Assembly (NCBI RefSeq): GCF_004320535.1 | Contig: NZ_SIHY01000003.1 | Location: forward strand, 186,001 to 250,000 | Direction: 5' to 3' | Length of the DNA: 64,000 nt | Source: Arthrobacter sp. S41 | GTDB taxonomy: Bacteria; Actinomycetota; Actinomycetes; Actinomycetales; Micrococcaceae | Shown: positions 1-64,000 of the stretch, in pieces | Numbering within the stretch: the stretch's first letter is position 1 | How the letters are laid out: every line of letters begins with the position of its first letter | Position numbers and translations under genes: made by a program | Notes under the pieces: model-generated | Seen by the model: the letters and a program-made list of their open reading frames with translations, nothing else | What the model was told of the DNA's origin: nothing | Databases searched by the model: none

Positions 1-1089
1 GCTGTTCAAGCCACCGTGGATAACTCAAGTGTCGGGCTGGAGCTCATCCCACAGTTTGTCATCGGTGCTGCTGGTGCAGTGGTCTTGGGTCTAGCCATGG
101 GTTGGGCTATTGGTGCGCTGAACCGCTTTGTTCCTAACCTGGCCGCACGTAGCGCCGCCACCTTGGTGGCCCCCTACGCGGTGTACATGATCGCTGAAGA
201 AGTCCATGTCTCAGGGGTTATTGCAGTGGTGGTCACCGCCCTGGAAATGGTTCGTCGTGACCGTCCTCAGGACTCGGCGGAACGCTTGACCCGTCAGGCC
301 TTCTGGGAAGTACTGGAACTGCTCGCCACCGGTCTGGCCTTCGGCTTGATGGGCATCGAAATGAACCAGGTTATTCAGGAGGAAGGCAGCAACCTGATTG
401 GCTACATCCCGGGTATTGCCGCCATCTGTTTCGTAGTAATCGCGATACGTGCACTGTGGATGTTCGGCACGTATTATTTGCCTAACCGCAGCAAGGCCAA
501 AATCCCCGCACGCAAGGACTCACTGGTACTCACCTGGTGTGGCATGCGCGGTCTGGCAACCTTGGCCCTCGCCTTGGCGCTACCTCATGTACGAGCCGAC
601 GGAACGGTCATCGAAGAACGCAACTTTGTTGTGGTGACCGCGTGCGCGGTATTGCTGTGCACCTTGGTGGTGCCAGGTCTGACCCTTCCAGCTCTCATGC
701 GTGTACTGAAGCTGCGCAATAACGAGCAGGACACCAAACGTGCTCGTCGTGCTTTGGCCCGTCGCGCTGAAGCTGTTGCAATGTCAACGCTGCGCAAGAA
801 CGTTGACTTGCAGGAGTTACCGGAGAACTACCAGCAGGCAGTACGCCGCCGCATGAACTCATTGCATTCAATCTTGTCTAAAGATCCGGACCCGCACGAT
901 GCGATCTCTGATGAAAAATACACTCAGATTCGCGCCGTGATCGCCAAGGCAGATTCGATCCAGGCCATTGCCTTGGAAGCGGCCCGCGACGAGTTGCTCA
1001 AGGCTCGCCGCGAACCGAATATTGATCCGCATTTGGTGGACGAGATTGTTGTCCGCTTGGACCGACGCACCGCCACCTTGGACCGCTAG
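1..1089 (+). CDS. Na+/H+ antiporter, CPA1/NhaP type (5' partial)
   Basis: The reading frame is open to the left edge of the window, so the true start lies outside; a GTG at 16 is only the first internal start-like codon. The visible 362 residues hold about six hydrophobic segments, including the GMRGLATLALALALP helix typical of CPA1 exchangers, followed by a charged cytoplasmic tail of roughly 120 residues rich in Arg, Lys and Glu. CPA1 proteins exchange Na+ (or K+) for H+ across the membrane and serve pH and salt homeostasis. The stop overlaps the stop of the convergent rRNA methylase gene by four bases. Family is fairly clear; ion specificity cannot be read. Confidence 0.85.
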   Translation, partial: AVQATVDNSSVGLELIPQFVIGAAGAVVLGLAMGWAIGALNRFVPNLAARSAATLVAPYAVYMIAEEVHVSGVIAVVVTALEMVRRDRPQDSAERLTRQAFWEVLELLATGLAFGLMGIEMNQVIQEEGSNLIGYIPGIAAICFVVIAIRALWMFGTYYLPNRSKAKIPARKDSLVLTWCGMRGLATLALALALPHVRADGTVIEERNFVVVTACAVLLCTLVVPGLTLPALMRVLKLRNNEQDTKRARRALARRAEAVAMSTLRKNVDLQELPENYQQAVRRRMNSLHSILSKDPDPHDAISDEKYTQIRAVIAKADSIQAIALEAARDELLKARREPNIDPHLVDEIVVRLDRRTATLDR

Positions 1090-2216
1090 GAGCTCTTGCG
1101 CTCCAGCTTGACCATGACTTCGTAGTGGTCAGTCTGCGGGAACATGTCCATTACACGGGCCACCCGAGGCGTGTAGTTTTCTAGACGCTCAAGGTCCCGG
1201 GCCAAGGACTTGGCATTGCAGCTGGAATAGATCAGGTGCTGCACATCAGATTTGTTCAGCCACTGCGAAAGTTCAGCTGAGATCCCTCGTCGCGGTGGGT
1301 TCACAATCACTGCGTCCGGGGCCCAGCCTGCGTTCAGTGCAAACTCGGTGGCATCTGAGACAACAAAGTGCGCATCGGTGAAACCCATTGATTCAGCGCT
1401 GATCTTTGCGGCAGCAACTGCCTCTTCGCTAGTTTCAATTCCGTAGACGGTGCGGCCTTCGCCAGCGGTATGCAGGGCAAAGCCACCGACTCCGCTATAC
1501 AGGTCCCACACGCTTTCAGGTTCAACGTCATCAATCCATTGGCGTGCCTGACGATACAGGGCCGCAGCGATCTCGGTATTGGTTTGGAAGAAACCTTGTG
1601 GACGCAGATGCATTGGCACACCGTTGAGCCCAAATTCCAAGGTGGTGCGACGGGTAAGGATAATTTCTTCCTCACCTTCCAGCACTGCCTTGTGCTCCGG
1701 AAGGAAGTTCACCGAAACCACACTGTGGTGCGGCAACAGTTCCAAGAATTGTGGCAGCGAATCGCGCAAGGCCACAAAGTGCTTCTTTGTGCGCAAGACC
1801 CAACGCACCATCACCGCTCCGGTGTCCGAAAGTGTGAGGATTACATGCTTGAGCTCACCCTTGCGCTTGGGAACGTCATAAGGGATGAGTTTGAGTTCTT
1901 TGATGAATCGCTCAATCACCGGCAACAGTGTGCGCAAGGTTGGCGCAATGACGCCACAGTTGCGCAGGTCCACGCCGTGCCCCTCGGTATCGAGGATGCC
2001 GATGGTCGGAGCCTGGGTCGTTCCGGAGATGACCATTTTGGCTTTATTGCGGAAGCCCTGTTCATTGCTTGGTTGAGCGGGCAAGAATTTCAGTGTGTCA
2101 AAGTCGGCAAGCAGATGTTGGCAATCCTCAACTTTTGCTTGCAACTGGCGGGCATAAGGAACCGTCATTTGTGTGCATGAGCGGCAACGGGAGGCAGAAA
2201 AGTAGAGGCATTCCAT
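1086..2216 (-). CDS. rlmC: 23S rRNA (uracil-5-)-methyltransferase, RlmC-like
   Basis: SAM-dependent uracil-C5 RNA methylase of the TrmA/RlmC/RlmD family. Cys3, Cys11, Cys14 and Cys32 make the N-terminal [4Fe-4S] cluster typical of RlmC/RlmD. There is no N-terminal TRAM domain, which favours RlmC, as does the 376-residue length (E. coli RlmC is of similar size). The SAM site is DLYSGVGGFALH, followed by VNPPRRG and the catalytic-cysteine motif SSCNAKSLARDL. RlmC methylates U747 of 23S rRNA in E. coli; the exact target here is inferred. It is transcribed convergently with the antiporter and overlaps its stop codon. Confidence 0.85.
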   Translation of the reverse strand: MECLYFSASRCRSCTQMTVPYARQLQAKVEDCQHLLADFDTLKFLPAQPSNEQGFRNKAKMVISGTTQAPTIGILDTEGHGVDLRNCGVIAPTLRTLLPVIERFIKELKLIPYDVPKRKGELKHVILTLSDTGAVMVRWVLRTKKHFVALRDSLPQFLELLPHHSVVSVNFLPEHKAVLEGEEEIILTRRTTLEFGLNGVPMHLRPQGFFQTNTEIAAALYRQARQWIDDVEPESVWDLYSGVGGFALHTAGEGRTVYGIETSEEAVAAAKISAESMGFTDAHFVVSDATEFALNAGWAPDAVIVNPPRRGISAELSQWLNKSDVQHLIYSSCNAKSLARDLERLENYTPRVARVMDMFPQTDHYEVMVKLERKSS

Positions 2217-2396
2217 GATGTCTACGATTTTAGCGAAGATCTGCTACAACAAACGCCAAGAATTTTTGGCGCTGATTGACCGTAAATTTTCAGCTTCAGC
2301 CGATATGCTCACAAAGGAAATCGAAAGTTTCCAAGCGAAATCCCCTATTGGCATTAATTGTCATGGGAAACGGTTGCCGAAACCGCGAAAGGACAG

Positions 2397-3440
2397 ATGG
2401 CACTTCTAACCGGGCTCTCCACGCGCCGCCGTGGCATCGCGTTAATTGCGCTTCCATTGGCAGCCGCGATCGGTGCATTCACTGGTTGCGCCCCGTCCTC
2501 ACCGCAAGCCCAAGGAACGCAGTCCAGCAGCCCTTCGGCAAGCAACGCCCCTAGTGCCTCCAGTGCCACGCCAGCTCCAACCGTCGCTCAAGAATCTTCG
2601 ACAGCTTCAAAATCCTCAGCGCTACCGTCTAGTTCCGCTTCGCAGGCACCAGTTCAAAGCACGGCGGCCACACCGTCAGCTACCCCCGCAGCCACTAGTG
2701 CTCCAGCAACTGTTGCTTCAGCAATTGCTACAGCTAGCGCCACCCCAAGTAGTGCAAGTTCGCAGAGCACCCTCTCACCTTTGGCTTCCGGAGCCGGATC
2801 CGGCGAGACTCTGAAATCAGTGGAATCCACCGTGGCGGCTCTTCCCGCCGAATCAAGCAAGCTATTTGCTGCCATCAAGGCCAATAATCTGAAGGGCGTC
2901 AAAAAGGTCCTGAAGTCCGGCGTTAATTTGGCAGTCAAAGATGGCTCCGGACGCACGGCACTGATGCAGGCAGTCATTGCCAAAAATGAGCCCATCATCA
3001 AGACACTCTTTGATGCCGGCTCCAACCCGAACATCAAGGACAATTACCAGGAATCCCCGTTCTTACGCGCCAGCGCTAACGGTCAAACCGGTGCGCTGCA
3101 GATGTTTATCAAGGGCGGCGCCAACGTCCAAGAGGTCAATCGGATGGGTGGCAGCGCCTTGACTGTGGCCAGCGAAAACGGCCAGGTTGCGGCCGTACGA
3201 ATTCTGTTGCGCACTAACATCAACATTGACCACGTGAATGATCTGGGTTGGACTGCCTTGCATGAAACTATCGTGCTGGGCCAAGGCACCAAGAGTTCAG
3301 TGAATATCGCCGAGTTGTTGGTTGCCAACGGCGCAGATCCACGACTCAAAGACCGTACCGGAGCCGACGCTTTCAAGATGGCCCGTGATCGCCAGCAGAC
3401 GCAGATGTTAACCATGCTGCAGACTGCTAGCCGCCGCTAA
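2397..3440 (+). CDS. Ankyrin-repeat lipoprotein
   Basis: I prefer the ATG at 2397 over an upstream ATG at 2358: GAAAGGAC lies just before it and translation then opens directly with an Arg-rich signal peptide ending in a lipobox-like FTGC. After the lipid-attachment Cys comes about 130 residues of Ser/Ala/Thr/Pro-rich linker, then four to five ankyrin repeats (motifs GRTALMQAV, ESPFLRASANGQ, GSALTVASENGQ, GWTALHETI, spaced about 33 residues). The product should be membrane-anchored on the outer face with an ankyrin domain held away by the linker, presumably for protein binding. No partner is evident from the neighbours. Confidence 0.85.
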   Translation: MALLTGLSTRRRGIALIALPLAAAIGAFTGCAPSSPQAQGTQSSSPSASNAPSASSATPAPTVAQESSTASKSSALPSSSASQAPVQSTAATPSATPAATSAPATVASAIATASATPSSASSQSTLSPLASGAGSGETLKSVESTVAALPAESSKLFAAIKANNLKGVKKVLKSGVNLAVKDGSGRTALMQAVIAKNEPIIKTLFDAGSNPNIKDNYQESPFLRASANGQTGALQMFIKGGANVQEVNRMGGSALTVASENGQVAAVRILLRTNINIDHVNDLGWTALHETIVLGQGTKSSVNIAELLVANGADPRLKDRTGADAFKMARDRQQTQMLTMLQTASRR

Positions 3441-3443
3441 AGC

Positions 3444-3854
3444 TCACAGGGCGTTAACGTAAAACCAAGCATCAGCTTCGCGGACAAAGGTGCTCACCTC
3501 ATGTTGCGCAGCTGCATTGCCCCCATCAACATAGTGCGCGGCAAATTCCACAACACCACGGGTGGCCTGAGCACCACCAGCACGAGTGGACAGGATTTCT
3601 AAACCCGCCCAGCGCATCTGGGGGTCCAAATCCAATTCTTGAGGGCGAGTACTCTCATGCCAGGTGGCCAGAAGATAGGGAACCAGGCCCAGCACAAATC
3701 CGCTGTAGCGCGAACGCATCAGTTCTTCAGCGGTTTCAGGCAATACCGAACCGTCCGCCCGTCCGTCATGAAAGCGCTGGCAGCACTGAGCGTAACTGAG
3801 CTTGACCGAGTCCAATTCACGGCATGAACACGTTGTCTGACTAGAGTTTTTCAC
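3444..3854 (-). CDS. YchJ/UPF0225-like SEC-C family protein
   Basis: The body matches the YchJ/UPF0225 family: YAQCCQRFHDG, then LMRSRYSGFVLG and YLLATWHESTRP, then an NTF2-like half ending VREADAWFYVNAL. The frame is open back to 3950, but GTG at 3854 has GAAAG just upstream and gives a family-sized protein of about 136 residues, so I use it. The first half of the SEC-C metal motif is unusual: the normal CPCGSG is replaced by CSCREL plus a few extra residues before CC. Function of the family is not established; SEC-C motifs bind zinc. It converges tail to tail with the ankyrin lipoprotein, leaving a three-base gap. Confidence 0.8.
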   Translation of the reverse strand: MKNSSQTTCSCRELDSVKLSYAQCCQRFHDGRADGSVLPETAEELMRSRYSGFVLGLVPYLLATWHESTRPQELDLDPQMRWAGLEILSTRAGGAQATRGVVEFAAHYVDGGNAAAQHEVSTFVREADAWFYVNAL

Positions 3855-4074
3855 GCTTTCAGAATACGCGTCGCACACAGTTTTGCGCCCCGTGAGCCAA
3901 AGATCACATGACTTATATCTAGGGATATCGGCCCGATCAGGCACAGGCACGTCTGGCCGGTCACATTCACGGGTAGACTGTTAGGGCAAGCTCGCGGAGC
4001 GCCAAATCCCCCTGGTGTGAGACGGCATCTCCGTGTGGCATTTAACTTAACCTCGCCAACAGGAGATATGCCGG

Positions 4075-4326
4075 ATGCCCCGCATCGTTGTAGATGTCAT
4101 GCTCAAGCCAGAAATCCTTGACCCTCAGGGCAAGGCCATCGCGGGAGCACTTCCCCGCCTAGGCTTCACCTCCTTCGAAGCTGTCCGCCAGGGCAAGCGC
4201 TTTGAACTTTCCGTGGACGGCGAGGTGACCGAAGAAATCCTTGCTCAGGCTCGTGAGGCAGCAGAAACCCTGCTCTCCAACCCGGTGATCGAAGATGTCG
4301 TCAACGTCGAGGTAGTCGAAGACTAA
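4075..4326 (+). CDS. purS: Phosphoribosylformylglycinamidine synthase subunit PurS
   Basis: Small (83 aa) PurS subunit that bridges PurQ and PurL in the three-part FGAM synthase, the fourth step of de novo purine synthesis. It starts [18 protein letters not shown] and carries the family stretch [17 protein letters not shown] lies nine bases before the ATG. The stop TAA overlaps the purQ ATG by one base (TAATG), the first link of a tightly coupled purSQL operon. The 220 bases upstream hold a short GAGA-N5-TCTC inverted repeat but no purine riboswitch that I can recognise. Confidence 0.95.
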
Positions 4327-5078
4327 TGAGCACCGAACTCCCCCTGATTGGCGACTACTCAGCGCCAACAAACGAATTGTCAGGAGCACGCGTCGGCGTG
4401 GTGACCTTCCCGGGCACCCTTGATGACCGTGATGCCGCCCGTGCAGTGCGCGCCTCCGGTGCCGAGGCAGTGTCCCTGTGGCACGCCGACACCGACCTGC
4501 AGGATGTTGACGCCGTGGTAATCCCTGGTGGCTTCTCCTACGGTGACTACCTGCGGGCTGGCGCGATCTCGCGTTTTGCTCCAATGATGGCCAAGATCGC
4601 CGACGCTGCGAACTCCGATGCCAAACTGCCTGTACTGGGTATTTGCAACGGTTTCCAGATCCTCACCGAGTCGCATCTTTTGCCTGGCTCGATGATCAAA
4701 AACGATCACCTGAAGTTCATCTGCCGCGATCAGCTGCTGCGTGTGGAGAACAACCAGACCGCTTGGACCAATGGTTTTGAAGCTGGCCAGGAAATCACCA
4801 TCGTGCTCAAAAACCAGGACGGCCAGTACGTGGCTGACGAGAAGACCCTGGATGAGCTTGAAGCCGAGAACCGCATTGCGTTCTCCTATGTGGGCTGGAA
4901 CCCGAATGGTTCGCGCCGTTCGATCGCTGGCGTCAGCAACAAGGCTGGCAACGTGGTGGGTCTTATGCCTCACCCGGAGCATGCCATTGAGGTCGGCTTT
5001 GGCCCCGATGCCCGCGGCACCGATGGGCTAACCTTCTTCACCAGTGTTCTGACCCACCTTGTTGGAGGAAAAAAGTGA
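4326..5078 (+). CDS. purQ: Phosphoribosylformylglycinamidine synthase subunit PurQ
   Basis: Class I glutamine amidotransferase subunit that supplies ammonia to PurL. The nucleophile is the Cys of [13 protein letters not shown] and the His/Glu pair is in [11 protein letters not shown]. It is 250 residues, slightly longer than the usual 220 to 235 because of an N-terminal extension before [15 protein letters not shown]. The ATG overlaps the purS stop by one base and the purL GTG overlaps its stop by four, so the three subunits are probably made in step. Confidence 0.95.
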
Positions 5079-7390
5079 GCCAGGAAGTCACCAAAGAATT
5101 CAACATCGACACCGTCGATAACGCCGCCGGCACCCCAGATGTAGAACTGCCTTGGGCAGAGCTGGGCTTGAAGGACAACGAATTTGCCGAGATCGTAAAG
5201 ATCTTGGGCCGTCGTCCCACCGCTGCTGAATTGGCCATGTACTCGGTGATGTGGTCCGAGCACTGCTCGTACAAGTCCACCAAGAACCACCTGCGCCAGT
5301 TTGGGCAGAAGGTCACCGATGAGATGAAGAAGGACCTGATGGTCGGCATGGGCGAAAACGCCGGTGTTACCGACCTGGGCGACGGCTGGGCCGTGACGTT
5401 CAAGATCGAGTCGCACAACTCGCCTTCCTACGTTGAGCCATACCAGGGTGCTGCTACCGGCATTGGTGGCATCGTACGTGACATCATCTCCATGGGTGCC
5501 CGTCCGATCGCCGTGATGGATCCATTGCGTTTTGGCGCCATCGATCACGAAGACTCGCAACGCGTGGTGCACGGCGTAGTCTCGGGCATCGGCGGCTACG
5601 GCAACTCGCTGGGCCTGCCGAACATCGGCGGCGAAACCGTCTTTGATCCGATCTACCAGGGCAACCCACTGGTGAACGCCTTGGCTGTTGGCGCACTGCG
5701 CCACGAAGACCTGCGCCTGGCTAACGCCTCGGGTGTGGGCAACAAGGTGGTGCTCTTCGGTGCACGCACCGGTGGCGATGGCATCGGCGGCGCTTCGGTG
5801 CTGGCTTCCGAATCCTTCGATGACACCAAGCCTTCCAAGCGCCCTGCTGTACAGGTCGGTGACCCGTTCGCCGAGAAGGTACTGATCGAGTGCTGCCTGG
5901 AACTGTTTAAGGCTTCACTGGTTGAAGGTATCCAGGACTTGGGTGCTGCAGGTATTTCCTGTGCAACCAGCGAACTGGCATCCAATGGTGAAGGCGGCAT
6001 GCAGGTTGAGCTGACCGACGTGCTGCTGCGCGACTCCACCCTGACCCCGGGCGAAATCCTGATGTCGGAGTCCCAGGAACGCATGATGGCAGTTGTCACC
6101 CCTGAAAACGTTGACGCGTTCGAGGCTGTTATGGCCAAGTGGAACGTGGAGTACTCCTGGTTGGGCGAGGTGACCGATACCGACCGTTTGATCATCACCT
6201 GGAAGGGTGAGGTCATCGTGGACGTGGACCCTAAGACCGTGGCCCACGACGGCCCGGTTTACGACCGCCCTTACGCTCGCCCAGAGTGGCAGGATGCTCT
6301 GCAGGCTGACACCTTTAAGTCTTCGGAGGCCGGCAAGAACTTGCCAGCAACCGGTGATGAGCTCAAGGCTGCCGTGCTGGAACTGATTGCCAGCCCAAAT
6401 ATGTGCGACAAGTCCTGGATCACCAACCAGTACGACCGCTACGTTGGTGGCAACACCGCATTGGCCGCCCCGGATGATTCCGGTGTGGTGCGTATTGATG
6501 AGTCCACCGGTTTGGGTGTGGCCATCGCTACCGATGCCAACGGCCGTTACACCTATCTGGATCCATACGCTGGCGCTCAGCTGGCACTGGCCGAGTCCTA
6601 CCGCAACGTTGCTACCTCTGGTGCAATCCCTGCGGCGGTCTCGGACTGCCTGAACTACGGTTCCCCAGAGAACCCAGATGTCATGTGGCAGCTAGCCGAG
6701 GGTATCCGTGGTCTGTCTGATGCTTGCATGGTGCTTGGTGTTCCAGTCACCGGCGGTAACGTGTCGCTGTACAACCAGACCGGCGACAAGCCGATCCACC
6801 CAACCCCAGTGGTTGCCACCTTGGGCAAGTTCGACGACGTTGCTCGCCGCACCCCTTCGGGCTGGCGCGAAGAGGCCGACGGCCAGGCGATCTACCTGAT
6901 CGGCACCACCAAGGACGAGCTGGATGGCTCGGAGTTCGCCAACCTGCGCGGTCACCTCGGCGGTGTACCGCCGGTAGTTGACCTGGAAGCGGAAAAGGAA
7001 CTGGGCGCGATCCTGATCAACGCTAGCCGCGATGGCATGATCGATGCAGCTCACGACTTGTCAGAAGGTGGTCTGGCCGCAGCATTGACCGAGATGGTTC
7101 TGCGCTTCGGCGTTGGCGCTCGTGTAGCACTGGATGAGATCAAGGAACGTGACGGCGTAGATTCCTTCACCGCTTTGTTCTCGGAGACTCAGGCCCGCGC
7201 CATCGTTGCTGTCCCACGAAGCGAAGAAGTTCGTTTTAAGGATATGACCAGCGCCCGCGGTGTGACCGTGGCTCGCTTGGGCATCGTTGATGCGCAGTCC
7301 GGTTCTTTGGAAGTCCAGGGTGAATTCACCGCTTCGGTGGATGAGCTTCGTGAGGCTAACGAAGGCACCATGAAGAAGTACTTCGGCTAA
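5075..7390 (+). CDS. purL: Phosphoribosylformylglycinamidine synthase subunit PurL
   Basis: Large catalytic subunit (771 aa, small-PurL size class) that uses ATP and ammonia to turn FGAR into FGAM. Visible family motifs are [16 protein letters not shown] near the N-terminus, [21 protein letters not shown], and [10 protein letters not shown] in the second half. The start is GTG, overlapping the purQ stop by four bases (GTGA), with GGAGGAA six bases upstream. A strong hairpin follows at 7411-7446. Confidence 0.96.
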
Positions 7391-7410
7391 TACCCACCGG
7401 TTGAAGCCTG

Positions 7411-7446
7411 ATTGGCCCGCCTCCCTTTTCTGGGAGGCGGGCCAAT
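7411..7446 (+). terminator. Terminator of purSQL
   Basis: A perfect 15-base stem (ATTGGCCCGCCTCCC and its complement) closes a six-base loop, 20 bases after the purL stop. Only a weak T-rich stretch follows. Confidence 0.75.
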
Positions 7447-7537
7447 TGCTTTGATGGCCCATGGCTGGGACCCCGCCTACCCGTCAGCCGCACACGACGC
7501 CCAGACGCGCGCCTTTCCGCAGTACATTATTTATATA

Positions 7538-7578
7538 GTTGACACGTCAACAATATTGAGTCATGATTGATGCATCAA
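7538..7578 (+). promoter_or_regulatory. Twin palindromic operator over a promoter
   Basis: GTTGACACGTCAAC (7538-7551, inverted arms around two bases) and the perfect palindrome TTGATGCATCAA (7567-7578) share the form TTGA-N4-TCAA and are centred 28 bases apart. TTGACA at 7539 followed 17 bases later by CATGAT would make a promoter whose -35 lies inside the first palindrome. This looks like a dimeric repressor site, for example MarR-type, upstream of the flavin oxidoreductase at 7606. No MarR gene is adjacent. Confidence 0.45.
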
Positions 7579-7605
7579 CTTAATTCGTGGTACGAGGAGC
7601 GGGTC

Positions 7606-8649
7606 ATGGACAGCATCGAAAATATCGAATTCGGCATCGACACCTTTGGTGATGTACCTAGCGGAGCCAATGGCCAGCTACTAACTCAAGCGCAAGCCAT
7701 TCGTGCCACCGTCCAAGAAGCCATGGTTGCTGATCAGGCAGGCGTTGACGTCATCGCTGTTGGTGAGCACCACCGACCTGAGTACGCTATTTCCAGCCCG
7801 GAAACCGTACTGGCTGGCATTGCCACCGCAACGGAAAGTATTCGCCTCTCCTCCGGCGTTACCGTCCTATCCTCTGATGATCCGGTGCGCGTTTTCCAAC
7901 GTTTCTCCACCGTAGATGCGCTATCCAACGGACGCGCTGAGGTCATGCTGGGGCGCGGCTCATTCACTGAGTCTTTCCCACTCTTTGGGCACGATATGGC
8001 CGACTATGAAATCCTCTTTGATGAGAAAATCGACCTCTTCCACAAGCTGCTCGACGAGAGGCCTGTTACCTGGCAAGGCACCAAGCGTCCTTCACTAGCC
8101 GACATGGACGTCTTCCCAAAAACTGAATCCGGCCGACTGCGCACCTGGGTAGGCGTCGGGGGTTCCCCACAGTCCGTGATCCGCACGGCGCACTACGGTT
8201 TCCGAATGATGCTCGCAGTTATCGGCGGCTCACCGGAACGCTTCGCACCTTATATCGACCTGTACCGCCGCGCCAATGAGCAGTTCGGCCACCAATCGAC
8301 TCCGGTTGGTCTACATTCCCCGGGCTTCGTAGCTGATACCGATGAACTGGCCCGCGAAGCAATGTTTGACGCCTACAAGGAACAGCGCGACCGGATCGGC
8401 GCCAGCCGAGGCTGGAGCCCAATGAGCCGCGAAGAATTTGAGCATGAAGCAATCGAAGGCTCGTTGTACATCGGATCGCCTGAAACCGTTGCCCGCAAGA
8501 TCGCCAACACGGTGAAGTCCCTTGATATCGGACGCTTTGATTTGATCTACTCCGGCGGAGCCGTGGATGCAGGCGCTCGACTTCACGCTGTGGCACTGTA
8601 CGGAAGCAAGGTCATCCCAATGGTCCGCGAAATGCTTGCCCAAGCATAA
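7606..8649 (+). CDS. LLM-class flavin-dependent oxidoreductase
   Basis: Luciferase-like TIM-barrel flavoprotein. The start at 7606 is chosen over earlier TTG/ATG codons because ACGAGGAGC lies six bases before it and the product then begins [17 protein letters not shown], as in the family. [19 protein letters not shown] and the later [19 protein letters not shown] region resemble the uncharacterised LLM subgroup with no known substrate. Such enzymes use FMNH2 or F420. It is followed after 37 bases by an F420-type NADP oxidoreductase, which may supply reduced cofactor or be co-regulated. Confidence 0.85.
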
Positions 8650-8686
8650 TCACTTAGCATCACCGACTTTGCAGGAAGGCACGAAC

Positions 8687-9340
8687 ATGGAACAGCAAAC
8701 TATCGGCATTCTAGGTGCAGGAAAGATTGGCACCGCACTGGCTCGGCTAGCCCTCAAGGCCGGCTACAAAGTGCTCATTGCAGGTTCCGGTGACCCCAGC
8801 GCCATCGCACTCACCATTCAAATCCTCACGCCAGGTGCAGTAGCCGTTGATGCGCATACCGCGGCTAAAGACGCCGGCATTGTGATCTTGGCTCTGCCGC
8901 TGGGAAAGTACCAAAGCATTCCGGTACAGCAGGTGGCCGGAAAACTGGTTATCGATGCCATGAACTACTGGTGGGAAACCGACGGTATCCGTGAAGACCT
9001 GAACGGACCAGAAGTTTCCACCAGCGAACTGATTCAAGAGTTCTTGCCCGGCGCCCGTGTAGTGAAAGCCTTCAACCACATGGGTTATCACGAGATTGAA
9101 GAGGAATCTCGTGCAGCTGGCGTCGCTGGGCGCAAGGCCATCGCAGTGGCCGGCGATCTTGAAGCAGATCTGGAAATTGTTGCACGAATTGTGGACGAGT
9201 TTGGATTTGATCCACTGCGCATCGGCTCGCTGAGTGAAGGTCAACGATTGCAACCGGGGCAGCCAGCGTTTGGCGCCAACCGGCCAGAGGCGCAACTGGC
9301 CGATCTCATTGGATCGGCTCAGTTGGCGACCTCCGCCTAA
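8687..9340 (+). CDS. NADPH-dependent F420 reductase-like protein
   Basis: Rossmann-fold protein of the F420-dependent NADP oxidoreductase family. The ATG at 8687 is preceded by AGGAAGG and the dinucleotide loop [17 protein letters not shown] follows within a few residues; the frame is open further upstream but that part overlaps the preceding gene. [16 protein letters not shown] is the family's second landmark. In related proteins the substrate is F420 or an unknown compound. The gene is in an apparent two-gene operon with the LLM oxidoreductase. Confidence 0.8.
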
Positions 9341-9364
9341 CTAAATCAAACTACGCAGGGCCCT

Positions 9365-9387
9365 CACTGGCTTTATTAGAGCCAGTG
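9365..9387. terminator. Hairpin between convergent genes
   Basis: CACTGGCT and AGCCAGTG flank a seven-base AT-rich loop in the 51-base gap between two convergent genes. The stem is short and there is no T-run, so it is only a candidate terminator. Confidence 0.4.
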
Positions 9388-9391
9388 GTGA

Positions 9392-10021
9392 CTACTGTTC
9401 GGTGCGCCCTCGGGCTGCTGATTCAATAAGGTTATCCCCGGCTAATGCACTGCCGGATTCAATCGCGCTGACCCATTCGGCGCTCGGTGCCACGGCAGCC
9501 CAATTGGAGTTCAAAACAGCCATCAAGGTTTCGTGAACTTGCTTGGCGGGGATTGAACCAGCGGAGTTGACGATATCAATAGCGCCGGTGGCATCGGAGA
9601 GCACCTCGACCGCGAATCCCAGTGGTTCGGCGGCAGCGGCCGAACCGATCACGCAGTTGTTGGTCATGTAGCCAACAAGGGTCAATGTGTCGATCTCTCG
9701 CTCGCGCAACCAAACTTCAAGTCCGGTGCCTTCAAAGATACTGGCGAAGTTCTTAGTGATGCGCAGAGCTGCCGACTCAAGCCGGTCATGAATCTGTGGC
9801 TGAAGGGCGAAGGTTGAAGATTCAGGAGCGAAAACCGGTGACCCTGCAGGACCCTGGTGCTGGACTACAACAACAGGGGTATCGGCTTGTTGTGCAGCGT
9901 CCATTAGCTGCGCAATGGCTGCTACGGACTTCTCACGCTCAGGGTATTGGATCTTGAGCAGGCCTTCAAAATATTCTTGCTGAGCGTCAATGACGACTAG
10001 TGCACGACGTGGTGTGGACAT
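9392..10021 (-). CDS. Isochorismatase-family cysteine hydrolase
   Basis: Alpha/beta hydrolase-like cysteine hydrolase (209 aa). The triad is visible: Asp in LVVIDAQQEYFEG, Lys in RITKNFASIF, and Cys in GYMTNNCVIGSAAAAEPLG. The start at 10021 is fixed by AAAGGAGAAC upstream; the frame is open further back but without a better site. Substrate cannot be assigned from sequence; relatives hydrolyse isochorismate, nicotinamide or other amides. It lies 50 bases downstream of the LLM oxidoreductase on the same strand and is probably co-transcribed with it. Confidence 0.8.
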   Translation of the reverse strand: MSTPRRALVVIDAQQEYFEGLLKIQYPEREKSVAAIAQLMDAAQQADTPVVVVQHQGPAGSPVFAPESSTFALQPQIHDRLESAALRITKNFASIFEGTGLEVWLREREIDTLTLVGYMTNNCVIGSAAAAEPLGFAVEVLSDATGAIDIVNSAGSIPAKQVHETLMAVLNSNWAAVAPSAEWVSAIESGSALAGDNLIESAARGRTEQ

Positions 10022-10071
10022 GATGTTCTCCTTTGATTCGGTATAACGGTGGCACCGGTTGGTGCCGTTTT

Positions 10072-11154
10072 TCAAGACTTGCTGGCGGGCTTGTAGTGCT
10101 CTGCCATCAGTTGCACGGTACCTAGCGCGGCGTTCCGCACGTGAGAACCAGTCACTAACATCAGCTCATCGGCGCCAGTTCGCTCTTGCAATTCTTCGAG
10201 CCGCCACGCAACCTGTTGCGCTGTTCCTGCGAAGGTACGGTTGGTGTACATCTGAATGATGGCTCGTTCGTTGAGTGTCGCCGAGTAGTCGGCCACCTCT
10301 TGAGGGCTCAGCAATTTATAGGATTCGCCCTTAAACATCCGCAGCATAGCCATGGCCCCGGATGCTGCCTGTGCCCCGGCAAATTCGATATCTTCGGAGG
10401 CAATGGCACTAAGACTGACCAGGACGTAGGGGTGCTCCAACTGCGCTGATGGAACAAAGTTATCTCTGTAGATACGCAGCGCAGTTTCAATATCAGCCTC
10501 ACCAAATTGCAGGGCAAACGCATATGGCCGGCCCAGACGCGCCGCTAATTGCGCCGAATAAGGCGAAGAACCCAAGATCCACAGCGGGGTTTGATGCTGC
10601 GCTGCCGGCACTTGGTTCTGCTGGTTTTGCCATGGCCCAGGAACGGCGTGCACGGTGCTGTATGGGTGATTCTGCGGAAAGTCGTCGGCCAAGAATCCAA
10701 TAAGTTCGGCTAGCTGCTCATCAAATGATTGCGCGCTTCCAGTTCCCCGACGAAGCGCTGCTGCTGTTGCGCCATCGGTACCGGGCGCTCGCCCCACCCC
10801 AAGGTCTATCCGCCCTGGCGCCAGCGCTTCAAGCATTCCAATCTGTTCAGCAACAATCAACGGTGCATGATTTGGCAGCATGATTCCACCGGCACCGAGC
10901 CTGATTTGGCGGGTATCGGCGGTGAGCCTGGCCATCATCAGCGGGGGCGAGGCCACGGATAGTGCGGGCATTGCATGATGTTCCGACGTCCAGAATCGGT
11001 GGAAGCCCAGTTGATCCGCTGCCTTGGCAAGATCGATGGTGTCACTCAATCCATCTTGAGCTGTTTGCCCGACGCCTGGTCCGCCACCAGTGTGTACAGA
11101 CAGAGCGAAAGGCGCAGAGCCAAATCGTGGCGCTGGTTGCAAAGCAAATCTCAT
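10072..11154 (-). CDS. LLM-class flavin-dependent oxidoreductase, MsnO8-like
   Basis: Luciferase-like monooxygenase-fold protein of 360 residues. FWTSEHHAMPALSVASPPLMM, GAGGIMLPNHAPLIVAEQ and LEALAPGRIDLGVGRAPGTD are hallmarks of the MsnO8/YhbW-like LLM group, which uses FMN. The substrate is unknown. It is first gene of a two-gene minus-strand unit with the isochorismatase-family hydrolase and is divergent from the CGNR regulator gene. The 81-base gap between them holds a long inverted repeat at 11174-11214. The start ATG has only a weak ribosome site. Confidence 0.8.
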   Translation of the reverse strand: MRFALQPAPRFGSAPFALSVHTGGGPGVGQTAQDGLSDTIDLAKAADQLGFHRFWTSEHHAMPALSVASPPLMMARLTADTRQIRLGAGGIMLPNHAPLIVAEQIGMLEALAPGRIDLGVGRAPGTDGATAAALRRGTGSAQSFDEQLAELIGFLADDFPQNHPYSTVHAVPGPWQNQQNQVPAAQHQTPLWILGSSPYSAQLAARLGRPYAFALQFGEADIETALRIYRDNFVPSAQLEHPYVLVSLSAIASEDIEFAGAQAASGAMAMLRMFKGESYKLLSPQEVADYSATLNERAIIQMYTNRTFAGTAQQVAWRLEELQERTGADELMLVTGSHVRNAALGTVQLMAEHYKPASKS

Positions 11155-11173
11155 TTCTCATGTTTATTTTGAC

Positions 11174-11214
11174 TTTTACCGTGATACTCACCCTAACAGG
11201 AAATCACGTTAAAA
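11174..11214. promoter_or_regulatory. Long inverted repeat in divergent promoter gap
   Basis: TTTTACCGTGAT and ATCACGTTAAAA form 12-base arms matching at 11 positions with 17 bases between them, centred between the LLM oxidoreductase and the CGNR regulator genes. Position suggests an operator shared by both genes, possibly bound by the CGNR protein itself. Confidence 0.4.
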
Positions 11215-11235
11215 CAAGACTGATACCATGAGAGT

Positions 11236-11820
11236 ATGACTCAGATGCCACTTCCCCCGAGCCCCGGTGCGCAGCAACACAGCAGCATCGATCTGGTCAA
11301 CAGTGAAATCCAGCTACCCGGTAACAAAACATTCGACGCGCTGGCCTCACCAGAATCCACCACTGACTGGCTGATTGACAGAGAACTCGTACCTGAAGAT
11401 GCGCAGCTTCAGGAGTATTGCCAGAACCGGCTCGTCACCTTGCGCCAGTACGTGCGCCAGGCTTTTTCGGCAAGCACTTCGGGTACACCAATTGATGAAG
11501 TGGCGCTGCAAGGAATCAACGCGGCCTTGTTGGCAGCACCAAATACGCCTTTGCTGAAGCAAGAGGGCGGTAAGGGATTTTTCCGCGCGCTGGAACACCC
11601 CGCCACGCAGCTAACTGAACATGCGTTAGCCACACTGGCCGAAGATGCGGCTTCCCTGTTGAGTAGCGACGAGGCCACTCAGTTAGCCCAATGCGAATCA
11701 GAGCCTTGCACCAGATATTTACTGCGCACCCACGGCCGCCGGCACTGGTGTTCAACACGCTGTGGCGACCGGGTCCGCGCTGCGCGAGCCTACGCGCGGA
11801 AGAAAGAACGGCAAAACTAA
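11236..11820 (+). CDS. CGNR zinc-finger transcriptional regulator
   Basis: A 194-residue protein with an N-terminal ABATE-like region (around residues 20 to 130, LIDRELVPEDAQLQEYCQNR onward) and a C-terminal CGNR zinc finger: CESEPCTRYLL, then HWCSTRCGDRVRAARAYA. The signature tetrad reads CGDR, not CGNR. Proteins of this type are predicted stress-responsive DNA-binding regulators in actinobacteria. It is divergent from the LLM oxidoreductase and could control it. Target is inferred only from position. Confidence 0.8.
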   Translation: MTQMPLPPSPGAQQHSSIDLVNSEIQLPGNKTFDALASPESTTDWLIDRELVPEDAQLQEYCQNRLVTLRQYVRQAFSASTSGTPIDEVALQGINAALLAAPNTPLLKQEGGKGFFRALEHPATQLTEHALATLAEDAASLLSSDEATQLAQCESEPCTRYLLRTHGRRHWCSTRCGDRVRAARAYARKKERQN

Positions 11821-11839
11821 GCCCGCTACTCGTTCGAGA

Positions 11840-13222
11840 TTACGAGAGCTGGCCAAGGACCTCGTTCAAGGCCTCAGTGGATGATGGGTGAGTAAAAATC
11901 TGATCGCGTAGCGAGCTGGCGGTCATTTTCTGGCGCATGGCTAAAGCCACAAGGTTGATCACTTCTTGGGAATCAACGTGCATGAGCGCTGCACCAAGAA
12001 TCTGGTCGGTGTGCGCATCAACGACAAACTTGATCACGCCTCGCGGGTCACCGACTATTTTTGGCCGTGGCATGGCGGCAATCTCTGCGACTTTCTTCAC
12101 CGCAATCTTGACCTCTAAGCCCTGCTCGATAGCTGCAGCTTCGCTTAGCCCAACCCTCGACAATGGTGGCGTAGTGAAGATGGTATAGGGAACAGCCACG
12201 CGATCTTCGGTGCTACGCGAACCATCACCTAAGAGGTGATTGGCCAGAACTCGATGATCATCCAGTGATACATAGGTGAATTGCGGGCCACCGTTCACGT
12301 CACCCAGAGCATAAATTCCCTCGGCGCTCGTGGCCAAGAATTTATCTACGACGATTTCCCCTCGCTCACCGACTTTTACTCCGGCAGCTTCAAGACCCAG
12401 ATGACTGGTGTTTGGGGTTCGGCCTAAGGCAATTAATACTGCGTCAGCTTCAAGTTGCTGCGCTTGCCCGTCGAGTTCAAAACTGACCGTTGCGCTGGAA
12501 TGATCCTGGCTAATCTTAGTGACTTGAGCAGAGCTGATGATAGAAACTCCAGCATCAACTAATGATGACTGAACCTCGCTGGCGATGTCCTGATCTTCTT
12601 TGGACAGCGCACGCTCACCACGATCCAAGACGGTAACTTTAGCGCCAAACTGCGCAAACATTGACGCAAATTCAATGCCGACATAACCGCCACCCACAAC
12701 AATCAGGGACTTTGGCATCTCCGCATGCTGTAACGTCGTGGAGTCATGGACGCGGCCACGAATTTCGACTCCCTCAATTTTTGGTTGGGCAGGAACCGAA
12801 CCGGTGTTGATGATGATCCGCCGCGCACTCAATTCCAGCTCTTCAGTTTCGGTACTGACCTTTATGGTTCGAGGTCCACTGAAGGTGGCGTGCCCGGTGA
12901 GGACCAAGACCGACTCAAGATCATCAAGCATCGAGAAGTTCTTGGCGCGCATCATCGAGGTCAGCTTGTCTCGGCGTTGCACCGCGGCTTCAAAGCGTTG
13001 CGGATCAAAATCAGAACCGTGGGCTTGCTCGGCTTCATGAATCAAGATCTTGGTGGGCACACACCCAATGTTGATGCATGTTCCGCCATACATTTGGGCC
13101 GACTGTTCAACCATCGCCACTCGTTCACCCGAGCGAGCTAGCGTGCCAGCCAGCGTTTTGCCACCTTTGCCCCAGCCAATAACGATGGTGTCGAGCATGC
13201 CTGCCGTGTTTTCTGCGCTCAC
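11840..13222 (-). CDS. RclA-like flavoprotein disulfide reductase
   Basis: FAD/NAD(P)H class I pyridine nucleotide-disulfide oxidoreductase (460 aa). The redox pair is in YGGTCINIGCVPTK; the second Rossmann loop is VGGGYVGIEFASMF; the C-terminal dimer motif is RDQIFTHPSSTEALNEVL. The N-terminal GWGKGGKTLAGTLARSGE and VEQSAQMYGGTCINIGC follow E. coli RclA closely from memory, more than dihydrolipoamide dehydrogenase. RclA protects against reactive chlorine species and reduces hypothiocyanous acid, so an oxidant-defence role is inferred. Start is GTG at 13222 with AAAGGG upstream; ATG at 13198 is an alternative. Confidence 0.8.
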   Translation of the reverse strand: MSAENTAGMLDTIVIGWGKGGKTLAGTLARSGERVAMVEQSAQMYGGTCINIGCVPTKILIHEAEQAHGSDFDPQRFEAAVQRRDKLTSMMRAKNFSMLDDLESVLVLTGHATFSGPRTIKVSTETEELELSARRIIINTGSVPAQPKIEGVEIRGRVHDSTTLQHAEMPKSLIVVGGGYVGIEFASMFAQFGAKVTVLDRGERALSKEDQDIASEVQSSLVDAGVSIISSAQVTKISQDHSSATVSFELDGQAQQLEADAVLIALGRTPNTSHLGLEAAGVKVGERGEIVVDKFLATSAEGIYALGDVNGGPQFTYVSLDDHRVLANHLLGDGSRSTEDRVAVPYTIFTTPPLSRVGLSEAAAIEQGLEVKIAVKKVAEIAAMPRPKIVGDPRGVIKFVVDAHTDQILGAALMHVDSQEVINLVALAMRQKMTASSLRDQIFTHPSSTEALNEVLGQLS

Positions 13223-13331
13223 AATAAACCCTTTGCTGGTGCCTTTGCCTTCTAGCTAGAGTCTTGCGCTAAATTGGCGTTAGAGTCAATCGCCATTAAA
13301 TTCCCACAATTTTTGTCAGGTTAAAAACTGA

Positions 13332-13365
13332 GGCGGCCAGCTTCCTCGAAGGAAAGCTGACCGCC
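13332..13365 (-). terminator. Terminator of the yjdM-like gene
   Basis: A 14 to 15 base imperfect stem (GGCGGCCAGCTTCC against GGAAAGCTGACCGCC) lies 20 bases beyond the stop of the minus-strand zinc-ribbon gene. Read on the minus strand it is followed by a TTTTT run. Confidence 0.75.
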
Positions 13366-13385
13366 AGTATCACCGTGGTGAAGTA

Positions 13386-13733
13386 TTAGATCTTCTTCAC
13401 GATGGAAGACTTGAGTTCCATGTGGCCGAAGCCGTCCACCTTTGCGGCGATATCGTGATCGCCGGAGCCTGGCTCTAGGCGAATGTTGCGGACCTTAGTG
13501 CCGGCTTTCAGTGCACTCTGGGCGCCCTTGACCTTCATGGTCTTGGTAATGCTGACAGTGTCACCATCCTGCAGAACGTTGCCCACTGCGTCCTTAATGA
13601 CGGTCTCGGTTGGTTCCGATTCCTCGGTTTCAGCGTTCCATTCATGTGCGCATTCAGGGCAAACCAGCAACGCATCAAGTTCGTAGGTGTACTCGCTGGA
13701 GCACTTTGGGCACGGAGGCAAAGAATCAGACAT
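13386..13733 (-). CDS. yjdM: YjdM/PhnA-type zinc-ribbon protein
   Basis: A 115-residue protein with an N-terminal zinc ribbon (CPKC and CPEC pairs within the first 35 residues) and a C-terminal SH3-like beta domain ([18 protein letters not shown]). This is the YjdM, formerly PhnA, family. The old link to alkylphosphonate use came from gene position in E. coli and does not define function. It stands alone here, with its own terminator. Confidence 0.88.
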
Positions 13734-13944
13734 GGGGCTAATTTTAGTTACTCAGAACTCCCATTGTCGAATGAATCGAATATCGAATACCGTTGCCAAC
13801 TTCGGCCCTAGAATCTCCCATTCACCAAGGTGGCCCAAAGCGGGCAGGCTGTTATAAGACCACTTGTTTTGTTTCATCAACCGCGCTCATACTCAGCCAT
13901 AGGAGCCAAATACTGCGACAGCACTTTGAGGGGGCAGCGCACCA

Positions 13945-15147
13945 ATGTCTAAACACTACAAGCATCGCGGGCACCACGTTTCAAGCGCGATCCCCGCAGG
14001 TGAGCGACTGACCTTAGAAGTATTGGCCATCGCCGAAAAAGCTGGGGCCAAGGCTGGATATGCGGTGGCAAAAGAAGAGCTCTACCGCAGCATTGGTAAC
14101 AACAACGAGATCCTCAACGAACAAGAGACCGAAGAGTTGCTGGCAGCAGCTCAGCGCGCCGGATCAGCAGCTGCGCTGCTCGCCGCCCGTAAGGTGATCG
14201 ACAAAACGCTTCGAAGTTCTTTCCGTTCAAACGCTGAGCCACAGCTGTCCGCTGATCCTGAAACTGTTGCTACTCAAGTTTCTCCAAAGAACTATGAAGA
14301 ACCTCTGGCCCAGTACTCCCCGTCGCTCGGAAACTTCCAGGCACCTCGCAAAAAAGTTGAGCAACATGTCCTGACCATCACGCGGATAGAACAGCTCTCT
14401 GCCAATATGGTTCGCATCATTGCTGCCGCCCCAGACTTAGCTGGCTTTCGTTCCAACTCGGCGTTAGACCAATACGTCAAGGTCTATGTAGCCGACCCTG
14501 AACTTGGCTTAGTACCGCCCTATGACATCCATGCCTTGCGTCACCGACTGCCGCGCGAACAGGTACCCCGCTCAAAGTCTTATACGATCCGTTGGGTCGA
14601 CACCGCGCTCAACGAGCTCTCCATAGATTTTGTAGTTCATGGAGATCCGGGGACGGTTGGGCATTGGGCAGCACATGCAAAGCCGGGAGAACCATTAGTT
14701 ATTTCTCCAGCTCGCAGCAAGTCCTCCCCTTCGCTGGATGCTCAATACTATGTGCTTGCTGCCGATGAAGCGGGGTTGCCTGCGATTGCCAAAGTTCTAG
14801 AAGCCCTACCGGCACAGGCACAAGGGGTGGCACTGCTCGAAGTTGCCGAGGCAACTTCAATGTTTGACGTGAAACATCCCGAAGGGGTTGTTTTAAGCTG
14901 GCTTCCGCGGAATCAAGATCCAGCCGGGCGCAGTCACGTTATCGCCGAAGCGCTACGCACTTTGCCGTTACCAACGGCACCAATCGGGGTAATCGCTCAC
15001 GCCGAGCGTTCAACGGTCAAGGCCATTAACCACATCACCAAGTACTGGAATCTAGATAAACGAGCAACGCATATCTCTTCATACTGGACCCTTCGCGAAG
15101 GCAGGCTAGGAGTCAATCTCCCGAGGCACTCGACCCAGCTATTCTGA
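13945..15147 (+). CDS. Siderophore-interacting protein with N-terminal extension
   Basis: The C-terminal 260 residues form a ViuB/SIP flavin reductase-like module: an FAD-binding barrel with SKSYTIRWVDTALNELSIDF and FVVHGDPGTVGHWAAHAKPGE, then an NAD(P)H-like SIP domain with YVLAADEAGLPAIAKVLE and the tail SSYWTLREG. SIPs use flavin to reduce ferric siderophores in the cytoplasm. Residues 1 to about 140 are extra: a helical Ala/Glu-rich stretch (VAKEELYRSIGNNNEILNEQ) with no family I recognise. GAGGGG sits ten bases before the ATG. No siderophore uptake genes are adjacent. Confidence 0.85.
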   Translation: MSKHYKHRGHHVSSAIPAGERLTLEVLAIAEKAGAKAGYAVAKEELYRSIGNNNEILNEQETEELLAAAQRAGSAAALLAARKVIDKTLRSSFRSNAEPQLSADPETVATQVSPKNYEEPLAQYSPSLGNFQAPRKKVEQHVLTITRIEQLSANMVRIIAAAPDLAGFRSNSALDQYVKVYVADPELGLVPPYDIHALRHRLPREQVPRSKSYTIRWVDTALNELSIDFVVHGDPGTVGHWAAHAKPGEPLVISPARSKSSPSLDAQYYVLAADEAGLPAIAKVLEALPAQAQGVALLEVAEATSMFDVKHPEGVVLSWLPRNQDPAGRSHVIAEALRTLPLPTAPIGVIAHAERSTVKAINHITKYWNLDKRATHISSYWTLREGRLGVNLPRHSTQLF

Positions 15148-15155
15148 GGACCGAT

Positions 15156-15719
15156 TTAGTCGTAAAATGCTATCTCGTAGAATCCGCGCGTCTCCGGGCT
15201 AGGTTGTTCTATGATCGTTACTTCAGGGCCGGCCGGGACATCAAATTCCATGCTAAGCTCATCGGCCGGGATTGCGCATTGCGCGGTATCTTCAGCGATC
15301 ATTTCCTGACCCACCCGCACTTGAAGTTGAACCGCTCCGGTGCCTTGGCAGGCTCACCTGAGAAGATTTTTTGTCCCGAATTGAACTCGATAGATCAAAG
15401 TCTCCGGCAGCGCTTCACCCTCGTCGCTAAACCGAAATGTGTTTACCGATGACGCCACCGAGTGGTTACCGTTGACTGCCATGAATTCGCCACCCTGATC
15501 ATTTTCGATATTCAGCAAACCATTGCCCACTAGAATCGTGTGGCCAAAATTGGCCATTGGCGGAAACCACGACGGGTCAAGACCGGACGATTGTTCTTGC
15601 GTGGTCTCTTCAACAACGGACACGGTCGGTTCTTGCGAAGGTTTCAGCTTCGAGACCGGAGTGGTGCACGAGGTGAGAGCACAAACAAGCACAACAGCCA
15701 CTGGCACAATCCGCTTCAT
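15156..15719 (-). pseudogene. Secreted lipoprotein gene interrupted by in-frame TGA
   Basis: The first 121 codons encode a signal peptide with lipobox ALTSC and a linker plus beta-rich domain ending GTKNLLR, then TGA at 15354-15356. In the same frame translation would continue without a stop for 65 codons to TAA at 15156, and that stretch looks like real protein: ACQGTGAVQLQVRVGQ, then TAQCAIPADELSMEFDVPAG, with two cysteines placed as for a disulfide. So an original 187-residue lipoprotein appears cut by a nonsense mutation. A sequencing error or a functional short form cannot be excluded. It ends eight bases from the convergent siderophore-interacting protein gene. Confidence 0.75.
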
Positions 15720-15968
15720 ATATTCTCCGAGTCACCACACTGCAAAACTTTCTTTGACCCTATGCCACGACGCCCAGTTAAACAACGGATATTGGCGCAC
15801 GTAGAGAGCAAGTAATTCGCAGTCAACGGATACTTCACCACAAATTTCCCATAGATCTCACACTGAAACACGTCGCGCAGCCGTCTAAATGGTCCGCTGC
15901 GATCCATATAGTTTTCTAGGGGGGCTCTCCCCTACTTTTCGTCGTCGCCCTAGGAGCCGTACCACCGC

Positions 15969-16676
15969 ATGCGTTTGCTGCGCCGCACCATTGCTTTTGC
16001 CCTCATCGCTTCATCTATGGTCATGAGCGGTTGCTCAACCTTGGATTCCATCGATCTTTACACAACGCCGGATGCTCAGGCGGCCCCTTCACAAGATTCT
16101 GCCAAGCAACGTGCCGGCTACGCTGGCTCCCTGGATCTGTTGGCGAACATTGACATTAAGGGCCGTGCGCCAAAGACCGGGTACGAGCGAGAAAAATTCA
16201 GTAATGGTTGGAAAGATCCGGATCACAACGGATGTGATGCCCGCAATGACATTCTGACCCGCGATCTGGAAAACGTGAAGTACAAATCAGCGTCAAGGCC
16301 TTGCGTAGTGCTCAGCGGAATCTTTCACGATCCGTATACCAATACAACTATCAAGTTTGTTCGCGGTCAGAACACCAGCACTGCAGTTCAGATTGATCAC
16401 GTTGTTCCCCTATCCGATGCCTGGCAAAAGGGTGCACAGCGCTGGAGTGAAAAAGCACGCTTCGAATTTGCCAACGATCCGCTAAACCTCATGGCTTCGG
16501 ACGGACCGACCAACGGATCCAAGAGCGACAAGGACGCAGCTTCCTGGCTCCCGCCCAACAAAAGCTTCCGCTGCGAATACGTCTCACGCCAGACACAGGT
16601 CAAAGCCAAGTACGGCGCGTGGATGACAAAGGCAGAACACGACACCATTGAGCGCATTCTAAAATCCTGCGTGTAA
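15969..16676 (+). CDS. Secreted HNH-family nuclease lipoprotein (DUF1524-like)
   Basis: A 235-residue exported protein. The signal peptide ends in lipobox VMSGC, so it should be lipid-anchored outside the cell. The C-terminal nuclease module has IDHVVPLSDAW (catalytic Asp-His), NDPLNLMASDGPTNGSKSD and the closing WLPP segment, as in DUF1524/GmrSD C-terminal and actinobacterial HNH nucleases. It likely cuts extracellular DNA, for nutrition or surface defence. The nearest ribosome-like site, AGGAG, is 12 bases from the ATG. Confidence 0.85.
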   Translation: MRLLRRTIAFALIASSMVMSGCSTLDSIDLYTTPDAQAAPSQDSAKQRAGYAGSLDLLANIDIKGRAPKTGYEREKFSNGWKDPDHNGCDARNDILTRDLENVKYKSASRPCVVLSGIFHDPYTNTTIKFVRGQNTSTAVQIDHVVPLSDAWQKGAQRWSEKARFEFANDPLNLMASDGPTNGSKSDKDAASWLPPNKSFRCEYVSRQTQVKAKYGAWMTKAEHDTIERILKSCV

Positions 16677-16845
16677 TTAATGGCTATCGACCCATTGTGC
16701 AGACACAGAACTTGGCTATGCGGAGAAATATCCTCCTTAAGACCTATAGTCAACCTGATGGATTTGTGGCATCATGGTGTTTATCAAGCTAATGGTCATT
16801 ATGTTTTGTGACTGCCAGTAAAATTCTCTGCTGCTAAGGCGAACA

Positions 16846-17055
16846 ATGAAGACTAAGTTGTCAGCTGCCCTTCTGCTGCTAGCAAGCGTCTGCCTTTTTG
16901 CGTTTGCCTTGAATACTTCCCATCGCGATGCAGCCATGGGTTGCTGGGTGCTTTCAACAATATTCTTCATTGCTGCAGCGATGCTGCTGTTGGGAATTAT
17001 CTTGGGTTCTTCTGCGGTCACGTCCCCGGAACCACGAAAAAAACGTCGCCGCTAG
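16846..17055 (+). CDS. Small two-helix membrane protein
   Basis: A 69-residue ORF with two hydrophobic segments (LSAALLLLASVCLFAFAL and VLSTIFFIAAAMLLLGIILG) and a basic tail PRKKRRR. AAGGCGA precedes the ATG at a good distance. I do not recognise a family. The basic tail would be cytoplasmic. Its place between two secreted-protein genes gives no functional hint. Confidence 0.5.
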   Translation: MKTKLSAALLLLASVCLFAFALNTSHRDAAMGCWVLSTIFFIAAAMLLLGIILGSSAVTSPEPRKKRRR

Positions 17056-17229
17056 AGCCCCAAATTCATTTCGAAGCAATACGTCAGCCCACCGCTGGTG
17101 TATTGCTTTGACTATTTAATCGCCAGAAGTCGTAGTCCTTCACGGCAATTTAACACCGAGGCATCGACAGGTTCATATAGATGGGATAGATATGTAAGTA
17201 GTCACACTCGTCACTCTTTAGGAGCATCT

Positions 17230-19584
17230 ATGTCTGCATTCAAGCAGATGAGAAAACTCAGTCTCGCATCATTGGCAACACTTTCGCTCGTAGCTACCGG
17301 CACCGCTCTTGCGCAGGCAGCTTCCACCGAGGAGCCAACCAAAAGCTCAGCCTCAACCGCAGCAGCAGATTCGGTGACCCTGGACCTTGTGGGAATCAAC
17401 GACTTCCACGGCCGGATTGCAGCCGATAGGGATTCCGCCGGCGCGGCTGTTTTGTCCGGAGCAGTTACCCAGCTTCGAAGCGAAAACGTAAACACACTTT
17501 TCCTCTCCGCTGGTGACAATATTGGAGCTTCGACCTTCGCCTCCGCATCCCAGCAGGATGCTCCTACAATCGACGCATTGGGTGCAGCTGGCCTGGACGT
17601 ATCGGTAGTTGGTAACCACGAGTTCGATAAGGGCTACGAGGACCTCAAAGGACGGGTAGTTGACAGGTTCGCCAAAGCAACGGGAAAGCCAGGTGCGGAC
17701 TTCGCGCTAGGCGCCAACGTCTACAAGGCCGGCACCAAAACTCCAGCTCTGAAAGAGTACGCAATCCGTGAAGTGGGCGGGCTATCCGTTGGCTTCATCG
17801 GCACAGCAACAGAAGACATTCCGTCCTTGGTTTCACCTAGCGGCATCTCAAGCTTGAGCATCGGAAGCGAACTTGAGGCAGCCAACCGTGTTGCTACCCA
17901 GCTCAGCGACGGCGACGACGCCAACGGCGAAGCCGACGTGATTGTGTTGTTAACCCACAACGGTTCAGCCAATGCCGAATGCCCAAGCATCGCTGCCGAA
18001 GACACTGCGTACGGAGATCTGCTGCGCAAAGCCAGTGGCAAGATCGATGCGATCTTCTCCGGGCACACTCACAACTCCTATGACTGCTCTATTGCTGGCC
18101 CTTCCGGCGAGCGCCCAGTGATTCAATCGCACCAGTACGGTTCCACTCTGGGCAAGGTCAGCCTCGATGTTGATCCTGCTACCGGTGAGGTTTTGAAGTC
18201 CAGCAGCGAACGTCTTCCGCTGGCCACTGAAGATTCCGAGGGAAACTGGACGGCAAACTACGCGGCGGATCCAGCTGTGGCGAAGATTGTGAAGGACGCC
18301 GAAGACCAAGCTGAAGTTGTTGGCAGCAAGAAGGTCGGCGCAATTTCGGAAGATATCTTGCGTGGTGGGCAGACCCCAGGCTCAGACCGCGGCGTTGAAT
18401 CTACCTTAGGCAACACCGTGGCAGATATTCACCTCTGGGCCACTTCCAATGAAGACTTCGCTGGCAAGCCAGCTCAGATTGCCTTTATGAACGCCGGCGG
18501 TCTTCGTGCTGATCTGCTGTATGGCAAGGACGGAACCGTCACCTATCAGGGCGCCGCAGAGGTCCAGCCTTTCGCTAATACCCTTGTGACTTTTAACCTC
18601 ACGGGAGCTCAGATCCGTGAAGCCTTAGAACAGCAGTGGCAGCCTGAGGGCTCTGAACGTAACAAGCTGCAGCTGGGTATTTCTGAAGGTCTGGCTTACA
18701 CCTACGTTGAGGATGCCCCAGCAGGCAAACACATCAAGAAGATCACCTTTAACGGCAAGCCGCTGGATGAGTCGGAGACCTTCCGCGTAGCCGCCAATGC
18801 TTTCTTGGCTGGCGGTGGCGATAACTTCTTGGCCTTCGCTGAGGGCACCAACCATTCTGATTCTGGTCAGGTTGACCTTGATGCCACCGTGAACTTCTTC
18901 AAGGCTCACGATGTAGTCTCGCCATCTCCACTAGGCCGTGCAGCATTGGCTGGCACCGACTGGGCCAAGGTTGCGCTTGCGCCAACTGAAGCAACCGCTG
19001 GTGAAAACGTTACGGTGACGGTCACCGGTTTGGAAGAAAACGCGCAAATCTCGGCTTCTGCTTTTGATGGCGCCGTTGAGGTTGCTGGCATCCCGGCTGC
19101 GGATGCATCCGGAACCACCAAGTTCCAGCTTCCAGTCGAAAGCTCTGTAGCCCCTGGCGACTACCAGCTGATTGTTTCGCAGGTACAGCATGAAGACATT
19201 ACAACTGACTTCTCGGTCGTTGCAGCGCCAGTACAGCCGACCCCGTCGGCTTCGCCGTCAGCTACGCCTTCGCCGTCCGAAGATGTAACTGAAACACCGG
19301 AACCTTCCGAATCTGATTCTTCAGATGATCCATCCTCACCATCTGAGGATGACTCTGATTCTCCGGAGCCGACTAATAGCTCAGCGCCAACCAGCGACTC
19401 ATCTTCCCCGTCAGAGGACGATTCGAAGGATAACTCCTCGGATGATTCTCAGCAGCAGGACACCGAGGATTTGGCCGATACCGGTTTCACCGCTGGCTGG
19501 ATTGGCATCGTTGCAGGAGTCATTGTCTTGGCAGGCATCATCTTGCTACTGATCCGCCGCTTCGGCAACAAGGCCGGACGCTAG
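17230..19584 (+). CDS. Wall-anchored 5'-nucleotidase / UshA-type metallophosphatase
   Basis: The start at 17230 has AGGAG six bases upstream and opens a signal peptide (LSLASLATLSLVATGTALA). The metallophosphatase half carries NDFHGRIAADRD, SAGDNIGAS, VGNHEFDKG, LLTHNG and SGHTHNSYDC; the nucleotidase C-domain has MNAGGLRADL and GGGDNFLAF. It should dephosphorylate extracellular nucleotides. After an Ig-like region and a long Ser/Pro/Asp/Glu linker comes LADTG at about residue 748, a hydrophobic helix and an Arg-containing tail, an LAxTG signal for class E sortases of high-GC actinobacteria. At 784 residues it is longer than soluble UshA because of the linker and anchor. Confidence 0.9.
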   Translation: MSAFKQMRKLSLASLATLSLVATGTALAQAASTEEPTKSSASTAAADSVTLDLVGINDFHGRIAADRDSAGAAVLSGAVTQLRSENVNTLFLSAGDNIGASTFASASQQDAPTIDALGAAGLDVSVVGNHEFDKGYEDLKGRVVDRFAKATGKPGADFALGANVYKAGTKTPALKEYAIREVGGLSVGFIGTATEDIPSLVSPSGISSLSIGSELEAANRVATQLSDGDDANGEADVIVLLTHNGSANAECPSIAAEDTAYGDLLRKASGKIDAIFSGHTHNSYDCSIAGPSGERPVIQSHQYGSTLGKVSLDVDPATGEVLKSSSERLPLATEDSEGNWTANYAADPAVAKIVKDAEDQAEVVGSKKVGAISEDILRGGQTPGSDRGVESTLGNTVADIHLWATSNEDFAGKPAQIAFMNAGGLRADLLYGKDGTVTYQGAAEVQPFANTLVTFNLTGAQIREALEQQWQPEGSERNKLQLGISEGLAYTYVEDAPAGKHIKKITFNGKPLDESETFRVAANAFLAGGGDNFLAFAEGTNHSDSGQVDLDATVNFFKAHDVVSPSPLGRAALAGTDWAKVALAPTEATAGENVTVTVTGLEENAQISASAFDGAVEVAGIPAADASGTTKFQLPVESSVAPGDYQLIVSQVQHEDITTDFSVVAAPVQPTPSASPSATPSPSEDVTETPEPSESDSSDDPSSPSEDDSDSPEPTNSSAPTSDSSSPSEDDSKDNSSDDSQQQDTEDLADTGFTAGWIGIVAGVIVLAGIILLLIRRFGNKAGR

Positions 19585-19602
19585 AAACAGCCGGACATGA
19601 AC

Positions 19603-19644
19603 GAAGGGACGTAGCCACGAATTATCTCGTGGTTACGTCCCTTC
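19603..19644 (+). terminator. Terminator of the nucleotidase gene
   Basis: An 18-base stem starting GAAGGGACGTAGCCACGA with one mismatch closes a six-base loop. It lies between convergent genes and may serve both. Confidence 0.75.
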
Positions 19645-19657
19645 ACTGTTTGGGAAA

Positions 19658-19981
19658 TTAGTCGATGACCAATTCGCCCATGGAATCCCAATCGTCGCCT
19701 TCAACCTTGCGCGAGATGATCTTTGGAGTAGAAACTAGCAGCGGACGCATGGACTCGATGCCAGCTGCGAAGTGTGCGGAATTTACGTGGGCAGAAGCTG
19801 CCTCGTCATCACGGAAGGCTTCAACAAGAACGAACTCGTTGGGATCCTCCACGCTCACGGACCAATCGAACCAGAGGTTACCTTCTTCGGCGCGGGTGGC
19901 CTTGGTGAACTCTGCAACGTGATCCATGAAGTTCTCGGTGTTTTCTGGCTTTACCTGATATTTAACAACGATGAAGTACAT
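19658..19981 (-). CDS. Antibiotic biosynthesis monooxygenase (ABM) domain protein
   Basis: A 107-residue ferredoxin-like ABM/YgiN protein: YFIVVKYQVKPENTENFMDH, EGNLWFDWSVSVEDP and FVLVEAFRDDEAASAHV. These dimeric proteins act as quinol monooxygenases or heme-degrading enzymes; the subtype is not clear and the name does not imply antibiotic synthesis. It is last of a three-gene minus-strand unit, four bases after the YjbR-like gene. Confidence 0.85.
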   Translation of the reverse strand: MYFIVVKYQVKPENTENFMDHVAEFTKATRAEEGNLWFDWSVSVEDPNEFVLVEAFRDDEAASAHVNSAHFAAGIESMRPLLVSTPKIISRKVEGDDWDSMGELVID

Positions 19982-19985
19982 GCCT

Positions 19986-20405
19986 CTAGTATAGGGCTCC
20001 GTGGCTAATGGTGTCTTGCAAACGAATGTATTCTTTATCCCTCACCGACATGCCCTCGACCACAAGATCATAGCTATCTTCAATGAGTTCTCGCATCAGT
20101 TCAAGGTCTAAACCAGATCTGACGGTATTCCAATGCTTTTTGTTCATATGGTAGCCAGGCGTGATTTCCGGGTGCTCGCTGCGTTGCTGATCTGACAACG
20201 CTGGCTCGCATTTGAGGTTCAACGCTGGCTCACCTTGCAGGCTTATCACCATCGCGAACATTTTTGCCTTGCTCGTGTCCCGCCCCGAAACTTTAAAGAC
20301 GGTGTATTCGGGACCGAAAGGATAATCAGCGAAGGAACAAGGCAGGCTCAAACACAGCTTCGCCCATGCTTGTTCGAGTACTTCTTGGCTTTTATCGTTT
20401 GTCAT
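19986..20405 (-). CDS. MmcQ/YjbR family protein
   Basis: A 139-residue CyaY-like double-wing protein: CSFADYPFGPEYTVFKV, LNLKCEPALSDQQR, GYHMNKKHWNTV. YjbR-type proteins are thought to bind nucleic acid, but their role is unknown. It lies 11 bases after the CoA-binding protein gene and four bases before the ABM gene. Confidence 0.85.
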   Translation of the reverse strand: MTNDKSQEVLEQAWAKLCLSLPCSFADYPFGPEYTVFKVSGRDTSKAKMFAMVISLQGEPALNLKCEPALSDQQRSEHPEITPGYHMNKKHWNTVRSGLDLELMRELIEDSYDLVVEGMSVRDKEYIRLQDTISHGALY

Positions 20406-20416
20406 TCTCGCCTCGA

Positions 20417-20842
20417 CTACTGAAACGGGTACTCAATTTTGGGGCAGGTATTCATGACAACATCGAGCCCAGCACGCTTGGCACGTTGGGCAGCGTCTTG
20501 ATCAATGACACCTAGCTGCATCCAAATAGCTTTGGCCCCGATCTCAATTGCCTGGTCGACGATATCGCCAACTTTTGACGAGTTTACAAAGCAGTCAACA
20601 ACATCAACAGGTCCTGGAATGTCGGCAAGCTTTGAATACCCTTGCTCCCCCATCACATCCTGAGCATCTAGTGAAACCGGGATGATTTGCATAGACAGTT
20701 CATCACGCAGGAATCGTGCAATGGACGGAGCTACTCGGGTGGGATTGTTGGTGAGTCCAACTACTGCCCACCTGCCCGGGGTACTCAAGATCCGACGAAT
20801 CACCGCGGGATCATTTACGTGACTATTGTGCATACGCGCCAC
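20417..20842 (-). CDS. CoA-binding (YccU-like) Rossmann protein
   Basis: A 141-residue single-domain CoA_binding_2 protein: RWAVVGLTNNPTRVAPSIAR at the nucleotide loop, VVDCFVNSSKVGDIVDQA, then AIWMQLGVIDQDAAQRAKRA. Start is GTG at 20842 with GGTGGAG upstream; ATG at 20833 lies far from that site. Members bind CoA or a related nucleotide, but no reaction is known. A paralogue lies in the riboswitch-controlled metY unit at 48867. This one heads a three-gene operon and lies 99 bases from the stop of the DszA-like monooxygenase gene on the same strand. Confidence 0.82.
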   Translation of the reverse strand: MARMHNSHVNDPAVIRRILSTPGRWAVVGLTNNPTRVAPSIARFLRDELSMQIIPVSLDAQDVMGEQGYSKLADIPGPVDVVDCFVNSSKVGDIVDQAIEIGAKAIWMQLGVIDQDAAQRAKRAGLDVVMNTCPKIEYPFQ

Positions 20843-20941
20843 ATTACTCGCTCCACCTGCGACACTGCATAGTTTGATAATCCTCAGTTGGTCAGCAGCG
20901 ATCCTTGACCTGAGACTGCTGACCTCACTGACGTGATCCTT

Positions 20942-22360
20942 CTACTTCTGCAGTTGGACGTCTGCCTCGGTATCTGCTGCGCTCAGCGAGGAAAATGCTC
21001 CCCGATACTGCGCCGCAGGATGGTTCTGTGGCAGGTAGTCTCCTCGTCCAAAGATTTTTTGTCGCAGGCTACCCTGCTCATATTCGCTTTGTGCCAGACC
21101 TCGTCGGCGCAACTCAGGGATAAGTCCTTCAATGAAGTTGTCGTAGGAGCCAGGCAGCACATGGTTCATGATATTCAAGCCGTCAATTCCTGCATCCTGC
21201 CAGCGTTCAAGCTCATCAGCGATACTTTCTGGGGTACCCACGATTTGCTGCGCCTTGGCCCGGTAATGGGCCAAGTCCTTCAGCGTAGGATTGCCGCCCG
21301 GGACAGAAGCTTTGATCGCTTCAAGTACGCCTTGGGCACCCTGGGTCTGAATGTCTCCCAATGGGGTGTCCAGATCCAACCCGCCTAGATCTACTCCCAG
21401 ACCGCCACCAATGTGCGCGACAATCGCATCTAGATCCAAGTACTCGTCGTATTCGGCTTCCAAGGCTTTGGCTTCAGCCTCGGTGGATCCAACAACAAAG
21501 GACAACCCTGCGAAGACTTTGATGTCTTCTCGCTGGCGTCCTGCAGCAACGAGATTTTCAGTTAGCTGAGCGTTTTTCTTTGCAACATATTCTGCGTGCG
21601 GTGCGAAGAGGAAGGTTGCTTCTGCGTGCGTTGCTGCGAACTGCGAACCGCGCGCTGATGATCCAGCTTGGAAGAGGAACGGCGTGCGTTGTGCGCTGGG
21701 CAAAGCAAGATGTGGGCCATCAATTTGGTAGTAGTCCCCACGGTGATTGATCTTGTTGACCTTGGACGGATCAGCATAGATTCCGTTGACCTTGTCGGCC
21801 AGCAACGCGTCCTCTTCCCAAGACCCCTCCCACAGCTTGTAGGCAGCTTCCACATACTCTTCAGCCCACCCGTAGCGGTCATCGTGAGCTACGAGGTCCT
21901 TGCCACCAAAGTTGCGGTGTGCATTTTCTAGAACGCTGGTCACGATATTCCACGCAACGCGGCCCTGCGAGAGGTGGTCAAGGGTTGAAATCTGTCGGGC
22001 AAATTGGAAAGGGTGACTCTGAATGACAGAACTGGTCATGGCCAAACCAATATCCTTGGTGCTTGTTGCCAAGGCAGAGAGCAGTACCAGCGGATCATGG
22101 CTAGGAACCTGTAGGCCCTTGCGTACGTGGGATGCCCAACCACCCTCATGATCTCCATAAAGGCCCACAACATCGGCAAAGAACAACGCATCAAATTTGG
22201 CGTCTTCCAGCTTCTTTGCCAAATCCACCCACAAATTCAGTTCATTAAAACGGTGCTGCTGCGCTTCTGGGTGACGCCACATGCCACCAAGAATGTGGCT
22301 TGAGGTATTCATTAGGAATGCTGAGAGCAGCAAACGTGGACGTGATTCAAAAGTTCCCAT
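20942..22360 (-). CDS. DszA/NtaA/SnaA-family FMNH2-dependent monooxygenase (copy 1)
   Basis: Luciferase-like monooxygenase of the nitrilotriacetate/pristinamycin/DszA group (472 aa). Landmarks are SSHILGGMWRHPEAQ, TLDHLSQGRVAWNIVTS, YVEAAYKLWEGSWEEDA, QAGSSARGSQFAATHAEATF and GIDGLNIMNHVLPG. Members oxidise sulfur or nitrogen compounds with FMNH2 from a separate reductase. It starts two bases after the DszC-like gene, so the pair is one unit, as with dszA/dszC or sfn genes. Link to sulfur scavenging is inferred from metNIQ upstream. The true substrate is unknown. Confidence 0.85.
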   Translation of the reverse strand: MGTFESRPRLLLSAFLMNTSSHILGGMWRHPEAQQHRFNELNLWVDLAKKLEDAKFDALFFADVVGLYGDHEGGWASHVRKGLQVPSHDPLVLLSALATSTKDIGLAMTSSVIQSHPFQFARQISTLDHLSQGRVAWNIVTSVLENAHRNFGGKDLVAHDDRYGWAEEYVEAAYKLWEGSWEEDALLADKVNGIYADPSKVNKINHRGDYYQIDGPHLALPSAQRTPFLFQAGSSARGSQFAATHAEATFLFAPHAEYVAKKNAQLTENLVAAGRQREDIKVFAGLSFVVGSTEAEAKALEAEYDEYLDLDAIVAHIGGGLGVDLGGLDLDTPLGDIQTQGAQGVLEAIKASVPGGNPTLKDLAHYRAKAQQIVGTPESIADELERWQDAGIDGLNIMNHVLPGSYDNFIEGLIPELRRRGLAQSEYEQGSLRQKIFGRGDYLPQNHPAAQYRGAFSSLSAADTEADVQLQK

Positions 22361-22362
22361 GA

Positions 22363-23580
22363 TTACTTCCCTGCTTTTGCTTCGCCGATAGAGTTCAGGC
22401 CATTTGGCACAGTGCCGTTGATGAAATAGTCGCCCACAGAGCGAGCCTTGAAGGCTACCGGGTTGTGGGTCGCAACTGTGCGTGCATTGCGCCAGAAACG
22501 ATCTAACGATTTAGAGGTCGATACCGCTGACGCGCCGGTGACATCAAAGAGTTCGCTGGTGGCATCCAAAATCAGCTTTGGTGTGGTTACGTGAGCTTGT
22601 TGAACTGCCAACTCTGCACGCAGGTACGCAGCATCAGAATCCAAAGCCAGCTGCGGATCTAGGGCCGCGTCTAATTCGCGGGCTGCTGTGGTGACTATGC
22701 ATTCAGCAGCAAAAACATTCGCCGCCAAGCGTCCAACCAACTCTTGAATCTGCGGATCATCCTTGAACAAAGAACCCGAACCGGTGTTAAAGGTGCGGGT
22801 ACGCGTAGCTACGATCTGTGCTGCCTCATTGCGGGCGGCCTTACCGATGCCTACAAGTACCGACAGTAGACACAGTTGGAAGAACGCAGGTTCCAGAGTA
22901 GATGCGATTTTACGCTGAATAATGTTCTCGGCCTGAACCGGAACATCAGTGAATATGGCAGTACCGGTACCGGTCAATGGCTGGCCAAACCCATCCCAAT
23001 CATCCAGGATTTCCACCCCGTCAGCGTTCCGGTCAACGATGGCGTACTGACGCCCTTCAACACCTTGCGTACTGGTCATGACCACAACCCAATCAGCAAA
23101 AATCGATCCGGTGGTGTAGTACTTTTCACCGCGCAAGACCCAGCCATCAGCGTTCTTCACGAGCTTGGTATTCGTGGTGCCTAATGCGTTGCCGCCACGT
23201 TCAGTTGCAGCGTTGCCAAAGATCTGACCATCCAGCACCCGTGGGAACCAACGGTCCTGAAACTTCTCGGGTTGCAATGCGATGGTCTCTACAAAGGCGA
23301 AATGGCTGCGCAACAAATGAGCCACATTGGAATCTGCCGTGGCAAGTTCAATCAGCAAACGGAAGAGGTGCTCGTGACTGACTGGTGTGCCACCGTGACT
23401 TTCAGGTACGCGCAACGTGGTAAATCCTGCGTCCTTGAGCCACTGCACCTGCTCAAATGGCAGAACACGGTTTTGTTCGCGTTCTCGGCTTCCCTCAGCT
23501 ATTCGTGCGAAAACTTCACTGAAACGCTTGAGCAGTTCCTGGTAGTGGCTCTCTGTTGTTGCCGCGGCGATTGTCGTCAT
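22363..23580 (-). CDS. DszC/SfnB-like acyl-CoA-dehydrogenase-fold monooxygenase (copy 1)
   Basis: Acyl-CoA dehydrogenase-fold flavoprotein of the SfnB/DszC type (405 aa). Motifs include FTTLRVPESHGGTPVSHEHL, FGNAATERGGNALGTTNTKL, WVLRGEKYYTTGSIFADWV and FWRNARTVATHNPVAFKAR. Such proteins oxygenate sulfur compounds using FMNH2 instead of dehydrogenating acyl-CoA. The ATG at 23580 has CAGGGAGAAGC upstream; an earlier in-frame start lacks this. It follows the metNIQ terminator by about 50 bases, with no riboswitch of its own that I can see, so it may depend on read-through from the metN promoter. Confidence 0.85.
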   Translation of the reverse strand: MTTIAAATTESHYQELLKRFSEVFARIAEGSREREQNRVLPFEQVQWLKDAGFTTLRVPESHGGTPVSHEHLFRLLIELATADSNVAHLLRSHFAFVETIALQPEKFQDRWFPRVLDGQIFGNAATERGGNALGTTNTKLVKNADGWVLRGEKYYTTGSIFADWVVVMTSTQGVEGRQYAIVDRNADGVEILDDWDGFGQPLTGTGTAIFTDVPVQAENIIQRKIASTLEPAFFQLCLLSVLVGIGKAARNEAAQIVATRTRTFNTGSGSLFKDDPQIQELVGRLAANVFAAECIVTTAARELDAALDPQLALDSDAAYLRAELAVQQAHVTTPKLILDATSELFDVTGASAVSTSKSLDRFWRNARTVATHNPVAFKARSVGDYFINGTVPNGLNSIGEAKAGK

Positions 23581-23629
23581 TGCTTCTCCCTGCAGGACAT
23601 CGGTATCTAAGTTCAGTATCAAAAAGTAG

Positions 23630-23667
23630 TGGCCCCACGACGCGGATCAACTATCGTCGTGGGGCCA
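23630..23667 (-). terminator. Terminator or attenuator after metQ
   Basis: TGGCCCCACGACG and CGTCGTGGGGCCA pair exactly over a 12-base loop, five bases beyond the metQ stop. On the minus strand a TTTTT run follows. The DszC-like gene starts just beyond. Confidence 0.8.
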
Positions 23668-23671
23668 AGGC

Positions 23672-24547
23672 CTACTTATTCCAGGTGGCGAAATCTGCTT
23701 CCAGGTCGCGGGCCCATGGGGTGCCTAGAGCGCCGTCAAGGTAATCTGCGTACCACTGCTTGACCTCATCTGAGTGATAAGCCTCTTCAAGGACTTTGCC
23801 CTTCTCGGTATCCATGAATCCAGGTTTGGCACCAATGATGTTGATGTATGGAAGTGCTTCTTCTTCCTTTTCAAAGAGCAACGCGTCGTCTGGGTTCAGA
23901 CCAATCTCGGCGCCGAGGCGAGCAAAGAGGAATCCGGCGTCAACGTCCGGCAGAGTCTTGGACAATGACTGCTGATCAACTTCAACAAACTTGAAGTTCT
24001 TTGGGTTCTCCAAAATGTCATTCTGCGACAGGCGAATCACGCTCTTGTTTGGCGTGACCTTCAATACCCCTGCCTTATCAAGCAGGGCCAATGCGCGACC
24101 ATTATTAGCGGTATCTACAGGCAATGCGATGGTGGCACCGTTAGGCAGTTCCTTGATGGAATCGTACTTTTTCGAGTACACGCCGGCTGGTGAACTGTAC
24201 ATGTAGAAGGCTGGATCCACATCCACGTTCTGGTCCTTCTTGAACTGCTCAAGGTAGGCACCGTGCTGGAAGAAGTTCGCATCATACTCACCGTTAGATA
24301 CCACGTGGTTTGGCTGCACGATATCGGTGACATACGTGGCATCCAGCTTCCAACCCTTCTCAGCCAGTAGCTTCTGAGCGATCTTGGTGGGCTCCTGCGA
24401 CGGAGCCGATTCGGTGACAATGATCTTGATGGTCTTGTCCCCAGTTCCGGAAGCTTCTCCGCCTCCGACCAGACCACATGAGGTTAGTCCTAAGAGTGCT
24501 GCCGAGCCAGCGGCGAAGGTCAAGAAAGTACGACGAGATACTGCCAT
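23672..24547 (-). CDS. metQ: MetQ-type methionine ABC transporter substrate-binding lipoprotein
   Basis: NLPA-family binding lipoprotein (291 aa) with signal peptide, twin-Arg-like SRRTFLTF and lipobox GLTSC. KIIVTESAPSQEPTKIAQK, LDATYVTDIVQPNHVVSNGE and AYHSDEVKQWYADYL fit MetQ. The ATG at 24547 is preceded by AAGGAAAAC; the frame runs on upstream but enters the gap after metI. It captures methionine or a related sulfur ligand outside the membrane for MetNI. Gene order metN-metI-metQ on the minus strand, with the SAM riboswitch ahead. Confidence 0.9.
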   Translation of the reverse strand: MAVSRRTFLTFAAGSAALLGLTSCGLVGGGEASGTGDKTIKIIVTESAPSQEPTKIAQKLLAEKGWKLDATYVTDIVQPNHVVSNGEYDANFFQHGAYLEQFKKDQNVDVDPAFYMYSSPAGVYSKKYDSIKELPNGATIALPVDTANNGRALALLDKAGVLKVTPNKSVIRLSQNDILENPKNFKFVEVDQQSLSKTLPDVDAGFLFARLGAEIGLNPDDALLFEKEEEALPYINIIGAKPGFMDTEKGKVLEEAYHSDEVKQWYADYLDGALGTPWARDLEADFATWNK

Positions 24548-24587
24548 GATGTTTTCCTTAGATAAAGTGCGAGTTGAGAAGAAGTGT

Positions 24588-25304
24588 TTAGCGTTTGTCT
24601 GCTGCACGCGAGAGCCGAGTACCAACAAACTGAACTGCGTGCACCAGCAAGATCATCAGAATGATCGCTAGGAGCATGACGCCGGTTTCGTAACGGTAGT
24701 AGCCGTAGCGGATAGCAAAATCGCCAATACCTCCGCCACCTACCAGACCGGCCATCGCTGAGTACGAGATGAAACTGACCGTCATGATGGTGATAGATGA
24801 GAGCAGTGCAGGTCTTGCCTCGACAAGTAATACTTCGCGAATGATCTGTCCGCGGGTAGCACCCATGGCCTGCGCAGCTTCAACAACTCCATTGCCAAGC
24901 TGGCTGATGTTCTGTTCCACAAAACGTGCAAAATAAGGAATCGCGTTAATCGTCAGCGGAACAATGACGGCAGCAGTTCCAATGGTCGTTCCCACCACAA
25001 ACCGGGTGAACGGGATGATGGCAATCAGCAAAATAAGGAATGGGAAGGAACGGATGGTGTTCACTATTCCGTCAACAATCTGGTGCAACCGCGGACGGGG
25101 ACGCAGACCATTAGGCGACATGGAGAACAGCCAGATCCCCAGTGGCGTTCCGAGCAAAATTGCAATTGGAATGGCGACCAGAAGCATGGCGAAAGTTTGT
25201 GCCATGGCCACCCAAATTTCCGGGGCCAGTTCAACAATTCGGTCAAAGTTAAAAGCTGCTGCACTGCCGTTGCTCGTGCCCAGCACTAGTGAAGATAAGT
25301 TCAT
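24588..25304 (-). CDS. metI: MetI-type methionine ABC transporter permease
   Basis: A 238-residue inner-membrane permease with five predicted helices. The EAA coupling loop is VEAAQAMGATRGQIIREVLL, typical of MetI. It pairs with MetN and MetQ and lies 16 bases after metN. The C-terminal stretch YRYETGVMLLAIILMILLVH is the last helix of the family. Confidence 0.92.
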   Translation of the reverse strand: MNLSSLVLGTSNGSAAAFNFDRIVELAPEIWVAMAQTFAMLLVAIPIAILLGTPLGIWLFSMSPNGLRPRPRLHQIVDGIVNTIRSFPFLILLIAIIPFTRFVVGTTIGTAAVIVPLTINAIPYFARFVEQNISQLGNGVVEAAQAMGATRGQIIREVLLVEARPALLSSITIMTVSFISYSAMAGLVGGGGIGDFAIRYGYYRYETGVMLLAIILMILLVHAVQFVGTRLSRAADKR

Positions 25305-25320
25305 TGGTAATCCAGGTTCT

Positions 25321-26130
25321 TTATACGCGCGCTACGTGGGCAGCTGATGAGGATGAAACGGGTTTTGGGCTGCGGTTCAACGTAATTTCATCGCTGATCA
25401 GATAGCGTCCGATAGGCGTCGTGGGTTCAAAGCCAGGCTCTTGCAACTCATTCAGGGCGAACTCTTCAACTACTGAACCGTCTTCCATCACCGAGACGCG
25501 GTCTGCGATGGCCTTAATAACGTTCATTTCGTGCGTGACAATAACTGTGGTGATTCCGAGGCTGGCGTTGATGTCGCTGAGGTACTGCAGCACCGAGGTC
25601 GTGGTTCGCGGATCCACTGCACTGGTCGGTTCATCGCACAAGAGGACTTTTGGCTCGGTCACCAACGCTCGTGCAATGGAGATGCGTTGCTTCTGACCGC
25701 CTGAAAGCTGTCCTGGGTATGCGCTGGCCTTGTCAGCCAAATCAACAATGGCCAAAGCTTCCAAGGCGCGTTCGCGACGCTCGTTTTTTGCTACACCAGC
25801 AAACTTCAGATTCAGTTCCACGTTCTGCAACGCGGTGCGATTGTTCAGCAGATTGAAGTGCTGAAAAATCATTCCGATTTCATGTCGTTGCTTACGCAAA
25901 TCGCCATCGCTGAGTCCGGTAAGTTCCACGTCATCGACAAAAACCTGACCGGAGGTTGGGCGCTGAAGTAAGTTGATGTTGCGCAACAGCGTTGACTTGC
26001 CAGCACCGGAGAAGCCGATGATCCCGTGAATGCTTCCGGCTTCAATGTTCAGGGTCACGTCTTTAACTGCCGTGAATTGATCCTGGCCATTGCCAAATGT
26101 TGTTGTTACGTTCTCAAGACGAATCATCAT
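25321..26130 (-). CDS. metN: MetN-type methionine ABC transporter ATPase lacking the NIL domain
   Basis: ABC ATPase with Walker A GFSGAGKS (residues 39-46), signature LSGGQKQRISIARAL (from 142) and Walker B VLLCDEPTSAVDP. It is 269 residues; E. coli-type MetN is about 340 because of a C-terminal NIL/ACT domain that binds methionine and inhibits transport. That domain is absent here. Two ATG codons are adjacent; the second, at 26127, has the better spacing (five bases) from AAAGGAG. An upstream CGCTCC can pair with the ribosome site, and an S-box aptamer lies at 26219-26302. Confidence 0.9.
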   Translation of the reverse strand: MMIRLENVTTTFGNGQDQFTAVKDVTLNIEAGSIHGIIGFSGAGKSTLLRNINLLQRPTSGQVFVDDVELTGLSDGDLRKQRHEIGMIFQHFNLLNNRTALQNVELNLKFAGVAKNERRERALEALAIVDLADKASAYPGQLSGGQKQRISIARALVTEPKVLLCDEPTSAVDPRTTTSVLQYLSDINASLGITTVIVTHEMNVIKAIADRVSVMEDGSVVEEFALNELQEPGFEPTTPIGRYLISDEITLNRSPKPVSSSSAAHVARV

Positions 26131-26160
26131 CGCTCCTTTACTGCTTGGTTATACGGAGCG
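26131..26160 (-). promoter_or_regulatory. Ribosome-site-sequestering hairpin before metN
   Basis: On the minus strand CGCTCC (26160-26155) is complementary to GGAGCG (26136-26131), and the latter contains the metN Shine-Dalgarno core. Pairing over 18 bases would hide the ribosome site, so this is a plausible expression platform for the SAM riboswitch upstream. Confidence 0.5.
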
Positions 26161-26218
26161 TTCTTCACGAGGAAATCCTGTCTTTAAACAGACTTTCCCG
26201 TCGCGAAGTGAAAGTACT

Positions 26219-26302
26219 CCATCGGTCCTGGCTGTAGCACCGCTCCCTTACGGGTGGTTGCTGCGACGTCGTTGAGCCAGATCTCTCAGTCGCTCTGGAT
26301 GG
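26219..26302 (-). promoter_or_regulatory. SAM riboswitch (S-box) upstream of metN
   Basis: On the minus strand P1 (CCATC...GATGG) encloses the S-box core: AGAGC, then CTGAGAGATCTGGCTC, GCAGCAACC and GGTGCTAC, in the correct order and spacing. Near-copies occur at 32391-32476, 32750-32846 and 47284-47371, all before sulfur genes. High SAM should turn metNIQ off. About 90 leader bases separate it from metN and include other short hairpins, for example around GTCTGTTTAAAGAC. Confidence 0.88.
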
Positions 26303-26535
26303 TGTGTGTTCGGTTGTACGGTCCGAACGATTTAAGTCTGTCTTCCATGGCCATGACCGAACAATAATTACGTAAACGGAAGTCATGAAGTCACCAAAAC
26401 TTACTCACAACGTCAAAAAATTGCTTTGGTCTGCGTAGCAATTCTTCACTTTCCTCAAAGGTTTCGAATCAAGACGACGACCCTTGACGTATTGATTCCC
26501 CTTTTGGTTTCATGCGCACGACTGACCGTCGGGAA

Positions 26536-26564
26536 TTGAACCGCGAGGGACGTGGTTGTATTAG
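26536..26564 (+). promoter_or_regulatory. Promoter of the NmrA-type gene
   Basis: TTGAAC and TATTAG are separated by exactly 17 bases and end 25 bases before the ATG at 26589. The rest of the 458-base divergent gap holds the metN riboswitch leader and AT-rich sequence with no other gene. Confidence 0.5.
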
Positions 26565-26588
26565 TTTGCAGACCAACGAGAGGACAAC

Positions 26589-27452
26589 ATGAAGATTGCA
26601 ATTGCAGGAGCCACCGGACAGCTGGGCCAACTGGTTATCAACGCACTATTAGAGCGCGGTGCAGATCCTGCACAACTGGTTGCCCTTGGACGTTCTGAAG
26701 AAAAACTCGCTCCTCTGGCGGGCAAGGGTCTGGAGACCCGCGCCGCTGACTACAACGTCGAGGCAAGCCTGGTGTCAGCTCTCGAAGGCGTAGACAAGTT
26801 GCTTCTGATTTCAGGTAGCGAAGTTGGCCAGCGCATCACCCAGCATGAGAACGTCATCAACGCTGCCCAGCGCGTGAACGTATCGCTGATTGCTTATACC
26901 TCTATTGCCAATGCCCTGACCGGCAACATGAAACTGGCGCAAGAGCATGTGGCTACCGAACAGTTACTGGCGGGCTCCGGCATTGAATACGTCTTGCTAC
27001 GCAACGGTTGGTACACCGAAAACTACACCGATCAGCTCCTGGGCTACCTCAACAGCGGCGTAGTTCTCGGCGCCGCAGGTAACGGCAGGATCAGCGCCGC
27101 CCCACGTGCCGACTACGCAGAAGCAGCCGCAGCGGTATTGCTCTCCGAAGAAAATGAGTCCGGCAAGATCTACGAACTTGGTGGCGACAAGGCCTTCACC
27201 CTGAGTCAGCTGGCCGGTGCCGTGGGCGCCGCCGCCGGCCAAGAGGTCAATTACCAGGAAGTTGAACCAGAGAAGCTCGTTGCGATCTACACCGAATCCG
27301 GCGTGCCAGCACAGTTTGCAGACATCCTGGTTGATACCGACGTGCAGGTTCGTGACGGTGCCCTGGAAGTGAACTCGGCAGATCTTTCCCAGCTCATTGG
27401 CCGTCCAACCGCATCGTTGGGTAAGACCATCAAGGAAGCTCTGGCTCAGTAA
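26589..27452 (+). CDS. NmrA/QOR2-like NAD(P)H-binding oxidoreductase
   Basis: Atypical short-chain dehydrogenase (287 aa) with KIAIAGATGQLGQLVINALL at the dinucleotide site and LLRNGWYTENYTDQLLGYL, features of the QorB/QOR2 quinone oxidoreductase branch. GAGAGGAC precedes the ATG. Members reduce quinones with NADPH or act as redox sensors. It stands alone between metNIQ and the gamma-glutamyltransferase, with its own promoter and terminator. Confidence 0.85.
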   Translation: MKIAIAGATGQLGQLVINALLERGADPAQLVALGRSEEKLAPLAGKGLETRAADYNVEASLVSALEGVDKLLLISGSEVGQRITQHENVINAAQRVNVSLIAYTSIANALTGNMKLAQEHVATEQLLAGSGIEYVLLRNGWYTENYTDQLLGYLNSGVVLGAAGNGRISAAPRADYAEAAAAVLLSEENESGKIYELGGDKAFTLSQLAGAVGAAAGQEVNYQEVEPEKLVAIYTESGVPAQFADILVDTDVQVRDGALEVNSADLSQLIGRPTASLGKTIKEALAQ

Positions 27453-27477
27453 ACTAACCAGCTGCACCAACGCTGAA

Positions 27478-27521
27478 GTGGGCAGTGATCCTCGACTGAC
27501 TAGTCGGGGATCACTGCCCAC
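27478..27521 (+). terminator. Terminator of the NmrA-type gene
   Basis: GTGGGCAGTGATCC pairs with GGATCACTGCCCAC around a loop of about 16 bases that holds a small CGACT/AGTCG stem. It lies 25 bases after the stop. Confidence 0.7.
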
Positions 27522-27671
27522 AGTTCTAACGTCATAACTATAAATATTGTGATCACTTGCGCGGAATTACAACGCTTCTAAAAAGATGGCTCGTGTCACA
27601 CCCCTAGCGCTTCGAGCACTTCCCGTAAATTGACGCATACTTCATCCCCACCTCTTTCAGGAGATCAGAGT

Positions 27672-29495
27672 ATGCAACGATCAAGTTTGCGCGCTTTGGC
27701 TGGCGCAACGATTCTTTCTTTGGGACTAGGAGCTTTCACAGTCCTCCCGGCGAGCGCTGACCCAAGGCACACAGAAAAGACCCCGACTGCTACCGGTACC
27801 GGAGGCGCAGTAGCTTCCGTGGATCCAGAAGCTTCGGCAGCAGGACTCGAAGTATTGCGTAAGGGTGGCAACGCTGTTGATGCCGCGGTGGCTACCGCTG
27901 CAGCCCTTGGTGTCACCGAACCCTACAGCGCTGGCATTGGCGGCGGCGGCTACTTCATGTACTACGACGCGTCCACGGGCAAGGTCAGCACCATCGATGG
28001 GCGTGAAACCGCGCCGGCAGCAATACCGCATGATGCCTTCATCGATCCGGCTACCTCAAAGCCCTATAACTTCACCCCCGAACTGGTCACCAGCGGTGTA
28101 GCAGTAGGCGTTCCTGGCACCGTGGCCACCTGGCAACGGGCGCTAGATAACTGGGGTTCACAAAGCCTCAAGCAGGTTCTCAAACCGGCAACTCAGGTCG
28201 CCTCGCGAGGCTTTGTGGTGGACAAGACCTTCCATGAACAAACTCAAGATAACAAGGAACGCTTTGCTGCTTTCAGCTCAACCAGCGATCTCTTCTTGCC
28301 TGAGGGTGATGCCCCAAAGGTAGGCACCATTTTCAAGAATCCAGAGCTGGCCGACACGTACCGGCTGTTGGCAGCCAAGGGTCCAAAAGCTTTCTACCAA
28401 GGTGATCTTGCTTCAGAGATTTCCCAGACCGTGCAGGCTCCACCCAAGGTGGAAGATACCAAACTGCCAGTACCCGCTGGCTACGTGAGCACCGAAGATC
28501 TTGCCAACTTCAAGGTCGCGGAGCAGGAGCCCACCACGGTGAAATACCGTGGACTAGATGTTTATGGCATGGCCCCATCCTCTAGCGGTGGAACCACCAT
28601 TGGTGAATCACTGAATATTCTGAGCAATTTTAACCTTGCATCAATGGAACCAGCCGACGCGTTGCACCACTACTTTGAGGCCACCGCGTTGGCTTACGCT
28701 GACCGTGGTAAGTATGTGGGAGATCCTGCCTTTGTCGATGTTCCCACCCAAACCTTGACCAGTAAGCTCTTTGGTGCCGACCGTGCGTGCGAAATCGATC
28801 CAGCTAAGGCCGCCACTAAGCCGGTGGCTCCGGGTGATGTCGCAAACTTTGATGGTCAGTGCCCAGCAAGTACTGCTGAGCCAGCTAAGGAGCAAGACAC
28901 CGAGAACATCTCCACCACCCACCTGTCGGTGGTTGACCGTTGGGGTAATGCGGTCGCGTACACGCTGACCATTGAACAGACCGGTGGTTCGGGCATGGTA
29001 GTTCCAGGCCGTGGGTTCTTGCTGAACAATGAGCTCACCGACTTCTCCACCGTTTATGATCCGCAAGATCCAAACCGTCTTGAACCAGGTAAGCGTCCGC
29101 GCTCTTCGATGGCGCCAACGATTGTTTTGCAAGACGGCAAGCCAGTTATGGCCATCGGTTCCCCTGGTGGTTCCACCATCATCACCACGGTGTTGCAGAC
29201 CCTGCTCAACCGCTACGATCTGGGCATGAGCATCAGTGAGGCGATTGCTGCACCTCGTGCTTCGCAACGCAATACTGCCGCGGTCACCGCGGAACCTGAG
29301 TTCATCTCCAAATACGGTTCAGCGATGGAAGCCTTCGGTCATAAGCTCACTCCTGCCGGAGATTCCTTCACCCCGCAGGCAGAAATTGGTGCGGTGGAAG
29401 CCGTAGAAATCAATGCTGACGGAACGCTGACGGCGGCAGCCGAACCAGTGCGCCGTGGCGGAGGTTCTGCCCTGGTGCTTGACCCAACCAAGTAA
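27672..29495 (+). CDS. ggt: Secreted gamma-glutamyltransferase / glutathione hydrolase
   Basis: A 607-residue Ntn hydrolase precursor. The ATG at 27672 follows CAGGAG by eight bases and opens a Sec signal peptide ending near PASADP. The proenzyme should cleave itself before Thr415 (STTHLSVVD); GNAVAYTLTIEQTGGSGM and FLLNNELTDFS follow, and RPRSSMAPTIVLQDG, then GSPGGSTIITTV, close the glutamate site. It removes gamma-glutamyl groups from glutathione and conjugates outside the cell. Set among sulfur-scavenging genes, it could free Cys-Gly as a sulfur source. No riboswitch precedes it. Confidence 0.93.
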   Translation: MQRSSLRALAGATILSLGLGAFTVLPASADPRHTEKTPTATGTGGAVASVDPEASAAGLEVLRKGGNAVDAAVATAAALGVTEPYSAGIGGGGYFMYYDASTGKVSTIDGRETAPAAIPHDAFIDPATSKPYNFTPELVTSGVAVGVPGTVATWQRALDNWGSQSLKQVLKPATQVASRGFVVDKTFHEQTQDNKERFAAFSSTSDLFLPEGDAPKVGTIFKNPELADTYRLLAAKGPKAFYQGDLASEISQTVQAPPKVEDTKLPVPAGYVSTEDLANFKVAEQEPTTVKYRGLDVYGMAPSSSGGTTIGESLNILSNFNLASMEPADALHHYFEATALAYADRGKYVGDPAFVDVPTQTLTSKLFGADRACEIDPAKAATKPVAPGDVANFDGQCPASTAEPAKEQDTENISTTHLSVVDRWGNAVAYTLTIEQTGGSGMVVPGRGFLLNNELTDFSTVYDPQDPNRLEPGKRPRSSMAPTIVLQDGKPVMAIGSPGGSTIITTVLQTLLNRYDLGMSISEAIAAPRASQRNTAAVTAEPEFISKYGSAMEAFGHKLTPAGDSFTPQAEIGAVEAVEINADGTLTAAAEPVRRGGGSALVLDPTK

Positions 29496-29507
29496 GTTTC
29501 TAACGCA

Positions 29508-29555
29508 AAAGCGTGGAGGCGTTGTTCACTTGAGTGAACAACGCCTCCACGCTTT
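29508..29555. terminator. Bidirectional terminator between ggt and DszA-like gene
   Basis: A perfect 22-base stem beginning AAAGCGTGGAGGCG closes a TTGA loop between convergent genes. A and T runs flank both sides, so it can end transcription in both directions. Confidence 0.88.
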
Positions 29556-29579
29556 GTAGCTAGCTAGGCCTTAGGAACT

Positions 29580-30980
29580 TTAGCTCTTGGCAGCCAAGCG
29601 ATTGCTGATCTTGTACTTTGCAGCGCGGTGAGTTTCCTTCACGCGGTCCCCGGTACCGAAGAGCTTGTTGCGCAGCGAACCGTCGGCGTACTCACTCTTG
29701 TAGGCACCACGAGCCTGTAGCTCAGGAACTACGTACTCAACAACATCTTCGAAGGTTGCCGGGGTCACGGCGTAGGCGAGGTTAAAACCATCAACGTCGG
29801 TGTAGTCCACCCAATCAATGAGTTTGTCTGCAACCTCTGGGCCCGAGCCAACGGTGATTGGACCGAAGCCGCCAACACCAACCCATTCAGCAAGCTGACG
29901 GATGGTCCATGGGTTGCCGTCATCGCCGCTGGCCTTCTGGAAGGTCTCCACCGAGGACTGGATGGCGTTGGACTTCACGTTGGAACCCAGTGGCTCATCG
30001 GGATCCAACTCGGAGAGGTCAACACCCATCCAACCGGAGATCAGTACCTGTGCACCTTCGACGTCCGCGTAGGACTTGTAGTCTTCGTACTTGGCCTGAG
30101 CCTTTTCAGAGGTCTCATCGGTGATGATGGTCTGCATGGCGAAAATCTTCACATCGTAACGGTCGCGGCCAGCAGCCTCAACAGCGTCACGAATCTTGGT
30201 GACCGTAGCCTTGAGGATTTCGCGGGTAGGGCTGGTAACAAATACTGCTTCAGCGTTCTGTGAGGCGAACTTGATGCCACGTGAAGAAGCGCCGGCCTGG
30301 TAGATCACCGGGGTGCGCTGGGTGGACGGCTCAGTGATAGCAATACCGGGCACCTTAAAGTACTTGCCCTCGTGCTCAATATTGTGCACCTTTTCCGGGT
30401 CCGTGTAGATCCCGGTTTCCTTGTTGTTCTGAACCGCGTCATCTTCCCACGAGCCTTCAAGCAACTTGTAGACCACTTCGAGGTATTCGTCGGCGTGGTC
30501 ATAACGCTCGTCGTGTTCCATCTGGTCTTCTTGGCCCATATTGCGGGCGGCCGAAGGCAAGTAACCGGTGACCACGTTCCAACCCACACGACCATCGGTG
30601 AGGTGATCCAAGGTAGCCAGACGACGGGCAAAAGCATATGGGTGCTCATAGGCGGTTCCGGCGGTGACGCCGAAGCCCAAGTTTTCAGTTACTGCAGCCA
30701 TGGCCGAGACCAGCATCATCGGGTCATTAACCGGTGCCTGTGCGCCCGAGCGCAGTGGGGATTCGTTGGTGCCGTTAAAGACATCGTAGGTACCTAGTAC
30801 GTCGGCAATAAACAGGCCGTCGAACTTACCCTTTTCTAGCACCTTCGCTAGGTGGGTCCAGTAGCCGATGGTGTTGTACGTTGAGGCTTTGTCATCTGGG
30901 TGACGCCACAGACCTGGCGACTGGTGCACCACGCAGTTCATGTCGAATGCGTTGAAGAGAATTTCGCGCTTCGTGCTCAT
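29580..30980 (-). CDS. DszA/NtaA/SnaA-family FMNH2-dependent monooxygenase (copy 2)
   Basis: A 466-residue luciferase-like monooxygenase, parallel in design to the protein at 20942: HQSPGLWRHPDD, TLDHLTDGRVGWNVVTGYL, YLEVVYKLLEGSWEDDA, QAGASSRGIKFASQNAEAVF, DGFNLAYAVTPA. Wording differs enough from copy 1 to suggest different substrates. AAGGAGAAC lies before the ATG. It follows the DszC-like copy 2 by 51 bases and shares its SAM riboswitch, so it is very likely a sulfur-compound oxygenase. A flavin reductase must be supplied from elsewhere. Confidence 0.87.
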   Translation of the reverse strand: MSTKREILFNAFDMNCVVHQSPGLWRHPDDKASTYNTIGYWTHLAKVLEKGKFDGLFIADVLGTYDVFNGTNESPLRSGAQAPVNDPMMLVSAMAAVTENLGFGVTAGTAYEHPYAFARRLATLDHLTDGRVGWNVVTGYLPSAARNMGQEDQMEHDERYDHADEYLEVVYKLLEGSWEDDAVQNNKETGIYTDPEKVHNIEHEGKYFKVPGIAITEPSTQRTPVIYQAGASSRGIKFASQNAEAVFVTSPTREILKATVTKIRDAVEAAGRDRYDVKIFAMQTIITDETSEKAQAKYEDYKSYADVEGAQVLISGWMGVDLSELDPDEPLGSNVKSNAIQSSVETFQKASGDDGNPWTIRQLAEWVGVGGFGPITVGSGPEVADKLIDWVDYTDVDGFNLAYAVTPATFEDVVEYVVPELQARGAYKSEYADGSLRNKLFGTGDRVKETHRAAKYKISNRLAAKS

Positions 30981-31031
30981 AGGTGTTCTCCTTGCCGTGA
31001 ATCTGTATTGGTGAAATTAGAAATTAGGCGC

Positions 31032-32372
31032 TTAGGCGCCGTAGTTTTGGTTGTTGCTGTCTTCGCCGGTGACCAAGAGACGTTGAGGCTGAACCGCATT
31101 GATTTCGTAGTCCCCCACGATGCGCGCCTTGTACATGGCCGGGTTGTGGGTGGCGATGGTTCGTGCGTTACGCCAGTGCCGATCTAGGTTGCACACAATG
31201 CTGGTTGATGAGGCCCCTAAACCGTCAAAGAGTTTGCTGGTTGCTCCGAGCACCAACGGTTGCACGATGGTCTGGGCGCGGTTAGCCGATAGTTCACAGA
31301 CCGCGTAGCGTTCCTCGTCGTTCAGTCCTGGGTCTACCAGTGCTGCTTCAACTTCTAGTACTGCGCCAATCACTACCGAGTCGACGGCGAAGGACTCTGC
31401 TGAGACTTCGCCGACCAGCTGAAGTACCTGTGGTTCGCGGTAGGCCGGAACGCCGGTGCCGGTGGTGAAGATGCGGGTACGGTTCTGGACCGACTGGCGC
31501 AGATCGTTCAGCGCGGCGCGGGCAATACCTGCTTGCACTGCGGTGAGGACCAGCTGGTAGATCGCAGCTTCGGAGTCGTTAGTTGCCTGTGGGATAAAAC
31601 AGTCCACGGGCACCTGATGGAACTCGGTGGTGCCGGTACCGGTCAGCCCCTGACCAAACCCATCCCAATCGTCAAGGATTTTTACGCCACTGCGTTGGGT
31701 GGAAACGACGGCAATCTGCCGGCCAGCCTTTTCTGGATGGGCCACTGCCACTGCGGTCCAGTCGGCAAAGATGGTGCCGGTGCAGTAATACTTTTCACCG
31801 TCAACTAGCCAGCGGCCCTCAGACTCGGTGACCTTGGTGTTCAGCGTACCTAGTGCGTTGCCGCCACGTTCGGTGTACGCATTGCCGACAATCTGACCGG
31901 CAGCAATACGGGTAACCCACTTGTTGCGCAGCTCTTGATCTTCAAGAATCAGAATGCTCTCCACAAAGGCGATGTGTGCTCGCCAGAGCTGGCCAACATG
32001 GGAATCAGCCTCGGAAAGTTCAATCAGCAGGCGGAACACGTCAACCAGACGTGCGCCGTAGCCGCCCTCAGAAACTGGAATGCGCAGCGCACCAAAGCGG
32101 TCGCGGTTCAGCAGGCCCACCTGTTCAAAGGGAAGCACGCGGTTGCGATCGCGGTCCCTTGCGGTAGACGCGATCTGCGCGAATACCGGACGGAAAATTT
32201 CAGCCAAACGGTCATACTGTTCATCCGCGCCCGGACCGGGTGTGACTTTGAGTAGTTGCCGGGTAGGCAGTTGCTCTTCGAAGTCATCTAGTCCCATGGC
32301 GCTAGCCTGCGAAGGATCGCTGAGCTGGTTGAAGTCCAAACCGGAAGAGTTCGGCGACTCGCCAAATGACAT
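31032..32372 (-). CDS. DszC/SfnB-like acyl-CoA-dehydrogenase-fold monooxygenase (copy 2)
   Basis: Homologue of the gene at 22363 (446 aa here): FGALRIPVSEGGYGARLVDV, VGNAYTERGGNALGTLNTKV, WLVDGEKYYCTGTIFADWTA, HWRNARTIATHNPAMYKAR. The ATG at 32372 is preceded by GAGGAC. The first 50 or so residues before the fold are extra relative to copy 1. It is directly downstream of an S-box aptamer (32391-32476). Expected role: FMNH2-dependent oxygenation of an organosulfur compound when SAM is low. Confidence 0.87.
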   Translation of the reverse strand: MSFGESPNSSGLDFNQLSDPSQASAMGLDDFEEQLPTRQLLKVTPGPGADEQYDRLAEIFRPVFAQIASTARDRDRNRVLPFEQVGLLNRDRFGALRIPVSEGGYGARLVDVFRLLIELSEADSHVGQLWRAHIAFVESILILEDQELRNKWVTRIAAGQIVGNAYTERGGNALGTLNTKVTESEGRWLVDGEKYYCTGTIFADWTAVAVAHPEKAGRQIAVVSTQRSGVKILDDWDGFGQGLTGTGTTEFHQVPVDCFIPQATNDSEAAIYQLVLTAVQAGIARAALNDLRQSVQNRTRIFTTGTGVPAYREPQVLQLVGEVSAESFAVDSVVIGAVLEVEAALVDPGLNDEERYAVCELSANRAQTIVQPLVLGATSKLFDGLGASSTSIVCNLDRHWRNARTIATHNPAMYKARIVGDYEINAVQPQRLLVTGEDSNNQNYGA

Positions 32373-32390
32373 TGAAGTCCTCAATTCTTT

Positions 32391-32476
32391 CCATCGGTCC
32401 TGGCGGTAGCACCGTCCCGCGATTCGGGTGGTTGCTGCGGCGTCGTCGAGCCAGATCTCTCAGCCGCTCTGGATGG
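32391..32476 (-). promoter_or_regulatory. SAM riboswitch (S-box) upstream of the DszC/DszA copy 2 pair
   Basis: Minus-strand aptamer with P1 CCATC...GATGG, AGAGCGGCTGAGAGATCTGG, GCAGCAACC and GGTGCTACCGCC. It ends only 18 bases before the ATG at 32372. Here the Shine-Dalgarno GAGGAC is outside P1 and I find no obvious anti-ribosome-site sequence in the aptamer, so the switching mechanism is not evident. Confidence 0.88.
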
Positions 32477-32709
32477 GTTGTCATTCATTTGTAGCCGTAA
32501 CAAAGCAATCATTCCAAGCCACGAAGTCACATTTCATTGTTCAGACCAGGTGGCTTGACAGTTGCGTTGCACAGTCAATGACGCGTCATATCGAAGATGA
32601 CTTGGCAAGAATCCCCAACTATCGATTAAACAGCCTTCTAATGAAATAAATAACGAAATAACCCGCGCATGTGACGTAGTTATCGAAGATTTTTCATGTT
32701 ACGCAAGAT

Positions 32710-32739
32710 TTGCTTTCAAATCGTTCGAAAGCCTGTAAT
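32710..32739 (+). promoter_or_regulatory. Promoter of the ssu operon
   Basis: TTGCTT and TGTAAT are 18 bases apart. Transcription would begin around 32746, just before the aptamer at 32750. The AAATCGTTCG sequence inside the spacer recurs at the same distance before the metN aptamer. Confidence 0.45.
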
Positions 32740-32749
32740 GGACACGTAA

Positions 32750-32846
32750 CCATCCCGAGCGGCCGAGAGATCTGGCTCAGTGACGCCGCAGCAACCACCT
32801 ATGGATGACACACTCCATAGGCCGGTGCTACCGCCAGGACCGATGG
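32750..32846 (+). promoter_or_regulatory. SAM riboswitch (S-box) upstream of ssuB with ribosome site in P1
   Basis: P1 pairs CCATC (32750-32754) with GATGG (32842-32846). Between lie CCGAGAGATCTGGCTC, GCAGCAACC, a strong hairpin arm CCTATGG...CCATAGG and GGTGCTACCGCC. The GG of GATGG is the first half of GGAG (32845-32848), the only ribosome site for the ATG at 32855. Forming P1 with SAM bound should therefore block translation directly. Confidence 0.9.
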
Positions 32847-32854
32847 AGATGATC

Positions 32855-33664
32855 ATGGCTCTTAGCCTTGCACTGCCTCAAGCGCACACCTCGACCGCTT
32901 TAGACGTGGAATTCAGCAATGTTTCGCGCACCTTCACCACCAAAAGTGAAAGCCGCGCGGTCCTCAGCGATATCAACTTGCAGATCCCCGCGGGCCAAGT
33001 TGTTGCGATCCTTGGTGCTAGCGGCTGCGGCAAGTCCACACTGCTTCGCGCGGTCTCCGGGTTGGACCAACCATCCACCGGATCCATCCGTACCGGAAAA
33101 CGCAACGTAGATGGCATCAACGAACTATGTGCGGTCGCATTTCAGGAACCACGACTACTACCGTGGCGATCGGTCCGAGAAAATATCGCTTTGGGCCTCG
33201 CGCCAGGTACCAGCAAGGCCGACGGTGCTGAACTGATTGATGAATTAATCGAGCTGACCGGGCTCAGCCACGCGACAGATCTTCGCCCGCGCGAAATTTC
33301 AGGTGGTATGGCTCAGCGCGTCTCGCTGGCTCGTGCCTTGGCACGGCGCCCTGGAGTGCTGCTACTTGATGAACCCTTCGGCGCACTGGACGCTTTGACG
33401 CGGCTGAAAATGCAAGATCTATTGCTCTCCATCCATGCTTCCTTCCCCACCACAATTCTTATGGTCACCCACGACGTGGACGAGGCGTTGACCTTGGCTG
33501 ACCGAGTCATCGTCCTGGGACGTGAGGGTCAAGATACCGCGGCCACCGTCATTAAAGAACTCTCAATGAGCGCTTCTCATCCTCGCAAACACAACGAAGA
33601 TCAGTTCATCGCTCACCGCGCAGGATTGCTTCGACTTCTTGGTGTGGACCCGACTAACCATTGA
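32855..33664 (+). CDS. ssuB: Sulfonate/taurine-type ABC transporter ATPase (SsuB-like)
   Basis: ABC ATPase with Walker A GASGCGKS, signature ISGGMAQRVSLARALA, Walker B VLLLDEPFGALDAL and switch His in VTHDVDEALTLADR, the SsuB/TauB pattern. The frame is open from 32780, but those codons lie inside the riboswitch; ATG 32855 has GGAG six bases upstream, so the protein is 269 residues. It powers SsuC and SsuA. Order ATPase, binding protein, permease, then an acyl-CoA synthetase, all on one strand with short gaps. Confidence 0.9.
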   Translation: MALSLALPQAHTSTALDVEFSNVSRTFTTKSESRAVLSDINLQIPAGQVVAILGASGCGKSTLLRAVSGLDQPSTGSIRTGKRNVDGINELCAVAFQEPRLLPWRSVRENIALGLAPGTSKADGAELIDELIELTGLSHATDLRPREISGGMAQRVSLARALARRPGVLLLDEPFGALDALTRLKMQDLLLSIHASFPTTILMVTHDVDEALTLADRVIVLGREGQDTAATVIKELSMSASHPRKHNEDQFIAHRAGLLRLLGVDPTNH

Positions 33665-33745
33665 CGTTTAACACCGATTCCCCCTGATCTACTCCATCAG
33701 CGACATAGCTGTCGCTTACCCGCACGCACAATTTAGAGGATTATT

Positions 33746-34768
33746 ATGCTTTCGCACCGCTTCACTCGACGTACCGCACTTGCCACCGCAGCACTGTTGA
33801 TCGGGGCTACTGCCCTGACCGGTTGCGCCGGAGAAAACGCTACGGCCTCAGGATCAGATAAGACCCTGTCCATTGACTTCGCCACCTACAACCCGCTGAG
33901 CCTGGTCATCAAAGAAAAAGGTTGGCTCGACGACGCCGCTAAGGATCAAGGCGTCAAGGTGGAATGGGTTCAGTCCGCTGGCTCTAACAAGGCCAATGAA
34001 GCATTACGTGCTGACGCAGTGAATGTTGGCTCCACCGCAGGATCCGCCGCTTTGTTAGCCCGGTCCAACGGTTCACCGATCAAGACTATCGACCTGTATT
34101 CGCAGCCAGAATGGGCCGCTCTGGTGGTTGCTAAGGACTCCAAGATCAAATCGGTGAAAGACCTCAAGGGCAAAACTGTGGCCGCCACCAAAGGCACCGA
34201 TCCTTACTTCTTCCTGCTTCAAGCACTAGAGCAGGCAGGTCTGAGCGAAAAGGACATCACCGTACAGAATCTGCAACACGCGGACGGTCGTACCGCGTTG
34301 GTCAACGGTTCGGTTGACGCTTGGAGCGGACTAGATCCCATCATGGCCGCAGCCGAACAAGACGGTGCGAAGCTGCTGTATCGCAACCTAGATTTCAACA
34401 CCTACGGTGCACTTAATGCTCGCGAAGACTTCATCAAGCAGAGCCCCGAACTAGCCCAGCTGGTCGTTGACTCCTACGAGAAAGCACGCGAATGGTCGGG
34501 CAAGCATCCAGAAGAGACCGCCAAGATCTTGGCTGATGTTGCCGGTCTAGATCCTAAGGTTGCCACCACTGTCATCGAAGAACGTTCCAACTTGGACGTA
34601 TCGGCCGTTCCCGGAACCGAGTACACCAAAGTCTTGAAGACTATCGCGCCCACCTTGGTCGCCAGCGGCGATGTCTCCAAGCAGGAATCCGTAGACGAGG
34701 CCCTAGCAACTTTGGTTGATGACCAATTTGCTACCAAAGCTGACCCAACCAAAATTTCCGGAGAGTAG
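33746..34768 (+). CDS. ssuA: Sulfonate-type ABC transporter substrate-binding lipoprotein (SsuA-like)
   Basis: A 340-residue binding lipoprotein: Arg-rich signal peptide and lipobox ALTGC. LSIDFATYNPLSLVIKEKGW, VNVGSTAGSAALLARSNGSP and VAATKGTDPYFFLLQALEQA are typical of SsuA/TauA proteins that bind alkyl sulfonates. GAGG lies before the ATG. The exact ligand (alkanesulfonate, taurine, another sulfonate) cannot be read. Confidence 0.88.
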   Translation: MLSHRFTRRTALATAALLIGATALTGCAGENATASGSDKTLSIDFATYNPLSLVIKEKGWLDDAAKDQGVKVEWVQSAGSNKANEALRADAVNVGSTAGSAALLARSNGSPIKTIDLYSQPEWAALVVAKDSKIKSVKDLKGKTVAATKGTDPYFFLLQALEQAGLSEKDITVQNLQHADGRTALVNGSVDAWSGLDPIMAAAEQDGAKLLYRNLDFNTYGALNAREDFIKQSPELAQLVVDSYEKAREWSGKHPEETAKILADVAGLDPKVATTVIEERSNLDVSAVPGTEYTKVLKTIAPTLVASGDVSKQESVDEALATLVDDQFATKADPTKISGE

Positions 34769-34774
34769 TCAGCA

Positions 34775-35587
34775 ATGAGCACCACCGTCTCCACGAGAAA
34801 TCCGAAGAAGGCTAAATCCGGAGTCTCTGCCACCATCTTGCGCGCTCCACACTGGTTGTTATCCCTGATCTTGCCGGTTATTGTTCTGGTGATCTGGCAG
34901 GTCGTGACGTCCACTGGAATCGTCGCTCCTTGGACTTTGCCCACCCCCACTTCTGTAGTCACTTCAGCAGTTGAGCTATTGCGTGACGGAGATCTTGGCA
35001 AACACATTGGCATTTCCACGCAACGTGTATTGCTTGGATTCTTCTTTGGTTCCTTGCTCGGTCTACTGCTTGGCGCACTGGTCGGCCTGTCCAAATTGGC
35101 TGATGCTCTGTTGGGTTTGAGCATTAGTGCGTTGCGTGCGGTGCCATCCTTAGCATGGGTCCCGCTGCTGGTGCTGTGGATGAAAATGGGTGAAGACTCC
35201 AAAGTCACCCTAGTGATCATTGGTGCATTCTTCCCCGTCTTCACCACCGTGGCCTTGGCTCTTCGTCATGTGGATGCCCAGCTGGTAGAAGCCGCCCGAT
35301 CTTTCGGGCTGAACGGAATCAAGTTGCTGCGTACGGTGCAGCTTCCTGCGGTGGTGCCTTCGATTTTCTCCGGGCTGCGCCTAGCCCTAGCGCAGTCTTG
35401 GCTCTTCCTTGTTGCCGCTGAATTACTCGGCGCTTCGATGGGTCTGGGCTTCCTGCTGACTGATTCGCAGAACAACGGCCGACTGGACCGACTGATCATG
35501 ACCATCATCTTGTTGGCCATCTTCGGAAAAATTACCGACGCCCTGCTCTCGATAGCAGAACGCTGGGCCATTAAACGTTGGACCTAA
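34775..35587 (+). CDS. ssuC: Sulfonate-type ABC transporter permease (SsuC-like)
   Basis: A 270-residue permease of about six helices. LRAVPSLAWVPLLVLWMKMG and the EAA loop AARSFGLNGIKLLRTVQLP followed by GLRLALAQSWLFLVAAELLG are the SsuC pattern. Its ribosome site GGAGAG overlaps the end of ssuA. The next gene follows after 62 bases. Confidence 0.9.
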   Translation: MSTTVSTRNPKKAKSGVSATILRAPHWLLSLILPVIVLVIWQVVTSTGIVAPWTLPTPTSVVTSAVELLRDGDLGKHIGISTQRVLLGFFFGSLLGLLLGALVGLSKLADALLGLSISALRAVPSLAWVPLLVLWMKMGEDSKVTLVIIGAFFPVFTTVALALRHVDAQLVEAARSFGLNGIKLLRTVQLPAVVPSIFSGLRLALAQSWLFLVAAELLGASMGLGFLLTDSQNNGRLDRLIMTIILLAIFGKITDALLSIAERWAIKRWT

Positions 35588-35649
35588 GAGTTCCCGCTGT
35601 CCCAATTCAACTTCGCCAACCAAAAAACACATCAAGGAAATTTTCTGTC

Positions 35650-37611
35650 ATGACCATCGAATCGGCATCCACCTCAACGCTGGCCTCAGAGGAAGCACGC
35701 CAAGCATTCTGGGACGAAGCGGCAAACCTCCTCGATTGGGATACCAACTGGCACACCACTAGCCAAATCGTCCCAGCCGACGCAGCTGCCAAGCGTGGTC
35801 CAGAAATCTCGTGGTACTTAGGTGGCCAACTCAACGCTGCGGTCAACTGCGCTGACCGCCACGTCGCTGCTGGCCGCGGAGACAAAGTCGCGCTGTACTT
35901 TGAAGGCGAACCCGGTGACCGACAGACCGTCACCTACAAAAACCTGCAAGAGCGCATCAGCCAAGCAGCCAATGCATTGGAAGCTCTGGGTGTAGTCAAG
36001 GGCGACCGTGTCGTTATCTACCTGCCGGTGTTGATTGAAACTATCGTCATCACCCTGGCCTGCGCGCGCATCGGAGCCATTCATTCATTGGTCTTCGGTG
36101 GCTTCTCGGCCGAAGCGCTGAAGTTCCGAGTAGAAGACACCAAGGCCAAAGTACTGGTCACCACCGATGGCCAGTACCGACGTGGCACCACAGTTGCGGT
36201 TAAGGCCAATGCCGATCAGGCGGTCTCCGGTGAGAACAATATCGAGAAGGTCTTGGTCATTCGCCGCACCGGCGATGAGATCCCTTGGACCGAAGGCCGT
36301 GACGTGTGGTGGCACGAGGCCGTAGAGACCCAGTCCACCGAACATCAGGCACAGTTCTTTGATTCAGAAACGCCGCTGTTCATCATGTACACCTCCGGCA
36401 CCACTGGCCAACCCAAGGGTTTGGTTCATACCACCGGCGGTTACCTGACCCAGGCAACCGCGAGCTACAACTTGCTCTTCGCCAACCCTGATGCGTCCCA
36501 GCGAGACAACGACGTGCACTGGTGCACTGCTGACTTGGCGTGGGTTACCGCGCACACCTACGAGATCTACGGTCCGCTGTCTAACGGCGTCACCCAGGTG
36601 ATCTACGAGGGTGTGCCCAATGCGCCGCACCCGGGACGACACTTTGAAGTGATTGAACGCTACAAGGTCACCAGTTACTACACCGCACCAACCTTGGTTC
36701 GCTCGCTGATGGGGTGGTTCCCAGAAGGTATTCCAGCCAAATACGATCTGTCCACCATCAACATTGGCGGCACCGTGGGCGAGGCTGTTAACCCCGAAGC
36801 GTGGAAGTGGTTCCGCGAACAGCTCGGCCGCGACACCACTGCGGGTCTGCCCATGGTTGATACCTGGTGGCAGTCCGAATCCGGAGCTACCATCCTCTCC
36901 CCGTTGCCCACCGATGACTACTTCAAGCCAGGGTGCGCCGCTCGCGCCCTGCCCGGAGTCAGCGTAGATATCGTGGATGCTCAGGGGAACAGCGTTGCGC
37001 CGAATACCCAAGGCAATATTGTCATCACCCAAACCGGCCCATCAATGGCACGTACGGTCTGGGGCAACCCGGAACGTTATTACACCAGCTATTGGGAGCA
37101 GTACGTTCAGCAAGGATGGTTCTTGGCTGGGGACGGTGCTCGCTTTGATGACGATGGAGATATTTTCATTCTTGGCCGCACTGATGACGTGATCAACATT
37201 TCTGGTCACCGACTATCCACCATTGAAATTGAATCAGCGTTGGTTACCAACCCAGGCGTGGTGGAAGCTGGCGTTTGCCCGACCCCGGATGCAAAGACCG
37301 GTCATGCCGCTACCGCTTTTGTGGTGCCACTGGATAAGTCCCTGATTGCAGAACACCCTGATGAGCAGCTCGCTGCCCGACAGGCAGAATTTATTAGTCA
37401 GCTGCGCTCCACGGTAACCACGCAAATTGGGCCGATTGCTAAGCCACGCGATGTGGTGCTGGTTCCAGACGTTCCCAAGACTCGTTCTGGAAAAATCATG
37501 CGCCGCTTGCTCACCCAGCTCTTTGAAGGCACCGCTTTGGGTGATACCACCAGCCTGCAAAATGAACCGTGCATCCCTGAAATCAATGCGATCTGCCGGG
37601 CACGCAACTAG
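35650..37611 (+). CDS. Acetyl-CoA synthetase-like AMP-forming ligase
   Basis: An ANL-superfamily ligase (653 aa, AcsA size) starting at the ATG at 35650 after AAGGAA; the longer frame overlaps ssuC. Motifs: TSGTTGQPKGLVHTTGGYL, WCTADLAWVTAHTYEIYGP, DTWWQSESGA, INISGHRLSTIEIESAL and the acetylation-site tail PKTRSGKIMRRLL. The acyl-pocket residues that can be matched (VT of WVTAHT, the Trp pair of DTWWQ) agree with acetate or another very short acid. Its location, last in a SAM-riboswitch sulfonate operon, is unusual and suggests activation of a small acid linked to the imported sulfonate. Confidence 0.85.
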   Translation: MTIESASTSTLASEEARQAFWDEAANLLDWDTNWHTTSQIVPADAAAKRGPEISWYLGGQLNAAVNCADRHVAAGRGDKVALYFEGEPGDRQTVTYKNLQERISQAANALEALGVVKGDRVVIYLPVLIETIVITLACARIGAIHSLVFGGFSAEALKFRVEDTKAKVLVTTDGQYRRGTTVAVKANADQAVSGENNIEKVLVIRRTGDEIPWTEGRDVWWHEAVETQSTEHQAQFFDSETPLFIMYTSGTTGQPKGLVHTTGGYLTQATASYNLLFANPDASQRDNDVHWCTADLAWVTAHTYEIYGPLSNGVTQVIYEGVPNAPHPGRHFEVIERYKVTSYYTAPTLVRSLMGWFPEGIPAKYDLSTINIGGTVGEAVNPEAWKWFREQLGRDTTAGLPMVDTWWQSESGATILSPLPTDDYFKPGCAARALPGVSVDIVDAQGNSVAPNTQGNIVITQTGPSMARTVWGNPERYYTSYWEQYVQQGWFLAGDGARFDDDGDIFILGRTDDVINISGHRLSTIEIESALVTNPGVVEAGVCPTPDAKTGHAATAFVVPLDKSLIAEHPDEQLAARQAEFISQLRSTVTTQIGPIAKPRDVVLVPDVPKTRSGKIMRRLLTQLFEGTALGDTTSLQNEPCIPEINAICRARN

Positions 37612-37652
37612 TTTGGCAGGTAGTCCTGCTTCAGAACACAAAGTGCGTTAAC

Positions 37653-37696
37653 GTAAACAAGCCTCGTCTGGCAATTGCCAGACGAGGCTTGTTTAC
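37653..37696. terminator. Bidirectional terminator after the ssu-ligase operon
   Basis: A perfect 44-base palindrome centred on AATT (arms beginning GTAAACAAGCCTCGTCTGGC) between convergent genes. The ends are TTTAC and its complement, giving short T runs both ways. Confidence 0.88.
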
Positions 37697-37717
37697 TGTT
37701 TAGCTACGAGCTTCTAG

Positions 37718-39565
37718 CTACGAGTCCTTGGACTGATCCAATGGTTTCTCATCAGCTTCAGTAACAAATACCTGTGTTGCTTCCCCAGTTGATTCACCAG
37801 GCTGTTGTGCCGGCTGAACGATAGGGATTTCGGTGGTCATCAAGCTGAACTGGCTACCTTCATGCCGGTCCACGCCCTGGGTCACCGATTGCTCCAGCAC
37901 GGTACGTGCCACCTTGCCGCGCAAGATCAGCGGATCTCGGCTCAGGTCCTTCCACAGTGCAACGCACAGTAGCAGCATCACGATCACAAACGGCAGTGCC
38001 GAAACGATGGTGATGTTCTTCAGACCATTCAGTGCCTCGGCCGGATGATCACCACCGGCTAGCAACATCACTGCTGCCACAGCACCGGTAGCCACACCCC
38101 AGAAGATCACTGCCTTCTTGCTTGGTTCCTCTGCACCACGTTCGCTCAGTGCACCCATCACGATGGATGCCGAGTCAGCGCCGGTGACAAAGAAGATGGC
38201 AATCAGCAAGACCGTGACGATCATGAGGATCGTTGCGACCCAACCGGAGACCGGAAGCTTATCGAGCAGGTCGAAGAGGACCAGGTCGAAGTTGATGTCC
38301 GGAGCTCCGTCCGCCATCTTGGTCAGCATGTCGCCGGTGTTACCTGCACGCTCTGCACGTTCCTGCAAACCAATGGCGCCGCCGCCGAAGATCGAGAACC
38401 AGACCAGCGTTACGGCTGATGGAACCAGAAGAACGCCGGTGACAAACTGACGGATGGTGCGACCGCGCGAGATGCGCGCGATGAACAAGCCTACGAATGG
38501 GCTCCATGAGATCCACCAAGCCCAGTAGAAGACGGTCCAGGAGGACAGCCAGCTAGACATGGTGCTGTCACCCGAGGCAGCCGTGCGTGATGCCATCTGC
38601 GGCAGGTCACCAATGAAGGCACCTACTGCGTTAGGAATAACGTTCAGGATGAATAGGGTTGGTCCACCGATGAATACGATCAGTGCCAAGATCACTGCCA
38701 GAACCATGTTGATGTTCGACAGCCACTGAATGCCACGCTCAATGCCGGAAACGGCCGAGGCAACAAACAGTGCGGTAAGGATAGCGATGATGACTACCAG
38801 TACACCGGAGCCAACCTTCTCCATGATTCCAGCGGACTGGATACCGCCGCCGATCTGCAGTGCGCCCAGGCCCAGGGAACAGGCCGAACCGAACAGGGTG
38901 GCGATAATAGCCAAGATGTTAATGGTTCGTCCGCCCCAGCCGTGGATGATGCGCTCACCGAAGATCGAGGTGAACATCGCTGAGAATAGCTGTGGGCGTC
39001 CCAAACGGAAACTACCGTAGGCCATACCCAAACCAACGATGGCGTACATTGCCCATGGGAACAGCGTCCAGTGGAACAGCGTGGTACCCATGGCGGTGCT
39101 TAATGCTGCGTCCGTGGAACCTTCAACAGTTCCTGGTGGAGGCGACATGTAGAAGAACAGTGGTTCTCCTACGCCGTAAAAGACCAGGCCGATACCCATA
39201 CCGGTAGCAAACATCATGGAGATCCATGAAACAGTGCTGAAGTGTGGTTTTTCGTCGTCCTTGCCTAGTGGGATGCGCCCGAAGTTTTTCGCGGCGACCA
39301 CAATGACAAAGAGTGCAAAGACCGAGGCTGCAATAACAAACAGCCAACCGGTGTTGGTGATGACCCAGTCAAGGGCTACATCTGAGGCTTTGCCTAGGCC
39401 CTCAGGGGTCACAAAACCCCACACAATAAATGCCAGCGCTAAGGCGCCGGCGATACCAAATACCCAATAGTCGGTTCCTGAAACCGAATATTTCTTTGGT
39501 CGTCGTTGTCGAGCCGAATGCAGCTCGCCGACGAGGTCTTCAAAAGATTGATCCGTCTGCTCCAT
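37718..39565 (-). CDS. BCCT-family betaine/choline/carnitine transporter
   Basis: A 615-residue transporter with 12 hydrophobic segments. The BCCT signature FYWAWWISWSPFVGLFIARI is present, with ARISRGRTIRQF after it. Long charged N- and C-terminal tails (QRRPKKYSVSGTDYWVFG before helix 1; an acidic Gln/Glu-rich end) suit an osmoregulated carrier such as BetP. It likely imports glycine betaine or a relative with Na+. The region upstream is a long leader (see 39566-40225). Confidence 0.92.
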   Translation of the reverse strand: MEQTDQSFEDLVGELHSARQRRPKKYSVSGTDYWVFGIAGALALAFIVWGFVTPEGLGKASDVALDWVITNTGWLFVIAASVFALFVIVVAAKNFGRIPLGKDDEKPHFSTVSWISMMFATGMGIGLVFYGVGEPLFFYMSPPPGTVEGSTDAALSTAMGTTLFHWTLFPWAMYAIVGLGMAYGSFRLGRPQLFSAMFTSIFGERIIHGWGGRTINILAIIATLFGSACSLGLGALQIGGGIQSAGIMEKVGSGVLVVIIAILTALFVASAVSGIERGIQWLSNINMVLAVILALIVFIGGPTLFILNVIPNAVGAFIGDLPQMASRTAASGDSTMSSWLSSWTVFYWAWWISWSPFVGLFIARISRGRTIRQFVTGVLLVPSAVTLVWFSIFGGGAIGLQERAERAGNTGDMLTKMADGAPDINFDLVLFDLLDKLPVSGWVATILMIVTVLLIAIFFVTGADSASIVMGALSERGAEEPSKKAVIFWGVATGAVAAVMLLAGGDHPAEALNGLKNITIVSALPFVIVMLLLCVALWKDLSRDPLILRGKVARTVLEQSVTQGVDRHEGSQFSLMTTEIPIVQPAQQPGESTGEATQVFVTEADEKPLDQSKDS

Positions 39566-39623
39566 TGCGTTCTTCCTTCACTGGTGAGGCTCTGCGGATG
39601 AAATCCGGCCGGAGCCCGACAAA

Positions 39624-39648
39624 CAACCGTTCCCGCGGGAAGTGGTTG
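39624..39648. promoter_or_regulatory. Palindrome in the BCCT leader
   Basis: The 12-base perfect palindrome TTCCCGCGGGAA is flanked by CAACC and GGTTG, the second shifted by one base from perfect symmetry. It lies about 60 bases upstream of the BCCT start on the minus strand and is a candidate operator. Confidence 0.35.
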
Positions 39649-40184
39649 CCGTGCAGTGTGCTTGATTGCGAATTGCTTATCGGTGTAGATTTACTGATTC
39701 CAAATCTAGCGTCAGCGGGCGCTGATTGGTACAGCGACCCTGTGGGAATGACCGGGCAATTTCTCCGGTGACCCGACGCTATTTCTTCTCGGATTCTCAC
39801 AATAAATCGTAAATAGTCCTTTTTAAGCATGGTCGAACGACACCCATTGGTCAAACCAGAGTGCTGATTTTTCGCGGTTCTTGACCCAAGATGGCCCGTT
39901 TTTCGCGCAGTATGCCTAAGGGATTGCAAACCTGTGAGCTCCCTCTCGTGAGCGCAATTCCCCGTGAGAGCCACACCTATTTCTGACTTCCAGGACCCGA
40001 ATTCTAGCCCTGAGATTCTGGAGCAATTTGCAATTGTGTGGAGCAAGAATTGCCTCATCTGCACACGCTGGGCCCTGATTCAGATCCAGCAGAACATATT
40101 CTCCATTCGGAATATTCACTAACCAGCCAGTGAAGTGGCGATTAACCAGCAGGTCTTTGTGACGTAACCTGAAATACATTGCGA

Positions 40185-40209
40185 CTTATCTTGACTCGTT
40201 CAAAATAAG
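40185..40209 (+). promoter_or_regulatory. Fur-type autoregulatory inverted repeat
   Basis: CTTATCTTGA and TCAAAATAAG are inverted copies with one mismatch around CTCGT, 16 bases before the fur ATG. This fits the AT-rich operator from which FurA/CatR represses its own fur-katG unit. A weak TTGCGA/CAAAAT promoter may overlap it. Confidence 0.55.
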
Positions 40210-40225
40210 CAGGCATGCTGAAGAT

Positions 40226-40660
40226 ATGACATCACAGGACGGGATTGAGCAAGTGCTCAAAGCGGCATCCATGCGAGTGACGCAACCGCGCGTTGCTGTC
40301 CTCGCAGCAGTTGCAGCAAACCCTCATGGTGACACCGAAACAATTATTTCGGCGGTCCACCGCGAGCACCCCGCAGTGTCACACCAAGCGGTCTACGATT
40401 CACTCAAACTCTTCACTAGCTTGGGTGTTATCCGTCAGATTCAGCCACAAGGCCATATTGCGCGCTACGAAACCCGCGTTGGCGATAACCACCATCATGT
40501 GGTTTGTCGCCGGTGCGGAAAACTCGCAGACGTCGACTGCGCCGTCGGCGGAGCGCCATGTCTACACGCCTCGGATGATCACGGCTTTAAAATTGACGAA
40601 GCCGAAGTCATCTACTGGGGCACCTGCCCCGAATGCCAGGCTGAGCTGATCAACGAGTAA
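40226..40660 (+). CDS. furA: Fur-family peroxide/iron regulator (FurA/CatR-like)
   Basis: A 144-residue Fur protein: winged helix with VTQPRVAVLAAVAANPHGD and AVSHQAVYDSLKLF, then the regulatory metal site DNHHHVVCRRCGKL and a second zinc pair in CPECQ. Next to katG, it matches the furA-katG arrangement of mycobacteria and streptomycetes, where the repressor is inactivated by peroxide. It probably binds the inverted repeat just upstream. Confidence 0.93.
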   Translation: MTSQDGIEQVLKAASMRVTQPRVAVLAAVAANPHGDTETIISAVHREHPAVSHQAVYDSLKLFTSLGVIRQIQPQGHIARYETRVGDNHHHVVCRRCGKLADVDCAVGGAPCLHASDDHGFKIDEAEVIYWGTCPECQAELINE

Positions 40661-40750
40661 CCGCAAGGCCCTTACGCTTTGTCATCGAGCGTTACTTCTC
40701 GCGCGATGAGCATCGATCCCTAAACCCAAGAAATCCGGAAGGAAAAGCAT

Positions 40751-42931
40751 ATGTCTGAGACAACAGCAGGTCAGTGCCCGGTTGTAGGCAACACTGGTCG
40801 AGTACACCCGACCCAGGGCAACGCCAACACCGAGTGGTGGCCAAATAAGCTAAATCTAAAGATCCTTGCAAAAAATCAGGAGGCTACTAACCCTCTGGAT
40901 GCAGACTTCGATTACATCAAGGCTTTTGAAGCTTTGGATCTGGCAGCGGTCAAGGCTGACCTAGCTGAGCTAATGACCAAGTCTTACGACTGGTGGCCAG
41001 CTGACTTCGGTCACTACGGTCCATTCTTAATCCGCATGGCTTGGCACTCCGCCGGCACCTACCGTTCACACGACGGTCGTGGCGGCGGCTCCGCAGGCCA
41101 GCAGCGCTTCGCTCCACTGAACTCCTGGCCAGATAACGTGAACCTGGATAAGGCTCGCCGTCTGCTGTGGCCAGTAAAGAAGAAGTACGGCCAGTCGATC
41201 TCCTGGGCCGACCTGATGATCCTTGCCGGTAACGTGGCTCTGGAAGATATGGGCTTCAAGACCTTCGGCTTCGCCGGCGGCCGCAAGGACGTTTGGGAAT
41301 CAGACGACGACGTTTACTGGGGTCCAGAAAAGGTATGGCTGGATAGCGAACGCTACACCGGCGCCCGCAACCTTGAGGCTCCACTGGCTGCAGTCCAGAT
41401 GGGTCTGATCTACGTCAACCCTGAGGGTCCAGACGGTGTTGCTGACCCACTGGCCTCCGCAGCTGATATTCGCGAAACCTTCCGCCGCATGGGCATGGAT
41501 GATGAAGAGACTGTCGCCCTGATTGCCGGTGGCCACACCTTCGGTAAGACCCACGGTGCCAGCGCAGAGTCGCACAAGAGTGGCGACCCAGAAGCTTCCC
41601 CATTGGAAATGCAGGGCTTGGGCTGGAAGTCTGACTTCGGTACCGGCAGTGGCGATGACACCATCGGTTCCGGTCTGGAAGTTACCTGGACCTACCACCC
41701 AACCCGTTGGGATAACGAGTTCTTCCACATCCTCTTCGCTTACGAGTGGGAACTGTTCCACTCTGAGGCCGGCGCACAGCAGTGGCGTCCAAAGGATGGT
41801 GGCGGTGCCGACTTGGTTCCTATGGCTCACAACGCTGCAGCTCGCCGAGAACCACGCATGCTCACCAGCGACCTGGCACTGCGCGTAGATCCTGCTTACG
41901 AATTGATCTCCCGCGAGTTCAAGGACAACCAGGAAAAGTTCGCTGACGCCTTTGCTCGCGCTTGGTTCAAGCTGACCCACCGCGACATGGGCCCGAAGTC
42001 CCGCTACTTCGGTCCAGAGGTTCCAGCAGAAGACCTGCTCTGGCAGGATCCACTGCCAGCTGCACCAGAGACCACCCTGGGCGCTGCAGAGATCTCCTCG
42101 CTGAAGGAACTGATCAAGAACTCCGGTCTGAGCGTTCAGCAGCTGGTTTCCACCGCATGGAAGGCAGCGGCAACTTTCCGTTCCTCAGACAAGCGTGGTG
42201 GCGCCAACGGTGGCCGCATCCGTCTGGAACCACAGGTTTCCTGGAGCGTGAACCAGCCAGAGCAGCTTAAGATCGTCATCGCGAAGCTGGAAGAAATTGT
42301 TGAGAACTTCAACGCCACTTCGTTGGTCAAGGCTTCGTTCGCTGACGTTGTGGTTCTTGCCGGCAACGTAGGTGTTGAGTTGGGCGCTGCAGCTGGCGGT
42401 CAGCAGATCGAGGTTCCATTCACCCCGGGCCGTGTTGACGCAACCCAAGAGCAGACCGACGTTGAGCAGTTCGCATGGCTGGAGCCAGTAGCTGACGGTT
42501 TCCGTAACTACGACTCAGGCTTCTTGAACCTGCCTTCCGAGTACCTGCTGTTGGATCGCGCTAACCTGCTGGGTCTGACCGCACCGGAAACCGCTGTACT
42601 GCTTGGTGGCCTGCGCGTACTGGGCAACAACTGGGATGGCTCGAACACCGGCGTGTTCACCGAGACCCCAGGTGCACTGACCAACGACTTCTTCGCTAAC
42701 CTGCTGGAACTGGGCCTTGAGTGGACCCCAGATGCAGAAGAGAAGACCTACGCAACCACTGACGGCCGCTGGGTCGGCAGCCGCGTAGATCTAGTCTTCG
42801 GCTCGAACTCTGAGCTGCGCGCACTGGCCGAGGTTTACGCTTCGGATGATGCCAAGACCAAGTTCGTCAAGGACTTCGCTGCAGCGTGGGCCAAGCTCAT
42901 GGATGCAGATCGCTTCGAACTGCGTAAGTAA
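40751..42931 (+). CDS. katG: Catalase-peroxidase KatG
   Basis: Bifunctional heme enzyme (726 aa) that removes hydrogen peroxide. Distal Arg95, Trp98 and His99 lie in [11 protein letters not shown]; proximal His262 in [11 protein letters not shown]. The Met-Tyr-Trp cross-link needed for catalase activity is conserved as Trp98, Tyr221 (YVNPEGPDG) and Met247 ([11 protein letters not shown]). A degenerate second peroxidase domain follows, as in all KatGs. GGAAGGAAAAG precedes the ATG; it is co-transcribed with furA after 90 bases. Confidence 0.97.
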
Positions 42932-42952
42932 GCGGTCCTAGGCACATAACTG

Positions 42953-42990
42953 TGGCCGCCACTTTCCGAATCATTCGGAAGGTGGCGGCC
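42953..42990 (+). terminator. Terminator of furA-katG
   Basis: GGCCGCCACTTTCCGAAT pairs with its near-exact complement over a very small loop, and GTCGTTT follows. Lies between convergent genes. Confidence 0.78.
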
Positions 42991-43026
42991 GCAGTCGTTT
43001 AAGCAGGTAGACCTGAAACAGCGCGC

Positions 43027-44364
43027 TTACGGAACAGGGTTTCCTAGCTCCCGCAGTTCGGTCTTGTTAGTTTCGCGCGCCCACAGCGCACCGATGACTG
43101 CCAGAACAGATGAACCGGCAACGATCCACGCTGCGGGACCCCAGTTCGCGGAGACCCCGCCAACCAATGCAGTGGCGAGCATCGGGGTAAAGCCTGCGCA
43201 AAGGATGCCGACCTGCAATCCGATAGCCATTCCTGAATAGCGCACCTTGACATTGAACAGCTCCGAGAACCAGGCCGGGTACACCGAGTTTGAGGCAGCG
43301 TAGGTTCCAGCGGTAATCATCATGCTTGAAACAAATATCATCGCCAGATTTCCCGTGGAAATCGTCATGAAGTACACAAAGATCATGACCCCGGATCCCA
43401 CTACACCTGAAACAAAGACCTTCTTTCGCCCAAAGGAATCCGAGAGTCGAGCAAAGAATGGCTGGCTGGCGATAGCGATGATATTTCCAGCGATACTCAC
43501 CCACAACATTGTGGATGCCGAGACTCCCACGGAGACCGCATAGGCCAGACCGAATGACTGCATGAAGGTATTGGTGACCACCTGGAAGGACATCAAGGCG
43601 ACTTGGAAGAACTGAGCAGGGTGAGTGGAGATCATATTGGTAAACGGAAGCTTGACCAGTCCGTCGCTTTCCTGCTTTTCTTCAAAGATTTCTGGCTCAT
43701 CCAAGGAACGGCGAACTAGGTAAGCAGCCAGCAAGACCAGAAGCGAAAGCCAGAACGGGATACGCCAACCCCACGCCAAGCGTGCCGACTCGTCCATTGC
43801 TGCCACCGGCAGGAAGGCCAGCGAAGCTAGGACGATGCCAAAAGAAATCCCGCTCATGGCAAAGCTTGCGAAGAATCCTCTTCGCCCTTCCGGAGCCTCT
43901 TCCGTAGATAGTGCAGAAGCACCTGCGGTTTCAGCGCCGGCCGATAGACCCTGCATCAGTCGCAAGACCACCAACAGTGCTGGGGCCCAGTATCCCACCG
44001 TACGGAAATCGGGCAGGACACCAATAAGGAAGGTGGCTGAGCCCATTAGCACCAGAGTCATCACCAAAGTGGCTTTACGTCCAAGCTTGTCGCCAAGGTG
44101 CCCGAAGAACACTGCACCGAAAGGGCGGGCAATGTAGGCGACACCAAAAGTCGCGAAGGAAGCAAGCATCGCAATGGTCGCATCTCCAGTAGGGAAGAAA
44201 ATCTTTGAGAAGACCAAAGATGCAGCCGTCGCATAGATAAAGAAGTCGTAGTACTCCAATGCGCCACCAAGAAAACCAGCGAGCGCAGCTTTTTTAGCCC
44301 GTTTCAACTTGCGTTCTTGTTCGGAGTCAATGCTGACTCCCGTATTGGTGATGGTCTTACCCAT
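43027..44364 (-). CDS. MFS metabolite:H+ symporter, shikimate (ShiA)-type
   Basis: A 445-residue, 12-helix transporter of the metabolite:proton symporter family: GALEYYDFFIYATAASLVF, FGHLGDKLGRKATLV, LRLMQGLSAGAETAGASAL. This pattern fits ShiA/KgtP/ProP relatives. The ATG at 44364 has GGAAGGAC upstream; the frame extends further but without a ribosome site. It is divergent from a shikimate dehydrogenase homologue, which suggests import of shikimate, quinate or dehydroshikimate. Confidence 0.88.
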   Translation of the reverse strand: MGKTITNTGVSIDSEQERKLKRAKKAALAGFLGGALEYYDFFIYATAASLVFSKIFFPTGDATIAMLASFATFGVAYIARPFGAVFFGHLGDKLGRKATLVMTLVLMGSATFLIGVLPDFRTVGYWAPALLVVLRLMQGLSAGAETAGASALSTEEAPEGRRGFFASFAMSGISFGIVLASLAFLPVAAMDESARLAWGWRIPFWLSLLVLLAAYLVRRSLDEPEIFEEKQESDGLVKLPFTNMISTHPAQFFQVALMSFQVVTNTFMQSFGLAYAVSVGVSASTMLWVSIAGNIIAIASQPFFARLSDSFGRKKVFVSGVVGSGVMIFVYFMTISTGNLAMIFVSSMMITAGTYAASNSVYPAWFSELFNVKVRYSGMAIGLQVGILCAGFTPMLATALVGGVSANWGPAAWIVAGSSVLAVIGALWARETNKTELRELGNPVP

Positions 44365-44416
44365 GGGTTGTCCTTCCACGACGGCGGGGATGTTTCGCTC
44401 ATGCACTAAACCTTTT

Positions 44417-44445
44417 GTGCGGTATGCGCACTATCGTGCGATATG
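44417..44445. promoter_or_regulatory. Operator in the transporter/dehydrogenase divergent gap
   Basis: GTGCGGTATGCGCAC (44417-44431) is an exact inverted repeat (GTGCG, five bases, CGCAC). A second copy of its left half, GTGCGATATG, follows at 44436, 19 bases on. The repeat spacing of about two helical turns suggests cooperative binding of a regulator that controls both divergent genes. Confidence 0.5.
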
Positions 44446-44538
44446 TGACAATGAATAAAATACAGCAAGGTGAGGCGCGTCACAAGACATATGAAGCAAT
44501 CAATTGACCGCTGCACTCGTTTACGCCGAAAGGAAACT

Positions 44539-45375
44539 ATGAACCGCCCAGAGAAGACCACGCAACTTTTTATCATTGGTTCTCACGCCTCGACCACAAT
44601 GTCTCCAAATCTTTGGAACCCAGTGTTCGAAGCCTTGGGAAACGGTTGGAACTATCAACCGTGGGATGTTCCTGCTGGAAGTGAAATGCAGCCTACGCGT
44701 GATGGTCTTTTGGATCCCACGGTCATAGCAGCCAATGTGACCATGCCCCATAAACAATGGGCTGCCAGCGCCGCCGATACATGCACTGAACAGGTCGCCC
44801 TCAGCGGGGCTGCGAACCTACTGATCCGCAACAACGGTCAGCTTGATGCCTACAACACCGACATCAGCGCGGTGGAAGAAAAGCTAGCCACCAAAACCCA
44901 TCAACACGTACTACTCCTCGGTGCAGGCGGCGCGGCACGCGCAGCCCTGATTGCCCTCAAGGAGCACATCACCGAGGTAACCATCACCGATCAAGACATC
45001 GAAGTGGCTCAGCAGCTATTAGATCTTGCAACCCGCATGGGAATTTCCGGAACCGTCGTCGACTGGTCTGCGGCTTCGCAGGTTGCTACCAAAGCTTCAC
45101 TGATCATCAATGCCACACCCATCGGGAAGTACCCAGAGGACGGCGCCGCGTGGGGAACCACAACCCTCTCCCCGGGGAGTTACGTTTACGATTTTGTTTA
45201 CGCTGAGCACACCACCGGAACCATCAAGGCCGCGATCGCACAAGGCCTTGAATATACCGACGGTTGGGAGCATCTCTTACTTCAGGCAGCGGCAATGGTT
45301 CCGCTTCTTGAACTTCCTGAACAAACCGTCGCAGAACTGCGTGAATCGCTCAGTGGCATTCGAGAAAATCAGTAG
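44539..45375 (+). CDS. Shikimate dehydrogenase-family protein (AroE/quinate type)
   Basis: A 278-residue AroE-fold enzyme: STTMSPNLWNPVFEALG (substrate loop), ANVTMPHKQWAA with the catalytic Lys, AYNTDISAVEE with the catalytic Asp, and LLLGAGGAARAALIAL for the dinucleotide. The ATG at 44539 follows AAAGGAAAC. The pairing with a ShiA-type importer suggests a catabolic or salvage shikimate/quinate dehydrogenase, not the biosynthetic one, which would normally sit near other aro genes. Confidence 0.88.
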   Translation: MNRPEKTTQLFIIGSHASTTMSPNLWNPVFEALGNGWNYQPWDVPAGSEMQPTRDGLLDPTVIAANVTMPHKQWAASAADTCTEQVALSGAANLLIRNNGQLDAYNTDISAVEEKLATKTHQHVLLLGAGGAARAALIALKEHITEVTITDQDIEVAQQLLDLATRMGISGTVVDWSAASQVATKASLIINATPIGKYPEDGAAWGTTTLSPGSYVYDFVYAEHTTGTIKAAIAQGLEYTDGWEHLLLQAAAMVPLLELPEQTVAELRESLSGIRENQ

Positions 45376-45389
45376 GCAGGTTTCTGAAC

Positions 45390-46019
45390 CTAGAACAATC
45401 GCTGCGCTGAACTTCCAAACGCAGGATTCTCTAGCTTCAGCAGCTGCGTCTTTGCATCCAATCCACCCAGATAGCCGCCCAGCGAACCGTCGGTGCGCAG
45501 CACTCGGTGGCAGGGTAAAACGATGGGGATCGGGTTGGTCGCGCAGGCCGAACCCACCGCACGAACGGCCTTGGGATTACCAATCCGCTCAGCCATCTGC
45601 GAATAGCTCCAGGTTTGTCCGTAATCAATCGCAGCCAGTTCTTCCTGCACTTGGCGGCGGAAAGTTGTTGAGAGCTTCAAGTCCAAAGGCACATCAAAAC
45701 TGTGCCGGGCACCAGCAAAGTATTCATCAAGCTGCCGGGCCACCGCATCTAAACGCGAGGCATCTTTGAGGATTCGTGGACTAAGTTTCGTAGCGAGCAA
45801 AGACAGTATTTTATCGTGATCTTCAGATTCAAAAGCCACCCGAACCAGTCCCGCCGGGGTGCTGGCCAAAAGCAGTGAACCCACCGGAGAATCAACCACG
45901 CGGTAGGACACATCAATCAAGTCTTTAGCACGGGCCTTAATCATCAGTTGTCCGCCCAGCTGCCCCAAAAGCGCAGCTTCTTCGTTGGTCGCTTGGGAAG
46001 TAGATGTTGCATCAGTCAT
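45390..46019 (-). CDS. ogt: Methylated-DNA-protein-cysteine methyltransferase (Ogt)
   Basis: A 209-residue suicide DNA-repair protein that moves methyl groups from O6-methylguanine to its own Cys in VLPCHRVLRTDGSLGGYLGG. The Arg finger helix is IGNPKAVRAVGSACATNP. The ATG at 46019 overlaps the sigma factor stop (ATGA) and has AGGAG upstream, so its translation is coupled to the sigma factor. About 45 N-terminal residues precede the usual start of the family. Confidence 0.92.
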   Translation of the reverse strand: MTDATSTSQATNEEAALLGQLGGQLMIKARAKDLIDVSYRVVDSPVGSLLLASTPAGLVRVAFESEDHDKILSLLATKLSPRILKDASRLDAVARQLDEYFAGARHSFDVPLDLKLSTTFRRQVQEELAAIDYGQTWSYSQMAERIGNPKAVRAVGSACATNPIPIVLPCHRVLRTDGSLGGYLGGLDAKTQLLKLENPAFGSSAQRLF

Positions 46020-46513
46020 GACTGCTCCTGCCACAGTGTGTCATCCTCGAGCATTCGTCGAAGATTTTTGATCCCATCAGCACCTGCCCGACGCGCTGCC
46101 GCTTCCGTTCCAGAAAGGATGTCTGCGATTTGCGCATAGTTCAGTCCTCCCAAGTACCTGTAGGCGACAACCAAGCGTTGCTTGTGCGGCAACCGTCCGA
46201 CTTCTTGCCACAGCACTAGATTCTCTAGCTGCGCTTCGGATTGCTGGCCATCATCAACCTGTTCCCAGGATTGAAGATCATCGAGAATTTCTGGCTTATT
46301 CTTGCGCAGCTCGTCAATAGCCTTATTTCTTGCGATACGCACCAGCCACGCTAGAACATTGGCTTCTTCAGGAAGTTTTGGATAGGCGCTCAGTGCAGAT
46401 AAAAATGTCTCAGACCATGCGTCCTGGGCACGGTGTTCGTCCAACAAGGCACGGCAAACACGTAATACGTTCAGCCCATAATCTTGGACTATCCGCTCAA
46501 ACGGCACTTGCAT
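46016..46513 (-). CDS. ECF-type RNA polymerase sigma factor
   Basis: A 165-residue sigma70 family protein with region 2 (FERIVQDYGLNVLRVCRALL, then AWSETFLSALSAYP, LAWLVRIARNKAIDEL) and region 4 (LPHKQRLVVAYRYLGGLNYA). The start is the ATG at 46513 after CAGGAGAG. No anti-sigma gene lies beside it; instead the repair gene ogt is coupled by ATGA. That suggests a regulator of alkylation or general DNA-damage response, by inference. Confidence 0.88.
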   Translation of the reverse strand: MQVPFERIVQDYGLNVLRVCRALLDEHRAQDAWSETFLSALSAYPKLPEEANVLAWLVRIARNKAIDELRKNKPEILDDLQSWEQVDDGQQSEAQLENLVLWQEVGRLPHKQRLVVAYRYLGGLNYAQIADILSGTEAAARRAGADGIKNLRRMLEDDTLWQEQS

Positions 46514-46608
46514 GGCTCTCCTGAGAATTGGCACCTTTAAGGGCTTTCACCATGTAAACGTTGTGCGCGGCAAAAGTGTGAGCAGGTCAAAGGAAAAACT
46601 TTTCAGCT

Positions 46609-47169
46609 TTAGAGGGAGACCAGATCTAGTTCGCGGGCTAAGGCCTGGAGCCGATCCAGATCAATGTGGATCAGTTCACCGTTTTCTACTCCGTACGGTG
46701 CCTTAATCCCGGTCAGTGCATCACGGATCACGCGCATTGTCGCTCCGTGGCTCACCACCGCAATCTTCTGTCCGGCGTACTTGACCGTTAAGTGAAGCAA
46801 AGCTGGAATGGCACGGCGTAGGATCTGCTCAATTGGTTCCAGCTCAGGCTGGGCTGCTGCCGATTCTTCGTCACTGACCTCAGCCATGATCCGGCCTTCT
46901 AAAGGCCCGAAGCTACGTTCAATTAGTTCAGGTACAGGTGGGCCTACTTCCGCTCCCGCTTCCTGGGCAATGAGGGCAGCAGTTTCCTGCGCACGCCCCA
47001 ACCGGGAGGCAAGGAAAAGTGACCATCCGGCGCCTTGAAGTTCACGTCCAACTTCGCGGGCTTGTTCGCGTCCGATGTCGTTCAGCGGAATGTCGGTACG
47101 GCCTTGGAGGCGTCCCGCCAGATTCCAATCTGTCAGTCCGTGTCTGATCAACGCCAACGCAGTATCCAT
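46609..47169 (-). CDS. Histidine phosphatase family protein
   Basis: A 186-residue phosphoglycerate-mutase-like phosphatase with the phospho-His motif LIRHGLTDWNLAGRLQGRTD and the second catalytic His in AVVSHGATMRVI. Possible substrates include phosphosugars, cobalamin intermediates or small phosphate esters; none can be chosen. It ends 95 bases before the sigma factor start on the same strand. Confidence 0.87.
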   Translation of the reverse strand: MDTALALIRHGLTDWNLAGRLQGRTDIPLNDIGREQAREVGRELQGAGWSLFLASRLGRAQETAALIAQEAGAEVGPPVPELIERSFGPLEGRIMAEVSDEESAAAQPELEPIEQILRRAIPALLHLTVKYAGQKIAVVSHGATMRVIRDALTGIKAPYGVENGELIHIDLDRLQALARELDLVSL

Positions 47170-47283
47170 GACTCAAGCGTACCGGGGTGCATAGATATCG
47201 AAGAATCTCCGATATTACGTCTAATACGCAACGTTACGACTCATAGTTAGGTCACGATCGGTCATGTTGCGAAGATTATTACA

Positions 47284-47371
47284 CCATCCCGAGCGGCTGA
47301 GAGATCTGGTTCGATGAAGCCGCAGCAACCTGCCACATCCGGTGGTTACGGTGCTACCGCCAGAAACGATG
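47284..47371 (+). promoter_or_regulatory. SAM riboswitch (S-box) upstream of metY
   Basis: P1 CCATC...GATG with core GAGCGGCTGAGAGATCTGG, GATGAAGCCGCAGCAACC, CGGTGGTTACGGTGCTACCGCC. It is the copy closest to the S-box consensus, with GATGAAGCC. About 120 further leader bases carry two hairpins (CGCTT..CTTGTT with AACAAGAAGCG at about 47376-47405, and CACCGCTGAGCGGTG near 47440) before metY. Confidence 0.9.
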
Positions 47372-47493
47372 CAGCCGCTTTTCTTGTTTAATCACAACAA
47401 GAAGCGACATTGATTCCGGGATTCCTGCCTCGATCGCACCACCGCTGAGCGGTGAAACGCGAAAACCCAATCGACAAGGAGTCGTAAGCCATC

Positions 47494-48867
47494 ATGGCAG
47501 ATCATAAATTTGGATTCCGCACCCGCGCATTGCACGCCGGTGGCACCCCCGACGCCGAGCACGGCGCCCGAGCAGTACCCATTTACCAAAGCACTTCATT
47601 TGTCTTTAAAGACACCGACGATGCAGCGAACCTTTTTGCGCTGCAGAAGTACGGCACTACCTACTCACGTATTGGCAACCCAACCGTCGCGGCCTTTGAA
47701 GAACGCATGGCCTCCTTGGAAGGTGGCATCGGCGCAGTAGCTACCGGTTCTGGCATGGCTGCCGAATTTGTCACCTTCGCAGCTCTCGCCCAAGCTGGCG
47801 ACCACATTGTCGCTTCCTCCAAGCTCTACGGTGGCACCATCACCCAGCTGGATGTTTCCTTGCGTCGATTTGGCATTAACACCACCTTCATTGATTCCAA
47901 TGATCCAGCCGACTTTGACGCCGCGATCCAGGAGAACACCAAGGCCGTATATACCGAGGTGATAGCCAACCCATCCGGTGACATTGCCGATGTGAAGGGC
48001 TTGGCCGAAGTGGCACACCGCCACCAAATCCCACTGGTAGTTGATTCCACGCTTACTCCCCCATACATCCTGCGTCCCCTTGAGCACGGTGCCGATATTG
48101 TCATCCATTCGGCAACCAAGTTCATTGGCGGCCACGGCACCACCCTGGGTGGCGTTGTTATTGAGTCCGGAAAGTTCGACTGGGGCAACGGCAAGTTCCC
48201 TGCCATGACCGAACCGGTGGCCAGCTACGGCAATGTTTCCTGGTGGGCCAACTTCGGTGAATACGGGTTCCTGACCAAACTGCGCAGCGAGCAGCTGCGC
48301 GACTTCGGCCCGGCACTGCCGGCCCAGTCAGCTTTCCAGCTTTTGCAGGGCCTAGAAACTTTGCCACAGCGCATGGACAACCACTTGGCCAACGCCAAGC
48401 AGGTTGCTGCTTGGCTCGAAGCAGATCCCCGCGTTACCTACGTGAACTACGCCGGTCTGGAATCCCACCCGCAGTTTGCTCACGCCAAGGAACTGTTGCC
48501 CATGGGAGTGGGTTCAGTGTTCAGCTTCGGCGTGAAAGGCGGACGCAAAGCCGGCACCAAGTTCATCGAGGCCTTGCAGCTGGCAAGCCACCTTGCCAAT
48601 ATCGGCGATGCCCGCACCTTGGTGCTGCACCCTGCCTCCACCACGCACCAGCAGTTGAGCCCAGAGCAATTGAATGCGGCCGGCGTTCCTGAAGATCTGA
48701 TCCGTTTATCGGTGGGCCTAGAAGATGTTGAAGACATCCTCTGGGATCTGGATCAGGCATTAACCGCTTCGCAAGAAGCAGTCGCTTCTTCCGCCGATGA
48801 TTTTGCAGAACCGACCTATGATGGTGCGGCTTGCACCATTAACGCAGCACCGAAGGGAGCTAACTAA
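47494..48867 (+). CDS. metY: O-acetylhomoserine (thiol)-lyase MetY
   Basis: PLP enzyme (457 aa) joining O-acetylhomoserine and sulfide to homocysteine, or methanethiol to methionine. FGFRTRALHAGGTPDAEHGA at the N-terminus and the PLP lysine in IHSATKFIGGHGTTLGGVV are typical of MetY; the about 430-residue-plus length fits MetY better than MetB/MetZ. AAGGAG lies 12 bases before the ATG, rather far. Regulation by the SAM riboswitch upstream is expected. Its stop overlaps the next gene by one base. Confidence 0.95.
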   Translation: MADHKFGFRTRALHAGGTPDAEHGARAVPIYQSTSFVFKDTDDAANLFALQKYGTTYSRIGNPTVAAFEERMASLEGGIGAVATGSGMAAEFVTFAALAQAGDHIVASSKLYGGTITQLDVSLRRFGINTTFIDSNDPADFDAAIQENTKAVYTEVIANPSGDIADVKGLAEVAHRHQIPLVVDSTLTPPYILRPLEHGADIVIHSATKFIGGHGTTLGGVVIESGKFDWGNGKFPAMTEPVASYGNVSWWANFGEYGFLTKLRSEQLRDFGPALPAQSAFQLLQGLETLPQRMDNHLANAKQVAAWLEADPRVTYVNYAGLESHPQFAHAKELLPMGVGSVFSFGVKGGRKAGTKFIEALQLASHLANIGDARTLVLHPASTTHQQLSPEQLNAAGVPEDLIRLSVGLEDVEDILWDLDQALTASQEAVASSADDFAEPTYDGAACTINAAPKGAN

Positions 48868-49361
48868 TGAGCACCACCGAACGCACCTGGGAAGGTCCGG
48901 GAGCTGCGCAGCGCCTGACCATCCTGCGCGATACCAAGACCGTTGCCATTGTTGGCGCATCCAATAAGCCTTCACGGGCCAGCTACTTCGTGGCGACCTA
49001 TTTACTTTCTTCGTCTAAGTACAAGGTGTACTTCATCAACCCGGTACTCGATGAGATCCTGGGCCAGCCGGTCTACAAGTCGCTGGCAGATCTGCCAGAG
49101 ACTCCAGATCTGGTGGAGGTCTTCCGCAAGCACGATGACATGCCGTCAGTTTTAGATGAGGCATTGGCCGTTGGCGCAAAGACCCTGTGGCTCCAGTTAG
49201 GTTCATGGCATGAAGACGTGGCCCGCCGGGCCGAAGCGGCCGGCATGAACGTAGTAATGGATCGCTGCGTGAAGATTGAGCACGCGCGTTTCCATGGCGG
49301 ACTGCGCTTGGCCGGCTTTAATACCGGTGTAATTTCTTCGAAGCGTCAGGTTCTCGCGTAA
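48867..49361 (+). CDS. CoA-binding (YccU-like) protein in the metY operon
   Basis: A 164-residue CoA_binding_2 protein: VAIVGASNKPSRASYFVATY, YFINPVLDEILGQPVYKSL, DLVEVFRKHDDMPSVL, TLWLQLGSWHEDVARRAEAA. Its ATG overlaps the metY stop (TAATG), so it is co-regulated by SAM. It is a paralogue of the gene at 20417. Coupling to metY points to a role near sulfur-amino-acid or CoA-thioester metabolism, but no reaction is known. Confidence 0.88.
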   Translation: MSTTERTWEGPGAAQRLTILRDTKTVAIVGASNKPSRASYFVATYLLSSSKYKVYFINPVLDEILGQPVYKSLADLPETPDLVEVFRKHDDMPSVLDEALAVGAKTLWLQLGSWHEDVARRAEAAGMNVVMDRCVKIEHARFHGGLRLAGFNTGVISSKRQVLA

Positions 49362-49372
49362 ACAGTCCTGAT

Positions 49373-49426
49373 CAGCTAACGCCGCTGGCGGGCAACCTTT
49401 TGGTTGCCCGCCAGCGGCGTTAGCTG
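49373..49426 (+). terminator. Terminator of metY operon
   Basis: A perfect 25-base stem starting CAGCTAACGCCGCTGGCGGG closes a TTTT loop, 11 bases beyond the stop. The flanking T run is short. Confidence 0.85.
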
Positions 49427-49620
49427 TCTATTGCGGTTCAGCATACCCAGATTTTTCTGGTCCTAGGTTCTAGAACTCACGAGGTAAACGTGCCCACCAA
49501 GACCCGTGCAGATCAAAGTTTTAAGACCGATTTTTTCGGGCAACTGGCTCCCCACTCGGCAAAATGCCAACTATAACCACCTTCAGATGTCCGAATGGTT
49601 AATTTTCCCTCACAGTTCAC

Positions 49621-49648
49621 TTGACGTTCCCACTCATTCGGGCATAAA
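49621..49648 (+). promoter_or_regulatory. Putative promoter of the fructose operon
   Basis: TTGACG and CATAAA are 16 bases apart, about 56 bases before fruR. The rest of 49427-49704 is AT-leaning with no gene or clear repeat. Confidence 0.4.
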
Positions 49649-49704
49649 GTCATGGAAACACAGATTCATGTGGTGCATGTCATGAAGAATTGCGGAGGCA
49701 ATAA

Positions 49705-50481
49705 ATGTTCGCCGAAGAACGACACCGGCTGATCGTCGAGCAGCTTGAGAAGGACGGAAAAGTCTCCGTCGCTCAGCTCGCCGAACGCTTTGATATCACC
49801 CGGGAAACGGTGCGCCGCGACCTGGCCCAACTGGAATCAGAGAACTTCTTACGCCGTGTCCACGGCGGAGCAGTGACCATCACTGAAGCCAGCACTCGCG
49901 AAGAAAGCCACCTAGTGCGCACCGCAATTCACGCAGACGCCAAATCTCGGATTGCGCAGCGCGCCTTGAGCCTGCTGCCAGTCTCGGATGCCTCGGTCAT
50001 CATTGATGCCGGAACGACCACCGAATTCCTCGCCGAACGCATGCTGCGCACCAACGCAAGCGCCGGACTGGTGGTCATCACCCACGCTTTGCCCATCGCC
50101 TCGGTACTGGTCCAGAGCCCAAGTGTCATCCTGGAACTGATCGGTGGCCGCGTACGTGGACTCACCGGTGCCACCTCCGGAGCACAGACCGTCGAAGAAT
50201 ACTCCCGTCACCGCGCAGACATCGCCTTTGTTGGCACCAACGGTCTGCACGCCAGCTTCGGGCTGAGCACCCCAGATCCACTGGAAGCAGCCGTCAAGCG
50301 TGCCTTGGTAGCCAGTGCCCGCCGCGTGGTTCTCTTGGCCGACAGCTCCAAGTTTGATCAGGAAACCCTGGTCTGCTTTGCCGGCCTGGATTCCATCGAC
50401 ACTCTGGTCACTGACCAGCAGCCCGGCGATGAACTCGCCGCCACCTTGGACGCTGCTGACGTAGAAGTGGTGATCGCATGA
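49705..50481 (+). CDS. fruR: DeoR-family fructose operon regulator (FruR)
   Basis: A 258-residue DeoR/GlpR regulator: helix-turn-helix HRLIVEQLEKDGKVSVAQLA and ERFDITRETVRRDLAQLESE, then a sugar-phosphate sensor domain (VIIDAGTTTEFLAERM, AFVGTNGLHASFGLSTPDP). By position it controls its own operon, probably sensing fructose 1-phosphate. The fruK ATG overlaps its stop by four bases. Confidence 0.93.
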   Translation: MFAEERHRLIVEQLEKDGKVSVAQLAERFDITRETVRRDLAQLESENFLRRVHGGAVTITEASTREESHLVRTAIHADAKSRIAQRALSLLPVSDASVIIDAGTTTEFLAERMLRTNASAGLVVITHALPIASVLVQSPSVILELIGGRVRGLTGATSGAQTVEEYSRHRADIAFVGTNGLHASFGLSTPDPLEAAVKRALVASARRVVLLADSSKFDQETLVCFAGLDSIDTLVTDQQPGDELAATLDAADVEVVIA

Positions 50482-51458
50482 TTGTGACCCTGACCGTCAA
50501 CCCGGCACTGGATAAGACCATTGAACTTGGTGAGCCACTGTCCCACGGGTCCGTGCAGCGCGCCAAGGCAAGCCACGTGCAAGCCGCTGGTAAAGGTGTT
50601 AACGTTTCGCGCGCCATTGCCGCAGCCGGTGTTCAGACCCTGGCCGTGTTGCCCGGGGCGAGCACCGATCCATTGATCACCGCACTGGCTCTTGATCAGC
50701 TGGCGCACCGTAGCTTGTCTATCGACGAACCACTGCGCACCAATATCACCCTGACCGATCCTGATGGCACCACCACCAAGATCAACGAGCCGGGCCCGAC
50801 ACTGGACGCCGCACAACTTGAGGCACTCAGCCAGTTGGTGGCCGACGCCGCAGCCGGTGCACAGTGGCTGGTCTTGGCCGGTTCGCTGCCGCCGGGAGTC
50901 CCCGCCGACTTCTACGCACAGCTCACCGCACAGCTTCGCGCCTCACTGGGTGAAAAGTGCCCGAAGATCGCAGTGGATACCTCCGGTGCTCCGCTGATCG
51001 AACTTTTTGCGCACTCTGAGCAGCACATCCCGGATCTAATCAAGCCCAACGCTGAAGAGCTGGCTGAATTAGTGGGCGACTGCGATGAAGAAGCGCTGGA
51101 AGGCTCCACGCAACTAGCTACCGAGTGCGCCACCAAACTACTGGAGAAGGGGATCGGCGCAGTTTTGGCCACCCTAGGCTCCAAGGGTGCACTGCTGGTG
51201 ACCAAGCAGGGAGTATGGTACGGATCGCATACCCCGATCACCCCACGCAGTACCGTCGGAGCCGGCGATTCCTCGCTGGCCGGCTACCTATTGGCAGATG
51301 TTGCCGGGGCCAGCGCCCCGGATCGACTGAAAAACGCAGTGGCCTACGGGGCTGCTGCCACACAGTTGCCCGGGTCCAGCATCCCCACCCAAGCAGATCT
51401 CACCGTTGACGCGGTCAGTGTCAACGAACTTTTTTCAACCCAAGGAACCGAGTCATGA
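50478..51458 (+). CDS. fruK: 1-phosphofructokinase
   Basis: PfkB-family kinase (326 aa) that phosphorylates fructose 1-phosphate to the 1,6-bisphosphate. TVNPALDKTIEL at the N-terminus, AAGKGVNVSRAIAAAG, and the catalytic STVGAGDSSLAGYLL are conserved. ATGA overlaps link it both to fruR and to the PTS gene. Confidence 0.95.
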   Translation: MIVTLTVNPALDKTIELGEPLSHGSVQRAKASHVQAAGKGVNVSRAIAAAGVQTLAVLPGASTDPLITALALDQLAHRSLSIDEPLRTNITLTDPDGTTTKINEPGPTLDAAQLEALSQLVADAAAGAQWLVLAGSLPPGVPADFYAQLTAQLRASLGEKCPKIAVDTSGAPLIELFAHSEQHIPDLIKPNAEELAELVGDCDEEALEGSTQLATECATKLLEKGIGAVLATLGSKGALLVTKQGVWYGSHTPITPRSTVGAGDSSLAGYLLADVAGASAPDRLKNAVAYGAAATQLPGSSIPTQADLTVDAVSVNELFSTQGTES

Positions 51459-53461
51459 GTGAACTAATCACAGAAGAGCTCGTGTTGCTCGATGCCGACC
51501 TCGGCAGTAGCACCACGGAAGTCATCGATCAGCTGGCGTTGCTGGTTGCCAACCAGGGCCGCGCCACCGACGCAGCCTCGCTGGCTGCCGACGGTAAGGC
51601 TCGCGAAGCCAAAACCGCTACCGGTGTTCCCGGCGGCATCGCTATTCCGCACTGCCGCTCCGCCGCGGTGACCGAGCCAACCTTGGCCATGGCCCGGCTG
51701 AACCCGAAGGTCAACTTCGGTGCCAAGGACGGCGAAGCTGACCTGGTGTTCTTCATTGCTGCCCCAGATGGCGCCGACCAGGCGCACCTGAAGTTGCTGT
51801 CCAAGCTCGCTCGCGCACTGGTGAAGAAGTCCTTCACCGCCTCCTTGCGTGAAGCAACCAGCCCAGCTGAAATTGTGGAACTGGTTCGCGCTGTGACCTC
51901 AGATGCCCCAGCTCCAGCTGCTGCTGCGCCGGCTGCACCAGCGGCTGCCGTAGCTAGTGATGCACCAAAGAAGAAGTCCATCGTTGCTGTGACCGCTTGT
52001 CCTACCGGTATTGCGCACACCTACATGGCCGCCGATTCCTTGGCACAGACCGCCGAGGAAATGGGCGTGGACTTCGCCGTAGAAACCCAGGGTTCCTCGG
52101 GTTCCACCCCACTAGATCCAGCCGTCATTGCCGCCGCTGACGCGGTAATTTTTGCGGTGGACGTTGACGTGCGTGACCGTTCACGCTTCGCTGGCAAGCC
52201 AGTGATCCAGGTTCCAGTCAAGCGCGGTATTGATGAGCCAGAAAAGCTGATCAACGACGCCATTGCTGCTTCCGAGGATCCATCGGCCCGCCGTGTTCCT
52301 GCCGGTGCTGCCACCAGCACCGAAGAGAACAAGGACAATGAGTCCTTCGGCGCTGGCCTGAAGCGTGCGCTGCTGACCGGTGTCTCCTACATGATTCCTT
52401 TTGTCGCCGGTGGCGGTTTGCTGATCGCCTTGGGCTTCCTGTTCGGCGGTTACGACATCACCGGCGTTGCAGACAAGTACCTGACCGAGAACACCCTGTT
52501 CAACCTGCCTGATGCTGGCTTCATGTCCTACATCGGTGCAGTGGCGTTCAAGATCGGTAGCCTCTCCATGGGCTTCCTGGTCCCCGCGCTAGCCGGCTAC
52601 ATTGCGTACGCCTACGCTGACCGTCCGGGTATCGCCCCAGGCTTCACCGCAGGTGCGGTGGCAGGCTTCATGGGCGCAGGCTTCATCGGCGGTATCGTCG
52701 GTGGTTTGATCGCAGGTCTGGCCTGCCGCTGGATCGGCTCCTGGAACGTGCCACGCTGGATGCGCGGTTTGATGCCGGTAGTGATCACCCCACTGTTGGG
52801 TTCGATTATTGCCTCGGGTCTGATGTTCCTGTTCCTTGGTGGCCCTATCGCTAAGCTGACCGAAGCTTTGAATAGCTGGCTCTCGGGCATGTCCGGTACC
52901 GCTGCAGCAGTGCTTGGTCTGATTCTTGGTCTGATGATGGCCGTAGATCTTGGCGGGCCAGTGAACAAGGTGGCCTACTCCTTCGCAGTAGCCGGTCTGG
53001 GCACCGCTTCACTGGCAGATAACCCTGCACCAATGATGATCATGGCCGCCGTTATGGCTGCCGGCATGGTTCCACCTCTGGCCCTGGCTTTGGCCACGAC
53101 CGTCCAGCCGAAGCTGTTCAGCGAAGGCGAACGTGAAAACGGTAAGGCCGCCTGGTTGCTAGGTGCAGCCTTCATCTCTGAAGGTGCCATTCCTTTTGCT
53201 GCCACCGACCCACTGCGCGTGATCCCAGCCTCCATGGTTGGTGCTGGTGTAACCGGTTCGCTGATCATGACCTTCAACGTCATCAGCCAGGCACCACACG
53301 GTGGTATCTTCGTCTTCTTCGCTATGAATAACACCTGGCCACTATTCCTGTTGGCTACCTTGATCGGTGCGGTAATCTCAGCAGTACTGGTTATAGTTTT
53401 GAAGAAGTACGTACGCAAGGCTCCAGTTGGAGCCGCTGAGCCGGCAAAGGTCGCAGCATGA
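51455..53461 (+). CDS. fruA: Fructose-specific PTS enzyme IIABC
   Basis: A 668-residue three-domain transporter. EIIA: phospho-His66 in GIAIPHCRS. Ala/Pro linker near residue 155. EIIB: phospho-Cys182 in AVTACPTGIAHTYMAADSL. EIIC: from about residue 305, nine or so helices with SEGAIPFAATDPLRVIP. It imports fructose and delivers fructose 1-phosphate to FruK. The following ptsI gene overlaps the stop by four bases. Confidence 0.95.
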   Translation: MSELITEELVLLDADLGSSTTEVIDQLALLVANQGRATDAASLAADGKAREAKTATGVPGGIAIPHCRSAAVTEPTLAMARLNPKVNFGAKDGEADLVFFIAAPDGADQAHLKLLSKLARALVKKSFTASLREATSPAEIVELVRAVTSDAPAPAAAAPAAPAAAVASDAPKKKSIVAVTACPTGIAHTYMAADSLAQTAEEMGVDFAVETQGSSGSTPLDPAVIAAADAVIFAVDVDVRDRSRFAGKPVIQVPVKRGIDEPEKLINDAIAASEDPSARRVPAGAATSTEENKDNESFGAGLKRALLTGVSYMIPFVAGGGLLIALGFLFGGYDITGVADKYLTENTLFNLPDAGFMSYIGAVAFKIGSLSMGFLVPALAGYIAYAYADRPGIAPGFTAGAVAGFMGAGFIGGIVGGLIAGLACRWIGSWNVPRWMRGLMPVVITPLLGSIIASGLMFLFLGGPIAKLTEALNSWLSGMSGTAAAVLGLILGLMMAVDLGGPVNKVAYSFAVAGLGTASLADNPAPMMIMAAVMAAGMVPPLALALATTVQPKLFSEGERENGKAAWLLGAAFISEGAIPFAATDPLRVIPASMVGAGVTGSLIMTFNVISQAPHGGIFVFFAMNNTWPLFLLATLIGAVISAVLVIVLKKYVRKAPVGAAEPAKVAA

Positions 53462-55140
53462 GCAAGAAATACACTGGAGTAGGCGTCAGCGCCGGACGCG
53501 TCATTGGACGCGTACGTCGCATGCCTGAACCAATCCTCGCACCGGCCGACGGTGCACCACTGCCTCAGGGTGTCAGCGCTGAAGAAGAAACTCAGCGCCT
53601 GGCTGATGCCTCCAAGGCGGTTGCAACCGGGCTCAAGGAGCGCGCAACACTGGCTACCGGGGACGCTCAGGCCGTGCTGAAGGCCACCGCGTTGATGGCT
53701 AGCGACCGCTCGCTGATCAAGTCGGCGACCAAGCTGGTTGCTGGTGGAACGTGCGCCGAGTCGGCCATCTGGGAAGCTGCCGACGCGGTAGCCACCCAGC
53801 TGACCGCGCTGGGCGGCTACATGGCCGAACGTGCTGGCGACGTGTTGGACGTTCGCGCCCGCATTGTTGCCGAACTGCGCGGAGTGCCTGCCCCAGGCAT
53901 CCCGGACTCGAATGAACCATTTATCCTTGCTGCCGTGGATTTGGCACCTGCTGACACCGCGACCCTGGATCCAGCTAAGGTGCTGGCTTTGGTCACCTCC
54001 GATGGGGGACCGCAGTCACACACCGCGATTATCGCCCGCTCGCTGGGCCTGCCGGCCATTGTTGCCGCACCGGAAACCATTGAGCTGGCCGACGGTGACT
54101 ACGTCTTTGTCGACGGCATCGATGGACAGGTCATCACCGATCCGACGGAAGCCGAAGAGCACCTGGCCTCCACCTACGCTAACCGCGAGGTCCTGCCAGA
54201 TTTCTCCGGCACCGGAGAACTCGCCGATGGTTACCGTGTTCCGTTGCTCTCCAACGTGGGTAGCGGCGGCGACGCACAGCTAGCTGCGAGCGCAGGTGCC
54301 GAAGGTGTTGGCCTGTTGCGCACCGAGTTCTGCTTCTTGGGCAAGGAAAAAGAGCCTACCCATGAAGAGCAGGTTTCTGCCTATGGTGCAGTCTTTGCTG
54401 CCTTTCCACACAAGAAGGTAGTGGTTCGCACCCTGGATGCAGGAGCGGATAAGCCATTGCCATTCTTGACCGATTCCAGTGAGCCAAACCCGGCACTGGG
54501 TGTGCGCGGCTACCGCACCGACTTGACCAGCCCAGGTGTGCTCGAGCGTCAGCTGAAGGCTATTGCCCAAGCTGCCAGCGAGCATGAGGCTGATGTTTGG
54601 GTGATGGCTCCGATGATCTCCACTCCAGCTGAAGCGCAAGACTTCGCCACCATGGCGAAGGCCACTGGCTTGGCCATCGCCGGCACCATGATTGAGGTCC
54701 CCTCAGCTGCAGTGCTGGCGGGCCAGATCCTGCAGCGTTGTGACTTTGTTTCCATTGGCACCAATGACCTGACTCAGTACACCATGGCTGCAGACCGTCA
54801 GCTAGGCACCCTTGCGGATCTGAACGATCCTTGGCAGCCAGCAGTGCTGCATATGGTTGCTGCAACTACCGCAGGTGCACACAGCGCCGGTGACAAGTCA
54901 GTGGGCGTGTGTGGTGAAGCTGCTGCGGATCCTGCCTTGGCGGTAGTACTGGTTGGTTTGGGTGTCACCACCCTGTCCATGAACAAGCGCGCTTTGGCTC
55001 CAGTTTCGGCCGTATTGCGTACCGTGGACTTTGCCAAGGCGCAGCGCCTGGCCAAGTTGGCTCTGGATGCACCGTCTGCCGAGTTGGCTCGTAGCGCAGT
55101 ACGCGCCGAGCTGAGCGAACTGGACCGCTTCGGCCTGTAG
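53458..55140 (+). CDS. ptsI: PTS enzyme I
   Basis: Phosphoenolpyruvate-protein phosphotransferase (560 aa). Phospho-His188 lies in DGGPQSHTAIIARSLGLP; the PEP-binding barrel has GVGLLRTEFCFL, VVRTLDAGADKPLPFL, SIGTNDLTQYTMAADR and GVCGEAAADP. It transfers phosphate from PEP to HPr. Being in the fructose operon suggests general PTS proteins here serve mostly this sugar. Confidence 0.96.
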   Translation: MSKKYTGVGVSAGRVIGRVRRMPEPILAPADGAPLPQGVSAEEETQRLADASKAVATGLKERATLATGDAQAVLKATALMASDRSLIKSATKLVAGGTCAESAIWEAADAVATQLTALGGYMAERAGDVLDVRARIVAELRGVPAPGIPDSNEPFILAAVDLAPADTATLDPAKVLALVTSDGGPQSHTAIIARSLGLPAIVAAPETIELADGDYVFVDGIDGQVITDPTEAEEHLASTYANREVLPDFSGTGELADGYRVPLLSNVGSGGDAQLAASAGAEGVGLLRTEFCFLGKEKEPTHEEQVSAYGAVFAAFPHKKVVVRTLDAGADKPLPFLTDSSEPNPALGVRGYRTDLTSPGVLERQLKAIAQAASEHEADVWVMAPMISTPAEAQDFATMAKATGLAIAGTMIEVPSAAVLAGQILQRCDFVSIGTNDLTQYTMAADRQLGTLADLNDPWQPAVLHMVAATTAGAHSAGDKSVGVCGEAAADPALAVVLVGLGVTTLSMNKRALAPVSAVLRTVDFAKAQRLAKLALDAPSAELARSAVRAELSELDRFGL

Positions 55141-55192
55141 GCCACTAGAATTTATCCTAAACAACCTTTCAACTGATCCTGAAGGAGCCATC

Positions 55193-55471
55193 ATGGCAGA
55201 ACGTACCGCAATCATCGGCAGCCGCGTCGGCCTGCACGCACGCCCAGCAGCTATTTTTGCTGAAGCTGCAGCAGAACTTCCAGTAGAGGTCACCATCGCT
55301 CTGGAAGGCGAACCAGCAGATGAGGCAATGGACGCTTCAAGCATCCTTTCGCTGATGGGCCTTGGTGCCGAGCACGGAACCAGCGTTGTGCTGCGTGCCG
55401 AAGGCGAAGGCGCAGAAGCTGCTCTTGATCAGCTGGTCACCATCTTGGAGACCGACCACGACGCTGAGTAA
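55193..55471 (+). CDS. ptsH: HPr phosphocarrier protein
   Basis: A 92-residue HPr with phospho-His15 in VGLHARPA. The site equivalent to the regulatory Ser46 is Ser50 (ASSILSLMGLG), but HPr kinase is typically missing in this phylum, so regulation there is uncertain. GAAGGAG is seven bases before the ATG. It is last of the fructose operon, closed by a strong terminator. Confidence 0.95.
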   Translation: MAERTAIIGSRVGLHARPAAIFAEAAAELPVEVTIALEGEPADEAMDASSILSLMGLGAEHGTSVVLRAEGEGAEAALDQLVTILETDHDAE

Positions 55472-55488
55472 TTTCAGCTGAATAGATC

Positions 55489-55521
55489 CGGGGAACAGGC
55501 CATGGCCTGTTCCCCGTTTTT
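55489..55521 (+). terminator. Terminator of the fruR-ptsH operon
   Basis: CGGGGAACAGGCC and its exact complement around AT, directly followed by TTTTT: a textbook intrinsic terminator. Confidence 0.93.
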
Positions 55522-55596
55522 ATGCCCAAAATACCGATTGACAAAATTCAATCACTTAGCGGATGATGAGACTTACGCACTAACGCAGGAGTACCA

Positions 55597-56901
55597 ATGA
55601 GCGCGCTCAAAACCTCCGCACTGCGCCTCATCAAGCCCTTCGCCATCCGCGACTATGCCTTGCTGGCCAGCGCCCTTGTTTTATCTACCTTTGCCGCTGG
55701 CATGTGGACCGTGGCCATGGTCTATCAGGTGCGCCGCTTAGACGGCGGGCCGGTGGAACTGTCCATGGTCGCCACTGTCAACGCCGTAGGTCTGCTGTGC
55801 TTTGTCCTCTTTGGCGGCATCATGGCGGACCGGCATTCCTGCCGGCGCATTGTTGTGCTGGTGGAGAGCTTTTCCTTCGTATTGATGACCCTCACCGCGG
55901 TGCTCGCCATCAGCGGTGCGTTGGAATTGTGGCACCTGATGCTGGCGGGCTTTTTTGTGGGTGCCGGTTCAGCATTTTTCTACCCGGCCTACTCCGCGTT
56001 GTTGCCCAAGATGTTGCCAGCAGACCAGCTCCTGGCTGCCAACGGCCTCGAAGGAACCATCCGCCCCGTGGTGCATACCGCTCTGGGCCCAATGACCGCC
56101 GGTTTCATGGTGGCCGCTTTGTCGCCAGCTCACGCCATCATCGGTGTCGCGCTGGTGCATTTGCTCGCTTTGATGATGCTGCGCAGGATTCCGAAAAAGG
56201 ACGCCTACAACGCGATAGCACTGGAAGCAGGCCAGGCGAAGCCTGGGATCATCCGCCAACTGCGTGAGGGCGTTGGCTATACGGTACGCACCCGCTGGCT
56301 GCTATGGACCTTGCTGTTTTCGGTGATCTCCGTATTCACCTTTATCGGCCCCTTCGAAGTGCTGTTGCCGTTTATCGTCAGTGATCACCTGCATGGCGAT
56401 GCAAAACTCTTTAGTTTTGCGCTCGCCTTCTTCGGCGTCGGCTCCGCGGTAGGTTCACTACTGATTGCCTCGGCAAAATTCCCGCGTCGCTACTTGAGCC
56501 TCATGACTGCTTGCTGGTGCCTTGGTACTTTGCCTTTAGCTCTGGTGGGCTATGTTGAACAAGCTTGGATGCTCTGTGCCATCCTGCTGGCATTCGGCAT
56601 CACCGATGCCGTGGGCATGGTCATTTGGGGAACATTGCTACAACGCAGGGTGCCCAGTCACTTGTTGGGACGAATCTCCAGTCTGGACTTTTTCGTTTCA
56701 CTTGCCTTGATGCCGCTATCCATGGCGGTCGCGGGGCCGCTGACCCACGTTCTGAGCCTGCAGTCGATCTTCATCATTGCCGGCCTTGCGTCACCAGTAT
56801 TTGGCGCCATCGCGTGGTGGGCCGGAAAATTTGCTCGCGACGAAGTGGAGCATCCACTGATTGATGAGCCAGCGTCGGTGGCCGAAGGTGAGCTCCGGTA
56901 G
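55597..56901 (+). CDS. MFS transporter (EntS/multidrug-like)
   Basis: A 434-residue, 12-helix major facilitator: MVYQVRRLDGGPVELSMVAT, FGGIMADRHSCRRIVVLVE in the loop after helix 2, and VIWGTLLQRRVPSHLLGRIS in the second half. The general layout is that of MFS_3/EntS-type exporters. GCAGGAG precedes the ATG. The cargo is unknown. Confidence 0.87.
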   Translation: MSALKTSALRLIKPFAIRDYALLASALVLSTFAAGMWTVAMVYQVRRLDGGPVELSMVATVNAVGLLCFVLFGGIMADRHSCRRIVVLVESFSFVLMTLTAVLAISGALELWHLMLAGFFVGAGSAFFYPAYSALLPKMLPADQLLAANGLEGTIRPVVHTALGPMTAGFMVAALSPAHAIIGVALVHLLALMMLRRIPKKDAYNAIALEAGQAKPGIIRQLREGVGYTVRTRWLLWTLLFSVISVFTFIGPFEVLLPFIVSDHLHGDAKLFSFALAFFGVGSAVGSLLIASAKFPRRYLSLMTACWCLGTLPLALVGYVEQAWMLCAILLAFGITDAVGMVIWGTLLQRRVPSHLLGRISSLDFFVSLALMPLSMAVAGPLTHVLSLQSIFIIAGLASPVFGAIAWWAGKFARDEVEHPLIDEPASVAEGELR

Positions 56902-56917
56902 TTTCCGTATTTCACCC

Positions 56918-56943
56918 TGGGCACGGCCGTACGGCCGTGCCCA
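56918..56943 (+). terminator. Palindromic terminator after the MFS gene
   Basis: A 26-base perfect palindrome centred in CCGTACGG (arms TGGGCACGGCCGT), 17 bases after the stop. No loop or T-run is obvious, so its strength as a terminator is uncertain. Confidence 0.55.
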
Positions 56944-57028
56944 ACGTTTGCTAAAAAGCAGCGAAATTTTCGACTCATTCACTGTGGCGTTCTGCACCAA
57001 ACCAGTGCTCAGCTACAAAACTAGAAGG

Positions 57029-57784
57029 ATGCGCCGACGATTTTTTGTCTTGCCTCTGCGGTATCTCACGCTACTGGCTTTGGTGTGCTCAGTTTCTGCC
57101 TGCACTTCTCCGCCCGATGCCCCGGCACCACCGCAGGCTTCAGAGCAATACCAACGTCAGCCAGTCGATTGCGCGGTGGATAAATGCGTGGCACTAACTT
57201 TTGATGATGGTCCGGGACGGTCCACCAATAGCCTGCTTGATGAATTGGATAAATCTGATACTCCAGCCACGTTTTTCTTGATCGGTAGGCAAGTTCAGAA
57301 GTATCCAAAGACAGTACAACGTATGGCCAACGCGGGGCATCAGCTGGGCAACCACACATGGGACCATTCAGATCTCACCACGCTGAGCGATAAACAAATC
57401 AAGCAAAAAGTTGCTTGGACCAGCACAGCTATCGAGAAGATAACCGGAGACAAACCGTCAGTCTTCAGACCACCGATGGGACGCCACAATCCTGCCATTG
57501 ACAAGTTGATCCCGCTGCCGCTGGTGCTGTGGGATATCAATACTCGTGACGGTCGACATCATGATCCACAACAGACAATGAGCATCGCCATGGATAATGT
57601 CCAGCCCGGATCAATCATCCTCATGCATGACGTGCACGCCACTACCGTGAAAGCCGTTCCAGAATTGATCTCAAGGCTAAAGGCTCAGGGCTATACCCCG
57701 GTTACCGTAGATCAGTTGTTGGACGGCAAACTGCAAAACTCTGTTGCCTATTCCTTTGCACCTCATGCTGGGGTGCAACGCTAA
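57029..57784 (+). CDS. Polysaccharide deacetylase (NodB) lipoprotein
   Basis: A 251-residue exported deacetylase. Signal peptide RRRFFVLPLRYLTLLALV ends in lipobox SVSAC. NodB motifs: LTFDDGPGRSTN (metal Asp pair), GNHTWDHSDL (metal His pair), FRPPMGRHNP, LWDINTRDGRHHDP and ILMHDVHATTVKAVPEL. It should remove acetyl groups from peptidoglycan or another wall glycan. The start is uncertain: AGAAGG directly abuts the ATG at 57029; the frame extends upstream into the MFS gene but without a signal-peptide-like start. Confidence 0.88.
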   Translation: MRRRFFVLPLRYLTLLALVCSVSACTSPPDAPAPPQASEQYQRQPVDCAVDKCVALTFDDGPGRSTNSLLDELDKSDTPATFFLIGRQVQKYPKTVQRMANAGHQLGNHTWDHSDLTTLSDKQIKQKVAWTSTAIEKITGDKPSVFRPPMGRHNPAIDKLIPLPLVLWDINTRDGRHHDPQQTMSIAMDNVQPGSIILMHDVHATTVKAVPELISRLKAQGYTPVTVDQLLDGKLQNSVAYSFAPHAGVQR

Positions 57785-57807
57785 CAGCTCTACTTAAAGC
57801 CAAAGGC

Positions 57808-58239
57808 CTACGGAGCTTGCTCGGCGTAGAGGCGCAATTGATCCAACTTGTCCCCCTCGCTTTCGCGAACGTTCGTGGCAAGTTCTTCACATTGTTCAAC
57901 GCTTAGATCAGGATTAATGATTGCCACCTGCAACACCACTTCGGTGTACCCTGCGTCGTCCTTCAAGTCGTACCGATAGGACAGTCCATCTGGGTTTTCT
58001 GAAGTATGCAGAATCAGCAATCGGTTTTCGATGAGTTCATGGACGTGATAAACCCGTTCATGGCCGGCGACCCGATAGACCAGGCTGGTGCCAACCTTTA
58101 GTTCTGGATCATCGGAATGCATGGAACCAATTCCATGGATCCACAAGGGAGCAGCTGCCCAATCGGTCAGCAATTCCCAGACTCGGTGCACCGGAAGATG
58201 AATGAGAACGGTGCTCTCAAAAACACTGAACTGGCTCAT
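57808..58239 (-). CDS. SRPBCC (START-like) family protein
   Basis: A 143-residue helix-grip protein: TVLIHLPVHRVWELLTDWAA, WIHGIGSMHSDDPEL, GYTEVVLQVAIINPDLS. This fold binds hydrophobic ligands or acts in polyketide cyclisation and lipid transfer; subtype unknown. It converges with the deacetylase gene. Confidence 0.82.
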   Translation of the reverse strand: MSQFSVFESTVLIHLPVHRVWELLTDWAAAPLWIHGIGSMHSDDPELKVGTSLVYRVAGHERVYHVHELIENRLLILHTSENPDGLSYRYDLKDDAGYTEVVLQVAIINPDLSVEQCEELATNVRESEGDKLDQLRLYAEQAP

Positions 58240-58312
58240 ACACGCATCGTTGCACTCTCGGCGCTCTTTGGGAATAGCAATCAGGGCTTTGGATATGACA
58301 AAGCCGGCATCA

Positions 58313-58345
58313 TGCAGATTCTGCGTGATGCCGGCGTACGTAATT
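58313..58345 (-). terminator. Terminator of the acidic hypothetical gene
   Basis: GCCGGCATCA(T)GCAG and the matching CTGC(G)TGATGCCGGC form a long stem with a three-base loop, just beyond the stop at 58354. T's follow on the minus strand. Confidence 0.75.
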
Positions 58346-58353
58346 ACTGGTGT

Positions 58354-58722
58354 TTACCAGTCTTCGTCAACGTCTGCCTCGGAAATACCCAACTCCGGTT
58401 CCTGCTCAAGGTCGAAGTGATACCAGGCTTCGGTAAAGTCAGACATCGCATCCAGCGCGTCCTGCGCATCATCGTCCAAAACCTCAAGGGCTTCGGGGCT
58501 GTTGAGCACTGCGCTCACCGCCGTGAACGGATGATGTTCAAAGTAGTCTGTTGGGTTGGAGCTTTCGTTAAACGTCAGATTCTCACTGCGTGCGAATAGG
58601 TCCACGTACTGAGCCACTGCCTCGGGCAGACGGCTCAGATTGATGCCGGTCAAGGACTCATTGTAGATTTCAGCAGTTGCATCAGCCCACTGCTCAATGA
58701 GCTCTTCGCTCATCATCGCCAT
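58354..58722 (-). CDS. Acidic hypothetical protein
   Basis: A 122-residue protein with high Glu/Asp content, not recognised. The start at 58722 has GAGGTGG upstream; the frame extends 17 codons further but a ribosome site is lacking. It is mostly helical by composition (EELIEQWADATAEIYNESL, ALEVLDDDAQDALDAMSDFT) and ends acidic (ISEADVDEDW). No signal peptide or membrane segment. The neighbours give no hint. Confidence 0.65.
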   Translation of the reverse strand: MAMMSEELIEQWADATAEIYNESLTGINLSRLPEAVAQYVDLFARSENLTFNESSNPTDYFEHHPFTAVSAVLNSPEALEVLDDDAQDALDAMSDFTEAWYHFDLEQEPELGISEADVDEDW

Positions 58723-58774
58723 CTGTTTATCCACCTCGTGGTCGGGGGTTTGCTTCACGTAGTTCGGTAGCAAT

Positions 58775-58888
58775 TCATCTTATTTCTTCAAGGCGAGCAT
58801 GCCAAGACAGAAAGCACAGATGGATTGTGATATTTGCAATTGAGCAAAGCGCCGCGGCGAAAGCAATGAATCCGAGCACCAAATGCAA
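58775..58888 (-). CDS. Possible small membrane peptide or remnant
   Basis: A reading frame of 37 codons from a TTG at 58888 (GTG at 58879 is an alternative) encodes one strongly hydrophobic segment: LVLGFIAFAAALCSIANIT, then LCFLSWHARLEEIR. GGGAGGG lies about 20 bases upstream of the TTG on the minus strand. It could be a short membrane peptide or the decayed end of a larger gene. Very uncertain. Confidence 0.2.
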   Translation of the reverse strand: MHLVLGFIAFAAALCSIANITIHLCFLSWHARLEEIR

Positions 58889-58979
58889 TCCGATGAAATA
58901 CAACCCTCCCAAGATTCGGGCGGGACAGGGCGAAGCCCTCAAATTTAACTGAGGTGCTCACCAGCCACCGCGCGAGCCA

Positions 58980-59264
58980 TCAAGGTCTTACTGCATCCCA
59001 ATCAAAGTCAGGTTGTTCGGTGCGCTGCGGCTTTTCTGGCTCTGATGCTGGGGCCACTGTGGGGGCAACGTTGCCAAGTAGCGCCGCACTAACCTGGCCG
59101 AGCAATTGCAAAGCTGCCGTATCGCCGGGATCTATTGGACCACGATATCGATACGCGTCAGGGTTTCAACGGCGCATGAGGCTATCAATCAGAGGATCAT
59201 TCAGGTCTCTATGTTCCGCTATTGCAAGTTCTTGCTGGCAAACTTCATCTAATTACTGTGCCAC
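58980..59264 (-). pseudogene. Small protein gene with two internal stop codons
   Basis: On the minus strand one frame from GTG at 59264 to TGA at 58980 (94 codons) reads as continuous protein except for TAA at codon 4 and TGA at codon 33 (59166-59168). Around the TGA the sequence is LNDPLIDSLMRR, stop, NPDAYRYRGPIDPGDTAALQ; the end is RTEQPDFDWDAVRP. The coding character on both sides of each stop suggests a recently decayed gene. I do not recognise the family. No strong ribosome site is left. Confidence 0.65.
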
Positions 59265-59272
59265 TTAAGGCA

Positions 59273-59306
59273 TCCAGCGGGTACCGCATAAACGGTACCC
59301 GCTGGA
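59273..59306 (-). terminator. Terminator of the ThDP-enzyme gene
   Basis: TCCAGCGGGTACCG pairs exactly with CGGTACCCGCTGGA around a six-base loop. It separates the ThDP-enzyme gene from the pseudogene on the minus strand. Confidence 0.78.
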
Positions 59307-59374
59307 ATTATCTGTGTGCTTTGAGCTTCGCTGCGGAACCAGTTCGACTCGGCCCGACCATAGTACTGTCTTGC

Positions 59375-61030
59375 TTAGTACGCCTTGACACCTTGTTCTA
59401 CGATCAGGTGGATCAGCGCAAAGGTCTTGTCCTCGTCGATAGCCTTCACAGCCGCTTCCACTGCTGCTGGGACTTCAGAGTCCTGCTCAACCCGGACTCC
59501 GAAACCGCCAAAAGACTGCGCCATCAAAGCGAAATCAGGATTTTTCAGCTGCGTGCCCGAAACACGGTCCGGGTACTGGTGTTCCTGGTGGGTACGGATG
59601 GTTCCGTACTGCTGGTTGTCCATGATGATCACCAACGGAGTTGCCCCGTACTGCGTGGCGGTGGCCAGCTCTTGTCCGTTCATGAGGAACTCACCGTCAC
59701 CGGCAACCGTAACTACGCGGCGCCCCGGGTAGTTCAGCGATGCTGCCACAGCCGATGGAATCGAGTAACCCATGGAACCGTTTCGAGCTGAGAGCATCGA
59801 GGCATACCCATTGGTCGGGAAGTAACGGTGCGCCCAGTTGGTGTGCTCACCGGCACCAAAGGTGACCATGGCATCCGAAGGAAGTCCGGAGACTAGGTTG
59901 GACATCAGCGTCGCCATTTTTGCTGGTCCATCAGCTGGGACAGCCGATGGCAGTTCAGCAAACTTTTCCTGCTCACTTCGCATCCGCGCAGTCCACTCTT
60001 TCCATGAATCTTTGACCGGCAGATCCATCAGCAACAAGTCGCGGACAAATACATCAGGCTTAGCCACGATCTGATGCGAAACGGGGCCGGAGCGCCCACG
60101 TAGCGATGGGTCGATGGTGACGAGGAAGTTTTTCTTTTCCCAATTTTGGCGGATGTTAAACCCGTCGGTGATCACGTCCCCCGGAACGGTGCCCACGAAG
60201 ATCAAAAGATCGGTTTCTTCTAGTAGGTTGTAGGTCGGCTTAGGACGTCCGTAACCAATGGGCCCGACATAGGAAGGTGAGTTGAATGGTACGGTACCTT
60301 CACAACGCCATTCGGCTGCAGCGGGCAGGTCATGCTCTTCTAGCCATCGAGTGAAATCGGCAGCGCCCTTCGCCGACCAATCGTTGCCACCAAAAATAAA
60401 CAGTGGCTTGTCTGCTTCTTGCAGTGCGGTATTCAGCGCTTTCCAGTCCGTCACTGTCATGCCGCCAGTGGCCACAGGGATTACTGGGTGTAGCTCAGCC
60501 GAAATTTCATTGCGGATCACGTCTTCTGGAAGGCCAACAACCACGGGGCCTGGACGTCCAGACATGGCCGCAAACATCGCTTCTGCGACCACTTCGCTGG
60601 CGCGTTCTGCGTGATCCAAAATCATTACACGCTTGGCACCGGTGCCAAACCAGGCTTTCGGATCAAATTCTTGGAAGGCTTCCTTTTCGCGGTGTTCAAA
60701 AGGAATCAGCCCGACAAAGAGAACCAGTGGGGTGGAATCCTGCCAAGCGGTGTGCAAACCAACGTGCGCGTTAGCCGCACCGGGCCCGCGGGTCACCATA
60801 GCGATGCCGGGGCGCTGATGCATTTTTCCTTCGGCTTCCGCCATGTACGTGGCTCCGCCTTCGTGGCGACATACGACAGTCTCAATGGGTGAGTTGTGCA
60901 GGCCATCAAGGACGTCCAAGTAGCTTTCGCCCGGGACTACGTAGGCTCGTTCAACGCCGTGCGCGGCAAGTGTATCGACAATGACATGTCCGGCTGACTT
61001 CTTTGTCAGACCTTGAGCATTTTCACTCAT
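59375..61030 (-). CDS. Thiamine-diphosphate enzyme, acetolactate-synthase-like
   Basis: A 551-residue ThDP enzyme. Catalytic Glu in VVCRHEGGATYMAEAEGK; the cofactor motif runs from VVTVAGDGEFLMNGQELATA to IIMDNQQYGTIRTHQEHQYP. It resembles IlvB-like proteins of the acetolactate synthase, oxalyl-CoA decarboxylase and sulfoacetaldehyde-type superfamily, but no small subunit (ilvN) or ilvC follows, so a biosynthetic role in valine synthesis is unlikely. Divergent from a sodium:solute symporter, which may feed its substrate. Ribosome site is weak. Confidence 0.85.
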   Translation of the reverse strand: MSENAQGLTKKSAGHVIVDTLAAHGVERAYVVPGESYLDVLDGLHNSPIETVVCRHEGGATYMAEAEGKMHQRPGIAMVTRGPGAANAHVGLHTAWQDSTPLVLFVGLIPFEHREKEAFQEFDPKAWFGTGAKRVMILDHAERASEVVAEAMFAAMSGRPGPVVVGLPEDVIRNEISAELHPVIPVATGGMTVTDWKALNTALQEADKPLFIFGGNDWSAKGAADFTRWLEEHDLPAAAEWRCEGTVPFNSPSYVGPIGYGRPKPTYNLLEETDLLIFVGTVPGDVITDGFNIRQNWEKKNFLVTIDPSLRGRSGPVSHQIVAKPDVFVRDLLLMDLPVKDSWKEWTARMRSEQEKFAELPSAVPADGPAKMATLMSNLVSGLPSDAMVTFGAGEHTNWAHRYFPTNGYASMLSARNGSMGYSIPSAVAASLNYPGRRVVTVAGDGEFLMNGQELATATQYGATPLVIIMDNQQYGTIRTHQEHQYPDRVSGTQLKNPDFALMAQSFGGFGVRVEQDSEVPAAVEAAVKAIDEDKTFALIHLIVEQGVKAY

Positions 61031-61389
61031 CTTTAGGCGTCTTTCTGGTTGCGAGAAATCTTCTGACGCAACGAAAAAGATGGCGTTAAAGCCGGTGAAG
61101 CAACGTTGCGTCGTCGAGAAACAGTACTAAAGAACCAGCAACTGTGCACCGTGAATGCGCAATACTACGCGAGTATGACACGATGCTTGCCTTCATGCAT
61201 ATTTCTGTACAAATTGTCTATAATTTTTCGTCAACAGAGACAGTAAGGTTAATCACACCCCCAAGCGGTCCAGTTCACAGACATAAAGCCGTTTAGCGTT
61301 GACTGGTCGCAGGTCACACAAGTAGCCTATTGAGCAATAAATGTTTACTTCCAGTAAGCATTCTTCACTCACTCGCATCGGGGTAGTCC
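61031..61389. other. 359-base divergent gap between ThDP enzyme and symporter
   Basis: No gene seen. Noted: GACGCAACG (61065) and CGTTGCGTC (61104) as inverted arms close to the ThDP-enzyme start, a GCAACGTTGC palindrome (61100-61109), TATAAT at 61219 on the plus strand without a good -35, and an inverted repeat at 61345-61357. Confidence 0.5.
61345..61357. promoter_or_regulatory. Inverted repeat upstream of the symporter
   Basis: TTACT and AGTAA flank TCC, 33 bases before the symporter start. Candidate operator for the divergent pair; weak evidence. Confidence 0.25.
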
Positions 61390-62919
61390 ATGGAATTCAT
61401 CAATGGGGCCATTGTCGCGGTTTATCTTGCCGCAATGCTCGCCTTCGGATGGTGGGGCAAGTCCCGCACCAAAAACAGCAGTGATTATCTCGTCGCCGGA
61501 CGGCGTCTTGGTCCACTGCTCTACACCGGGACCATGGCCGCAGTCGTGCTCGGCGGCGCCTCCACCGTGGGCGGTGTTGGTCTGGGATACAAATGGGGCA
61601 TCTCAGGCATGTGGCTCGTCGTGGCAATCGGTGCCGGCGTAGTCCTGCTTTCTTTGTGCTTTGCACCAACCCTGCAGAAGCTCAAGGTCTTTACCGTCTC
61701 GCAGATGCTCAGCCTGCGTTACGGCAGTGCCGCAGCAACTAACAGTTCCGGCATTGTCATGCTGGCCTACACGCTGATGCTCTGCGCTACCTCCACCAGC
61801 GCTTACGCCACCATCTTCGTGGTGCTCTTCGGCTGGGAAAAGTGGGTGGCTATCGCCATCGGCGGCGCCATCGTGGTGGTCTACTCGACCATTGGCGGCA
61901 TGTGGTCAATTACGCTGGCCGACCAAGTGCAGTTTGTCATCAAGACCATTGGCATCTTCGCTTTGATGCTTCCGTTCTCCTTGAACGCAGCAGGCGGCCT
62001 AGACGGCATCCGCGAACGTGTTGATGCAGAGTTCTTCAGCTTCACCGGCATCGGCCTGCAGTCGATCATCACCTACTTTGTTGTCTACACCTTGGGTCTG
62101 CTCATCGGCCAGGACATCTGGCAGCGCGTTTTCACCGCCAAGACTCCGAAGGTTGCACGCTGGGGCGGAATGACCGCAGGCATCTACTGCATCTTCTACG
62201 GCGCCGCTGGCGCACTGATTGGTATGGCCGCCAAGGTAGCCCTGCCAAATATCGCCGGTGCTGCGGATAATAAGGACGTCGTCTACGCGGAAGTTGCCAC
62301 GCAGCTACTTCCCGTAGCTGTCGGTGGCCTAGTGATGGCTGCAGCCGTGGCCGCCATGATGTCTACCGCTTCCGGTGCATTGATCGCTGCCGCAACCGTG
62401 GCTCGTACCGACGTCACTCCGTTTGTGGCCAGCTGGTTCGGCAAGCAGATTCAGGTCAACTCGAATGAGAACCCTGAGCACGACGTACGCGCTAACCGAA
62501 TCTGGGTGATGGCTCTAGGTGTAGTCACGGTGACGTTGGCAATTCTGGTAGACGACGTGGTTGCAGCACTGACCATCGCCTACGACATCTTGGTTGGTGG
62601 CCTCTTGGTAGCCATCATTGGTGGCCTGCTCTGGAAGCGCGGCAACGGTGTTGGCGCTACCGCGTCCATGGCTGCCGGTTCCATAGTCACCCTGGGCACA
62701 ATGATCATCTTGGAGATTCAGGCCGAGAACAAGTTCGACGGCGTCTATGCCAACGAGCCAATCTACTACGGTTTGATTGCTTCAGCAGTAGCGTTCATCG
62801 TCGTTTCGCTGGTCACCAAGTCCACTGACCGCCAGGTCATTGAGCACTGGAATCTGCGCGTTGCCGGCAAGGTGCAAGATGCTCCGGTGGCTGCTGGCGT
62901 GCAGGAACCTACGCTTTAG
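61390..62919 (+). CDS. Sodium:solute symporter (SSS family)
   Basis: A 509-residue, 13-helix SSS transporter: SDYLVAGRRLGPLLYTGTM in helix 2 region, GLLIGQDIWQRVFTAKTPKV and AAVAAMMSTASGALIAAATV. Family members carry monocarboxylates, pantothenate, proline or urea derivatives with Na+. Divergence from a ThDP enzyme suggests a carboxylate substrate, by inference. Confidence 0.9.
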   Translation: MEFINGAIVAVYLAAMLAFGWWGKSRTKNSSDYLVAGRRLGPLLYTGTMAAVVLGGASTVGGVGLGYKWGISGMWLVVAIGAGVVLLSLCFAPTLQKLKVFTVSQMLSLRYGSAAATNSSGIVMLAYTLMLCATSTSAYATIFVVLFGWEKWVAIAIGGAIVVVYSTIGGMWSITLADQVQFVIKTIGIFALMLPFSLNAAGGLDGIRERVDAEFFSFTGIGLQSIITYFVVYTLGLLIGQDIWQRVFTAKTPKVARWGGMTAGIYCIFYGAAGALIGMAAKVALPNIAGAADNKDVVYAEVATQLLPVAVGGLVMAAAVAAMMSTASGALIAAATVARTDVTPFVASWFGKQIQVNSNENPEHDVRANRIWVMALGVVTVTLAILVDDVVAALTIAYDILVGGLLVAIIGGLLWKRGNGVGATASMAAGSIVTLGTMIILEIQAENKFDGVYANEPIYYGLIASAVAFIVVSLVTKSTDRQVIEHWNLRVAGKVQDAPVAAGVQEPTL

Positions 62920-62952
62920 TCCGTTAGAAATACCCGGTCGGGCAAATAAATT

Positions 62953-63000
62953 CGAGCCTTGTGCTCAGCGATGCAAACCGCTGAGCACAAGGCTCGTTTT
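62953..63000 (+). terminator. Terminator after the symporter
   Basis: CGAGCCTTGTGCTCAGCG pairs exactly with its complement around eight bases; TTTTGTT follows. It sits between convergent genes. Confidence 0.9.
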
Positions 63001-63012
63001 GTTCTTCGTGCT

Positions 63013-63993
63013 CTAGTTCTTGGAACTTGCGCCCCATTTGGCCGCCGGGGCTTTCCACGAGGATAGAGCATCCAAAAGCGCATTCGGTTCGCTGGCGACG
63101 ACCAGTGAGTCGCGGAACTGCGGGGCGAGGAAACCCTGATTAGTCATGTGATCCAGCATCTTCAGCAACGGCTGCCAGAATCCGTCGACATTCAACAGCG
63201 CTACTGGTTTCGCATGGATGCCAAGCTGTTGCCAGGTCCACACTTCAAAGAGCTCTTCCAACGTTCCGGCACCACCGGGCAGTGCGACAAAGCCATCAGC
63301 CAGTTCCGACATGCGGTGCTTTCGTGCATGCATGTCTGGAACAACTTCTAGGCTTGTTAGTCCTGGGTGCGCCAGTTCGCCATCAACCAGAACCTGCGGC
63401 ATAACTCCGAAAACTTCTCCGCCGGCCGCTCGCGCCGCATCAGCGATCGTTCCCATCAGGCCCACGCGTCCACCGCCATAGACGATGGCCCGGCCCGAGC
63501 CGGCAACTGTACGTGCGAAGTTTTCGGCCGTTTGCTCATAAATAGGTGACTTACCTAAAGCTGAGCCGGTGAAAACTGCCAAGCTCTGAATCTTTCGTGA
63601 CCCAGCGAGCAAAGCTGGGAAGACTACGTCCTTGAGCAAAGGGGCGAGCTCATCTACTTCCGCCGAAGGGTCGATCCACCGCAACTGCTCGATTTCAGCC
63701 AGTGGTTCACCAATCGGTACCAAAGGATGCTCAAATACAGTGGCTTGAACGTTATGCCCCGCTTCATTGGCCGCCGGGGCCGTGAAGGTGCCGATGATAC
63801 TCAGCAATGCTGGGTCCAAACTGGCTCCCAGCTCTTCACTCACTTCTCGCACCGCCGCGTCGATGGGCGACTCCCCTAGCTCTGGCTTGCCACCGGGGAA
63901 CATGAACGAAGTTGTACCTCGTTTGCGAACTGTCAGAACCTGTCCCGCATCGTTTCTGATAATGACGGCACTGACAGTGATCTGTTCTGACAT
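63013..63993 (-). CDS. Nudix hydrolase fused to LOG-family protein
   Basis: A 326-residue two-domain protein. Residues 1 to about 130 are a Nudix domain with the Nudix box GGKPELGESPIDAAVREVSE plus ELGA. Residues about 135 to 315 are a LOG (TIGR00730-type) domain: SLAVFTGSALGKSP, YGGGRVGLMG, HARKHRMSEL and the PGG motif ALPGGAGTLEELFEVW. LOG enzymes cleave nucleoside 5'-monophosphates to base and ribose 5-phosphate; Nudix enzymes hydrolyse nucleoside diphosphate derivatives. The fusion implies linked nucleotide clean-up. It ends the window, 7 bases from the edge; the start is inside. Confidence 0.92.
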   Translation of the reverse strand: MSEQITVSAVIIRNDAGQVLTVRKRGTTSFMFPGGKPELGESPIDAAVREVSEELGASLDPALLSIIGTFTAPAANEAGHNVQATVFEHPLVPIGEPLAEIEQLRWIDPSAEVDELAPLLKDVVFPALLAGSRKIQSLAVFTGSALGKSPIYEQTAENFARTVAGSGRAIVYGGGRVGLMGTIADAARAAGGEVFGVMPQVLVDGELAHPGLTSLEVVPDMHARKHRMSELADGFVALPGGAGTLEELFEVWTWQQLGIHAKPVALLNVDGFWQPLLKMLDHMTNQGFLAPQFRDSLVVASEPNALLDALSSWKAPAAKWGASSKN

Positions 63994-64000
63994 TCGAGTT

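Follow-up and report, generated by a model that had tools for sequence, protein, structure and literature searches.

The leader of ssuB in Arthrobacter sp. S41 carries a SAM-I (S-box) riboswitch that very likely acts directly on the ribosome-binding site, shutting off translation of ssuB, and thereby the ssuBAC operon for sulfonate uptake, when SAM is abundant. All coordinates refer to the window, that is, the whole 64,000-nucleotide stretch of DNA that was analyzed. The 3′ strand of the predicted P1 helix holds the GG of the putative Shine-Dalgarno sequence GGAG of ssuB, with the start codon 8 nt past the helix. With SAM bound, P1 would be locked and the folded aptamer would occupy the landing site of the ribosome; without SAM, the 5-bp P1 would open easily and the 30S subunit could bind. 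As only half of the Shine-Dalgarno sequence is paired in P1, the block probably does not come from burying all four bases. More probably, the SAM-clamped P1 and the aptamer together fill the 30S landing area. We infer three things about this leader, namely that it binds SAM, that P1 opens in the absence of SAM, and that control is translational rather than transcriptional.

An earlier note, made from the letters of the sequence, had placed a SAM riboswitch ahead of ssuB, and a covariance-model search with RF00162 confirmed this. The aptamer spans 32747-32849 (+ strand) and scored 54.2 bits (E = 1.1e-9), above the gathering score of 44.4 bits, with full coverage of the model (positions 1-108). 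P1 is formed by CCATC at 32750-32754 and GATGG at 32842-32846 (both + strand and read directly from the sequence, the 3′ strand also being paired in the consensus fold); these positions, as well as those of GGAG (32845-32848) and ATG (32855-32857), were exact in the earlier note. The helix consists of five uninterrupted pairs, and the two next outward positions are mismatched in the Rfam alignment. The core carries GCAACC, GGTGC.A, the pseudoknot elements CTGG (in L2) and CCAG, and AU pairs within P1. In SAM-I aptamers, AU pairs inside P1 contact SAM. The core shows no departure from the RF00162 model, and P3 has a 9-nt insert relative to it.

The gene behind the aptamer, ssuB (32855-33664, + strand), codes for the ATP-binding protein (269 aa) of a sulfonate/nitrate-type ABC transporter. 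Its best NCBIfam matches, PRK11247 (2.7e-62, 210 bits, cut-off 395) and ntrCD, were both below cut-off, and the name ssuB was chosen partly because the next gene is ssuA. The latter (33746-34768, + strand) encodes an aliphatic sulfonate substrate-binding protein (TIGR01728 SsuA_fam, 230.3 bits, cut-off 163.5), and is followed by a gene for an ssuC-like permease (34775-35587, + strand; PRK11365, 1.7e-52, below cut-off) and, after ssuC in the window, by an acetate-CoA ligase gene.

Six nucleotides separate the GGAG at 32845-32848 (+ strand) from the ATG at 32855-32857 (+ strand), and the first two bases of GGAG are inside P1. The genome contains the anti-Shine-Dalgarno tail GGATCACCTCCTTTCT, and the duplex of GGAG with the anti-Shine-Dalgarno sequence was calculated at about -6.8 kcal/mol. 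Only G32845 and G32846 are paired in P1, A32847 and G32848 being just outside, and the consensus fold of 18 relatives likewise pairs only the GG. The claim that P1 contains the ribosome site of ssuB needs correcting in that the helix holds the GG, and the AG is beyond it. The last P1 pair is 8 nt from the ATG.

In order to follow the site through the genus, which for this genome is Glutamicibacter, we used 18 genomes, the present one included; Arthrobacter arilaitensis is now named Glutamicibacter arilaitensis. In total, 116 RF00162 hits were obtained at E ≤ 0.001, 110 of them over the gathering score, and the six below it were kept in all counts, none being dropped. An RF00162 aptamer with the same geometry of P1, Shine-Dalgarno sequence and start was found at the ssuB locus in all 18 genomes, with CCATC/GATGGAGA and the ATG retained in each. 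CTGG in L2 and CCAG before P1 were also present in 18/18. The pairing strands CCATC/GATGG are invariant at this locus, so that no covariation supporting P1 was found there within the genus. The spacing from GGAG to ATG is 6 nt in 15 genomes and 7 nt in three, and the linker between them varies in sequence and length. Arthrobacter sp. MYb213 carries the same site. Automatic start choice missed the ATG of the locus in six of the 18 genomes, the frame there being too short, and the start that it placed at -7 in G017 was spurious; the site clusters, built by single linkage, mix paralogues and served only to sort sites.

Within the 400 nt that were read, 11 genomes keep an open ssuB frame, and in the other seven (G002, G004, G006, G007, G013, G014, and G016) the frame ends early; the riboswitch, the ribosome site and the ATG persist in all seven. 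This loss of the ssuB body speaks against the direct reading, as do the pairing in P1 of just two of the four Shine-Dalgarno bases and the lack of covariation in P1. The loci of these seven genomes with a lost ssuB body are L037, L044, L052, L057, L081, L084, and L093. In five of the seven (all except G006 and G007), the next frame picked was an acetate-CoA ligase-like gene.

The earlier suggestion that the switch needs no extra hairpin agrees with the consensus fold of the 18 leaders, which contains no separate conserved sequestor: when the leaders were folded with 60 nt of following sequence, no conserved helix past P1 took up the Shine-Dalgarno sequence, and no base pair was seen 3′ of GGAG. 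The consensus fold of the 11 leaders with an open ssuB gave the same picture, placing the GG in P1 and leaving the sequence 3′ of GGAG unpaired. A scan of 32480-33000 detected no site resembling an intrinsic terminator, shuffled sequences giving a mean of 0.6. In 15 of the 18 genomes (all but G003, G005, and G012), a TGTAAT box starts 13 nt ahead of the aptamer, and its position suggests that the transcript may begin at the first P1 bases. The box was recognized by conservation alone, a scan for sigma-70 consensus promoters having given no hit.

The lack of a terminator-like site leaves Rho open as a route of control, and leaders that are not translated are frequent targets of Rho or RNases in high-GC bacteria. 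A genuine aptamer might act mainly at the RNA level, with the untranslated message being terminated by Rho or attacked by RNases and the translation block being secondary. We regard this as unlikely, since such an effect would still stem from a translation block at GGAG, and since the fixed place of the start codon in 18/18 genomes needs a translational reason.

For the preferred reading, a direct block of translation by P1, the stability of the helix was calculated with ViennaRNA. In ligand-free folds of the 18 leaders, the mean P1 probability ranged from 0 to 0.85 and the cost of opening P1 from 0 to 3.5 kcal/mol; in several of them the GG of the Shine-Dalgarno sequence stays paired elsewhere once P1 is open. 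The leader has a folding z-score of -1.06. Constrained folds of the 12 direct sites, out of the 18, that were scored at the ssuB-locus start predicted a gain in Shine-Dalgarno access on opening of P1 at 10 of them (all but G009 and G012); some of this gain follows from the scoring itself, which counts P1 bases in its stretch. A marginally stable P1 would be as expected for a ligand-gated helix. It is possible, if somewhat doubtful, that the riboswitch works without any second RNA fold, with the 30S subunit itself competing with P1: as the transcript may begin with P1, the gene starts so close behind it and no further conserved helix follows, the 30S subunit would be the competitor of this helix. 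If so, SAM and the ribosome would compete directly for five base pairs, and the output would depend on ribosome supply besides SAM.

The overlap of P1 with GGAG is by itself expected in this genus, where most P1 3′ strands read GATGGAG (73 of the 116 RF00162 hits, and 55 of the 98 outside the ssuB locus). This invites the explanation that the overlap is a by-product of a common strand, that the nearby start is fortuitous, and that nothing is regulated through P1, a reading to which the 55 other riboswitches with GATGGAG and no ATG 5-9 nt after it lend some weight. We consider it very improbable: an ATG at this distance past GGAG was found in 0/55 of the other GATGGAG riboswitches vs. 18/18 at the ssuB locus, no other conserved Shine-Dalgarno sequence is present at that locus, and further genes and genera show this layout as well. 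GTG or TTG was found 5-9 nt past GGAG in three of the 55. Judged from sequence, the informative feature is the position of the start codon and not the GATGGAG overlap. The P1 strand of this genus often resembles a Shine-Dalgarno sequence, true or not, which is a trap when raw sequence is read, and the distance to the start codon must therefore be checked.

The merging of aptamer and ribosome site noted earlier is a conserved trait of the ssuB leader, seen in 18/18 genomes of the genus, and it also recurs in the family. Using one narrow sequence pattern, we identified 36 sites with the direct layout among 100 sampled Micrococcaceae genomes; they come from 28 of these genomes and from 15 of 32 genera, and five of the 36 belong to Glutamicibacter. 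Of the 30 family sites read, 27 have an open frame of 190 codons or longer that starts either at the ATG or, in the same frame, 6 nt ahead of it; the genes, assigned by eye, include ssuB-like, metN-like, metY-like, acs-like, and SfnB-like ones. Among named genomes, the same pattern matched at least 117 stretches. Among the matches listed, GCAACC occurred at most 110 nt upstream at 28 sites in 27 of 80 loci, and RF00162 was found in all 13 of the loci submitted to Rfam out of those 27 listed. One locus, from Kocuria rosea (L147), has RF00162 and the direct layout ahead of an ssuB-like gene. A search of 395 family genomes for the variant GATNRGAG returned 10 sites, all with GATGGGAG and with CCATC as the 5′ strand (10/10); at the level of sequence, these are evidence neither for nor against pairing in P1.

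GGAG had been described as the only Shine-Dalgarno candidate, which is nearly right: AGGA at 32836-32839 (+ strand) also matches the anti-Shine-Dalgarno sequence, but it is separated from the ATG at 32855 by 15 nt and is kept in 13/18 genomes vs. 18/18 for GGAG. That ssuB instead initiates at 32849 (or 32843), with AGGA rather than GGAG as its ribosome site, is hardly credible. AGGA does lie 9 nt before the ATG at 32849, and this codon is in frame in the present genome, but AGGA is broken in five of the 18 genomes, and the codon has no counterpart in G008 and G013 and an out-of-frame one in G001 and G002. An open ssuB is found both in G003 and G005, which are among the genomes with a broken AGGA, and in G001 and G008, which are among those without an in-frame ATG corresponding to 32849; the codon matching the ATG at 32843 has shifted out of frame in three genomes (G001, G002, and G013). 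Given the broken AGGA and the missing or out-of-frame rival ATGs, GGAG is likely the Shine-Dalgarno sequence and 32855 likely the start of ssuB.

Two further features of the ssuB leader were considered and rejected. CTCCAT in the P3 loop (32813-32818) is complementary to ATGGAG at 32843-32848 and could be taken for an anti-Shine-Dalgarno element, but the motif is not kept in the 18 relatives, among which the P3 sequence differs, and the match is put down to chance. A long frame that opens at GTG 32780 and crosses the aptamer is excluded as a conserved frame, since the aptamer lengths in the relatives (99-111 nt) differ by non-multiples of three.

The ssuB switch differs from the Firmicutes-type S-box in that no intrinsic terminator with a U run was found after the aptamer, and from translational S-box switches in that the consensus fold contains no separate sequestor hairpin. 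In riboswitches of the SAM-II, SAM-III (SMK), and preQ1-II type, the Shine-Dalgarno sequence lies inside the ligand-bound fold, so that ligand binding itself covers it, as is proposed here for ssuB; the aptamer folds are different. The closest likeness is to the SAM-I subclass of the riboswitches that act by direct translation attenuation (Barrick and Breaker 2007, PMC2258182). The passages of that paper on the direct class place the start codon within 15 nt of the conserved end of the aptamer and the ribosome-binding site in the 3′ side of P1, and describe this compact layout for actinobacteria. At ssuB, 5 nt separate the model end at 32849 from the ATG at 32855, and the GG of GGAG is in P1 with the AG just outside in 18/18 genomes. 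The two are thus alike in start distance, in the side of P1 that holds the ribosome-binding site and in their actinobacterial host, and no mechanistic difference was found relative to those passages. The main text of PMC2258182 contains no occurrence of Arthrobacter, and ssuB was not met in its passages on the direct class. Searches for literature on Glutamicibacter riboswitches, or on riboswitch together with ssuB and Arthrobacter, returned nothing on the subject by title. The kind of switch is already known, and the ssuB site is an added, well-conserved example that may be unreported as an individual site.

As an example of a direct SAM-I switch, the ssuB site is clean and minimal as well as well conserved. 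The met switch of Xanthomonas campestris resembles it in having a SAM-I aptamer and in acting mainly on translation, but passages of the study of that switch describe an expression-platform hairpin that sequesters the Shine-Dalgarno sequence and the AUG, the platform also sensing tRNA (PMC7270179); no such separate hairpin was seen at ssuB. As the experimental work in Xanthomonas, in those same passages, concerns a separate hairpin, the ssuB locus would lend itself well to bench work on the direct class.

The genome (3.47 Mb) contains five SAM-I riboswitches, four of which are located inside the window. The second of these (32388-32479, - strand; RF00162, 60.2 bits) precedes a divergent SfnB/DszC-like gene, for which the SfnB match of 257.7 bits was below the model cut-off. 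Its Shine-Dalgarno sequence GAGGA (32378-32382) lies 8 nt outside P1 and its start is the ATG at 32372-32370. Together with the ssuB switch (32747-32849, + strand), it forms a head-to-head SAM-I pair between the two genes, the first with the Shine-Dalgarno sequence outside P1 and the second with it half inside. Head-to-head SAM-I pairs also occur elsewhere in the family, e.g., at G107:C1:2247257-2247345 (- strand) and 2247625-2247713 (+ strand).

A metN-type riboswitch at 26216-26305 (- strand) has, by eye, the classical mutually exclusive layout. In this class CGCTCC appears, also by eye, complementary both to the GGAG of P1 and to the Shine-Dalgarno sequence GGAGCG (8/8 sites). The wider idea that the P1 GGAG mimics a Shine-Dalgarno sequence and pairs with a downstream CTCC in indirect switches is not supported across the genus: CTCC was present between P1 and the Shine-Dalgarno sequence in 27 of 53 indirect switches vs. 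22.1 expected from shuffles, two of the 55 being left out as having no start at least 40 nt away. The fourth riboswitch of the window (47281-47375, + strand) has GATGC as the P1 3′ strand, which loses one P1 pair and is found at nine sites of the genus, this one included; it has a separate Shine-Dalgarno sequence, AGGAGT, and possibly a hairpin after the aptamer (by eye).

A third direct-like class was observed in three of the 18 genomes (G007:C1:2814476, G014:C19:447216, and G015:C1:1053946). It has GATGGAAAGGTGGC, with the Shine-Dalgarno sequence abutting P1, and precedes a gene encoding MSSQTPDHILTTHAGSLPRT... or a similar sequence, methionine-synthase-like by eye. Direct-type SAM-I starts also open short Cys/Arg-rich frames, of 28 aa in Lentzea (L134, L137, L151, and L171) and of 27 aa in Rhodococcoides fascians (L176, 4486-4583), in each case ahead of a gene that by eye is metN-like or transporter-like. 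Here a cysteine leader peptide seems to be gated by a SAM switch, which would make a two-signal device, and such an arrangement would be more unusual than the ssuB switch itself.
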